35,302 bases of DNA from Chitinophaga pinensis. GTDB taxonomy: Bacteria > Bacteroidota > Bacteroidia > Chitinophagales > UBA10324. The DNA is taken from positions 1-35,302 of the forward strand of contig CAMDOA010000022.1 in assembly GCA_945903305.1 (NCBI GenBank), written 5' to 3'. This document shows positions 1-35,302 of the stretch, one piece after another (position 1 is the stretch's first letter; the number at the start of each line of letters is the position of its first letter). The position numbers and the translations under genes are program-made. The notes under the pieces were generated by a model. It saw only the letters and a program-made list of their open reading frames with translations, had not been told where the DNA came from and did not search any database.

Positions 1-145
1 TTGGCAGATCGCGGATGTGACCATAACTCGACTTCACAATAAATTTATTGTCGAGAAATTTTTCAATGGTTTTTGCTTTTGCAGGACTCTCCACAATCAT
101 CAGCGACTTGCCTGTTCCATCTGTCTTAGTAACTTTTGTAGCCAT
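1..145 (-). CDS. topA: DNA topoisomerase I, N-terminal fragment (cut by window edge)
   Basis: The reverse strand from 145 down to the left edge encodes 48 residues starting [10 protein letters not shown]. The stretch [18 protein letters not shown] (residues 15-32) followed by YGHIRDLP (41-48) is the start of the TOPRIM domain of type IA topoisomerases, with the catalytic glutamate in VESPAKA. The enzyme relaxes negatively supercoiled DNA in the cytoplasm. Only the first part of the TOPRIM domain is present; the active-site tyrosine and zinc-ribbon regions lie outside the window. The ATG at 143-145 is the only sensible start, because the family motif begins about 15 residues later. The 194 bases between it and the next gene hold no ORF that I can support and presumably carry its promoter. 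Confidence 0.93.
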
Positions 146-339
146 CAATCAGTTAGTTCAAAGTTTGTTTTTGTTTGAAGAATTTTTCATAAATATTTTT
201 ATGATACATTCTTCCGTCGGGCGACAAAGAAATATTTTTTGAGTTGATATTTCCAAATATGTTTTACAGAAGTCTTACACACACAGCCGGAAAAGCTTGG
301 TGCAGCAATGGTTTCATCGGAATATTTTTTTTTCTTAAG

Positions 340-1668
340 CTATTTTATGGTTTCATTAAACACAACTCCTAATTCCTTCAACTCTTTTAATGCAGGTTCA
401 TACACTTCCTTCATAACAGGAATATGAACTCCTTTCAGTTTTAAATCAGTTGTTAAAATCAGTTTCACCATTATGCCGAGTGGCAAGCCAACAGTTTTTG
501 CCATTGCAGTTTGTTGCTTCTCTCCCTCTAAAACCATGGTGCTGGTGTGCAGATATTTTTTTTTCCCAATTGTGTATTCAAATTCATGAAGCATAACCAC
601 CATGTCGCGGTCATTTTTTTTCATCACCCATTTTTCTTCCATCAATGATTGAAGGATTTGTGCAGGTGTAACGGTGCTTGCCCCTATTTTTTTATTGTCG
701 ATAATTCCGAGCCACTTTAAGCGCTCAATAATCTTATCATCTTTTTTTATTCCGAGAGTTCGTGCGAGTGTTTTGATTACATCTTCATCTTTCTTTTTTG
801 AGAGCAAGTATCCATACAACCAATCGCGATAAGTCATTTTATCTGAAACTTCAATGGTGTAGGAATCATCTGTTACACCTAACTGTACCAATGCATTCCA
901 CGCCGAACAATATCCATCCTTTCTTAAAGTTGCGCGAATGATGGTATCAATTCCTGTCAACTGATAAGTATCAATGTAAGAAAGGCTATCGCGGTTCGGA
1001 TACAATTCAAAATTTCCGTAGCCCTTAATTTTTATTGCTTCAGCTTCAGCAAACAAACGATGATACGGTTTGAATTTTTTTATTCCATGTTCGAGATACT
1101 GCGCTGTTGCCTGACCGGCTAACACCACATTGCGCGGGTTCCACGAGATTTTATAATGCCAAGGATTATCATCACACGCAGGTGCTACCAACCCGCCGCA
1201 CGATGATTTGAAGGAAGAAATTTTTCCGCCTTTCGATTTTACTTCATCAATAATCTGCATGGCACTCATGTGATCAATACCGGGATCGAGTCCCATTTCG
1301 CACATGAATAAAATTCCTTTCTTGGTTGCTTCATCATTCAACTCGTGCATCTTCTTAGAAACATAGGAAGCAGTGACTAAATGTTTTGAGTGAGTTAAAC
1401 AATGTGCAGCAACACGATCATGCAAATGCGGTGGCAACATGGAAACCACCACATCGTGTTCGCTGATTATATAACTTGCTCTGTCTTCATCATCAATGGT
1501 AAATGAAATTGCAATTCCGTTTGCGTGATTATTTATTCTGTCGCTTGCATGTTTCACATCAATATCGGCAACAGTAATTTTCCAATCAAACTGAACTGAA
1601 TTATTCAGTAAATAATCAATGGCTGCTGAAGATGACCGACCGGCTCCGAGAACTAAAATCTGTTTCAT
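340..1668 (-). CDS. Saccharopine dehydrogenase-like oxidoreductase
   Basis: This 442-residue cytoplasmic protein starts with a Rossmann fold: MKQILVLGAG with GAGRSS at residues 8-13. It continues with the saccharopine dehydrogenase signature regions GLDPGIDHM (126-134) and SCGGLVAP (156-163), then DNPWHYKISWNPRN (167-180). These match the saccharopine reductase (Lys9) and C-terminal LKR/SDH domain group, which interconverts saccharopine with 2-aminoadipate 6-semialdehyde and glutamate using NAD(P)H. The length fits a complete enzyme. Whether it acts in lysine degradation or in another amino-acid pathway cannot be told from the sequence, since no other lysine gene is nearby. It is divergent from cytidine deaminase, with a repeat-bearing 167-base gap between the starts. 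The family assignment is firm; the substrate is inferred. Confidence 0.85.
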   Translation of the reverse strand: MKQILVLGAGRSSSAAIDYLLNNSVQFDWKITVADIDVKHASDRINNHANGIAISFTIDDEDRASYIISEHDVVVSMLPPHLHDRVAAHCLTHSKHLVTASYVSKKMHELNDEATKKGILFMCEMGLDPGIDHMSAMQIIDEVKSKGGKISSFKSSCGGLVAPACDDNPWHYKISWNPRNVVLAGQATAQYLEHGIKKFKPYHRLFAEAEAIKIKGYGNFELYPNRDSLSYIDTYQLTGIDTIIRATLRKDGYCSAWNALVQLGVTDDSYTIEVSDKMTYRDWLYGYLLSKKKDEDVIKTLARTLGIKKDDKIIERLKWLGIIDNKKIGASTVTPAQILQSLMEEKWVMKKNDRDMVVMLHEFEYTIGKKKYLHTSTMVLEGEKQQTAMAKTVGLPLGIMVKLILTTDLKLKGVHIPVMKEVYEPALKELKELGVVFNETIK

Positions 1669-1716
1669 TGGGCAATATTAGTGATTTGAAGATTTGAAAT
1701 TGAAATACAAATCTAT

Positions 1717-1786
1717 AACCGCAGAGACGCAGAGGCGCAGAGGCGCAGAGAAATTTACCATAAAAAAACTTTGCGACTCTGTGGTG
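1717..1786. repeat. Dispersed GCAGAG-type imperfect palindrome, copy 1
   Basis: The left half is a run of GCAGAGACGCAGAGGCGC-like units and the right half reads CTTTGCGACTCTGTGGT. The outer ends are imperfect inverted copies of each other (ACCGCAGAGACGCAGAG against ACCACAGAGTCGCAAAG on the other strand). Partial relatives lie at 16975-17016 and 32821-32848. It sits between the divergent starts of the saccharopine dehydrogenase-like gene and cdd. Confidence 0.7.
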
Positions 1787-1835
1787 AATATTAATCCTTG
1801 AACATTTACTTATTTTGCCCTCAACAATTTTATGC

Positions 1836-2321
1836 ATGATTAAAAAAATTATTCAATCCACAATTACAGAGTATGATAAGCCAAGTGAATTAAGTGTGGC
1901 GGATCGCAACTTATTAAACGAAGCAGGGAAAGCAACAGGAAATTCCTATTCGCCTTATTCAGAATTTAAAGTGGGTGCTGCGGCATTGCTTTCTAATGGC
2001 GAAATTGTTACAGGCAGTAATCAGGAAAATGCCTCCTATCCTATTGGTATTTGTGCGGAGCGTGTAACACTTTCTGCAGTATCGGCAGTTCATCCGAAAC
2101 AAAAAATTGTTTCGCTTGCCATTACTTTCAAAAGTAAAATGAAATGGACAACACCGGTTAGTCCGTGCGGAATATGCCGTCAGACTTTATTGGAATACGA
2201 ACAGCGACAGAAAAATAATATCCGGATTATTTTGCGCGGAGAAGGCGGAAAAATTCAGATCATAGAATCAGCTAAAGATTTATTGCCCTTGTATTTTGAT
2301 AAATCAGTTCTTGGTAAATAA
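1836..2321 (+). CDS. cdd: Cytidine deaminase
   Basis: This 161-residue protein hydrolytically deaminates cytidine and deoxycytidine to uridine and deoxyuridine in pyrimidine salvage. It has the zinc-binding active site of the tetrameric class: CAE at residues 73-75 (Cys ligand and catalytic Glu) and PCGICRQ at 110-116 with the other two Cys ligands, 111 and 114. SPYSEFKVGAA near residue 39 is the conserved substrate-side motif. I start at the ATG at 1836 (MIKKIIQ). An in-frame TTG seven codons earlier would add a tail with no family match. About 16 residues precede the usual beginning of the domain, slightly longer than typical. It is a single-gene unit running towards the MORN-protein gene. 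Confidence 0.93.
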   Translation: MIKKIIQSTITEYDKPSELSVADRNLLNEAGKATGNSYSPYSEFKVGAAALLSNGEIVTGSNQENASYPIGICAERVTLSAVSAVHPKQKIVSLAITFKSKMKWTTPVSPCGICRQTLLEYEQRQKNNIRIILRGEGGKIQIIESAKDLLPLYFDKSVLGK

Positions 2322-2326
2322 TTTTT

Positions 2327-2357
2327 TTTGAAGATTTGATAAAAGGTATGATACTTG
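2327..2357 (+). promoter_or_regulatory. Possible promoter of the MORN-repeat gene
   Basis: TTTG at 2327-2330 is followed after 21 bases by TACTTG at 2352-2357. This resembles the Bacteroidota pattern of TTTG at -33 and TAnnTTTG at -7, but the -7 element is imperfect. The gene start lies 39 bases downstream. Confidence 0.35.
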
Positions 2358-2396
2358 CAAAAAGAACTTTTTTAAAACAAACTAAAATCAATAATC

Positions 2397-2807
2397 ATGA
2401 AGAAATTTTCTACCCTTTTATTAATGCTCGCGCTTTATTTTCCTGTAAATGCGCAAACAGTTACAGCTGAAACTGATTCTGTTAAAACAAAAGGTTGCGT
2501 AGATGGCGATTGCATATCGCTTGTAGGCAAATATTTATTTGTAAACGGAGATAAGTACAATGGCGAATGGCGCGAAGGCAAGCGATATGGCTATGGTCGT
2601 TATGACTGGAAAAACGGTGAATGGTATTTAGGTGATTTTACAGACGATAAAATTACCGGCACCGGAAGTTTTCATTTATTAAGCGGTAAATGGATTGGCG
2701 GCAATTTTGAAGATTGCGTATTAGTAAAAACAAATACAGAAACCGATTCGGTTATATATAAAAATTACAAGATTCAGCAAATGGCTCCAAAGTCAGAGGT
2801 GAAATAA
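2397..2807 (+). CDS. Secreted MORN-repeat protein
   Basis: This 136-residue protein has a clear signal peptide (MKKFSTLLLMLALYFPVNAQ) and is expected in the periplasm or at the surface. Residues about 46-100 contain two to three MORN-type repeats, such as GDKYNGEWREGKRYGYGRYD and GEWYLGDFTDDKITGTGSF, with the usual G-Y/W-G spacing. MORN repeats form beta-hairpin rods and serve in protein or lipid contacts; no enzymatic domain is visible. The sequence before the repeats holds a CVDGDC motif (two Cys) of unknown role, possibly a disulfide. It ends just before a strong terminator and is convergent with the TonB receptor gene. Its function is unknown. Confidence 0.8.
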   Translation: MKKFSTLLLMLALYFPVNAQTVTAETDSVKTKGCVDGDCISLVGKYLFVNGDKYNGEWREGKRYGYGRYDWKNGEWYLGDFTDDKITGTGSFHLLSGKWIGGNFEDCVLVKTNTETDSVIYKNYKIQQMAPKSEVK

Positions 2808-2831
2808 ATTATTTTTAAAATTTTTAAATAA

Positions 2832-2863
2832 AAAACCCGTTTCAATAATTTGAAGCGGGTTTT
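2832..2863. terminator. Bidirectional intrinsic terminator
   Basis: A 13-base stem (AAAACCCGTTTCA at 2832-2844 with TGAAGCGGGTTTT at 2851-2863, one G-T pair) encloses a 6-base loop. It is flanked by A-rich sequence on the left and a T run on the right. It lies between two convergent genes and can serve both. Confidence 0.92.
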
Positions 2864-2883
2864 TTATTTTCTGAATTAATATT

Positions 2884-5343
2884 TTAAAATCTTGACCGCA
2901 AAGTAACAATTAAATTTCGACCAGGTGCGCTCAGCCCTGATGCAAAGTAGCGATAGTTCTGATCTAAAATATTTTCAATTGCAAGCTGCAATTGCAAAAA
3001 TTTGTTGAACTGGTAACCGGCTCTTGCATTCAATGTTATCCATGCCGGAGTGTATCCTGTAACCGGGTTTAGCGAATACAATTGATTGTCTTCGCCTTGC
3101 AGGTTGTAATTTTTTGATGCCTTGGCGCCATTGTACATGGCAAACACATCACCCGAAAATTTTTTCATATTCAATTGCAATCCGGTTTTGCCGAACAGGG
3201 GTGGAATGTGATCGAGCGGATAATCAACAGTATCAGTTTTAATTCTTCCGAAAGTATAAGTGAGTGTTGAATAGACAATAAAATTTTTGGTTACATCGGC
3301 ATGCAATCCACCGGTGCCACCATAAATAAATGCTTCGCCCTTGTTTACAGTGCTTTTTATTTCACTTAATACTCCATTGTAAATAAGGCTGTCTTCGCCA
3401 TTGAATATAAATGGTTGAACAGTTAAAGCATTTTTATACAGCGCATACCAACCGGTTGCTTCGATATGAATGGACTGATTGAACCGTTTTCCAATGGTGA
3501 TTTCGGCATTATAGATCTGTTCGGGTTTTAGTTTTTCATTCGGCACAATCAAAGAACCACCAGTGGATTCAAAAATTTTTGTCATGTCATCAACATTCGG
3601 TGTTCGAAATCCATTGGAGAAAAGCAAGGCAAGATGCCAATCGTTTCCGGGTTTAAAAACCAAACCAATATTACCGGTTACTGCATTGGATGATTGGTTT
3701 ATTTCTGTGAAAGGAAATTTAAAAAATGTGGTATCAATAAATTCGGCATGCAGATAATTATTAGTGAATCGCAAACCCTGACTGAAAACCAGTTTTTCAC
3801 CAAGTTCCCAATTGTGTGTAAGGTAGGCAGCCAATGATCTTGTATCGGAACCACCATCGGGGTAGCGAGTATCTGTTGCACCTGTTTCACCCGAAATGAG
3901 ATTGACAAAATCAGCTGTTGAAGTAACCTCATTCATCACTCCTTCCAATCCATACCTCAATTCATTGGATAAAAATTTCTTTTCAAAATCAGCATTCACC
4001 GAAAAAACATCCACCAGTTCATTCCGGTTACTCCTTTTTGCATTATTGAATTTCCGCTGATGCCGGCTTTCTTCCACCTGCTGATAAGCCAGTATGATAT
4101 TGGCATTATCATAAAAACATTTTTCGGCATTTAACTTTAATGTATAAGAACCCAGCATTCTTTTTTGCGGTCCGTAGTACCATTCGCCATTGCTGAAATT
4201 TCCATTGCTGCTTACTTCCGTCAGCCGGTCGTAACGCGGAATATCGGTAGTGGTGCTGAATTGAAAATTTAACAGATGCGATACTATATTATTTTGCTGG
4301 AATAAAATTTTTTGCATCACATCGTACTGCGAGTAACCTGTGCCCACCTGAATATTCGGGTCAGTGTTTTGAATCATGGTATCTCCGGTTCCGGTCCATT
4401 GTTGGTAATAATTTCTTTTACCCCAATCGGCATACATCGAGTTTCGAACATTTCCTTGTCGCAAATCACCAAACACCGAATAGCTGACTGAAGTGAGTGA
4501 TGCAAATTTTCCCTTGCCGAAATTCAAATTAAGGTGTCCGGCATATCCATTGTCAACCGATGAATATCGCGCCCAACCACTACCCTTCGCACTAAATTTC
4601 TTATCAGCTTGAATAAAAGGTTTTCGTGTATATAAATGCATGACTCCACCCAACGCATCACTGCCATAAATTACGGAGCCCGGGCCAAAAATTAATTCCA
4701 TTCGGTCGAGTGACGATGGATCGAGCGAAATAATGTTTTGCAAGTGACCACCCCGAAAAATGGCGTTGTTCATGCGCACTCCATCTACTACAATCAAAAC
4801 TTTATTCGCCTCAAAACCCCGCAACGATGGGCTTCCGCCACCATACTGACTGCGCTGCACAAACACTTGTCCGCTTTGTTCCAGCAATGTTCCGGTGTTG
4901 CTCGGGTTTATGTTTTCAATTTGTTTACTGGTAATTATGGCAATCTGATTGGGTACATCGGTTCGTTTCTCTTCAAACCGGCTGCTCGAAACCACAATCT
5001 CATCAATGGTATAACTTGTTGGATTTAAACCGACCATGAATTTCATGTTCTGCAAATCGTTCCAGGTGAGCAATACTTCCTGGTATCCGATGCAACTGAT
5101 TAATATCTCTTTTGATTTTGCAAAACCACTTAAATCTGCTTCGCCTTTTTCATTCGTAATTAGTGTTTGGCTTTTATCAAATTGTATTGTGACTTTAAGC
5201 AAAGGTTGAAGAGTGGTATTGTCAAACACTTTTATTGTTTGCGCTTGAGTGAAAGAGAAAAAAGAAATGAGAACGCAAAAAGAAAAAAAACTTTTATAGG
5301 CTGTGTAATAAATATGATTTATGTATTGATGAATTGATTTCAT
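2884..5343 (-). CDS. TonB-dependent outer-membrane receptor
   Basis: This 819-residue outer-membrane protein imports a ligand using TonB energy. It has a signal peptide ending near AQA at residues 33-35 and a carboxypeptidase-regulatory-like beta-sandwich (about 36-106). A DEIVVSSSR segment (114-122) sits where a TonB box is expected. The plug domain (about 125-240) contains LRGFEANKVLIVVDGVRMNN and FGPGSVIYGSDALGG. A 22-strand-type barrel follows, ending in LRSRF. The plug wording, notably DGVRMNNAIFRGGHLQN, resembles haem/haemoglobin-type receptors, but this does not fix the ligand. The upstream 188-residue membrane-protein gene ends 74 bases before its start, suggesting co-transcription. 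No SusD partner is present, so it is not a SusC-type polysaccharide importer. Confidence 0.92.
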   Translation of the reverse strand: MKSIHQYINHIYYTAYKSFFSFCVLISFFSFTQAQTIKVFDNTTLQPLLKVTIQFDKSQTLITNEKGEADLSGFAKSKEILISCIGYQEVLLTWNDLQNMKFMVGLNPTSYTIDEIVVSSSRFEEKRTDVPNQIAIITSKQIENINPSNTGTLLEQSGQVFVQRSQYGGGSPSLRGFEANKVLIVVDGVRMNNAIFRGGHLQNIISLDPSSLDRMELIFGPGSVIYGSDALGGVMHLYTRKPFIQADKKFSAKGSGWARYSSVDNGYAGHLNLNFGKGKFASLTSVSYSVFGDLRQGNVRNSMYADWGKRNYYQQWTGTGDTMIQNTDPNIQVGTGYSQYDVMQKILFQQNNIVSHLLNFQFSTTTDIPRYDRLTEVSSNGNFSNGEWYYGPQKRMLGSYTLKLNAEKCFYDNANIILAYQQVEESRHQRKFNNAKRSNRNELVDVFSVNADFEKKFLSNELRYGLEGVMNEVTSTADFVNLISGETGATDTRYPDGGSDTRSLAAYLTHNWELGEKLVFSQGLRFTNNYLHAEFIDTTFFKFPFTEINQSSNAVTGNIGLVFKPGNDWHLALLFSNGFRTPNVDDMTKIFESTGGSLIVPNEKLKPEQIYNAEITIGKRFNQSIHIEATGWYALYKNALTVQPFIFNGEDSLIYNGVLSEIKSTVNKGEAFIYGGTGGLHADVTKNFIVYSTLTYTFGRIKTDTVDYPLDHIPPLFGKTGLQLNMKKFSGDVFAMYNGAKASKNYNLQGEDNQLYSLNPVTGYTPAWITLNARAGYQFNKFLQLQLAIENILDQNYRYFASGLSAPGRNLIVTLRSRF

Positions 5344-5417
5344 GAATTTAGTTTTTGATTGAAATAAAATGCAAACACTATCCCTATAAAAAAGGATAAT
5401 TAGTAATAGTTAATAAA

Positions 5418-5984
5418 TTAAACTGTGAAATCAGGTGGAGAATAAAGGATAGTTTGATAGCCCGATAAAATTCCTTTTTCTGTTTCAGAATGATATATAG
5501 TTACAGAAATAAACCCGGTATCTAAATTTGAAACTTGTAACGGCGGATATTCTTTGTTCAATGATTTCATAAAAGAAACCAATCCTTGTTTGCCAGTATT
5601 GTTTTTATCCTTTTCAATTAACGACATTATTTCCGATTCCTTCTTATCGGATATGCAGTAAAAAATTTCATTGTCACCGGTTCCTGTTTTAGATACAATA
5701 TCGAACCATTCGCCATTTACAGTTATTTCCTTTTTGTTTATCCGTATTGCGCCCTTTGTCTTTTTAAAATTTATCAGCGTCAATTTTTCAACAGGAATAT
5801 TTTTTTCCATCAATTCCTTTTGAGCATGCATATTCTGATTCCATAAATAGCAAACTACAATCCAGCAAAATGCACTCTGCAACAAAATTATTGCCGACAT
5901 AAATAATGAAACCGATTGCATCCATATTTTCACTGCAACAAATGTAATCGGTGCAATCAGTTTTTGGTAAGCTATATATATCAT
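5418..5984 (-). CDS. Small membrane protein of unknown function upstream of TonB receptor
   Basis: This 188-residue protein is not one I recognise. The N-terminal 50 residues are hydrophobic, with a long membrane helix around 24-48 (SVSLFMSAIILLQSAFCWIV). The rest is a hydrophilic mixed alpha/beta domain of about 135 residues ending in YSPPDFTV. The topology suggests a membrane-anchored protein with a periplasmic domain. An internal ATG at codon 22 (position 5921) would give a more ordinary anchor and could be the true start. It lies in the same direction as, and 74 bases from, the TonB receptor, so it may assist that receptor or its ligand; this is an inference from position only. Confidence 0.6.
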   Translation of the reverse strand: MIYIAYQKLIAPITFVAVKIWMQSVSLFMSAIILLQSAFCWIVVCYLWNQNMHAQKELMEKNIPVEKLTLINFKKTKGAIRINKKEITVNGEWFDIVSKTGTGDNEIFYCISDKKESEIMSLIEKDKNNTGKQGLVSFMKSLNKEYPPLQVSNLDTGFISVTIYHSETEKGILSGYQTILYSPPDFTV

Positions 5985-6026
5985 GATTTTGTAAAACCTG
6001 AACGAAAGGATTCAAATCTGTTGCTT

Positions 6027-6034
6027 TATGTTTG
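6027..6034 (+). promoter_or_regulatory. Promoter -7 element for rocD
   Basis: TATGTTTG matches the Bacteroidota -7 consensus TAnnTTTG exactly. It lies 20 bases before the rocD start. I see no convincing TTTG at the -33 distance. Confidence 0.45.
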
Positions 6035-6054
6035 CCTCAGAAAATTAAAAACAG

Positions 6055-7302
6055 ATGATGGCTGATACAAAAATTAATTACATCGGTTTAGAAGAAAAGT
6101 ACGGTGCTCACAATTATCATCCGCTCCCTGTAGTACTCGAAAGAGGCGAAGGTGTTTTTGTTTACGATACTGAAGGAAAAAGATATTTTGATTTTCTATC
6201 GGCATACTCTGCGGTTAATCAAGGTCATTGTCATCCGCGTATTATTCAATCGCTGATTGAGCAGGCACAAAAGCTGACTTTAACCAGTCGTGCTTTTCAT
6301 AATAATTTATTAGGGCAGTTTGAAGAGTACATCACCAAACTTTTTGGATACGACAAAGTGTTACCAATGAATACAGGTGTTGAGGGAGTTGAAACGGCAA
6401 TAAAACTTTGTCGCCGCTGGGCTTATGATGTTAAAGGAATAAAAAACAACGAAGCAAAAATTATTGTTTGCAATGGAAATTTTCATGGTCGTACTACAAC
6501 CGTTATTTCTTTCAGCAGTGATCCTGATTCGAAGAATGGATACGGACCTTACACTCCCGGCTTCATTAATATTCCATACAATGATTTAGCTGCTTTGGAA
6601 AATGCATTGCAGGATTCAACTGTCGCCGGGTTTTTGGTAGAACCCATTCAGGGTGAAGCAGGAGTAGTGGTGCCTGACGAAGGATATTTAGCTTCCGCTA
6701 AGAAATTATGTGCTGCGAAAAATGTTTTATTCATTGCCGATGAAATTCAATCCGGATTAGCCCGAACCGGAAAAATGCTTGCGTGTGATTATGAAAATGT
6801 GCACCCCGATATTTTAATTCTTGGAAAGGCGTTGAGCGGCGGAACACTTCCTGTGTCGGCTGTTTTGTGTAACAATGAAATTATGCTCACCATAAAACCG
6901 GGAGAGCACGGCAGTACTTACGGGGGCAATCCGCTTGCTTGTGCCGTTACAATGACTGCTTTGGATGTTTTACAAGATGAAAAATTGGCTGAAAATTCTT
7001 TTTATCTCGGAAATATTTTACGAGAAGAGTTAAACAAATTGAATAAAAATTTAGTAACCACAGTTCGTGGCAAAGGATTATTCAATGCCATAATTATAAA
7101 ACCTGTTGTTGATGATAACACCAACAATGGGGGCGGTAAGAAAAAAGATGCCTGGGATTTTTGTATTGCCATGATGAAGAATGGCTTGCTGGCAAAACCC
7201 ACTCATGGTGATATAATTCGTTTTGCTCCGCCACTTATTATTACTGAAGAACAATTGATGGAGTGTATTGATATTATTAAAAAGACAGCTGAGGAGTTTT
7301 AA
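6055..7302 (+). CDS. rocD: Ornithine aminotransferase
   Basis: This 415-residue PLP enzyme of the class III aminotransferase family transfers the delta-amino group of ornithine to 2-oxoglutarate, giving glutamate 5-semialdehyde for arginine and proline metabolism. Visible motifs are [18 protein letters not shown] (residues 17-34, typical of ornithine aminotransferase), FHGRT (143-147), the PLP-contacting ADEIQSG (228-234, Asp229) and the Schiff-base lysine in LGKALSGG (Lys258). [12 protein letters not shown] follows. The length equals that of the family. Two adjacent ATGs (6055 and 6058) are both possible starts. A lysine- and glycine-rich surface insertion (NNGGGKKKD, near 365) is slightly unusual. 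It is monocistronic, divergent from the small membrane-protein gene. Confidence 0.94.
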
Positions 7303-7397
7303 TTGCATCAGAACAAAATAAAAACGCCGTGTCTCGCCATGCTCAAGGCAAAGGCTGCGGGAGGCACGCCTTTGAATGGTTCTTCATAAAACAACGA

Positions 7398-7422
7398 TGC
7401 CATCGCAGGGTGCGATGGCATA
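7398..7422. terminator. Hairpin between convergent rocD and barrel-protein gene
   Basis: A perfect 11-base inverted repeat (ATGCCATCGCA / TGCGATGGCAT) is separated by GGG. It is followed on the plus strand by AGTATTCTTTT, a weak U-tract. It may act as the rocD terminator or be a repeat element. GC-rich sequence just before it (7324-7372) looks repeat-like as well. Confidence 0.5.
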
Positions 7423-7479
7423 GTATTCTTTTCAATAATAATTCCTTTTAATTATTCTTCATCAAAACTAATTGCTGGG

Positions 7480-8610
7480 TCAGTGTTTCATTCCGCCAAA
7501 TTGATAGCGCAACGAAAGATTAATCAGGTAATCGGCAAAAGCAGCATCACCGTGCCTGAGTCCTGAAGGGTCTGCAAGGTCATAGACACTTTTTGTGCGG
7601 TTGCGATAAAGTGCTACTGGTGCATTAAGAGAACAGAATAATTTTTTATGATTCCATGAAAGTCCAGGTTCTGAGGAAATTATATAACCCGGGCGACGGA
7701 AGCCATCACTTTCACCAATTAAATCATGACTCGGAACACCCTCGGCACGAGCGCCTAGGCTTAATGAAATGCCATGCTTAGGCAAAAGAGTATAGTTCAA
7801 ACCGATGCGGCCAGCGAACTGATCGGCTATGGAATGATAAGCAATTATGGGATCAACATTAACCAAGGTACCTCGGGTGATGGTGCTGTTATAATTCTGC
7901 GGGTTGAACAGATAAAACCCATTGTAGTAACCCCAGCAGTTTTTAAACAATTTTTTAAATCCTGAAATTTCTAAATTAAATCCCCAGCCGCCATCTCCTA
8001 ACTGAATGCTTTGATCAACTGCCTTATTAACTAATGAATCTGTTCCTTCGCTTGATATTTTATGAAAATCGCCCAGCACATTTGAATTGCCAGTGGGAGC
8101 TTTCAAGGCAGCACCAAAACTAATATTACCTTTTAACGAATCGTTGTGCGGATTAAATAACCAATAATAACCAGATAAACGAAGATCGCCAATTCCCTTA
8201 GAGCCAGTATTGAATCTAAGTTGGTCAGGATTGGTAGTGGTGCTGTTTCCATAATGTTCGTACAAAGATGAGCGATCAAAATAAATTACTGGTAGATTAA
8301 TGGCAACCGAAAAGCAGCTGCTTAATCCATAGGTTACACCTAGATCAACTGAGTGGGAAATGTTTATGACATTGGTTTTGTCGATAACACGCTCAACTTG
8401 TTCGGTATCGCCTTTAAAATGTTTGTACGATTCAAAGTAGCGGTAGGAGGCAGAAACCTGAAATTGTTTTTTCATTAACAATCCATTGTTTTCGGCGCTG
8501 CCGCCAACTGCACAACCCATTGGGCGAACGGCAACACAACCCTGGCCGTTTGATTTGCTTCCGGCTAAAAGAATAATAAAAACTAAAATGGTTTGTATCC
8601 GTTTTTTCAT
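7480..8610 (-). CDS. Probable outer-membrane beta-barrel protein, function unknown
   Basis: This 376-residue protein starts with a signal peptide (MKKRIQTILVFIILLAGSKSNG). The mature N-terminus carries two cysteines (CVAVRPMGC). The remainder is alternating amphipathic strands with many aromatic ends, for example FQVSASYRYFES, HSVDLGVTYGLSSCFSVAI and RIGLNYTLLPKHGISLSLG. The C-terminal strand LINLSLRYQFGG is typical of an outer-membrane barrel. It resembles the loosely defined transporter/MetA-like barrel group, but I cannot name a substrate. The DoxX-family gene ends 80 bases before its start in the same direction, so the two may be co-transcribed. Confidence 0.65.
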   Translation of the reverse strand: MKKRIQTILVFIILLAGSKSNGQGCVAVRPMGCAVGGSAENNGLLMKKQFQVSASYRYFESYKHFKGDTEQVERVIDKTNVINISHSVDLGVTYGLSSCFSVAINLPVIYFDRSSLYEHYGNSTTTNPDQLRFNTGSKGIGDLRLSGYYWLFNPHNDSLKGNISFGAALKAPTGNSNVLGDFHKISSEGTDSLVNKAVDQSIQLGDGGWGFNLEISGFKKLFKNCWGYYNGFYLFNPQNYNSTITRGTLVNVDPIIAYHSIADQFAGRIGLNYTLLPKHGISLSLGARAEGVPSHDLIGESDGFRRPGYIISSEPGLSWNHKKLFCSLNAPVALYRNRTKSVYDLADPSGLRHGDAAFADYLINLSLRYQFGGMKH

Positions 8611-8690
8611 AAGCGGTTGATTTTGATGGGGTAAATATAAATTTTATTTTATTATGGGTTAAAATTTCTTATTTTGATAATTGCCCTCGG

Positions 8691-9122
8691 CTAAACATAA
8701 TGCGAAGAGGTGAGATTGCTTTTCTTGTGCTTTGCTGCTGGCATTCCAAGTATAATTAGTATGGCAGCCAGGAATACTATATTCTTAATAATGTATTGAC
8801 CTGCAAGGGTGAGCCCATAGGGTATTACTGTAAAGCATGCTTCGGGTATAATTATGAGTGGTAAAAAAGTGCATATCATGTGCAGCAGCAGTACTGTGAT
8901 GGTGAATGTTAAAATTTTTCTGATTAATAATCCTATGCCAATGGCTACTTCGCACCAGCCGAGAAATGGAATAAAAATATTTGCCGGAAACCAGTAAACT
9001 GTTTTTTCTATTAGCTCCTGTGCAGGACTTATACCTGCTATTTTTAGTGCCCCAAACCAAATGAATATTATTGAAAGTGTAATTCGCAGCATTAATATTT
9101 TGTAATTTTCAATCCATTGCAT
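8691..9122 (-). CDS. DoxX-family inner-membrane protein
   Basis: This 143-residue protein has four predicted membrane helices (about residues 7-27, 46-66, 70-92 and 107-126). Typical DoxX wording includes RITLSIIFIWFGALKIAG near the start, WCEVAIGIGLL before the second helix pair and GQYIIKNIVFLAAIL in the last helix. DoxX-like proteins are poorly understood; some partner with oxidoreductases or act in sulfur and redox stress. No such partner is seen here. The downstream gene in the same direction encodes a barrel-like protein. Family membership is well supported and the function is unknown. Confidence 0.8.
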   Translation of the reverse strand: MQWIENYKILMLRITLSIIFIWFGALKIAGISPAQELIEKTVYWFPANIFIPFLGWCEVAIGIGLLIRKILTFTITVLLLHMICTFLPLIIIPEACFTVIPYGLTLAGQYIIKNIVFLAAILIILGMPAAKHKKSNLTSSHYV

Positions 9123-9576
9123 AAATTTATTTTGAATTATTGTCGTGTTTGTTTTGGTTACTTTGGTTTTTTCTGCTGCCTTTATTCAAACCTGTTAATT
9201 TTTTAAGCGATAATATATTTTCAAATATACCGTTCGTCAAATGAATTCATAATTTTAATTTGGTTTTAATTTAATGTGTGAATTTTTAATGTGTTTTTTA
9301 ATTTTTTGGGTTGAAGTTTTTTGAGATTTATTGAGTGATGCTTGTTTTTTATAAAGTGATGCTTGTTTTATTACCCTGATTGCCAGGGTTGAATAGAGGG
9401 ATGCTTCGTGCCTCAGCATGACAGGCGCTATTTCACCTGTTTTTGTCTGTTTTTTACATGCTTTTGTCTGTTTTTTACATGCTTTTTTGAGTTTTTTACA
9501 TGCTTTTGCCTATTTTTTACAAATAATCGCTATATTTTAACCGATTATTATTACTTCTTTCTTCCCCCCTAAAAAT
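9123..9576. other. Gene-free, repeat-rich intergenic region
   Basis: I find no coding region in these 454 bases. From left to right they hold a very AT-rich stretch that must include the DoxX-gene promoter, and two 15-base direct copies of AGTGATGCTTGTTTT at 9334-9348 and 9355-9369 (period 21). A small hairpin follows (ACCCTG at 9373-9378 with CAGGGT at 9384-9389), then a GGATGCTTCGTGCCTCAGCA segment typical of dispersed repeats, and finally a four-unit 21-bp tandem repeat at 9441-9524. Confidence 0.7.
9441..9524. repeat. Tandem repeat, four units of 21 bp
   Basis: Units start at 9441, 9462, 9483 and 9504. Units 1 and 2 are identical, unit 3 differs at a few positions and unit 4 is the most diverged. 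The core TTTTTTACATGC recurs at the end of the first three units; unit 4 ends TTTTTTACAAAT. There are no unique spacers, so this is not a CRISPR array. Confidence 0.9.
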
Positions 9577-9612
9577 AAAAAAGCCCCGAATTTTGTAATT
9601 CAGAGCTTTTTT
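9577..9612. terminator. Intrinsic terminator of the 318-residue gene
   Basis: AAAAAAGC and GCTTTTTT form outer arms and GAATT/AATTC the inner stem, around a TTGT loop, with a 3-by-3 internal mismatch (CCC/AGA). T runs lie on both strands. It lies 14 bases beyond the stop of the minus-strand gene at 9627. Confidence 0.75.
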
Positions 9613-9626
9613 ATGCGTTTTTATCA

Positions 9627-10583
9627 CTATCCTCCGCTTACCAGCAGTGTAAATGTGCCGGTAATTAATGCATCTTGGTTGCTTACGGTAATGGTGCTCC
9701 AACCGGGTAGTATGGCCAACTTATTTGAAGGCAAAACGGTAACTCCTTCTACTGTTGTATCTATTCCTTTATATATTACTAATGAAACGGTGCCGGTGTT
9801 AGTGAGTGTTCCGCCAATAACTGCACCTTTTGCCACTACTTTTAGTGTTGGCAGCACCTTGGTTTTGCGTAGCTTGGGTGCTTGAGGGCTATCGTCAACC
9901 ACAAAACCGAAATCGCCGGCTTTTTTGGGGTTGGCGTTGTAAAAGCCAATTAAAAACTGACCAATTCCGCGCATGTTTGCCACCGGTGGGTTCCAACGCA
10001 GGTCGCGCTCGGCGGTTTTTGCTTCAGAACTTCTGCGCTCTGCCACTGCTTCGTCATCAGCTGTAACGGCAAGGGCGGTATTAGCGGCATTGGTTACTAT
10101 GTTTATACTATTCTCGGTAAGGTAGGCAGCTATGGGGCTAACGGCAGGGGCCACATAACTATCGTGCTTGGCTTTAACAGCGGTAAACAGGGCTGCTTTA
10201 TCGGCAAATGTTTTAGGAAGCGACACGCGGGTGCCATTAACGGTAACTCCCCAATCGCCTAATTTGTGTTCGGCGCCACGATATAGTTTTTTCAGAAACT
10301 GAATGATGCCGGTGAGTGATTTAAAAACCGGATTGAAAAGATTATTACGGTCCTGCATTTTCTTTTCGCTGCTTCGCACGAGTGTATCGCGTTCGGTATC
10401 GTAAGTAGTGGCGGCGGTGGCGGCAGTTTCATCATCAGCCAGCACTATTCCTTTTTCGGTGAGGAATGGGCGAATGGGGCTTGCAGCACCAAGTGCAGTG
10501 TCTTTTGCTACTATACTGCCAAGTAGTTTTGTTTGTTCGCTGAACACTTCAGGAAAAACAAGGCGGGCGATTTTTTTGGGCAT
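9627..10583 (-). CDS. Unrecognised protein with a duplicated helical domain and beta-rich tail
   Basis: I do not recognise this 318-residue protein. It has no signal peptide or membrane helix. Residues 14-117 and 126-231 are clearly two copies of one domain, offset by about 114 residues. Copy 1 has SPIRPFLTEKGIVL at 35-48 and copy 2 has SPIAAYLTENSINI at 149-162. NPVFKSLTGIIQFLKKLY (84-101) aligns with NPPVANMRGIGQFLIGFY (198-215). GDWGVTV (109-115) aligns with GDFGFVV (223-229). The last 75 residues (about 244-318) are Gly/Thr/Val-rich and look beta-stranded, resembling a small all-beta domain. The DNA is visibly richer in GC than its neighbours and lies between repeat-laden gaps, which may indicate transfer. 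It has its own terminator and no operon partner. A structural or scaffolding role is a guess. Confidence 0.75.
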   Translation of the reverse strand: MPKKIARLVFPEVFSEQTKLLGSIVAKDTALGAASPIRPFLTEKGIVLADDETAATAATTYDTERDTLVRSSEKKMQDRNNLFNPVFKSLTGIIQFLKKLYRGAEHKLGDWGVTVNGTRVSLPKTFADKAALFTAVKAKHDSYVAPAVSPIAAYLTENSINIVTNAANTALAVTADDEAVAERRSSEAKTAERDLRWNPPVANMRGIGQFLIGFYNANPKKAGDFGFVVDDSPQAPKLRKTKVLPTLKVVAKGAVIGGTLTNTGTVSLVIYKGIDTTVEGVTVLPSNKLAILPGWSTITVSNQDALITGTFTLLVSGG

Positions 10584-10678
10584 AATTTTTTTTTAATGAA
10601 AAGTGAAAAATGAAAAGTGAAAAATTTAAGGAATAAAAATAAATAGAAATTTTATAAAAGGCAATATGCTGCTTTAAA

Positions 10679-10748
10679 TAAATTTTTCCGACTCGGCGCG
10701 TGTGGTCGCGCACCGAATGTTTCGGTTCGTGGAGACACGAACCGAGGC
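10679..10748. repeat. GC-rich palindromic element
   Basis: In an AT-rich gap stand GCGCG...CGCGC and then a perfect 9-base hairpin (CGGTTCGTG-GAGA-CACGAACCG). Its GC content and symmetry contrast with the surroundings, consistent with a small dispersed repeat. The position gives no sign of terminator function for either neighbour. Confidence 0.5.
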
Positions 10749-10782
10749 AAAAAAAAATGCCGCAACATGAACTGCTGCGACA
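10749..10782 (-). terminator. Intrinsic terminator of the FG-GAP lipoprotein gene
   Basis: On the minus strand TGTCGCA (10782-10776) pairs with TGCGGCA (10764-10758) across an 11-base loop, with one G-T pair. Nine T residues (10757-10749) follow directly. It lies 32 bases after the stop of the minus-strand gene. Confidence 0.75.
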
Positions 10783-10814
10783 TTGAAATAATTACCTGTT
10801 CGTTAGTTATTCTA

Positions 10815-13076
10815 TTACATATTATGCATATCATGCACATGCGCTTTCAATTTCCAGTTAAACTTTTTATAAGCAACTTCCACGGGTTGGGTTCCCTGCT
10901 CCAATTCATATTTTTTACCAATCGAAACATTATTAAAGCTTTGCACGGTTTGTTTTTTATCGGGCCACATAATTTCCAGCTTATCTACTAAAGTGGCGCT
11001 GCCACATCCGATTTCTATTTGCAAGCTTGATGAACCAAAGCTGCCGCCTGTGCCCACCGTTTTATAAATGCTTCGTTGCTTTCCGTTTTCAGTAATTACT
11101 ATATGCACCCGTGCACCAATGGCGCTGCGGTTGGCAGTGGTGCCTTTCAAGTGCAGCACTATCCAGTTATTGCCGAAACCGGGATTATCGAAAAACGCGT
11201 TATGAAAATTATCGCCTTCGTTGGCACCGCCAATGTCTTCGTATAAATCCTGGTCGCCGTCGTTATCCATATCGCCAAATGCCACACCGTGTCCCTTCTG
11301 TATTATTCCAAACCCGCCATTGACGGTTACATCAGTAAAATTTTTTCCCCCATTATTCAAATACATGCGGTTGGGTGTAATGGAAGTATATTCCGGCGTG
11401 CCGGTGCCGAGATAAAAATCGGTCCAGCCATCGTTATTAATATCATCGAAGTTGCAACCCATAGTGTACATGGCTCTGTCAATGCCGAGTTGCTTGCTGG
11501 TATTGGTAAAAGTGCCATTGCCATTGTTGTGATACAGGCAAAGTTTGTCGGCGGCAATGGGTAAACCCAAAATAGCGCGCACTTCATCTTCAGCCACATT
11601 ATTAAATCGGTTGAGGTCGTATCCGCTTGCAAATAAATCTTGCCAGCCATCATTATCGTAATCAAAAAACCAGCACGGGAAACTGTTGTATGGCTTTTGC
11701 ACGGCGGCTTTTGCAGTGGCATCGGTAAATTTTAAATCGGCGGCGGTAGCACCTCCTTCATTCATAAATAATTTATTATTTCCCTTTAACATTGAAATAT
11801 ATAAATCGGGCCTGCCATCATTGTTTACATCGCCCCATGCGCTTCCTTTTACAAAGCCCACCACATCCAACCCAAGTTGTTTAGCCACATTGGTAAAAGT
11901 TCCGTTTCCGTTGCTTAAATAAAATTCGCACGGCTCAATATATTCAGGTGGCTGCGATTCGTTTCCGATAAACAAATCTAACCAACCATCTAAATTCACA
12001 TCGGCCCAGCAAGCCGTTTGTGTGGGATGCTCGGAGTAGATGCCCGCCTCGTACGCGGCTTCGCTGAAAGTGCCATCGCCATTATTTTTCAGCAGTGAAT
12101 TCGGCACGCGACCACCAATGCCCGAGTTCCATGCGCCACGCAGCACCAGCACATCCACAAAACCATCGTTGTTATAGTCGGCATGAATCATATTCAATCC
12201 ACCCGTCATACCAATTAATCCGGCGGCTTCAGTTTTGTTGGTAAAAGTGCCATCGCCATTATTCATCAGAAACTGAATTTGCTCTTTCAGCCCCCACGAG
12301 CTGTTCATGATATCAAGATAACCATCGTTGTTAAAATCTTCAATGCAGGTGCCACCGGCATGGCCATTAATGTCAATGCCCAAATCAACGCTGATGTTAT
12401 TAAACTTCGGAAATTTTCCGGTGGGTAATAATAATTTGGTGGGAAGAAGAAATTTTGCAGGAACACTTTTCGGATACTCGCCCAAAGTCATGTAAGCCAC
12501 ATTCATCAACCAAATGGAATTGTAATCAGTTGGGAACTTTGCGAGAATTTTTTTATACACTTCAATGGCTTTCGCGCTACCGGTTTTAAATTGATGAACA
12601 CCCTTGCCCACAAAAGGCACAATGCACGATTCGCCGGAGTGATTGGCGATACAATTTTCCTGCTCTCCCTGTCGAAGAAAGGCAATGGCGAGTTTTTCAA
12701 AGATCACTTTATTACCATTATTGATATCATCCACCGAAAAACGCGATTGTTTAATCAAGTTCTCGATTTCGGTAATGGCTTCAGTGGTTTTTCCGCTGTT
12801 GAGCAACTCATCGCAATAATTAAAATATAAGTGCAGCCCCGTAATCGCACTCTTCGCCGTATCCAAAGCCGATTTATACACGGCAGCACGGCGCGTATTC
12901 ATGCTCGGATAGTTAGCGGGCTCAATGCGATCATAAATTTCGGCAATGCGCGCCATCATTTTTTTAGTGTCGGCAGTAATCACCGCTTCCTTTACATCAG
13001 TTTCATTATTTTTTTCGGAAGAAGAATTACAACCACTGATAATTAGGATGGAAAGGAAAAAAAATAAAAGCTTCAT
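10815..13076 (-). CDS. CRTAC1-like FG-GAP/ASPIC lipoprotein
   Basis: This 753-residue protein starts with a lipoprotein signal (MKLLFFFLSILIISGC, lipidated Cys16), so it is attached to a membrane and exposed to periplasm or surface. Residues about 35-200 are helical with a TPR-like character. Residues about 220-620 hold seven or more FG-GAP/VCBS repeats, each with a calcium-loop signature such as DFNNDGYLD, DYNNDGFVD, DVNLDGWLD, DVNNDGRPD, DYDNDGWQD, DINNDGWTD and DMDNDGDQD; these form a beta-propeller. The C-terminal 120 residues match the ASPIC/UnbV domain (NWIVLHLKGTTANRSAIGAR). Such proteins are common in Bacteroidota and their ligands are unknown. It ends in a histidine- and methionine-containing tail (AHVHDMHNM), which might bind metal. 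It stands alone with its own terminator. Confidence 0.88.
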   Translation of the reverse strand: MKLLFFFLSILIISGCNSSSEKNNETDVKEAVITADTKKMMARIAEIYDRIEPANYPSMNTRRAAVYKSALDTAKSAITGLHLYFNYCDELLNSGKTTEAITEIENLIKQSRFSVDDINNGNKVIFEKLAIAFLRQGEQENCIANHSGESCIVPFVGKGVHQFKTGSAKAIEVYKKILAKFPTDYNSIWLMNVAYMTLGEYPKSVPAKFLLPTKLLLPTGKFPKFNNISVDLGIDINGHAGGTCIEDFNNDGYLDIMNSSWGLKEQIQFLMNNGDGTFTNKTEAAGLIGMTGGLNMIHADYNNDGFVDVLVLRGAWNSGIGGRVPNSLLKNNGDGTFSEAAYEAGIYSEHPTQTACWADVNLDGWLDLFIGNESQPPEYIEPCEFYLSNGNGTFTNVAKQLGLDVVGFVKGSAWGDVNNDGRPDLYISMLKGNNKLFMNEGGATAADLKFTDATAKAAVQKPYNSFPCWFFDYDNDGWQDLFASGYDLNRFNNVAEDEVRAILGLPIAADKLCLYHNNGNGTFTNTSKQLGIDRAMYTMGCNFDDINNDGWTDFYLGTGTPEYTSITPNRMYLNNGGKNFTDVTVNGGFGIIQKGHGVAFGDMDNDGDQDLYEDIGGANEGDNFHNAFFDNPGFGNNWIVLHLKGTTANRSAIGARVHIVITENGKQRSIYKTVGTGGSFGSSSLQIEIGCGSATLVDKLEIMWPDKKQTVQSFNNVSIGKKYELEQGTQPVEVAYKKFNWKLKAHVHDMHNM

Positions 13077-13160
13077 AACGAAAAACAGGGTTGGTTAATG
13101 ATAAAAAGAGGAATTGAATTGGCATCAAATATAAATACCAAACAAATAAACAAATGCATA

Positions 13161-13226
13161 TACCGCTCCCCTCTCCGTGTATTCATGGAGAGCGGTAGGT
13201 CGCAGACTCCGTGCGCGGAGGGGTGA
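13161..13226. repeat. GC-rich intergenic inverted repeat
   Basis: ACCGCT (13162-13167) and AGCGGT (13191-13196) enclose CTCTCC...GGAG arms, and a second partly complementary GCGCGGAGGGG follows. It lies in the gap between the FG-GAP gene start and the end of the downstream-most suf-cluster gene. It could act as a terminator for the latter, but it lacks a clean T run on the minus strand, so a repeat element is more likely. Confidence 0.45.
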
Positions 13227-13250
13227 GGTTTTTTGGGGAAGAAAAATAAA

Positions 13251-14393
13251 TCAGGCGGTAATACTTTGCGGCATCAGCTCCTTCAATTTACTGATTGCAT
13301 AATCCACTTCATCAATAGTATTATAATCAGAAAAAGAAAAACGAATACAAACTTTATCGGCGCCAATACCAATTGCATTCAGCACATGCGAACCAATATC
13401 ACTTCCGCTACTGCAGGCACTTCCGCTGCTTGCGGCAATACCGGCAACATCTAAGTTGAACAACAGCAATTCAGATTTATCATTATGCGGAAAAGCAACA
13501 TTCAATACCGTAAATAAATAAAACCCCTTATAATCGCCATTGAAAGTTACAGCCGGAAAATTGTTGCGCAGTTGCTTCATAAAGTATTTCCGAATGGATT
13601 CAATCTTATTTTTGTGTTCATCGAAATGTTCGTACGCAAGATCCATTGCCTTTGCCAAACCAATGATGCCATAGAGGTTCTCGGTTCCGGCGCGCATGTT
13701 TCGTTCCTGCCCACCGCCAAATAATAACGGGTGCAATTTTATAGTATGACTGATGTAAATGAAACCAACACCCTTTGGCCCGTGAAATTTATGGCCGCTT
13801 CCCTGCAACATACTCACCTTTGTTTTCTGTAAATCGAACCGATGGTGACACATACTCTGCACCGTATCGGTATGAAACACCGCCTTGTACCGATTACACA
13901 TTTCTGCTACATTATCAAGGTCCATCATGGTACCAATTTCGTTATTCGCGTGCATTAATGTAACAAACACGGGTGCTTCCAGTGTCTTCAGCATTTCTTC
14001 AAGGTGATTCAAATCAAATCTTCCCTTTGAATCCACTTTTACATAATGCGCTTTTATAGTACCGCTGCGCTCCAGCTCTTCCACCGTGTGTAACACACAG
14101 TGATGTTCAATGGGTGAAGTGATAATGTGTTTTGCTCCTGATGCTTCCACGCCTTTGCGGATAGCGAAGTTGCTGCTCTCAGTACCGCCCGAGGTAAAAA
14201 AGATTTCGCCGGGCGAACAGTTTAAATGTTTTGCAATGGTCTTGCGTGCCTTTTCAATAGCGGCTCTGGTTTCTCTCCCAAATGAATGTATGGCAGAGGG
14301 ATTTCCGAAATGCGTTTGCATAAACGGAAGCATGGCTTCAATCACCTCGGGAGCAAGTGGTGTGGTGGCAGCGTTATCGAAATAAACTCTCAT
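13251..14393 (-). CDS. Cysteine desulfurase, NifS/IscS-like
   Basis: This 380-residue PLP enzyme removes sulfur from cysteine, giving alanine and an enzyme persulfide. It has YFDNAATTPLAPEV (residues 4-17), SGGTESSNFAI (68-78), the PLP lysine in GSGHKFHGPKG (Lys202), the RAGTEN motif (234-239) and the persulfide-carrying cysteine in SSGSACSSGS (Cys327). This is the class I (NifS/IscS) pattern, distinct from the SufS encoded in the same cluster. It follows sufT in the same direction once the inserted four-helix-bundle element is discounted, so it was probably the last gene of the suf operon. Its sulfur may go to Fe-S assembly or to tRNA thiolation; the sequence does not decide. Confidence 0.88.
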   Translation of the reverse strand: MRVYFDNAATTPLAPEVIEAMLPFMQTHFGNPSAIHSFGRETRAAIEKARKTIAKHLNCSPGEIFFTSGGTESSNFAIRKGVEASGAKHIITSPIEHHCVLHTVEELERSGTIKAHYVKVDSKGRFDLNHLEEMLKTLEAPVFVTLMHANNEIGTMMDLDNVAEMCNRYKAVFHTDTVQSMCHHRFDLQKTKVSMLQGSGHKFHGPKGVGFIYISHTIKLHPLLFGGGQERNMRAGTENLYGIIGLAKAMDLAYEHFDEHKNKIESIRKYFMKQLRNNFPAVTFNGDYKGFYLFTVLNVAFPHNDKSELLLFNLDVAGIAASSGSACSSGSDIGSHVLNAIGIGADKVCIRFSFSDYNTIDEVDYAISKLKELMPQSITA

Positions 14394-14397
14394 CTAA

Positions 14398-14419
14398 TTA
14401 AAATCTAAAAATGAAAAAT
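14398..14419 (+). repeat. Left 22-bp inverted repeat around four-helix-bundle gene
   Basis: These 22 bases (containing AAAATCTAAAAATGAAAAAT) are the perfect reverse complement of 14888-14909. They begin five bases upstream of the cysteine desulfurase start. The sequence is A-rich, which lowers its uniqueness. Confidence 0.75.
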
Positions 14420-14479
14420 GAATCCTGCAAATGAAAATATAAAATCCAAAAGTTAAAAATGAAATGTCTCATTCAATAA

Positions 14480-14836
14480 TTATGACTTGGTCTCCTTTAA
14501 AGTTTTTAAACTTGAAACTAAAAGGCGAATCAATTCTTCGCATTCAAAATACAATTTGTCAAAATTTTCTTTTGATAAATAGCTTGAATGAAAAAGCAAC
14601 TCTAACCAATATCTGGTTTCGTTTGCTTCTTTTAAAGATATATGAAACTTGTTAATGAAATCGGGTTTGCTAACTGCAAATTCTGATTCACAAATTGAAG
14701 CACCGATTGATGTGCCTGAACGAAGCAATTGCTTGCTCATTACAAACTCTTTCTTTTCAATCAAATCCTTATAAACCTGAATAACCGACAGTGAAAATTG
14801 AAACGATTTTTCTTTCAATATATTTTTATTAGCCAT
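14480..14836 (-). CDS. Four-helix-bundle protein (23S rRNA intervening-sequence family)
   Basis: This 118-residue all-helical protein belongs to the S23/IVP four-helix-bundle family. Recognisable parts are an N-terminal KSFQFSLSVIQVYKDLI helix, the QLLRSGTSIGASICES signature in the middle (about residues 38-53) and a C-terminal ELIRLLVSSLKTLKE. Such genes occur inside 23S rRNA intervening sequences and at scattered chromosomal sites in Bacteroidota; the molecular role is unknown. The ATG at 14836 (MANKN) is preferred to an upstream TTG three codons away. The gene lies between sufT and the last cysteine desulfurase, flanked by perfect 22-bp inverted repeats and ATGAAAAATG-like simple sequence. 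This suggests an insertion into the operon. Confidence 0.85.
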   Translation of the reverse strand: MANKNILKEKSFQFSLSVIQVYKDLIEKKEFVMSKQLLRSGTSIGASICESEFAVSKPDFINKFHISLKEANETRYWLELLFHSSYLSKENFDKLYFECEELIRLLVSSLKTLKETKS

Positions 14837-14887
14837 CACCCACAATTTTTCATTTTAGATCTGAAATTTTTACCGAAGTGAACCTCT

Positions 14888-14909
14888 ATTTTTCATTTTT
14901 AGATTTTAA
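14888..14909 (-). repeat. Right 22-bp inverted repeat around four-helix-bundle gene
   Basis: This is the perfect reverse complement of 14398-14419. Together the two arms bound a segment of 512 bases carrying the four-helix-bundle gene. Removing the segment would leave sufT and the cysteine desulfurase about 20 bases apart. Confidence 0.75.
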
Positions 14910-14924
14910 CTTTTCATTTATTTT

Positions 14925-15275
14925 TTACATAAACCCAAGTTCCAATTTCGCCTCCTCACTCATCATTGAAGTTTGATAAGGCGGATCCCACACTAATTCG
15001 ACAGTAACATCCTTTATTCCGGGAACATTTTTGATTTTAGTTTCTACATCAGTGGGAATGGTGCCTGCAGCAGGGCAACTTGGTGAAGTAAGTGTCATTC
15101 TCACATAAACATTATTCATCACTATGGATAGTTCGTATATCAATCCGAGTTCCCACACATCAACCGGTATCTCCGGGTCGTAGCAGGTTTTAATAGCTGC
15201 AATAACATCCTCTCTTTTTATTTCAGTGAAAGTGCTTTCACTAACAGTTGGTTCTATATTTTTTTCTTCGGTCAT
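14925..15275 (-). CDS. sufT: SufT-type iron-sulfur assembly protein (MIP18/DUF59 domain)
   Basis: This 116-residue cytoplasmic protein has the DUF59/MIP18 fold. It carries DPEIPVDVWELGLIY (residues 33-47) and the TSPSCPA motif (63-69) with the conserved cysteine, Cys67. The C-terminus VELVWDPPYQTSMMSEEAK is also typical. SufT proteins help mature Fe-S proteins when demand is high; related PaaD proteins act in phenylacetate oxidation. The position directly after sufE, three bases beyond its stop, points to SufT. No A-type carrier (SufA) or SufU is present in the cluster, so this protein may cover part of the transfer role. Confidence 0.9.
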   Translation of the reverse strand: MTEEKNIEPTVSESTFTEIKREDVIAAIKTCYDPEIPVDVWELGLIYELSIVMNNVYVRMTLTSPSCPAAGTIPTDVETKIKNVPGIKDVTVELVWDPPYQTSMMSEEAKLELGFM

Positions 15276-15278
15276 TAT

Positions 15279-15713
15279 TCAACTTGTTTTTCCTGAAAAT
15301 GCAAGCGCATAAGTTTTTATTTTACTCAGCATGCTCACCAATCCGTTTGCGCGGGTGGGGGTCAGGTGTTCTTTCAGATTTATTTTGTCAATGAATTCCA
15401 GTTTTGCGTTTATGATTTCTTCGGGAGTTCTGTCGTTCAGCACACGAAGCAAGACTGCAATCATTCCTTTTGTGATAATGGCATCGCTGTCGCAGGTGAA
15501 ATGAATTTTTCTATCCGCATAATCTCCTTTCAACCAAACCTGACTCTGACAACCTTTCACGATGTAATCATCATTCTTGAATTGCGAATCAATGAGCGGC
15601 AAAGATTTTCCCATGTCAATCAGGTGCTGGTATTTATCCATCCAGTCATCGAACAATTCAAACTCTTCGACAATGTCTTCTTCAACTGCTGATATGGATT
15701 TCACTTCACTCAT
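15279..15713 (-). CDS. sufE: SufE, sulfur acceptor for SufS
   Basis: This 144-residue protein accepts persulfide sulfur from SufS and stimulates its activity. The acceptor cysteine is in VKGCQSQVW (Cys55), and the fold region DDWMDKYQHLIDMGKSLP (residues 22-39) matches SufE. Its ATG follows the sufS stop codon directly (TGAATG), which favours translational coupling and a 1:1 supply of the two partners. The C-terminal half with LTPTRANGLVSMLSKIK is also conserved in the family. Confidence 0.95.
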   Translation of the reverse strand: MSEVKSISAVEEDIVEEFELFDDWMDKYQHLIDMGKSLPLIDSQFKNDDYIVKGCQSQVWLKGDYADRKIHFTCDSDAIITKGMIAVLLRVLNDRTPEEIINAKLEFIDKINLKEHLTPTRANGLVSMLSKIKTYALAFSGKTS

Positions 15714-16958
15714 TCAACTCAACATTTTTTTCGCCTGCTTCACTCCTGCTATCAGTTTGTCAACTTCTTCCATCGTATTGTAAACCGCAAACGATGCGCG
15801 AACAGTTCCGGGAATATTAAATCGTTTCATCAATGGTTGATTGCAATGATGCCCGGTTCGAACTGCGATTCCCAATTTATCCAATATCACTCCCACATCA
15901 TACGGATGAATGTTTCCGATTAGAAATGAAATTGCGCTTGCATGATGTTTTGCTTCACCGATGATTCTGATTCCGTCAATTGTTTTTAATTGCTCAAGGG
16001 CATACTGTAACAGTTCATTTTCGTTCGCAGAAATATTTTTCATTCCGATATTTTTCATCCACTCCACTGCTGCACCTAAAACAATTCCGCCTTCGATGTT
16101 AGGAGTTCCTGCCTCGAATTTGTAAGGGAGATTGGTGAAAGTTGTTTGCTCAAACGAAACTTCTTTTATCATTCCACCTCCCGATTGATACTGAGGAAAC
16201 TCATTAAGGAATTTTTCTTTTCCATATAAAATTCCGATGCCGGTTGGTCCGTACATTTTGTGTCCGCTGAAGCAATAGAAATCACAATCCATATCCCGCA
16301 CATCAACTTCTGTGTGTGCAATTGCTTGCGCGCCATCAACTAAAACTGCTGTTCCGTTTTTGTGAGCGAGTGAACTGATTTCTTCCAAATCATTCACTGT
16401 TCCGAGTGTGTTGGATACATGTGTGAGTGCAAGCAGTTTTGTTTTTGCAGTCAGCAGATTTTTTAATTCTGATAAATTCAGCTCACCATTATCATTCACC
16501 GGAATCACTTTCAGTTTTGCTCCGCGCTCTTCGCACATTAACTGCCACGGAACAATATTGCTGTGATGTTCCATTTCTGTTACCAGAATTTCATCTCCTG
16601 CATTCACCTGCTTTTTTCCGAAACAACTTGCAACGAGATTGATGGACTCAGTTGTGCCACGGGTGAAAATAATTTCGTGCGCATGTTCTGCATTTATGAA
16701 ATCAGCAATTGTTTTTCTTGAATGTTCGTAAGCATCCGTTGCTTCCTGACTCAGCGTGTGAACTCCACGATGAATGTTTGCATTGATTTCAGAATAGTAT
16801 TTCTGAATCGCATCAAGAACAAACTTTGGTTTTTGTGTGGTTGCGCCATTATCAAAATATACCAATGACTGATTGTTCACCTTCCTGTTGAGAATTGGAA
16901 ACTGCGAACGAATCTGTTCGACATCAATCATTGATTTTTTATTTGCGACTAACGACAT
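15714..16958 (-). CDS. sufS: SufS cysteine desulfurase
   Basis: This is a 414-residue class II cysteine desulfurase of the SUF system. It has YFDNGATTQKPKFV (residues 34-47), RGTTESINLVA (100-110), the PLP lysine in FSGHKMYGPTG (Lys234) and the persulfide cysteine in VRTGHHCNQPLM (Cys372), in the short-loop class II context that needs SufE. An in-frame GTG start ten codons upstream exists, but it lies in a dispersed repeat, so I take the ATG at 16958 (MSLVANKK). The stop abuts sufE. The 62-base gap to sufD contains a GCAGAG-type repeat remnant. Confidence 0.95.
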   Translation of the reverse strand: MSLVANKKSMIDVEQIRSQFPILNRKVNNQSLVYFDNGATTQKPKFVLDAIQKYYSEINANIHRGVHTLSQEATDAYEHSRKTIADFINAEHAHEIIFTRGTTESINLVASCFGKKQVNAGDEILVTEMEHHSNIVPWQLMCEERGAKLKVIPVNDNGELNLSELKNLLTAKTKLLALTHVSNTLGTVNDLEEISSLAHKNGTAVLVDGAQAIAHTEVDVRDMDCDFYCFSGHKMYGPTGIGILYGKEKFLNEFPQYQSGGGMIKEVSFEQTTFTNLPYKFEAGTPNIEGGIVLGAAVEWMKNIGMKNISANENELLQYALEQLKTIDGIRIIGEAKHHASAISFLIGNIHPYDVGVILDKLGIAVRTGHHCNQPLMKRFNIPGTVRASFAVYNTMEEVDKLIAGVKQAKKMLS

Positions 16959-16974
16959 TTTCTTCTTCTGATTT

Positions 16975-17016
16975 AACCACAGAGTCACACTGAGTTTTGC
17001 TCAGAGTTTCTCAGAG
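16975..17016. repeat. Dispersed GCAGAG-type repeat, copy 2 (partial)
   Basis: AACCACAGAGTCACACTGAG with two further CAGAG units fills the short gap between sufD and sufS. It matches the conserved end of the element at 1717-1786 (ACCACAGAGTCGC on the reverse strand there). Confidence 0.6.
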
Positions 17017-17020
17017 TTTT

Positions 17021-18328
17021 TTAAAATGAAAGTTTTTCTTCAATCCATTTATCAATTTGGTTATGCAATCCTTCGTGCTTTGTTTGCACCAGAACATCTT
17101 CAGCAAATGCGAGTGTCAGTAATTTTTTTGCTTCGAACTCTCCTATTCCACGCGCACGCAGGTAGAACATGGCATCTTCATCCAACTGCCCTGAAGTTGC
17201 ACCGTGACTACATTTCACATCATCGGCAAAAATTTCCAATTGTGGTTTTGCATTCAGTCCGGCATCATCACTCAGTAAAAGATTCCGGTTGTTCTGATAC
17301 GCATTTGTTTTCTGCGCATCTTTTCGCACCATTATTTTTCCATTGAAAACTCCCTTACCGTTTTCGGTCATGATGCCTTTGTAAAATTCATTGCTGAAAC
17401 AATTGGGCATCGCATGGTCAACGAGCGAATGATTATCGATCAGTTCATTTTTCGAGGGGAGATACAAACCATACAAGTGCCCCTCGCCATTTTGCGCATT
17501 GAAAAGCATGTGAAGATTATTGCGGATGAGTGCGCCACTCATGCTCACGGTTGTGAAATTGCAAAAGCTGTCTTTCTCCAATACCACCTGACGGGAATCA
17601 ATCACACTCGCTTCACTTTTTCCCAACAACGAAAAATGCTGAATGAGGTGGTACTCGATTCGCGCATTTGGTTTAACAATGATTTCTGCTCCGAGATTTT
17701 GCAGTGAAAATTTTTCTGCTGTTGAAATATGTGTTTCAACAATGTGCGCCTTCGCTCCTTCTTCGGCAACAATTAAAATTCTTGAAGTAGAATAAATTCC
17801 TTCTTCACGATTATCGTGAACAGAAATAATGTGAATGGGTTTTTCTGTTTGCGAATTTTTTTTCAAGTGTATGAACACGCCATCATTTGTGAGCGCGGTG
17901 TTCAGTGCATTGAAAGTTTCTTTTTCTGTGGTTAAATATTTTCCGAAGTGCTCCTTTATTATTTCCGGAAAATTTTTCTGTGCTTCTTTCAAACTCAGCA
18001 ATGAAATTTCATCTGAAATTTTTACTGAATTGCTGATTGGTTTTCCATTCACTAAAATTATTCTGTAAGCATCAATGGGTTCGAGTGATGCAATTATTTT
18101 TTCTGCATCGTCTGAAAGAGAAACAAAATCTGGAGAAGAAACTTTCTGAATTTTCTTTAATGAATTTTCCAATGGAGTGAATCTCCACTCTTCGTGTTTC
18201 ACTGAAGGGAAACCGGATTGAAGAAAATTTTTCCATGATGAATCGCGCAACGGGTTTTGAGCGAGTGTTTGCATCTGGGCAAACAACTTTTTATTCAAAA
18301 CTGGAATATCTAACACTTGCTTGCTCAT
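17021..18328 (-). CDS. sufD: SufD, Fe-S scaffold subunit
   Basis: This 435-residue protein pairs with SufB and SufC as the SufBC2D scaffold on which Fe-S clusters are built. The N-terminal half is variable and helical ([18 protein letters not shown] near residue 43). The C-terminal beta-helix region carries the family wording [20 protein letters not shown], followed by [17 protein letters not shown] and [35 protein letters not shown] closes the domain. The start codon overlaps the sufC stop by four bases (ATGA), indicating coupled translation. Confidence 0.95.
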
Positions 18329-19080
18329 GAATTAATGGTTTCTTCTTTCACCCAATCATATCCTTTCTCTTCGAGTTCGAATGCCAAATCTTTAGTTCCT
18401 GACTTCACAATTTTTCCGTCACTGAGCACATGCACAAAATCGGGAACGATGTAATCGAGCAATCGCTGATAGTGCGTGATGACAATGAATGCATTGTTTT
18501 TATTGCGAAGGGTGTTGACTCCATGCGCCACAATCCGCAGGGCATCAATATCCAAACCACTGTCTGTTTCGTCGAGTATGGCGAGTTTGGGTTCGAGCAT
18601 CGCCATCTGAAAAACTTCATTGCGTTTTTTTTCGCCGCCGCTGAATCCTTCGTTGAGTGCGCGCGAGGTGAGTTTGGAATCCATCTCGACGAGTTTCATT
18701 TTTTCGCGCATGGTGGCGAGGAAATCTTTTGCTTCGATGGGTGCGAGTCCTTTTGCTTTTCGTGTTTCGTTCACAGCTGTCTTCAGAAAATTTACGGTGC
18801 TGACTCCTGGAATCTCAACCGGATATTGAAAGGCGAGAAAAATTCCTTCGTGTGCGCGCTCTTCAATTTTCATGTCGAGCAGATTTTTTCCTTCGAATAA
18901 TATTTCACCATCTGTAACAGTGTAATCCTGCTTGCCTGCGAGAACTGATGCGAGTGTGCTTTTGCCGGAACCGTTTGGTCCCATGATGGCGTGGATTTCA
19001 CCGGCATTTACTTTCAGATTAATTCCTTTCAGAATTTCTTTTCCTTCCACGCTTGCTTTCAGGTTTCTGATTTCTAACAT
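18325..19080 (-). CDS. sufC: SufC, Fe-S assembly ATPase
   Basis: This 251-residue ABC-type ATPase powers conformational change of the SufBCD scaffold; it is cytoplasmic, not a transporter subunit. It has Walker [10 protein letters not shown] (residues 34-42), the ABC signature in [15 protein letters not shown] (142-156), Walker [13 protein letters not shown] (167-178) and the switch histidine in ITHYQRL (His203). The length matches the family. It overlaps sufD by four bases and is separated from sufB by a 129-base gap holding two repeat elements. Confidence 0.97.
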
Positions 19081-19100
19081 CTTTATTTTATTTTTTCTAT

Positions 19101-19205
19101 TTCACGCTAAGCCCGCTAAGGAGCAAAGCAGAAAAGTTTTTTTTATTTCTATCCTTCGACAAGCTCAGGATGACAACCGCTGTCACACTGAGCTTGTCGA
19201 AGTGT
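19101..19205. repeat. Two dispersed repeat elements between sufB and sufC
   Basis: The first (19101-19130) contains the direct motif CGCTAAGCCCGCTAAGGAGC. The second is a strong palindrome: CTTCGACAAGCTCAG at 19154-19168 is perfectly complementary to CTGAGCTTGTCGAAG at 19188-19202, with an added TGACA/TGTCA inner stem. The resulting RNA hairpin would lie inside the suf transcript. Confidence 0.85.
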
Positions 19206-19209
19206 CTTT

Positions 19210-20655
19210 TTATCCAACACTTCCTTCTAAACTAATCGCTAACAATTTTTGTGCTTCAACGGCAAACTCCATTGGCAACTGATTGAACACTTCCTTGCAA
19301 TATCCATTCACTATCAGGTTTACTGCTTCTTCATTTCCGATGCCGCGCTGATTGCAGTAGAACAAAATGTCTTCACCGATTTTAGAAGTAGTTGCTTCGT
19401 GTTCGACTTTCGCGGAGGTGTTATTCACTTCGATGTACGGGAAAGTATGTGCGCCACAGTGGTCGGTCATGAGTAATGAATCGCACTGCGAAAAATTTTG
19501 TGCGTTGGTTGCTTTCTTATTGATGCGCACCAAACCGCGATACGAATTCTGACTGCTGCCGGCGGAAATTCCTTTGCTTACAATTCGGCTCTTCGTGTTT
19601 TTGCCGATGTGAATCATCTTGGTTCCGGTGTCGGCTTGTTGCATATTGTTGGTCACAGCGACAGAATAAAATTCGCCGATTGAATTATCTCCTTTCAAAA
19701 TCACACTCGGATATTTCCAGGTGATGGCGGAACCAGTTTCAACCTGCGTCCAACTGATTTTACTGTTTACTCCTGAACAGATTCCACGCTTGGTAACGAA
19801 ATTGAAAATGCCCCCCTTGCCATCTTTATCGCCGGGATACCAGTTCTGAACGGTTGAATATTTTATTTCGGAATTATCGTGCGCAACTAATTCCACCACC
19901 GCTGCGTGCAGTTGATTTTCGTCGCGCATTGGTGCGGTGCAACCTTCGAGATATGAAACATAACTTCCTTCGTCAGCCACAATCAATGTGCGCTCGAACT
20001 GTCCGGTGTTCGCTGCGTTGATTCGGAAATAAGTAGAGAGTTCCATCGGACAGCGAACTCCTTTCGGTACATACACAAATGAACCATCACTGAACACCGC
20101 TGTGTTGAGCGCGGCGAAATAATTGTCAGTAGAAGGCACCACAGAGCCCATGTATTTTTTCACCAACTCCGGATGTTCTTTCACCGCTTCGCTCATTGAA
20201 CAAAAAATAATTCCAAGTTCGCGCAGCTTGTCTTTAAAAGTTGTTACCACACTCACGCTATCAAGCACAGCATCCACCGCCACTCCTGCAAGACGCATTT
20301 GTTCCACTAAAGAAATTCCAAGCTTATCAAATGTTTTGCGAATCTCAGGATCCACTTCATCCATGCTTGCGAGTTGCGGTTTCACTTTTGGAGAAGCGTA
20401 GTAGTGATAAGATTGATAATCAATTTTCGGATAGTGAACATTTTCCCATGTTGGCTCTACCATTGTGAGCCAGTGACGATACGCTTTCAGCCGCCACTCG
20501 AGCAACCACTCCGGTTCATTTTTCTTTGCTGAAATAAAACGGACCACATCTTCATTCAGCCCCTTCGCAAGAATATCCTGCTCAATATCCGATACGAAAC
20601 CATACTTGTATTCGGTGGTTGTGAGTTCATCTAATATTTTATCGCTGTCTTCCAT
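19210..20655 (-). CDS. sufB: SufB, Fe-S scaffold subunit
   Basis: This 481-residue protein is the core scaffold on which the cluster forms in the SufBC2D complex. Family wording is present throughout: [16 protein letters not shown] (residues 47-62), [60 protein letters not shown] (including the cysteine region), [21 protein letters not shown] and, near the end, [20 protein letters not shown]. The length matches SufB of other bacteria. It is the first gene of the operon and follows a recognisable promoter with a dyad in its spacer. Confidence 0.97.
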
Positions 20656-20680
20656 TTACCGGCTTGGGATTTTCAGAGCG

Positions 20681-20711
20681 CAAAAGTCAACCTTAGATTC
20701 AATCTAAACAA
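20681..20711 (-). promoter_or_regulatory. Promoter of the suf operon
   Basis: On the minus strand GACTTTTG (20688-20681) fits the -7 consensus TAnnTTTG except at its first base. TTG (20711-20709) lies 20 bases upstream at the -33 distance. Transcription would start about 20 bases before the sufB ATG. The same GACTTTTGCG string occurs on the plus strand at 20797-20806, before the tRNA-Arg gene, as a possible divergent promoter. Confidence 0.55.
20693..20707. promoter_or_regulatory. Dyad in suf promoter spacer, candidate operator
   Basis: TTAGATT-C-AATCTAA is a perfect 7-1-7 inverted repeat placed between the -33 and -7 elements of the sufB promoter. This is the position expected of a repressor site. 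The regulator is unknown; an Rrf2-type (IscR-like) protein would be the usual candidate for suf control. Confidence 0.45.
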
Positions 20712-20823
20712 CAGTTTCTCAATAAAAAAGATTCTATATGAATCCGGATGAAGAATATATTAAATGCCGAAGTAGCTTAAATAAAAATTTATTGATGACT
20801 TTTGCGACCTCAAATTGAGAATT

Positions 20824-20895
20824 GGTCCCGTAGTTCAACGGATAGAATATGAGTTTCCGAAACTCCAGATGCAGGTTCGATCCCCGCCGGGACCA
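20824..20895 (+). tRNA. tRNA-Arg (anticodon CCG)
   Basis: The acceptor arms GGTCCCG and CGGGACC pair fully. The D-arm is GTTC-AACGGATA-GAAT, the anticodon loop TTCCGAA gives CCG, and the T-arm contains GGTTCGATCC. The discriminator is A and CCA is not encoded. Two stem positions are mismatched: the first pair of the anticodon stem (T-C) and the middle of the T stem (A-C). Its first half is nearly identical to the tRNA-Arg at 25670. Confidence 0.87.
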
Positions 20896-20950
20896 CTTAG
20901 TTTAGTTTCAAGTTATTTGTTGACTTGTTATTTATAAATACAACTCCACA

Positions 20951-22309
20951 TTGAATCTTCCACAAGAATTTACCGAACGATTGTTTAGACAATTCGGAAA
21001 TGAATCTTCTGATTTGATTGAATCATTCAATCTGGCCTCACCAACAAGCATTCGCATTCATCAAAACAAACTGAAAGAATTTTCCGGTGAGAAAATTCCG
21101 TGGAGCAACTCAGGATATTATTTACGGGAGCGACCATTGTTTACGATTGATCCGTTGTTTCATTCGGGTTGTTACTATGTGCAGGAAGCAAGTTCTATGT
21201 TTTTAGAACAGGTGTTTACTCAATTATTTCTGAAAGAAGAAAAAATTACGGTGCTTGATTTATGTGCAGCTCCGGGAGGCAAAAGCACGCACATTGCTTC
21301 ATTGCTAAATGACGAAAGTGTTTTAGTTTCAAATGAAGTGATTGGTTCACGCGCAGGCATTCTGAAAGAAAATATTATTAAACAAGGAAGAGGCAATGTG
21401 ATTGTGACCAACAGCGATGCAAAATATTTTGGTGAACTGAATGAAGTATTTGATTGCATTGTGATTGATGCGCCTTGCAGCGGCGAAGGATTATTCAGAA
21501 AAGATAAAGAAGCCGTGAATGAATGGAGTACTGATCAGGCACACTTTTGCAGCATTCGTCAGCAACGGATTTTAGAAGATGTAATTCCTTGTTTGAAGAA
21601 AAATGGGTTGCTGATTTATTCAACCTGCACATTTAATCCAGAAGAAAATGAATTGCAATTGAAATGGCTGAAAGAGAAATATGGTTTCAGTGGAGTGCAA
21701 TTAAAAACAGAAAACAGTTGGAACATTGATGAATGGAATGAGGATGGTTTGTATGGCTATCGTTTTATGCCACATAAAATAAAAGGAGAAGGATTTTTTT
21801 TGGCGGTGTTGCGAAAAGAAGAATCTGATTCTGCCATTGGAAATTCTTCAAACAAAAAATTTGTTTCGTGGATGCCTGAGATTTGTGAGGAGAAAGAAAT
21901 TTCTACATTAGAAAACTGGATTAAAAAAAATGAATCTGAAAATATTTATAAATGGAAGGAAAAATATTTTCTGTTGAACAATGAACAATTGAAAATTATG
22001 AATGAGTTAAGTGATCGTGTGAAAACTATTTATGCTGGAGTGGAATTGGCTTCTAAAAAACATGATGAATTTATTCCATCGCCTGCTCTAGCATTATTTG
22101 AGGGGATAAATATTTCTTCATTCAATAATCTGAATTTATCTAGAGAACAAGCACTTAGTTTTCTCCGAAAAGATTCTTTACAGATTTCTTCAGTGGAAAA
22201 AGGATGGATGCTTGCCGTATTTGAAAATCATCCGCTTGGGTGGGTGAAAGCACTTAGTAACAGAATGAATAATTATTTTCCGATGGAGTGGAGGATTAAA
22301 AATTACTAA
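20951..22309 (+). CDS. rRNA cytosine-C5 methyltransferase, RsmF-like (NOL1/NOP2/Sun family)
   Basis: This 452-residue SAM-dependent enzyme methylates cytosine in rRNA. It has the SAM-binding motif DLCAAPGGKSTH (residues 103-114), DAPCSGEG (173-180) with one catalytic cysteine (Cys176), and STCTFNPEENE (224-234) with the second (Cys226). The C-terminal 170 residues form the extra RNA-binding part seen in RsmF/YebU and YccW-type proteins. No ATG is available; a stop lies ten codons upstream (TGA at 20921-20923). The TTG at 20951 gives LPQEFTERL, which matches the usual family start, so TTG is the likely start codon. It lies 55 bases after tRNA-Arg(CCG) and may share its transcript. Confidence 0.9.
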   Translation: MNLPQEFTERLFRQFGNESSDLIESFNLASPTSIRIHQNKLKEFSGEKIPWSNSGYYLRERPLFTIDPLFHSGCYYVQEASSMFLEQVFTQLFLKEEKITVLDLCAAPGGKSTHIASLLNDESVLVSNEVIGSRAGILKENIIKQGRGNVIVTNSDAKYFGELNEVFDCIVIDAPCSGEGLFRKDKEAVNEWSTDQAHFCSIRQQRILEDVIPCLKKNGLLIYSTCTFNPEENELQLKWLKEKYGFSGVQLKTENSWNIDEWNEDGLYGYRFMPHKIKGEGFFLAVLRKEESDSAIGNSSNKKFVSWMPEICEEKEISTLENWIKKNESENIYKWKEKYFLLNNEQLKIMNELSDRVKTIYAGVELASKKHDEFIPSPALALFEGINISSFNNLNLSREQALSFLRKDSLQISSVEKGWMLAVFENHPLGWVKALSNRMNNYFPMEWRIKNY

Positions 22310-22324
22310 ATAGATCTAATTTTT
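22298..22324. terminator. Weak AT-only hairpin between convergent genes
   Basis: AAAAATTA (22298-22305) and TAATTTTT (22317-22324) are complementary and overlap the ends of the methyltransferase and recQ genes, whose stops are six bases apart. The stem has no GC pairs, so termination here is doubtful. Confidence 0.25.
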
Positions 22325-24745
22325 CTCTACTAATATATTTCCAACAGTAGCACTTATGCTCGCTGCATTTCTTCCAAAAGAGTGAATAAGAAAATGTAAA
22401 TCATTAGTGTATCGAATTGCTTTTGTAATTATTTCTTTCTCGCGCTCGCTCCACAACTCCATGTGGCGTGGATGAGTTTTTCTTTTCTCAATTAGCTCGG
22501 CGTTTGTCATTAGCTCTGTTGGTTTTGAAAATGGAATTGCATCAAGGTTTTCCTTCAAAGATTTTCTTTGCGATTCGCTCAACTGATTAAAGGTTTCTTT
22601 AGAAAAGAAATCATCTGCAAGAGAATTTCTATAATCATTCGCTCCAATTGTTTCATTATTTCTCTTTGCATTTTCTTCTGCCACATAAGGGCGATAAAAT
22701 TCATTGATTCTTATACCCACTGAAGTTGCTGTCATCTTATTTGTAAGCAACCCGAAAAACGAAAGTGATTTTACTTCTTCAGGGAATCTTCCTGAATTTG
22801 AACCAATCAGCAATTTTCCTATTGCACTTCTTGTAAACTTTATTCCTTTTTCTTTCAGCTCAATCATGTATCGTTTCAGGTTTTCTTCTGAAAGAATTTC
22901 ATCAATATTGTTTTTTGGTTTATGCTGCTTAAAATTTGTTATTGCGTTGAGAAACTGATTACCGAATTGTGATAATTTATTTTCAGTTACTCCGCTTATT
23001 TTCATCAACTCGTCTTCAGTCATCGGCAGTTGCTCTTCCAATTCTACTAATACAGAATCGCTAAACACCGCATGAGGAGGTACATTTAATTTGATCGCAA
23101 TCTCCTTTCGCAATTGCCGGAGCGTTTCAAATATTGAATCTGAAGTTGGTTCAGAAAATCTGTTTGTATAAGAACGGACTTTTGTTTTTAAAATTCTGAT
23201 TTTCGTTTCATCAATTGTTGGAATTACTAAACTGAGCGGTACAGTTCCTTTCAAAACCAAATCGCCGAAGGAAGTAATGCGCAAAGTGTTTCCATCGTCG
23301 TATGCGATTTCCATCAACCCGATTTGAATCATTTGCAAAATGTAGTGACTCCACTCCTTCGCGCTCATATCCGCACCCGCTCCGTAAGTTTTTATTTTAT
23401 CTAATCCGGGCAACAACACTTCCTGATTCCGCATACCGCGCAATACATCAACCAATAAATGGCCACCAACTTTTTTTCCTTCCAATTCTATTCGCTTCAA
23501 TGCACTCAATGCTTTTTGTGCAATCAATTTTCCATCAAAATGTTTTGGTGGATTGCCGCACACATCACAATTGTTGCAATTGTCGCGAAGGTTTTCTCCG
23601 AAATAATTTAACAGAATTTTCCTTCTGCAAATCTGTGCTTCGGCATATTCATTCATGCGCTCCAGCTTCTCTAAATTAACTTGCGGCTGACCACTTTCCT
23701 CGGCAAACTTTCGGAGCATTATCAAATCGCCAATGCTGAAATACAAAATGGTGTCGCACTTCAAACCATCGCGACCACCACGACCGATTTCCTGAAAGAA
23801 ATTTTCAATGGCCTTTGGTAAATTGTAGTGTAATACAAAACGAACATTGCTTTTATCTATTCCCATTCCGAATGCGATGGTGGCACACACTACCTGCACT
23901 TCATCGTTGATAAAATCTTCCTGCACTTTAGTTCTATCGTCGCTCGACATGCCGGCGTGGTAACACTTTGCCTCAATGCCTAATTCTTTTAAATCCATTG
24001 AAACTTCCTCAGTACTGGCGCGCGATGTGCAATAAATAATTCCGCTTTCGTTTTTATGTTTTGTAATGAACTGATAAATATCTCTCACCTTATCGCGTTT
24101 GTTCATTCCGAATTTTACAGCGAGCGAAATATTCGGACGATCGAATGACGAGACAAATTGTTTTGGTGAACGCAAACCGAGCAAAGAAAGAATATCGATT
24201 CGCGTGAGTTTATCAGCAGTGGCAGTAAGTGTAATTAACGGAACATTTGAAAAACTTTCGCGCAGTTGGTGTAACACTTTATAAACCGGACGAAAATCAT
24301 GACCCCACTGCGAAACACAATGCGCTTCGTCAATGGCAATTAAACTTAGTTTGAGTTGTGGAAGCCAACCGTTCAAATCTGCCATGGCTCTTTCAGGTGA
24401 GAGATACAGCAACTTGGTTTCGCCACGCAAACATTTTTCTATTTCCACAGTTTCTTCATCGCGGCTCATGCTGCTGTTGATGAAGGAAGCACTGATTCCA
24501 TTGGTGCGCAGTGCATCTACCTGATCTTTCATCAACGAAATTAGTGGAGAAATAATCAGCGCGGTTCCTTCCATCATCAATGCCGGAATTTGAAAGCACA
24601 AACTTTTTCCGCCACCGGTTGGCATCAGCACCATGGCATCTTTTCTGTTCAACAGTTCTGAAATTATTTCTTCCTGCAACGGACGAAACGAATCGTAACC
24701 AAAATATTTTTTCAGAATTTCTTTTGCGGAATTTATATTACTCAT
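22316..24745 (-). CDS. recQ: RecQ-type ATP-dependent DNA helicase with C-terminal extension
   Basis: This 809-residue 3'-5' helicase acts in recombination and fork repair. The first RecA-like domain has Walker A MPTGGGKS (residues 41-48), the DEAH box IDEAHCVSQWGHDFRP (138-153) and TLTATAD (172-178). The second has YHAGM (262-266), ATIAFGMGIDK (288-298) and QEIGRGGRDG (318-327); RGGRDG replaces the usual RAGRDG. Zinc ligands are Cys373, Cys390, Cys393 and Cys396. The RQC winged helix follows (about 405-510) and an HRDC domain lies at about 532-608. Residues 609-809 are an additional helical region not found in the roughly 610-residue Escherichia coli enzyme. It is convergent with the methyltransferase gene. 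Confidence 0.95.
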   Translation of the reverse strand: MSNINSAKEILKKYFGYDSFRPLQEEIISELLNRKDAMVLMPTGGGKSLCFQIPALMMEGTALIISPLISLMKDQVDALRTNGISASFINSSMSRDEETVEIEKCLRGETKLLYLSPERAMADLNGWLPQLKLSLIAIDEAHCVSQWGHDFRPVYKVLHQLRESFSNVPLITLTATADKLTRIDILSLLGLRSPKQFVSSFDRPNISLAVKFGMNKRDKVRDIYQFITKHKNESGIIYCTSRASTEEVSMDLKELGIEAKCYHAGMSSDDRTKVQEDFINDEVQVVCATIAFGMGIDKSNVRFVLHYNLPKAIENFFQEIGRGGRDGLKCDTILYFSIGDLIMLRKFAEESGQPQVNLEKLERMNEYAEAQICRRKILLNYFGENLRDNCNNCDVCGNPPKHFDGKLIAQKALSALKRIELEGKKVGGHLLVDVLRGMRNQEVLLPGLDKIKTYGAGADMSAKEWSHYILQMIQIGLMEIAYDDGNTLRITSFGDLVLKGTVPLSLVIPTIDETKIRILKTKVRSYTNRFSEPTSDSIFETLRQLRKEIAIKLNVPPHAVFSDSVLVELEEQLPMTEDELMKISGVTENKLSQFGNQFLNAITNFKQHKPKNNIDEILSEENLKRYMIELKEKGIKFTRSAIGKLLIGSNSGRFPEEVKSLSFFGLLTNKMTATSVGIRINEFYRPYVAEENAKRNNETIGANDYRNSLADDFFSKETFNQLSESQRKSLKENLDAIPFSKPTELMTNAELIEKRKTHPRHMELWSEREKEIITKAIRYTNDLHFLIHSFGRNAASISATVGNILVEKN

Positions 24746-24853
24746 CAGTTAAAATTCAGGTTGAAAATAAAATCAAAATTCAAACTAACTATTTTCAATT
24801 AGAAAATATTCGATGCTGTAAAAAATAAATTGCATTTATTTGATGATTAAGAA

Positions 24854-25597
24854 ATGAAAACAATCGGTTTGAAATTTTTATTCTTGTTAATCGCAACCAG
24901 TATACCTGAATTTCTGTTTGCTCAAAAATCATTTGTGTTAAAACCCGGATTGGACATTTCGCTCGCTGCCGTTGTCGGCGGAGCAGTGGGATTCGATAAA
25001 TTATTTTTAGAAAAAAAACACTCTGTACTCAGCGAGCAAAAATTCAATTCGCTTTCAACCGGGCAATTATTTTTTTTTGATCAGCCCAGAAAATAATTTC
25101 CATTTCCGGATAAAATCAGCGACGGACTTTTAATAGGTGCTACTGCCCCGATTATTTACTATTTGATTAGTAAGGAAGACAGAAGTAATTACGGCACTTA
25201 TATGACCATGTATTTTGAAACGATGATTTTAAATGCTGCATTAACAGATATTGTTAAAATAACAACGAAAAGAACCAGACCATTTGTTTATATATTAAAT
25301 TCTTATGATGATGTATTGCGATTAAAACATCCGGAAGATGCTTCTTTGTCGTTTTATTCAGGTCACACATCTACTGTTGCAGCAACTTCTTTTTTTATGG
25401 CACGCACAATCACGCTGAATGAAACTGATAAAACAAAAAAAACATTCATTTGGATTAGCGCAGCCACTATTCCTGCAGTATAAGGTTTTTTAAGAGTTTC
25501 GGCGGGTAAACATTTTGCGACCGATGTGATTGCTGGTTATTTAATGGGGGCATTAACCGGTTACATGATTCCGACTTTGCATATTAAGAAGAAGTAA
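24854..25597 (+). pseudogene. PAP2-family phosphatase, disrupted by two in-frame stops
   Basis: One continuous reading frame of 247 sense and nonsense codons plus a final TAA encodes a signal peptide (MKTIGLKFLFLLIATSIPEFLFA) and all three PAP2 phosphatase motifs. These are KITTKRTRP (K-x6-RP), FYSGHTS (SGH) and RVSAGKHFATD (R-x5-H-x3-D). The frame is interrupted by TAA at 25094-25096 and again at 25481-25483, with no frameshift. The second stop cuts off the third motif, which contains the catalytic histidine. Intact relatives dephosphorylate lipid phosphates such as undecaprenyl pyrophosphate or phosphatidates in the periplasm. The motifs are well preserved, so decay is recent, or one or both stops are sequencing errors. 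Confidence 0.85.
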
Positions 25598-25647
25598 AAA
25601 TTTATAAATAGATAGTGCCGAAAGAAAAAATCATCATTTCTTTCATA

Positions 25648-25655
25648 TATTTTTG
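25648..25655 (+). promoter_or_regulatory. Promoter -7 element before tRNA-Arg(CCT)
   Basis: TATTTTTG matches TAnnTTTG exactly and lies 14 bases before the mature tRNA 5' end. No clear -33 TTTG is present. Confidence 0.4.
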
Positions 25656-25669
25656 AGGCAATATTTTTT

Positions 25670-25741
25670 GTCCCCGTAGTTCAACGGATAGAATAGAAGT
25701 TTCCTAAACTTTTGATCCCAGTTCGATTCTGGGCGGGGATA
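25670..25741 (+). tRNA. tRNA-Arg (anticodon CCT)
   Basis: Acceptor arms GTCCCCG and CGGGGAT pair with one G-T at the end. The D-arm GTTC-AACGGATA-GAAT is the same as in the tRNA at 20824. The anticodon arm GAAGT-TTCCTAA-ACTTT gives CCT, the T-arm is CCCAG-TTCGATT-CTGGG, and the discriminator is A. CCA is not encoded. Confidence 0.92.
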
Positions 25742-25792
25742 CAATAGCAGATGGGTTAATGGTTGTTTAAAATTAAAGTGTTTATTATTCAA

Positions 25793-27892
25793 TCAGAAAA
25801 ACTGCAACCCTGCTGTCCATCCAATCCAGCCATTAACTCCGGTGGTGCCGCCACCATGTGCGTTATACAAGTGAGATTTTACTGCGGAATTATAGGAGTC
25901 GTGAAGCACTTCCACATTAAAACATGGCCCTGCATACAAGCCAATTCCTTTTGTGATTTGCCAGCCCGGAAGAATGCGCAATTGATTCACCATGTTTATT
26001 CCGGTGCTCCAATCTTTGAAATCCTTGTAATGAACATTCCACGCGAGTGCTTCAATGTTGGTGAAGAATTTTTTGCTGATATCAATGTGTGTTCCGATTC
26101 CATAACCAAATGAATATCGGTTTCCATCTGCAGTATTTGGTGAAACACCAATTGAAAAAATATTATAAAATGCTTTCGAACCCAACCGCACACTTGCATT
26201 GATGTTGCTGAAATCAGTATTGAAAACATCCACATGAAACAATCCGTTTCTTGAAATAGAAATCAATCCGATGGGAACTCCTTTGAGTGAATCAGAAATA
26301 TTGATGAGCCCGATTTGCATTCCGGCCACTTTCACTCCCACATTTATTAATCCGATTTGGAAACCATTTAATTTATTGGCCATATTTAAAATTCCTGAAA
26401 TTTGTGAGCCATTCATTTTTCCCAATGAAAGATTGGCAATTCCTCCAATCTGTGTTCCGTTCACACTGTGCGATGTGGTAGAAACATTTGCGATGCCTCC
26501 AATCTGAGCACCGTTAATGGAATCGAGTGCATAATTCACAAGACCTCCTATTTGTGTACCATCAACCGAACCCAGTGATGTATTTACGAGTCCACCAATT
26601 TGTACACCATTCACATTGCGCGCGTGATTCACCAATCCGCCGAGTTGCAATCCATTTGCATTTCCGAAAACCACATTGGTGAGTCCGGCAATTTGTAACC
26701 CGTTCATATTTTTCCGATCGATGTTCACCAGGCCGCCGAGTTCAAAACCATTTACTCCGCCGTTGTAACCGCTGAGAATATTGAATGAAAAAACATTTGA
26801 ATACTTACCGGAAATAATTCCATTCGATCCAATCGGATACAGAAATGAAACCTGTGCTGCCCGATTCTGAATACTCACAGTGTCATGAGTTGATTGTCGT
26901 TTGTTGTGATACTTACTTGCAAAAACACCGTTGAGTTTTGCGCGCATCCATTGATAAGATGCTTTAGACTCATCAGAAATATTTTTCGAAATGTCATCCA
27001 CTTTATTTGCCATTTCAGAATTTAATAATTGCAATTTCTTTTTTGCTGAATCATCTGTTTCAGAAATAGTTTGTGAAACAGAATCAGCTGACTCAGGAAT
27101 TAAAACCGGAGTTGTTTGCGAACTCTTTTGATTGTTGTCAATTGAAATTTCATTTGGAATATTTTCTGATTGAACAGTTTTAGTTTCTTCTATCATTTTT
27201 CCAATTCCTCCAATGAGAATCTCAAAAGATTTATTTTCAAAATTATTATTTGAAGCAACTGAATTTCCTGTTTCAATTTTTACTGAATCAGAAATTATTT
27301 TTTCCATTTCGGTTTGAATAACTGAAGAGTTTGAATTCAATTCATCCTTCTTTGAATTAGATTTTGAACTGTTATTTGGAATAATTTCAGTTGAATTTTT
27401 TTTCAAATTATTGCTCGAAGCCTTTTTATTTTTTGGATCAGAAATTATTTTTTCATTGGAAATGCTGCTTATCTGTTTTGAAGAATAAATAATTTCGATA
27501 CCCGTTTTATTTACTTCAACAGAATTTATTTTTTCAGCATCAGTATTCTCTTCAACATTTTTATTTGAAGAAATTGAATTGATGTCAGAATTATTTCTAT
27601 TCTCAGATTGAACAGTGGTAATGTTTTCTATCTGACTTTTGCTCGTTTCAGCCAGTTGATTTTTAACTGAATTGTTTTGATTAAAAAATATGGTAGTAAC
27701 TATCGCTGTAATGATTATTCCGCTCATGATTCCTGTTGTGTAAATGAAGTATCGGTTATGTGTTAATCGGTATTGCAATGATGGTTTTGGAGCTGCAACA
27801 AAAGCTGTCATCAGCGAATCGAAGTTTTTGAACGAATTGATTTGCGCTTCGCTCAAAGGTTTTTGGTGAAATTTGAATTTTATCTTCGTCAT
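25793..27892 (-). CDS. Dual membrane-spanning anti-sigma factor (Dma-like) with LA_2272-type repeats
   Basis: This 699-residue protein has four parts. Residues 1-48 are a short charged helical segment in the place of an anti-sigma domain. Residues 49-70 form a single membrane helix (IYTTGIMSGIIITAIVTTIF). Residues about 71-325 are a low-complexity linker rich in Ser, Asn, Lys, Ile and Glu, able to cross the periplasm. Residues about 370-570 contain about eleven NG-Q-IGGL-N repeats (NGVQIGGLVN, NGTQIGGIAN and variants) of the LA_2272 surface-repeat type. The end (about 570-699) is strand-rich and finishes WTAGLQFF, like an outer-membrane barrel. There is no signal peptide, as expected for a cytoplasmic N-terminus. 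It starts one base after the stop of the ECF sigma gene. I infer that it holds the sigma factor inactive and senses the outer membrane. Confidence 0.75.
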   Translation of the reverse strand: MTKIKFKFHQKPLSEAQINSFKNFDSLMTAFVAAPKPSLQYRLTHNRYFIYTTGIMSGIIITAIVTTIFFNQNNSVKNQLAETSKSQIENITTVQSENRNNSDINSISSNKNVEENTDAEKINSVEVNKTGIEIIYSSKQISSISNEKIISDPKNKKASSNNLKKNSTEIIPNNSSKSNSKKDELNSNSSVIQTEMEKIISDSVKIETGNSVASNNNFENKSFEILIGGIGKMIEETKTVQSENIPNEISIDNNQKSSQTTPVLIPESADSVSQTISETDDSAKKKLQLLNSEMANKVDDISKNISDESKASYQWMRAKLNGVFASKYHNKRQSTHDTVSIQNRAAQVSFLYPIGSNGIISGKYSNVFSFNILSGYNGGVNGFELGGLVNIDRKNMNGLQIAGLTNVVFGNANGLQLGGLVNHARNVNGVQIGGLVNTSLGSVDGTQIGGLVNYALDSINGAQIGGIANVSTTSHSVNGTQIGGIANLSLGKMNGSQISGILNMANKLNGFQIGLINVGVKVAGMQIGLINISDSLKGVPIGLISISRNGLFHVDVFNTDFSNINASVRLGSKAFYNIFSIGVSPNTADGNRYSFGYGIGTHIDISKKFFTNIEALAWNVHYKDFKDWSTGINMVNQLRILPGWQITKGIGLYAGPCFNVEVLHDSYNSAVKSHLYNAHGGGTTGVNGWIGWTAGLQFF

Positions 27893-27893
27893 G

Positions 27894-28445
27894 TTACGCT
27901 GCTTTTACTTGGGTGGATAATTGCTTGCGCAGCCGTTCCAATATGCGGTGCACTTTTACTTTCGCGTTGTTCTCTGTTAGTCCTTTTATCTCTGCCACTT
28001 CAGCGAAACTTCTTTTTTCGAAATACCGCATTTCTATCAGTTCGAGTTCTTCTGCGTTTAATTTTTTAATGGCTTGCATGGCAGCTTCTCTTCTTTCCTG
28101 AATCAGGTGCGAATCATTTTCATCCAGAATATCATTAAGGTCAGTGAGTTCCATACTCACAGTGCGTTCCTTTTTCCGGTCTCTGTAATATTGATTTACT
28201 TCATTGCTGGCAATTCGAATCAGCCACGCACCAAACGGAACTCCGCGGTCTTCATAATATTTCAAATGCTGCATTGCTTTCAGAAAAACCTGCTGCGCAA
28301 AATCTGCTGCATGGTGTTCATCATCAAGTCGGCGGTAGATGAACAGATATACATCCTTAAAATATTTTTCGTAGAGCGCACGAAAGTGCTGCGGATTTTT
28401 TTTTGCCGCCTCAATTAATTCGCTCTCGTTGTTAGTTATTGCCAC
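27894..28445 (-). CDS. ECF-family RNA polymerase sigma factor
   Basis: This 183-residue protein directs RNA polymerase to a special promoter set. Region 2 spans about residues 20-92, with YEKYFKDVYLFIYRRL, AQQVFLKAMQHL and the -10-reading segment WLIRIASNEVNQYYRDRKK. Region 4 spans about 122-176, with the helix-turn-helix EMRYFEKRSFAEVAEIKGLT and NNAKVKVHRILERLRK. There is no region 1.1 or 3 and no C-terminal extension. It lies between a DUF2807 lipoprotein gene (39-base gap) and the anti-sigma-like gene (1-base gap), an arrangement that usually means co-transcription and autoregulation. Group assignment (ECF21-like) is an inference from the partner gene. Confidence 0.92.
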   Translation of the reverse strand: MAITNNESELIEAAKKNPQHFRALYEKYFKDVYLFIYRRLDDEHHAADFAQQVFLKAMQHLKYYEDRGVPFGAWLIRIASNEVNQYYRDRKKERTVSMELTDLNDILDENDSHLIQERREAAMQAIKKLNAEELELIEMRYFEKRSFAEVAEIKGLTENNAKVKVHRILERLRKQLSTQVKAA

Positions 28446-28484
28446 AGATTCTTAGATTCTTTGCTATCGTAAATTTATCAATCA

Positions 28485-29267
28485 CTAGTTTACATGAATC
28501 AGATTTCCACTTCCATTCATTTGCGAGTTGATGGTTGGGTTTCCTTTGTAATACAAATCACCGCTTCCACTGACTGTTATATCTAAATTATCGGCAACAT
28601 TTATTTCAGTTGCTCCGCTTCCGCTTACAGTAATTTCAGCTGTGAGCGAAGACAAATCAAACGAATGAATATCGCCTGAGCCATTGATTGTAAATTTTTC
28701 TGATGAAGTTTTACCTTTAACAGTAATATTTCCGGAGCCGCTTATTTTCCCGGTGAGCGAATTACAAACCGCAATCATTTTCATGCTGCCCGAACCGCTG
28801 ATATTTGATGTAACAGAATTGGCGATTAAACTATCCTGCAATTCAATATCACCTGAGCCACTCACATTTAAATCAAAATCCGTTGCTTCAATTTTTGACG
28901 ACACAATTAAATTTCCGGAGCCGCTCAAATCAATTCCATTCAATGATGGAGTGGTGATATAAATTTTTATTGGCTCATGATTTTTCAGGCAATGCTTATT
29001 ATAAATTTTCAAAGAGTTACCATTCAATTCGGTTTGCATGTCATCAATAATATTTTGTTGCGCTTCAATTTTCATTGAGTAGAAAGTATCCACCGTAATG
29101 TAAACTGTTCCTTCAGTTTGAAATTCAATTCGCGAATAGCTGCTCACATCGCGGGTTTGTGTTTGCACACTGCCTTTTCCCTTGATGCATGGAAAATTTT
29201 CGCGGCGACAGGAAGTGGTTACAATGACTAAAATCAGGAGAGAGTAAATAGAAATTATCCGTTTCAT
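28485..29267 (-). CDS. DUF2807 (head-GIN domain) lipoprotein
   Basis: This 260-residue protein has a lipoprotein signal with the lipidated cysteine at position 20 (ILVIVTTSC). The body is a DUF2807 beta-helix, annotated as the putative auto-transporter adhesin head-GIN domain. It carries eight or so regularly spaced SGSG or NGSG turns (DLSGSGNLIV, NVSGSGDIEL, NISGSGSMKM, KISGSGNITV, TVSGSGATEI, TVSGSGDLYY). The domain is found in envelope proteins across Bacteroidota and its ligand is unknown. It is the first gene of a likely operon with the sigma and anti-sigma genes, and is preceded by the TGTAAC-N13-TGCATT element. It may therefore be an output or a sensor part of that envelope response. 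Confidence 0.87.
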   Translation of the reverse strand: MKRIISIYSLLILVIVTTSCRRENFPCIKGKGSVQTQTRDVSSYSRIEFQTEGTVYITVDTFYSMKIEAQQNIIDDMQTELNGNSLKIYNKHCLKNHEPIKIYITTPSLNGIDLSGSGNLIVSSKIEATDFDLNVSGSGDIELQDSLIANSVTSNISGSGSMKMIAVCNSLTGKISGSGNITVKGKTSSEKFTINGSGDIHSFDLSSLTAEITVSGSGATEINVADNLDITVSGSGDLYYKGNPTINSQMNGSGNLIHVN

Positions 29268-29289
29268 TTTAAAAGTTGTTTATACTATA

Positions 29290-29314
29290 AATGCAAAAGG
29301 ACGAAAAAGTTACA
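29290..29314 (-). promoter_or_regulatory. Candidate ECF promoter before the DUF2807-sigma-antisigma operon
   Basis: On the minus strand TGTAAC (29314-29309) is followed after 13 bases by TGCATT (29295-29290), 41 bases ahead of the DUF2807 start. The same element with the same spacing precedes the TonB receptor gene. TGTAAC fits the -35 style of many ECF promoters. Confidence 0.5.
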
Positions 29315-29356
29315 GGCAAAAGAAAAAATAATTTTTTTATGTTCATTTTTCAGAAA

Positions 29357-31714
29357 TTAAAATTCCACTTTATAACTCAGAACAGGAATGATTGTCATTT
29401 GGTAGTTTGTAACAAGTTTCTGCTTTCTTGGATCAAAAGACTGTCCGAAAACATTTTTACGATTTGTTGCATTTTGAATGTCTAACGAATAAATACTTGT
29501 ATGCTTTGGTTTGTTTCGTTTTATACAAATTGAACCGTCAATGCGAAAATAAGCAGGGTTTTGTTTACTAAAAGCATTATTGCTTATTTCTACAGTTTGG
29601 TTAGATGCAATGGAAGCAGATAAATCAATTGGAGTGTAACGATATCCTCCTGAATAAAGAACTTTGGTGTTCAAACCAAGAATAGTTGCTTCTGAATTTT
29701 TTGACACCACAAATTCTTTACCTGCAGTAAAACTTCCTGCAATGTTTCCGTTGTACCGAGTATTGCGCTCCACTCCATCCGAACCTATGTATTTCGATTC
29801 ATACAATGACAATGAAAGAAGGTAGTAAAATCGATTCGATAAAAATTTTTCCAGAGTGAGTTCAACACCTCTATTGGTACCAGTTCCTTTACTAATGAGT
29901 TTATCAGCAATAAATCCTTCCGACTGATTTAGCATGGAGAACGAAGTTGCTGAATCTTGGCTGACCGGAACATCAAATAACCACTGATAATAAAATTCAG
30001 TTTTGATTCTGAGGTTTTTACTAAGCAGATAATTATATGATAAAACCAGGTGATGCGCCTTTGTAAATTTTATATCACGGTTCGGATAAAATTTCATACC
30101 CATAGGATCAATAGCCTGAGCAAAATATAAACCGATTGGTTGCTGCTGACTATGTAAACCATATCCGATACTGATGCTTTGCTTTTCACCGATATCATAA
30201 TTCATCGAGGCGCGTGGTTCAAGTGAATATGTATTGTTCAGCCAAAAATACATTGCATGCAACCCGGCATTCGCTGAAAATTTATTGCTGAAATGATACT
30301 TTACCTGAGCAAAAATCTGTGAATCATAAGACTCACCGCTCCCGTCAACCTCCGTAATTAATTCTTCACCGGGAACGGGACTGCGCTCACTTTTCAATTT
30401 AAAACTGCTTCGTGTTTGCGAGACTCCTGTTCGTAACAAAAATTTTGAATTGAATTTATAATTGAGAACCGATGACACTGATTGCTTAATGAGTTGAAAT
30501 GATTCAACATCTGTTTTAACGAGGTTTAACTCATCATCAGTGTAATTTTCGTTATACCCTTTACCTTCTCCTGATATTGAAATTGAGGTGCGCAAGTATG
30601 CTTTTGAATTGAAAATATAGGAATGAGTAAAACCTGAAACACCTGTGTTAGAAAAAAATGTGCTGCCGAGACGATCATAAAAATGCGCCCATTCTGTCGT
30701 GTCTTTGATTGCTTTGAAATCTTGCGCACTCAATCCTCCAATACCGAATAAACTGAAGTATCCAGATTTTTTTGTAGGAAGAAAAACATTGAATGATAAG
30801 TCCTGATATGTTGTAATCCCGCCAAGATTGATAAGTCCGGTTCCATTTAAAATACCAAGAGTAGAGTATCGATAATTAACTAGATATGATCCTTTATAGT
30901 TTTTTTTGAAGGGACCTTCAGCAGCAAAACTTAAACCCAGCACACTTGCCTGAGCCGTGAATTCCATTTTTTCATTGTTTCCTTTTCTCAGTTTTAAATC
31001 AAAAACACCGGAGAGTGCATTTCCATATTCAGCAGCAAATGCGCCGCTGATAAAATCAGAATTGGAAAGTAACTGCGCGTTCAGAATTGAAACACCTCCA
31101 CCAGATGTTCCAACACTCGAAAAGTGATTTAGATTTGGAATATCAATTCCTTCCATGCGCCACAATAAGCCGTTTGGCGAATTGCCCCGAATAGAAATTT
31201 TATTATTTCCATCATCAGTTGAAACTACGCCTGCAAATGAGGTGACCATTCTACCAGGATCATTTACTGCTGCAGCATATCGTTGTGTTTCTTCCACCGA
31301 AAAAGTGCGTGCACTCACATTCGAAAGTTCATTGAGTGGTTGGTCTTTTCGTTTATCGGCTGTTACAATAATTTCCTTTCCTTCAATAAAATTTTCTTCC
31401 AACTCAATGGTCAGCACGGTTTCTTTTCCCGAGTTGATTTGCACATTTGGAATATCCAGCGGCTTGTATCCAATATAAGAGACTCGAACAGTGTAAGTTC
31501 CAACAAGCACATTATCAATTCTGAAATTTCCATTTACATCAGTCACAGTTCCCATCATGGGTGAAGTGGATGGCAGTGTGACAGTTGCGCCAATCAATTC
31601 ATTCTTAACATTCTTGTCAATTACAGCCCCTCTAATAACCTGTGAAAGGTTTTGGGCCTGTGCAATAAGTGTTATTTGTAAAATAATTAATATCAGAAAC
31701 AATCTCTTTTTCAT
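29357..31714 (-). CDS. TonB-dependent receptor with carboxypeptidase-regulatory-like domain
   Basis: This 785-residue outer-membrane protein starts with a signal peptide (MKKRLFLILIILQITLIAQA). It has a carboxypeptidase-regulatory-like domain (about 22-110, with VIRGAVIDKNVKNELIGATV and DVNGNFRIDNVLVGTYTVRV), then a plug domain with ISIRGNSPNGLLWRMEGIDI and a long barrel ending VLSYKVEF. The plug lacks the GYGS-style strings of siderophore receptors, and there is no SusD neighbour. Receptors of this build are numerous in Bacteroidota and are often controlled by ECF sigma factors. It lies 89 bases upstream of the DUF2807-sigma-antisigma operon in the same direction and has the same promoter-like element, so it is probably part of that regulon. 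Its substrate is unknown. Confidence 0.9.
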   Translation of the reverse strand: MKKRLFLILIILQITLIAQAQNLSQVIRGAVIDKNVKNELIGATVTLPSTSPMMGTVTDVNGNFRIDNVLVGTYTVRVSYIGYKPLDIPNVQINSGKETVLTIELEENFIEGKEIIVTADKRKDQPLNELSNVSARTFSVEETQRYAAAVNDPGRMVTSFAGVVSTDDGNNKISIRGNSPNGLLWRMEGIDIPNLNHFSSVGTSGGGVSILNAQLLSNSDFISGAFAAEYGNALSGVFDLKLRKGNNEKMEFTAQASVLGLSFAAEGPFKKNYKGSYLVNYRYSTLGILNGTGLINLGGITTYQDLSFNVFLPTKKSGYFSLFGIGGLSAQDFKAIKDTTEWAHFYDRLGSTFFSNTGVSGFTHSYIFNSKAYLRTSISISGEGKGYNENYTDDELNLVKTDVESFQLIKQSVSSVLNYKFNSKFLLRTGVSQTRSSFKLKSERSPVPGEELITEVDGSGESYDSQIFAQVKYHFSNKFSANAGLHAMYFWLNNTYSLEPRASMNYDIGEKQSISIGYGLHSQQQPIGLYFAQAIDPMGMKFYPNRDIKFTKAHHLVLSYNYLLSKNLRIKTEFYYQWLFDVPVSQDSATSFSMLNQSEGFIADKLISKGTGTNRGVELTLEKFLSNRFYYLLSLSLYESKYIGSDGVERNTRYNGNIAGSFTAGKEFVVSKNSEATILGLNTKVLYSGGYRYTPIDLSASIASNQTVEISNNAFSKQNPAYFRIDGSICIKRNKPKHTSIYSLDIQNATNRKNVFGQSFDPRKQKLVTNYQMTIIPVLSYKVEF

Positions 31715-31732
31715 AGAAACATTTTATTAGAG

Positions 31733-31757
31733 AATGCAGAAACGGAAAAAGGTTACA
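31733..31757 (-). promoter_or_regulatory. Candidate ECF promoter before the TonB receptor
   Basis: On the minus strand TGTAAC (31757-31752) is followed after 13 bases by TGCATT (31738-31733), 37 bases between TGTAAC and the receptor ATG. Both halves and the spacing equal the element at 29290-29314, and the spacers share a T-rich run followed by C and G. Confidence 0.5.
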
Positions 31758-31796
31758 GATAAAAAAATATTATTTTCTGTCGTTTCAATAATCATC

Positions 31797-31802
31797 TGTA
31801 AC
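31797..31802 (+). promoter_or_regulatory. Third TGTAAC motif, before the T9SS cargo gene
   Basis: TGTAAC lies 27 bases before the likely start of the plus-strand gene, divergent from the receptor's element. The TGCATT half is absent, so assignment to the same regulon is weaker. Confidence 0.3.
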
Positions 31803-31829
31803 TTCCCTTCTCATAAAAAAGAAAATGTT

Positions 31830-32816
31830 ATGAAAAAGATTTTCTTCATTTTAATTTTCAGTTCCAATCTATTTTGTTTTGTGAATTCATCCCATTCACA
31901 AAACCTGGTTCCGAATTATTCATTCGAAGTAACTGACACTTGTCCGTATGGAGTTTCAGAAATTAATTCTGCCAATCAATGGTTTCGTGCCAATGCAGCC
32001 ACACCTGATTATTTTGACTCATGTTCCTTTTCTGCATTATCAGATGTGCCTGATAATTTTTTCGGGTGGCAGCAAGGGAAAACAGGTGGAGCATATGCAG
32101 GATTTTATGCTTTCTATTATTACCCCGGTTATCGTGAATATGCGGAAGTGCAACTTACTTCTCCACTTGCTGCAGGCACGAAGTACTACTTGAGTTTTTA
32201 TGTTTCGCTTGCCGATAGTTCTGTTTTTGCCACCGATGATTTCGGAATGTATCTCTCTGTTGATAGTTTATACAGCATCTGGACAAGCAATTTTCCGGTG
32301 ACTCCGCAACTCGAAAATCCGGAAGGCACATTTGTAACCGATACTTTGAACTGGACGAGAATAGCAGGAGAATACATTGCTGTTGGTGGTGAAAAATTTC
32401 TGACTCTCGGAAATTTTAAAGATGGTACTACAACAGATTCATTGCGAGTGCGGCCGGTAAATATTTCTTCGGCCGCGCCGCAATACATTCATGCTTATTA
32501 TTATGTTGATGATGTTTGTGTATCATCGAATCCTGTTGAATGCGGGTTTCCTTCTTTGGTGAATGAAATTTTCAGTTCAGTTTTAAATCTGAAAAATGTT
32601 GGTGGCAATATTTATTCATTTCAAATTCCTGATGGAGTGAATATTGATTTTCAAATTTCCGGAGTTAATGCTTTGGGAGAAAAATGTGCGTTGAAAATTA
32701 TTTCACAGAATAAAAATGAAATTCAATTCAAACTGAATTCGACGGCAACAGGAATTTATTTTGTTGAATTGATTTCGGGAGGAAAAAAGTATTCGGGTAA
32801 AATATTTGTTGAATAA
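31830..32816 (+). CDS. Secreted protein with probable T9SS C-terminal sorting domain
   Basis: This 328-residue protein has a signal peptide (MKKIFFILIFSSNLFCFVNS, cleaved near HSQ). Residues 25-240 form a beta-rich domain starting NLVPNYSFEVTDTCP, of the type often found at the N-terminus of Bacteroidota surface proteins and resembling galactose-binding-like folds. The last 75 residues look like a type A sorting domain for type IX secretion: a beta-sandwich with LGEKCALKII, IQFKLNSTATGIYFVELISG and the terminal GKIFVE. It would be exported across the outer membrane and anchored or released. The reading frame is open 32 codons further upstream (ATG at 31734), but the signal peptide begins at 31830. 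The function is unknown; it is divergent from the TonB receptor. Confidence 0.82.
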   Translation: MKKIFFILIFSSNLFCFVNSSHSQNLVPNYSFEVTDTCPYGVSEINSANQWFRANAATPDYFDSCSFSALSDVPDNFFGWQQGKTGGAYAGFYAFYYYPGYREYAEVQLTSPLAAGTKYYLSFYVSLADSSVFATDDFGMYLSVDSLYSIWTSNFPVTPQLENPEGTFVTDTLNWTRIAGEYIAVGGEKFLTLGNFKDGTTTDSLRVRPVNISSAAPQYIHAYYYVDDVCVSSNPVECGFPSLVNEIFSSVLNLKNVGGNIYSFQIPDGVNIDFQISGVNALGEKCALKIISQNKNEIQFKLNSTATGIYFVELISGGKKYSGKIFVE

Positions 32817-32820
32817 ATTA

Positions 32821-32848
32821 TCTCTGCGTATTTCCGCCTCCGCGGTAA
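32821..32848. repeat. Dispersed GCAGAG-type repeat, copy 3 (partial)
   Basis: TCTCTGCGTATTTCCGCCTC followed by CGCGGT is a degenerate reverse-strand copy of the GCAGAG-rich half at 1717-1750. It fills the 38-base gap between two convergent genes. Confidence 0.55.
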
Positions 32849-32854
32849 AAGAAA

Positions 32855-33889
32855 CTAAACCAGATTCACTTCGGGTGAAATTGTAATTCCGAATTTATCG
32901 AGAACTGATTTTTGAATTTCCAACGCAAGCTGATACACTTCGTTTCCAGTTGCTCCACCATAATTAACTAATACCAATGCCTGTGATTTATGCGAGCCGG
33001 TGTGTCCAACCATTTTTCCTTTCCAGCCACATTGCTCAATTAACCAACCAGCAGGGATTTTATATTGCTTGATTGGGGAATTGGGAGATTGGTGGATTGG
33101 GTAGTTGGGAGCTATTGGATTTTTTGAAATAAATAAATAAAACTCCTCTTTTGTGATTACCGGATTCTTAAAAAAACTTCCGGCATTTCCCAAAACATTC
33201 GGGTCAGGTAATTTTGATGAGCGGATTTTTATTACTGCATCGCCCACTGCTTTTATGCTGAGTTCGTTTACCCGCATTTCATCCAATGTCATTTTTATAT
33301 CTCCGTAGTTGACATTGAATTTTGGAATTCTATTTAACCGAAAAGTAACTGATGAAATCAGGAACTGATTTTTGAATTTATTTTTAAAAACACTTTCTCG
33401 ATAACCGAATTCACATTCAGCATTTTTGAAATTCACCTTTTCTCCGGTAGCAATTTCAATAGCTTCCAATTTATCAAACACATCTTTTACCTCTACACCA
33501 TACGCTCCGATATTTTGCATGGGTGCTGCTCCAACTTGCCCCGGAATGAGCGAGAGATTTTCAAGTCCTGCCAGATTTTTTTCAATGCACCACAGTACAA
33601 ACTGATGCCATACTTCACCCGCTGAAGCTTTTACCCACACATAATTTTCATCTTCCTTTACTACTGAAATTCCGGTGAAAGAATTTTTCACTACAATTCC
33701 ATCAAAGTTTTTGGTGAAAAGAATATTGCTGCCGCCTCCAAGAATTAATTTTTGGTTTGATTGGAATTTCTCTTCTCTTAACAATTCACTGAAATCATTT
33801 TCTGTTTTTATCTCAGCAAAATATTTTGACGCAACTGCTATATGGAAAGTGTTGTAAGGAAGAAGTGAAATGTTCTGTTGAATATTCAT
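32855..33889 (-). CDS. murB: UDP-N-acetylenolpyruvoylglucosamine reductase
   Basis: This 344-residue FAD enzyme reduces UDP-GlcNAc-enolpyruvate to UDP-MurNAc with NADPH in peptidoglycan synthesis. It has the FAD-binding GGGSNIL (residues 51-57), IPGQVGAAPMQNIGAYG (115-131), the FGYRES motif (161-166) with the conserved Tyr and Arg, GSFFKNP (237-243) with the proton-donating serine (Ser238), and the terminal catalytic glutamate in ISPEVNLV (Glu341). It belongs to the type I group by these features. Residues 258-275 form a proline- and asparagine-rich stretch encoded by repetitive ATTGGGAGATTGG-like DNA, apparently an in-frame repeat in a surface loop. It is not adjacent to other mur genes. Confidence 0.95.
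   Translation of the reverse strand: MNIQQNISLLPYNTFHIAVASKYFAEIKTENDFSELLREEKFQSNQKLILGGGSNILFTKNFDGIVVKNSFTGISVVKEDENYVWVKASAGEVWHQFVLWCIEKNLAGLENLSLIPGQVGAAPMQNIGAYGVEVKDVFDKLEAIEIATGEKVNFKNAECEFGYRESVFKNKFKNQFLISSVTFRLNRIPKFNVNYGDIKMTLDEMRVNELSIKAVGDAVIKIRSSKLPDPNVLGNAGSFFKNPVITKEEFYLFISKNPIAPNYPIHQSPNSPIKQYKIPAGWLIEQCGWKGKMVGHTGSHKSQALVLVNYGGATGNEVYQLALEIQKSVLDKFGITISPEVNLV
33065..33118. repeat. Repetitive insertion inside murB
   Basis: The plus strand here is a chain of ATTGGGGAATTGGGAGATTGG-like units, purine- and T-rich and unlike the rest of the gene. It encodes murB residues 258-275 in frame. Confidence 0.6.
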
Positions 33890-33905
33890 GCTGAATTTGC
33901 TCTGC

Positions 33906-33998
33906 TTAATGGGACACGGATTTTAACAGATGCAACTGATTATGACGGATAATAAAATAAGTGGTTATCCGTAGCATCCGTGCTAATCCGTGCCCTAA
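33906..33998. repeat. Dispersed ATCCGTG-type imperfect palindrome
   Basis: GGGACACGGATT (33911-33922) and AATCCGTGCCC (33985-33995) are inverted copies differing by one inserted base. Between them ACGGATAA and TTATCCGT pair again, as does a further ATCCGTG copy. The element fills most of the gap between metG and murB. Confidence 0.75.
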
Positions 33999-34004
33999 TT
34001 TGTA

Positions 34005-35302
34005 TTAAGAAATTTTACTCCCTGCTTTTATCGCTTCACTCGGCATCACGAAATTCAGTTTGCCGTTTTCATCTTCTGCCATCAATATCATTCCCTTTGA
34101 TTCAATGCCTTTAATTTTTCGTGGAGCAAGATTGGCGACAATGCAAACCTGCTGACCAATAATATTTTCAGGGGAATAATGTTCAGCAATTCCTGAAACA
34201 ATGGTTCTTATTTCTGTTCCTAAATCAACCTGCAACTGCAAAAGTTTATCAGCTTTTTTTACTTTCTCTGCTGCTGTAATTGTTCCGACACGCAATTCAA
34301 TCTTCGCAAAATCTTCATAATTAATTTCTGAAATAGTTGTTTCGGGTTTTCCGTTTGAGGCGGAATCTGTGATCCGATTTTTAGTTTCGGGTTGTATCAC
34401 CACTTGTTTTTGATTCGCTTTTAATTTTTCAACCTGAGCAGTTATTTCTTCATCTTCAATTTTACGGAATAGCAATCCGGCTTCATTCAATTGATGACCG
34501 GGATGAACCAATTGTCCTTTCAATTCTGTGCTCCAGTTTTTCTTTTCAAGATTTAACATCTTCAAAGTATTCTCCGATGCATTCGGAAGAAACGGTTGCA
34601 TGAGTTGTGCGAGGTAGGCAGTAATTTCAATTGACAAATACATCACGGTTGCACAACGCTCTTCATTCGTCTTTATAATTTTCCACGGTTCGTTATCGGT
34701 TAAATATTTATTTCCGGCTCTTGCCAGATTCATTAACTCCTGCAGAGCTTCGCGAAAACGAAATTTTTCTAATGAGTCGCAAATATTTTGTTGGGCCACT
34801 TCTATTAAAGCAATTAATTCGTGGTCGTTCTCAGTTAAATTTCCGTAAGCAGGAATTTTTCCATTGTAAAATTTATGTGTTAGCACCATTGTGCGGTTCA
34901 CAAAATTTCCGAGTATTGCAACGATTTCATTGTTGTGGCGATCCTGAAAATCTTTCCAGGTAAAATCACTATCTTTTGTTTCGGGTGCAATGGAAGTCAA
35001 TACATATCGCAATGTATCCTGCATGCCCGGAAAATCTTTTAAGTAATCGTGCAGCCAAACCGCCCAATTGCGTGAGGTGGAAAGTTTTTCGCCTTCTAAA
35101 TTCAGGAACTCATTCGCCGGAACATTATCCGGAACAATGTACTCGCCGTGCGCATGAAGTATAGTTGGGAAAATGATGCAATGAAAAACTATATTGTCTT
35201 TTCCGATGAAGTGTAACAGCCGCGTGTCTTTGTCATTCCAGTATTTTTCCCAGTCGTTTGGTTTCAATTCTTTTGTTGCACTGATGTAACCAATCGGCGC
35301 AT
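34005..35302 (-). CDS. metG: Methionyl-tRNA synthetase, C-terminal part (cut by window edge)
   Basis: The frame is open to the right edge and encodes 431 residues, beginning within APIGYISATKELKPNDWEK, which is part of the conserved catalytic core of MetG. The KMSKS-equivalent is KLSTS in NLEGEKLSTSRNWAVW, about 70 residues from the edge. An anticodon-binding helical domain follows, with FVNRTMVLTHKFYNGKIP and LTDNEPWKI. The C-terminal 100 residues are a Trbp111/EMAP-like tRNA-binding domain (YEDFAKIELRVGTI, ADKLLQLQVDLG, VANLAPRKIKGIESKGM). The HIGH motif, zinc site and true start lie outside the window. The enzyme charges tRNA-Met in the cytoplasm. Confidence 0.96.
   Translation of the reverse strand, partial: APIGYISATKELKPNDWEKYWNDKDTRLLHFIGKDNIVFHCIIFPTILHAHGEYIVPDNVPANEFLNLEGEKLSTSRNWAVWLHDYLKDFPGMQDTLRYVLTSIAPETKDSDFTWKDFQDRHNNEIVAILGNFVNRTMVLTHKFYNGKIPAYGNLTENDHELIALIEVAQQNICDSLEKFRFREALQELMNLARAGNKYLTDNEPWKIIKTNEERCATVMYLSIEITAYLAQLMQPFLPNASENTLKMLNLEKKNWSTELKGQLVHPGHQLNEAGLLFRKIEDEEITAQVEKLKANQKQVVIQPETKNRITDSASNGKPETTISEINYEDFAKIELRVGTITAAEKVKKADKLLQLQVDLGTEIRTIVSGIAEHYSPENIIGQQVCIVANLAPRKIKGIESKGMILMAEDENGKLNFVMPSEAIKAGSKIS

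Follow-up and report, generated by a model that had tools for sequence, protein, structure and literature searches.

The window, by which we mean the whole analysed stretch of 35,302 nucleotides, carries on its minus strand a cluster of three genes, for a putative lipoprotein with a DUF2807 domain, for an ECF sigma factor and for a protein of 699 residues, and upstream of these, on the same strand, a gene for a TonB-dependent receptor (TBDR). The open reading frames of the cluster lie where a preliminary description of this DNA had placed them, all on the minus strand; the upstream TBDR gene had been left out of it. The features are as follows, with the basis of each in parentheses.

31733..31757, minus strand: ECF promoter TGTAACCTTTTTCCGTTTCTGCATT, predicted for the TBDR gene, 43 bp upstream of P0004 (motif)
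29357..31714, minus strand: TBDR P0004, 785 aa, CarboxypepD_reg-like domain, plug and barrel, predicted sigma target (Pfam, tree, motif)
29290..29314, minus strand: ECF promoter TGTAACTTTTTCGTCCTTTTGCATT, predicted to lie in front of the DUF2807-sigma-anti-sigma operon and to be autoregulatory (motif)
28485..29267, minus strand: P0003, 260 aa, DUF2807 (head GIN) protein and putative lipoprotein, encoded by the leading gene of the operon (PF10988)
27894..28445, minus strand: ECF sigma factor P0002, 183 aa, GTG start (Pfam; own clade)
25793..27892, minus strand: P0001, 699-aa protein (open reading frame, NF047436, barrel homology, composition)
27752..27892, minus strand: P0001 residues 1-47, conserved, putatively cytoplasmic segment, proposed sigma-binding part (alignment of 9 N-termini)
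27683..27751, minus strand: P0001 residues 48-70, predicted single transmembrane helix (hydropathy)
26864..27682, minus strand: P0001 residues 71-343, low-complexity, putatively periplasmic linker (composition, poor conservation)
25796..26863, minus strand: P0001 residues 344-699, LA_2272 repeats and a C-terminal part ending in F, proposed to form an outer-membrane barrel (NF047436, STN-type homology)

The sigma stop codon and the gene for P0001 are separated by a one-base gap, and the TBDR gene, which shares a promoter motif with the DUF2807 operon, lies 89 bp upstream of the cluster. Eleven loci (11 rows in the barrel tree) make up what we call the window type. The sigma gene was paired with the gene for the large protein in 9 of them, and the remaining 2 start at a contig end; eight pairs were called by script, while in the ninth (L039) the last 70 sigma residues stand beside an N-masked stretch. 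In the same 9 loci the sigma gene is preceded by the DUF2807 gene, so that both the pairing and the place of the DUF2807 gene in the operon, as first described, hold across the window type, and homologues of the large protein are not found mostly without a sigma gene there. In all 8 loci with a called sigma factor the sigma and large genes overlap or are at most 9 bp apart. We counted 3 TBDR neighbours in the window type rather than the 4 given by the script, since the TBDR of L046 lies 3.5 kb off and, with a branch length of 4.2, does not qualify as an orthologue. Among the titles listed in a literature search on DUF2807 with anti-sigma factors, LA_2272, and ECF21 with anti-sigma factors, none describes such a combination.

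P0001 has no signal peptide by eye, as first noted, and begins with 47 residues of net charge +6, followed by one membrane helix (best 19-residue hydropathy window at 52, mean 1.86). An alignment of 9 window-type N-termini (A1) has 15 invariant columns over residues 1-62. The linker, first put at roughly 250 residues, comprises about 272, of which 71% are S/N/K/E/T/D/Q/P/G. This arrangement is shared by the full-length window-type proteins (9/9; those of L043 and L045 are cut off), with an N-terminus of 47-54 residues, a charge of +5 to +8 and a linker of 242-336 residues; the mean hydropathy of the transmembrane window was at least 1.59 in 8 of the 9 and 1.13 in L048. The N-terminal segment matched no Pfam family, those of anti-sigma factors included. 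When profile A1 was run across 395 genomes of the phylum, a strong match was found in the window's own genome only, and 8 further matches (E 4e-4 to 9e-3) covered the profile partially; these we ascribed to chance. Viral contigs, when scanned for additional relatives, gave none.

Downstream of the linker, P0001 is recognised as a member of the LA_2272/VC2662 repeat proteins (NF047436, NF047437): it scored 42.3 bits against NF047436 (cut-off 25) and stayed far under the cut-off of NF047437 (21 bits, cut-off 140). LA_2272 is a surface-repeat annotation. The strict repeat pattern occurs in 8 copies at a spacing of 15-18 residues, compared with at most 1 in 2000 shuffles, and is followed by three weaker repeats (GFQIGLINV, GMQIGLINI and GVPIGLISI), which together account for the 'about eleven' repeats counted earlier.

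The same barrel domain was found in other families of the order, in 49 proteins with an STN-type domain that belong to FecI/FecR systems. Homology of the barrel to STN-type proteins reaches 42% identity across the whole domain (G119), and in the barrel tree the window type forms one clade of 11 rows (support 100/98). FecR is encoded directly upstream of 47 of the 49 STN-type barrel genes according to our own profile (two confirmed by Pfam), a sigma gene lies within 4 kb in 37/49 with FecR in between, and the neighbourhood includes DUF2807 genes in 34/49 (0.43 expected) and a TBDR in 19/49. By Pfam, STN (PF07660) is present in 34 of the 49 STN-type proteins and in 0/10 window-type proteins; these Pfam counts are safer than our local STN profile, which matched 134 ORFs and thus exceeded the barrel proteins. 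A separate FecR gene was found near none of the 11 window-type barrels, and FecR (PF04773) was found in 0/17 whole genomes of the window's two families, f1 and f13, including all 11 holders, several of these genomes being merely 72-89% complete; the same search detected it in 4/4 STN-type holders. A 'FecI system' reading of the window type was rejected, neither FecR nor STN having been found there. The likeness to FecI/FecR/FecA is that a sigma factor, an anti-sigma factor, an outer-membrane transducer and a TBDR gene would stand under one sigma, and that relatives of the barrel lie in FecI/FecR loci. The differences are that in the window type barrel and putative anti-sigma factor are in one chain, with no FecR or STN found, and that the barrel which bears STN is an LA_2272 protein rather than the TBDR even in the STN-type loci. 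With a shared barrel module, and neither FecR nor STN found in the window type, the two-protein relay and the one covalent chain are, as judged from sequence, alternative wirings of one module. The backbone of the barrel tree is too weak to prove in which direction the swap went.

Outer-membrane proteins typically follow a C-terminal rule, which the final F of P0001 fits. A terminal F is found in 11/11 window-type and 36/49 STN-type proteins, and in only 4/12 stand-alone proteins. The barrel-like end of the first description stays a proposal: AlphaFold2 gave a mean pLDDT of 32.7 for whole P0001 without an alignment and, when four close sequences were supplied for residues 340-699, of 41.4; a search of P0001 against solved structures gave no match at E 1. 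The LA_2272 region could instead be a beta-solenoid or a periplasmic sensor, with a chain that does not cross the outer membrane; both models are of low confidence, and a solenoid too would be compatible with short repeats of 15-16 residues in which G, Q and N abound. Such a fold is, however, at odds with the distribution of the terminal F and with the homologues, whose N-terminal segments look by eye like signal peptides and which have an STN-type domain, a domain that in known systems belongs to outer-membrane proteins. We regard the solenoid or periplasmic reading as unlikely and favour an outer-membrane barrel, so that one chain would run from a cytoplasmic start to an outer-membrane-type domain with a sigma gene adjoining in 9/11 window-type loci, much as first proposed.

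The sigma factor P0002 has both conserved regions by Pfam (Sigma70_r2, 2e-15; Sigma70_r4_2, 1.1e-9). P0003 is a clear PF10988 member (E 1.1e-43) with solved relatives including 3jx8 and 3lyc, and no second DUF2807 gene turned up in the draft genome. P0002-type sigma factors form their own clade of 8 rows (100/100), outside the FecI-type clade (100/100 and 100/99, separate) and outside the clade of five Dma-partnered sigma factors (100/100); six long-branch rows were left out of this tree, one of them labelled FecI-type (the second sigma in L063, apart from the other 37). P0002 also falls short of the FecI-type model TIGR02985 (65.9 bits, cut-off 126.4), on which the sigma factor of L049 scored 181.1 bits.

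Dma1/Dma2 with Das1/Das2 belong to Bacteroides thetaiotaomicron and EcfO-Reo to B. fragilis and Phocaeicola vulgatus, and dma2 lies in a three-gene operon (PMC13088901, PMC13114119, PMC9308784). The Dma layout consists of an N-terminal segment, one transmembrane helix, a disordered tether and a C-terminal barrel, with the sigma gene adjacent (PMC13088901). P0001 resembles Dma/EcfO-Reo in being one polypeptide with a predicted cytoplasmic N-terminus, one transmembrane helix, a long tether, an outer-membrane-type C-terminal domain and an adjoining sigma gene. For comparison we used Dma-type proteins, and not the named Dma1/Dma2 sequences themselves; Dma-type loci came to light among the 27 sigma-region-4 matches of genome G523. 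The ECF21 label of the five Dma-partnered sigma factors is an inference from partner architecture. NF058625, tried as a route to Dma loci, gave short anti-sigma factors and the PorP/SprF type instead.

P0001 and P0002 could then be an ordinary Dma/EcfO-Reo member (ECF21 sigma factor plus Dma) with a diverged barrel. The order of the parts and the adjacent sigma gene are as in Dma (PMC13088901), the N-terminal profiles A1 and A7 (Dma-type) match weakly (hhalign probability 11.9%, E 0.0025, 22 columns), and the AU test did not reject window-type and Dma-partnered sigma factors as one clade (p 0.515). The same test, however, equally left the union with FecI-type sigma factors unrejected (p 0.412), and the five Dma-partnered sigma factors form a clade without P0002. 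The invariant W of the five Dma-type N-termini in A7 is absent from P0001 residues 1-47. P0001 carries LA_2272 repeats, with no OMP_b-brl found by Pfam, whereas OMP_b-brl is present in 3 of 5 Dma-type proteins (L143, L153, L172; Pfam), and its barrel domain is related to that of STN-type LA_2272 proteins. BLASTP of P0001 against two Dma-type proteins gave nothing significant (best E 0.76), and our barrel profile scored 5.8-6.7 bits on these two (a search of four sequences). Three pairs of a sigma factor and a Dma-layout protein are present separately in the window's genome, and the window type differs further in having a DUF2807 gene and a TBDR as predicted co-regulated genes. A simple 'P0001 is Dma' reading was set aside on the sigma clade, the barrel and the N-terminus, and ordinary membership appears distinctly improbable. 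Of the Dma identity suggested in the preliminary description, the Dma-like chain layout and the paired sigma factor are supported and family membership is not shown; by analogy, P0001 may work like Dma in its layout.

The motif TGTAAC-N15-CRTT (C[A/G]TT) precedes both the DUF2807 operon and the TBDR gene. Every readable window-type locus (9/9) has it before the operon, 6 in exact form, 2 differing at one position and 1 with a spacing of 16, and before the TBDR it stands in an equal place in 4 further orthologues, one of them with one mismatch. Two TBDR orthologues (62% and 53% identity) whose genes have a different genomic location retain it at -41/-42; it was absent from the 31 rows of TBDR paralogues. 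The window-type loci, 139 kb in total, contain 9 strict matches, each of them at the DUF2807 operon or the TBDR, whereas 702 kb of other loci contain 0. The 3.1 Mb genome has 3 strict matches, 2 of them in the window, and a scan of five genomes gave 14 matches vs 9 for a reversed control, of which only the 8 at these genes stand out. The placement of the motif, also at the two displaced orthologues, points to a small autoregulated regulon in which the sigma factor is predicted to control its own operon and the TBDR.

In the TBDR tree P0004 groups with 11 of the 21 TBDRs of STN-type loci, its own paralogues lying outside (SH-aLRT 99, quick method); the other 10/21 are outside P0004's set, and two of its own paralogues are nearer than most of those. 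Our local TBDR profile also caught STN-type barrel proteins via a shared regulatory domain, and ten of these entered the tree, where they formed a separate clade and were not counted as TBDRs; five profile rows of <600 residues were left out. No TBDR of >50% identity along its length was found in G096, G108, G072, G066, G120 or G114, the last of which has a fragment of 50 residues at 63%.

P0001 might instead be merely an envelope tether or adhesin, with the sigma factor controlled otherwise and the pairing a convenience of the operon. That its N-terminus matches no Pfam anti-sigma family suits such a role, sigma binding by P0001 being our proposal. The tight or overlapping spacing of the two genes, the strong conservation of the basic N-terminus, the FecI/FecR context of the barrel domain in relatives and the common promoter motif all argue against it, and we consider it very unlikely.

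Taken together, our results suggest that the cluster is probably a self-regulating trans-envelope signalling unit with a tethered anti-sigma factor in place of the FecI/FecR relay. At rest, residues 1-47 of P0001 would keep the sigma factor bound at the inner membrane, where the single helix anchors the chain; the linker would span the periplasm, and the outer membrane would house the LA_2272-repeat domain. A trigger at the outer membrane, be it a ligand, a loss of barrel assembly or an altered DUF2807 lipoprotein or TBDR, would alter or expose the tether, and the inner-membrane part would then be cleaved or released. The freed sigma factor would transcribe its own operon (DUF2807 lipoprotein, sigma and anti-sigma factor) and the TBDR gene from the TGTAAC-N15-C[A/G]TT promoters. 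In the other families the N-terminal STN-type domain of the barrel protein would touch a separate FecR; in the window lineage the FecI-type sigma factor, FecR and STN are missing from the locus, and a different sigma factor with a putative covalent anti-sigma segment stands in their place. It looks as though, in one lineage of Bacteroidota, an outer-membrane sensor was joined straight to the inhibitor of a sigma factor, a direction that we infer, where relatives in other families relay the signal from one protein to another.

There is continuing debate over the route from an outer-membrane event to a cytoplasmic sigma factor. For the Pseudomonas aeruginosa Fox system, the signalling domain of the transducer was found to hold and protect the anti-sigma factor non-covalently, rather than triggering it (PMC11637429). 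If holding is what matters, the tether described here would be the permanently held form. A homologous sensor that occurs both as an STN/FecR relay and as a covalent tether would provide a natural experiment on signalling across two membranes, with the small predicted regulon as a ready reporter, and it suggests that more than one origin of the Dma layout is possible.

Four genes on the reverse strand form the cluster under study, read here in 5'-to-3' order.

Gene cluster in the window
29357-31714, reverse strand: TonB-dependent receptor (TBDR) gene, product P0004, first
28485-29267, reverse strand: DUF2807 gene, product P0003, second
27894-28445, reverse strand: ECF sigma factor gene, product P0002, third
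25793-27892, reverse strand: 699-codon gene, product P0001, last

The gaps between them are 89 bp (TBDR/DUF2807), 39 bp (DUF2807/sigma) and 1 bp (sigma/P0001). The sigma operon of DUF2807, ECF sigma and large protein proposed at 25793-29267 in the preliminary description is confirmed in its particulars. P0001 is built as follows: no signal peptide (judged by eye), an N-terminus of 47 residues with a net charge of +6, a transmembrane (TM) helix at about residues 48-70, a linker of 272 residues, and from residue 344 an LA_2272 repeat domain, the proposed outer-membrane barrel, ending in FF. On the forward strand, at 24854-25550, two ORFs and further reading in other frames look, by their motifs, like the pieces of a single broken PAP2-kind phosphatase.

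P0001 was searched against 298 genomes of its order and had matches in 68, its own genome counted. Around the matches in 60 of the 67 other genomes (leaving out G167, G222, G252, G253, G261, G285 and G297) some 15 kb was taken, or less where a contig ended, giving a comparison set of 61 loci from draft genomes, the window among them. These hold 72 barrel-domain proteins. The window type accounts for eleven (families f1 and f13), 49 are STN-type proteins (f10, f11, f17 and f20) with a signal-peptide-like start before an STN-type domain, and 12 have such a start and lack STN, 11 of these sharing their locus with an STN-type protein. Signal-peptide-like starts were judged by eye, and each contains a hydrophobic stretch within about the first 80 residues. 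The stand-alone LA_2272 barrel proteins (337-419 aa) mostly adjoin the STN-type gene (near it in L051, L054, L063, L065, L070, L073, L074, L075, L076, L086 and L089; L072 has no STN-type gene) and are possible co-receptors or decoys. By our own profile, 18 of the 49 STN-type barrel genes have a gene for a small outer-membrane protein of ~200 aa no more than 3 kb away, for example at L064:8158-8733 (OMP_b-brl, 5.3e-6) and L056:7691-8290.

Both types share their neighbours. A DUF2807 gene precedes the sigma gene in nine of 11 window-type loci; the remaining two start at a contig end. Of the 49 STN-type loci, 34 have a same-strand DUF2807 gene no more than 6 kb away, as against 0.43 expected from copy number (3.6 matches per genome on average), and 19 have a TBDR within the same limits. 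In a quick-method tree P0004 groups with 11 of 21 STN-locus TBDRs (14 rows, including two of its own kind; SH-aLRT 99). All eight own-genome paralogues tested fell outside this group, as did the other ten STN-locus TBDRs, and two of the paralogues are nearer than most of these ten. Identities of P0004, 46-58% to five f20 receptors (partial sequences) and 40-41% to the nearest own-genome paralogues (full length), point the same way, to be read with caution because of the partial sequences.

The inner parts differ. Of the 49 STN-type barrel genes, 47 directly follow a FecR gene, as recognised by our own profile (FecR and STN were confirmed by Pfam in L049 and L064, the two loci checked in full), whereas FecR was found near none of the 11 window-type barrel genes. 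A search of whole genomes found FecR in 0 of 17 tested from families f1 and f13 and in all four tested that have the STN type. Pfam STN was recognised in 34 of 49 STN-type proteins at E 0.01 and in 0 of ten window-type proteins scanned (all but L045, which is broken close to the end of its contig). Three sets of sigmas form separate clades: those of the window type (100/100), 37 of FecI type from STN loci (100/99), and the five whose partners are Dma-type proteins (100/100), with the layout of a dual membrane-spanning anti-sigma factor (Dma). A second sigma tree with more rows also places the window type outside the Dma-partnered clade. Because the barrel, DUF2807 and TBDR surroundings are the same in both types, but the sigma clades are distinct and FecR/STN were found in one type only, we concluded that one module has two alternative inner halves: either a FecI-type sigma with FecR and an STN domain, or another sigma together with a fused anti-sigma segment. 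The STN type likely came first, since it spans four families as against two, in which FecR was not found; the order is no more than likely, the backbone of the barrel tree being weak. The window-type barrels form one clade (100/98).

The upstream sequences have a motif in common, TGTAAC-N15-C[A/G]TT. Window-type loci, 139 kb in total, contain nine copies of its strict form, TGTAACNTTTN11CRTT, each before a DUF2807 or TBDR gene; the other loci, 702 kb, contain none. Eight of the nine lie 43-50 bp before the gene start; in L040, the exception, a better DUF2807 start lies downstream of the called one. Counting near-matches, the motif precedes all nine readable window-type DUF2807 genes: it is exact in six, has one mismatch in L039 and in L044, and has spacing 16 in L047. 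Five genomes of the genus gave 14 strict matches, eight at DUF2807/TBDR genes, and nine for a reversed control pattern; two of the three in the own genome are the predicted DUF2807-operon and TBDR promoters. The motif at TBDR orthologues away from the cluster is the best test of the regulon: it is exact at -41 in G083 (62% identity) and has one mismatch at -42 in G002 (53%). The 31 other TBDR rows with a placeable start (at most 47% identity; two rows are one gene, one begins at a contig end) have at least two mismatches at scattered positions, the best being L189 at -70; five further TBDR loci gave no start. Judged from this distribution at DUF2807 and TBDR genes, transcription of the TBDR and of the sigma's own operon is most likely under control of the sigma, as in cell-surface signalling. 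One strict match (G096:C68:3758-3782, L199) precedes, by 83 bp, a 480-aa ORF whose start resembles that of a c-type cytochrome (by eye); it may mark another sigma target in that genome or be a chance match.

Dma1/Dma2 and Reo are described as anti-sigmas spanning from cytoplasm to outer membrane with an adjoining sigma, which beside Dma is of class ECF21 (PMC13088901, PMC13114119, PMC9308784). Our five Dma-type pairs, other than the named Dma sequences, were chosen by architecture, and their ECF21 class comes from partner architecture only. Two (L143, L153) are in one other genome, and three, each a sigma with a TM-linker-C-terminal protein, accompany the window system in its own genome.

Own-genome pairs of Dma/Reo layout, by architecture
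L172:3004-4765, sigma and partner
L176:1082-2963, sigma and partner
L178:2556-4726, sigma and partner

Pfam recognised OMP_b-brl in the Dma-type proteins of L143, L153 and L172, and no domain in those of L176 and L178. P0001 has the layout in common with them, but the sigma clade and the recognised barrel family differ, the N-terminal profile match is weak (probability 11.9%, E 0.0025, 22 columns) and the invariant W of Dma-type N-termini is absent. In an AU test the window sigmas could be sister to the Dma-partnered sigmas (p 0.515) or to FecI types (p 0.412), both being compatible. On these comparisons we file P0001 as Dma-like in its working, with Dma membership left unassigned.

Architecture, pairing, synteny, clades, the motif and the failure to find FecR are observations. 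Beyond them, we infer that residues 1-47 of P0001 would bind P0002, that its LA_2272 part would sit in the outer membrane, and that a signal there would lead to cleavage or release; the DUF2807 lipoprotein and TBDR would feed into or answer this signal. In the Fox system the signalling domain of the transducer binds and protects FoxR when the signal is absent (PMC11637429). By analogy, the covalent tether of P0001 would correspond to a permanently held state, from which the sigma could be freed only if the linker were cut or the barrel lost from the outer membrane. That the TBDR is a target hints at a signal related to nutrients or the state of the envelope, and at nothing more specific.

A third layout was found in four genomes of family f86: another ECF sigma gene is followed by one whose product has a short N-terminal part and a TM helix at 76-79.

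ECF-sigma partner genes of the third layout
L165:4165-5832
L166:7216-8928
L167:4020-5690
L168:2371-4050

The L165 and L166 proteins, scanned over their full length, have a complete PorP/SprF (type IX secretion) domain (E 5e-30 and 3e-20). The next gene in L165-L167 encodes 317-327 aa and is PorP-like by eye. If this layout is real, at least three different families of outer-membrane domains serve in tethered anti-sigmas.
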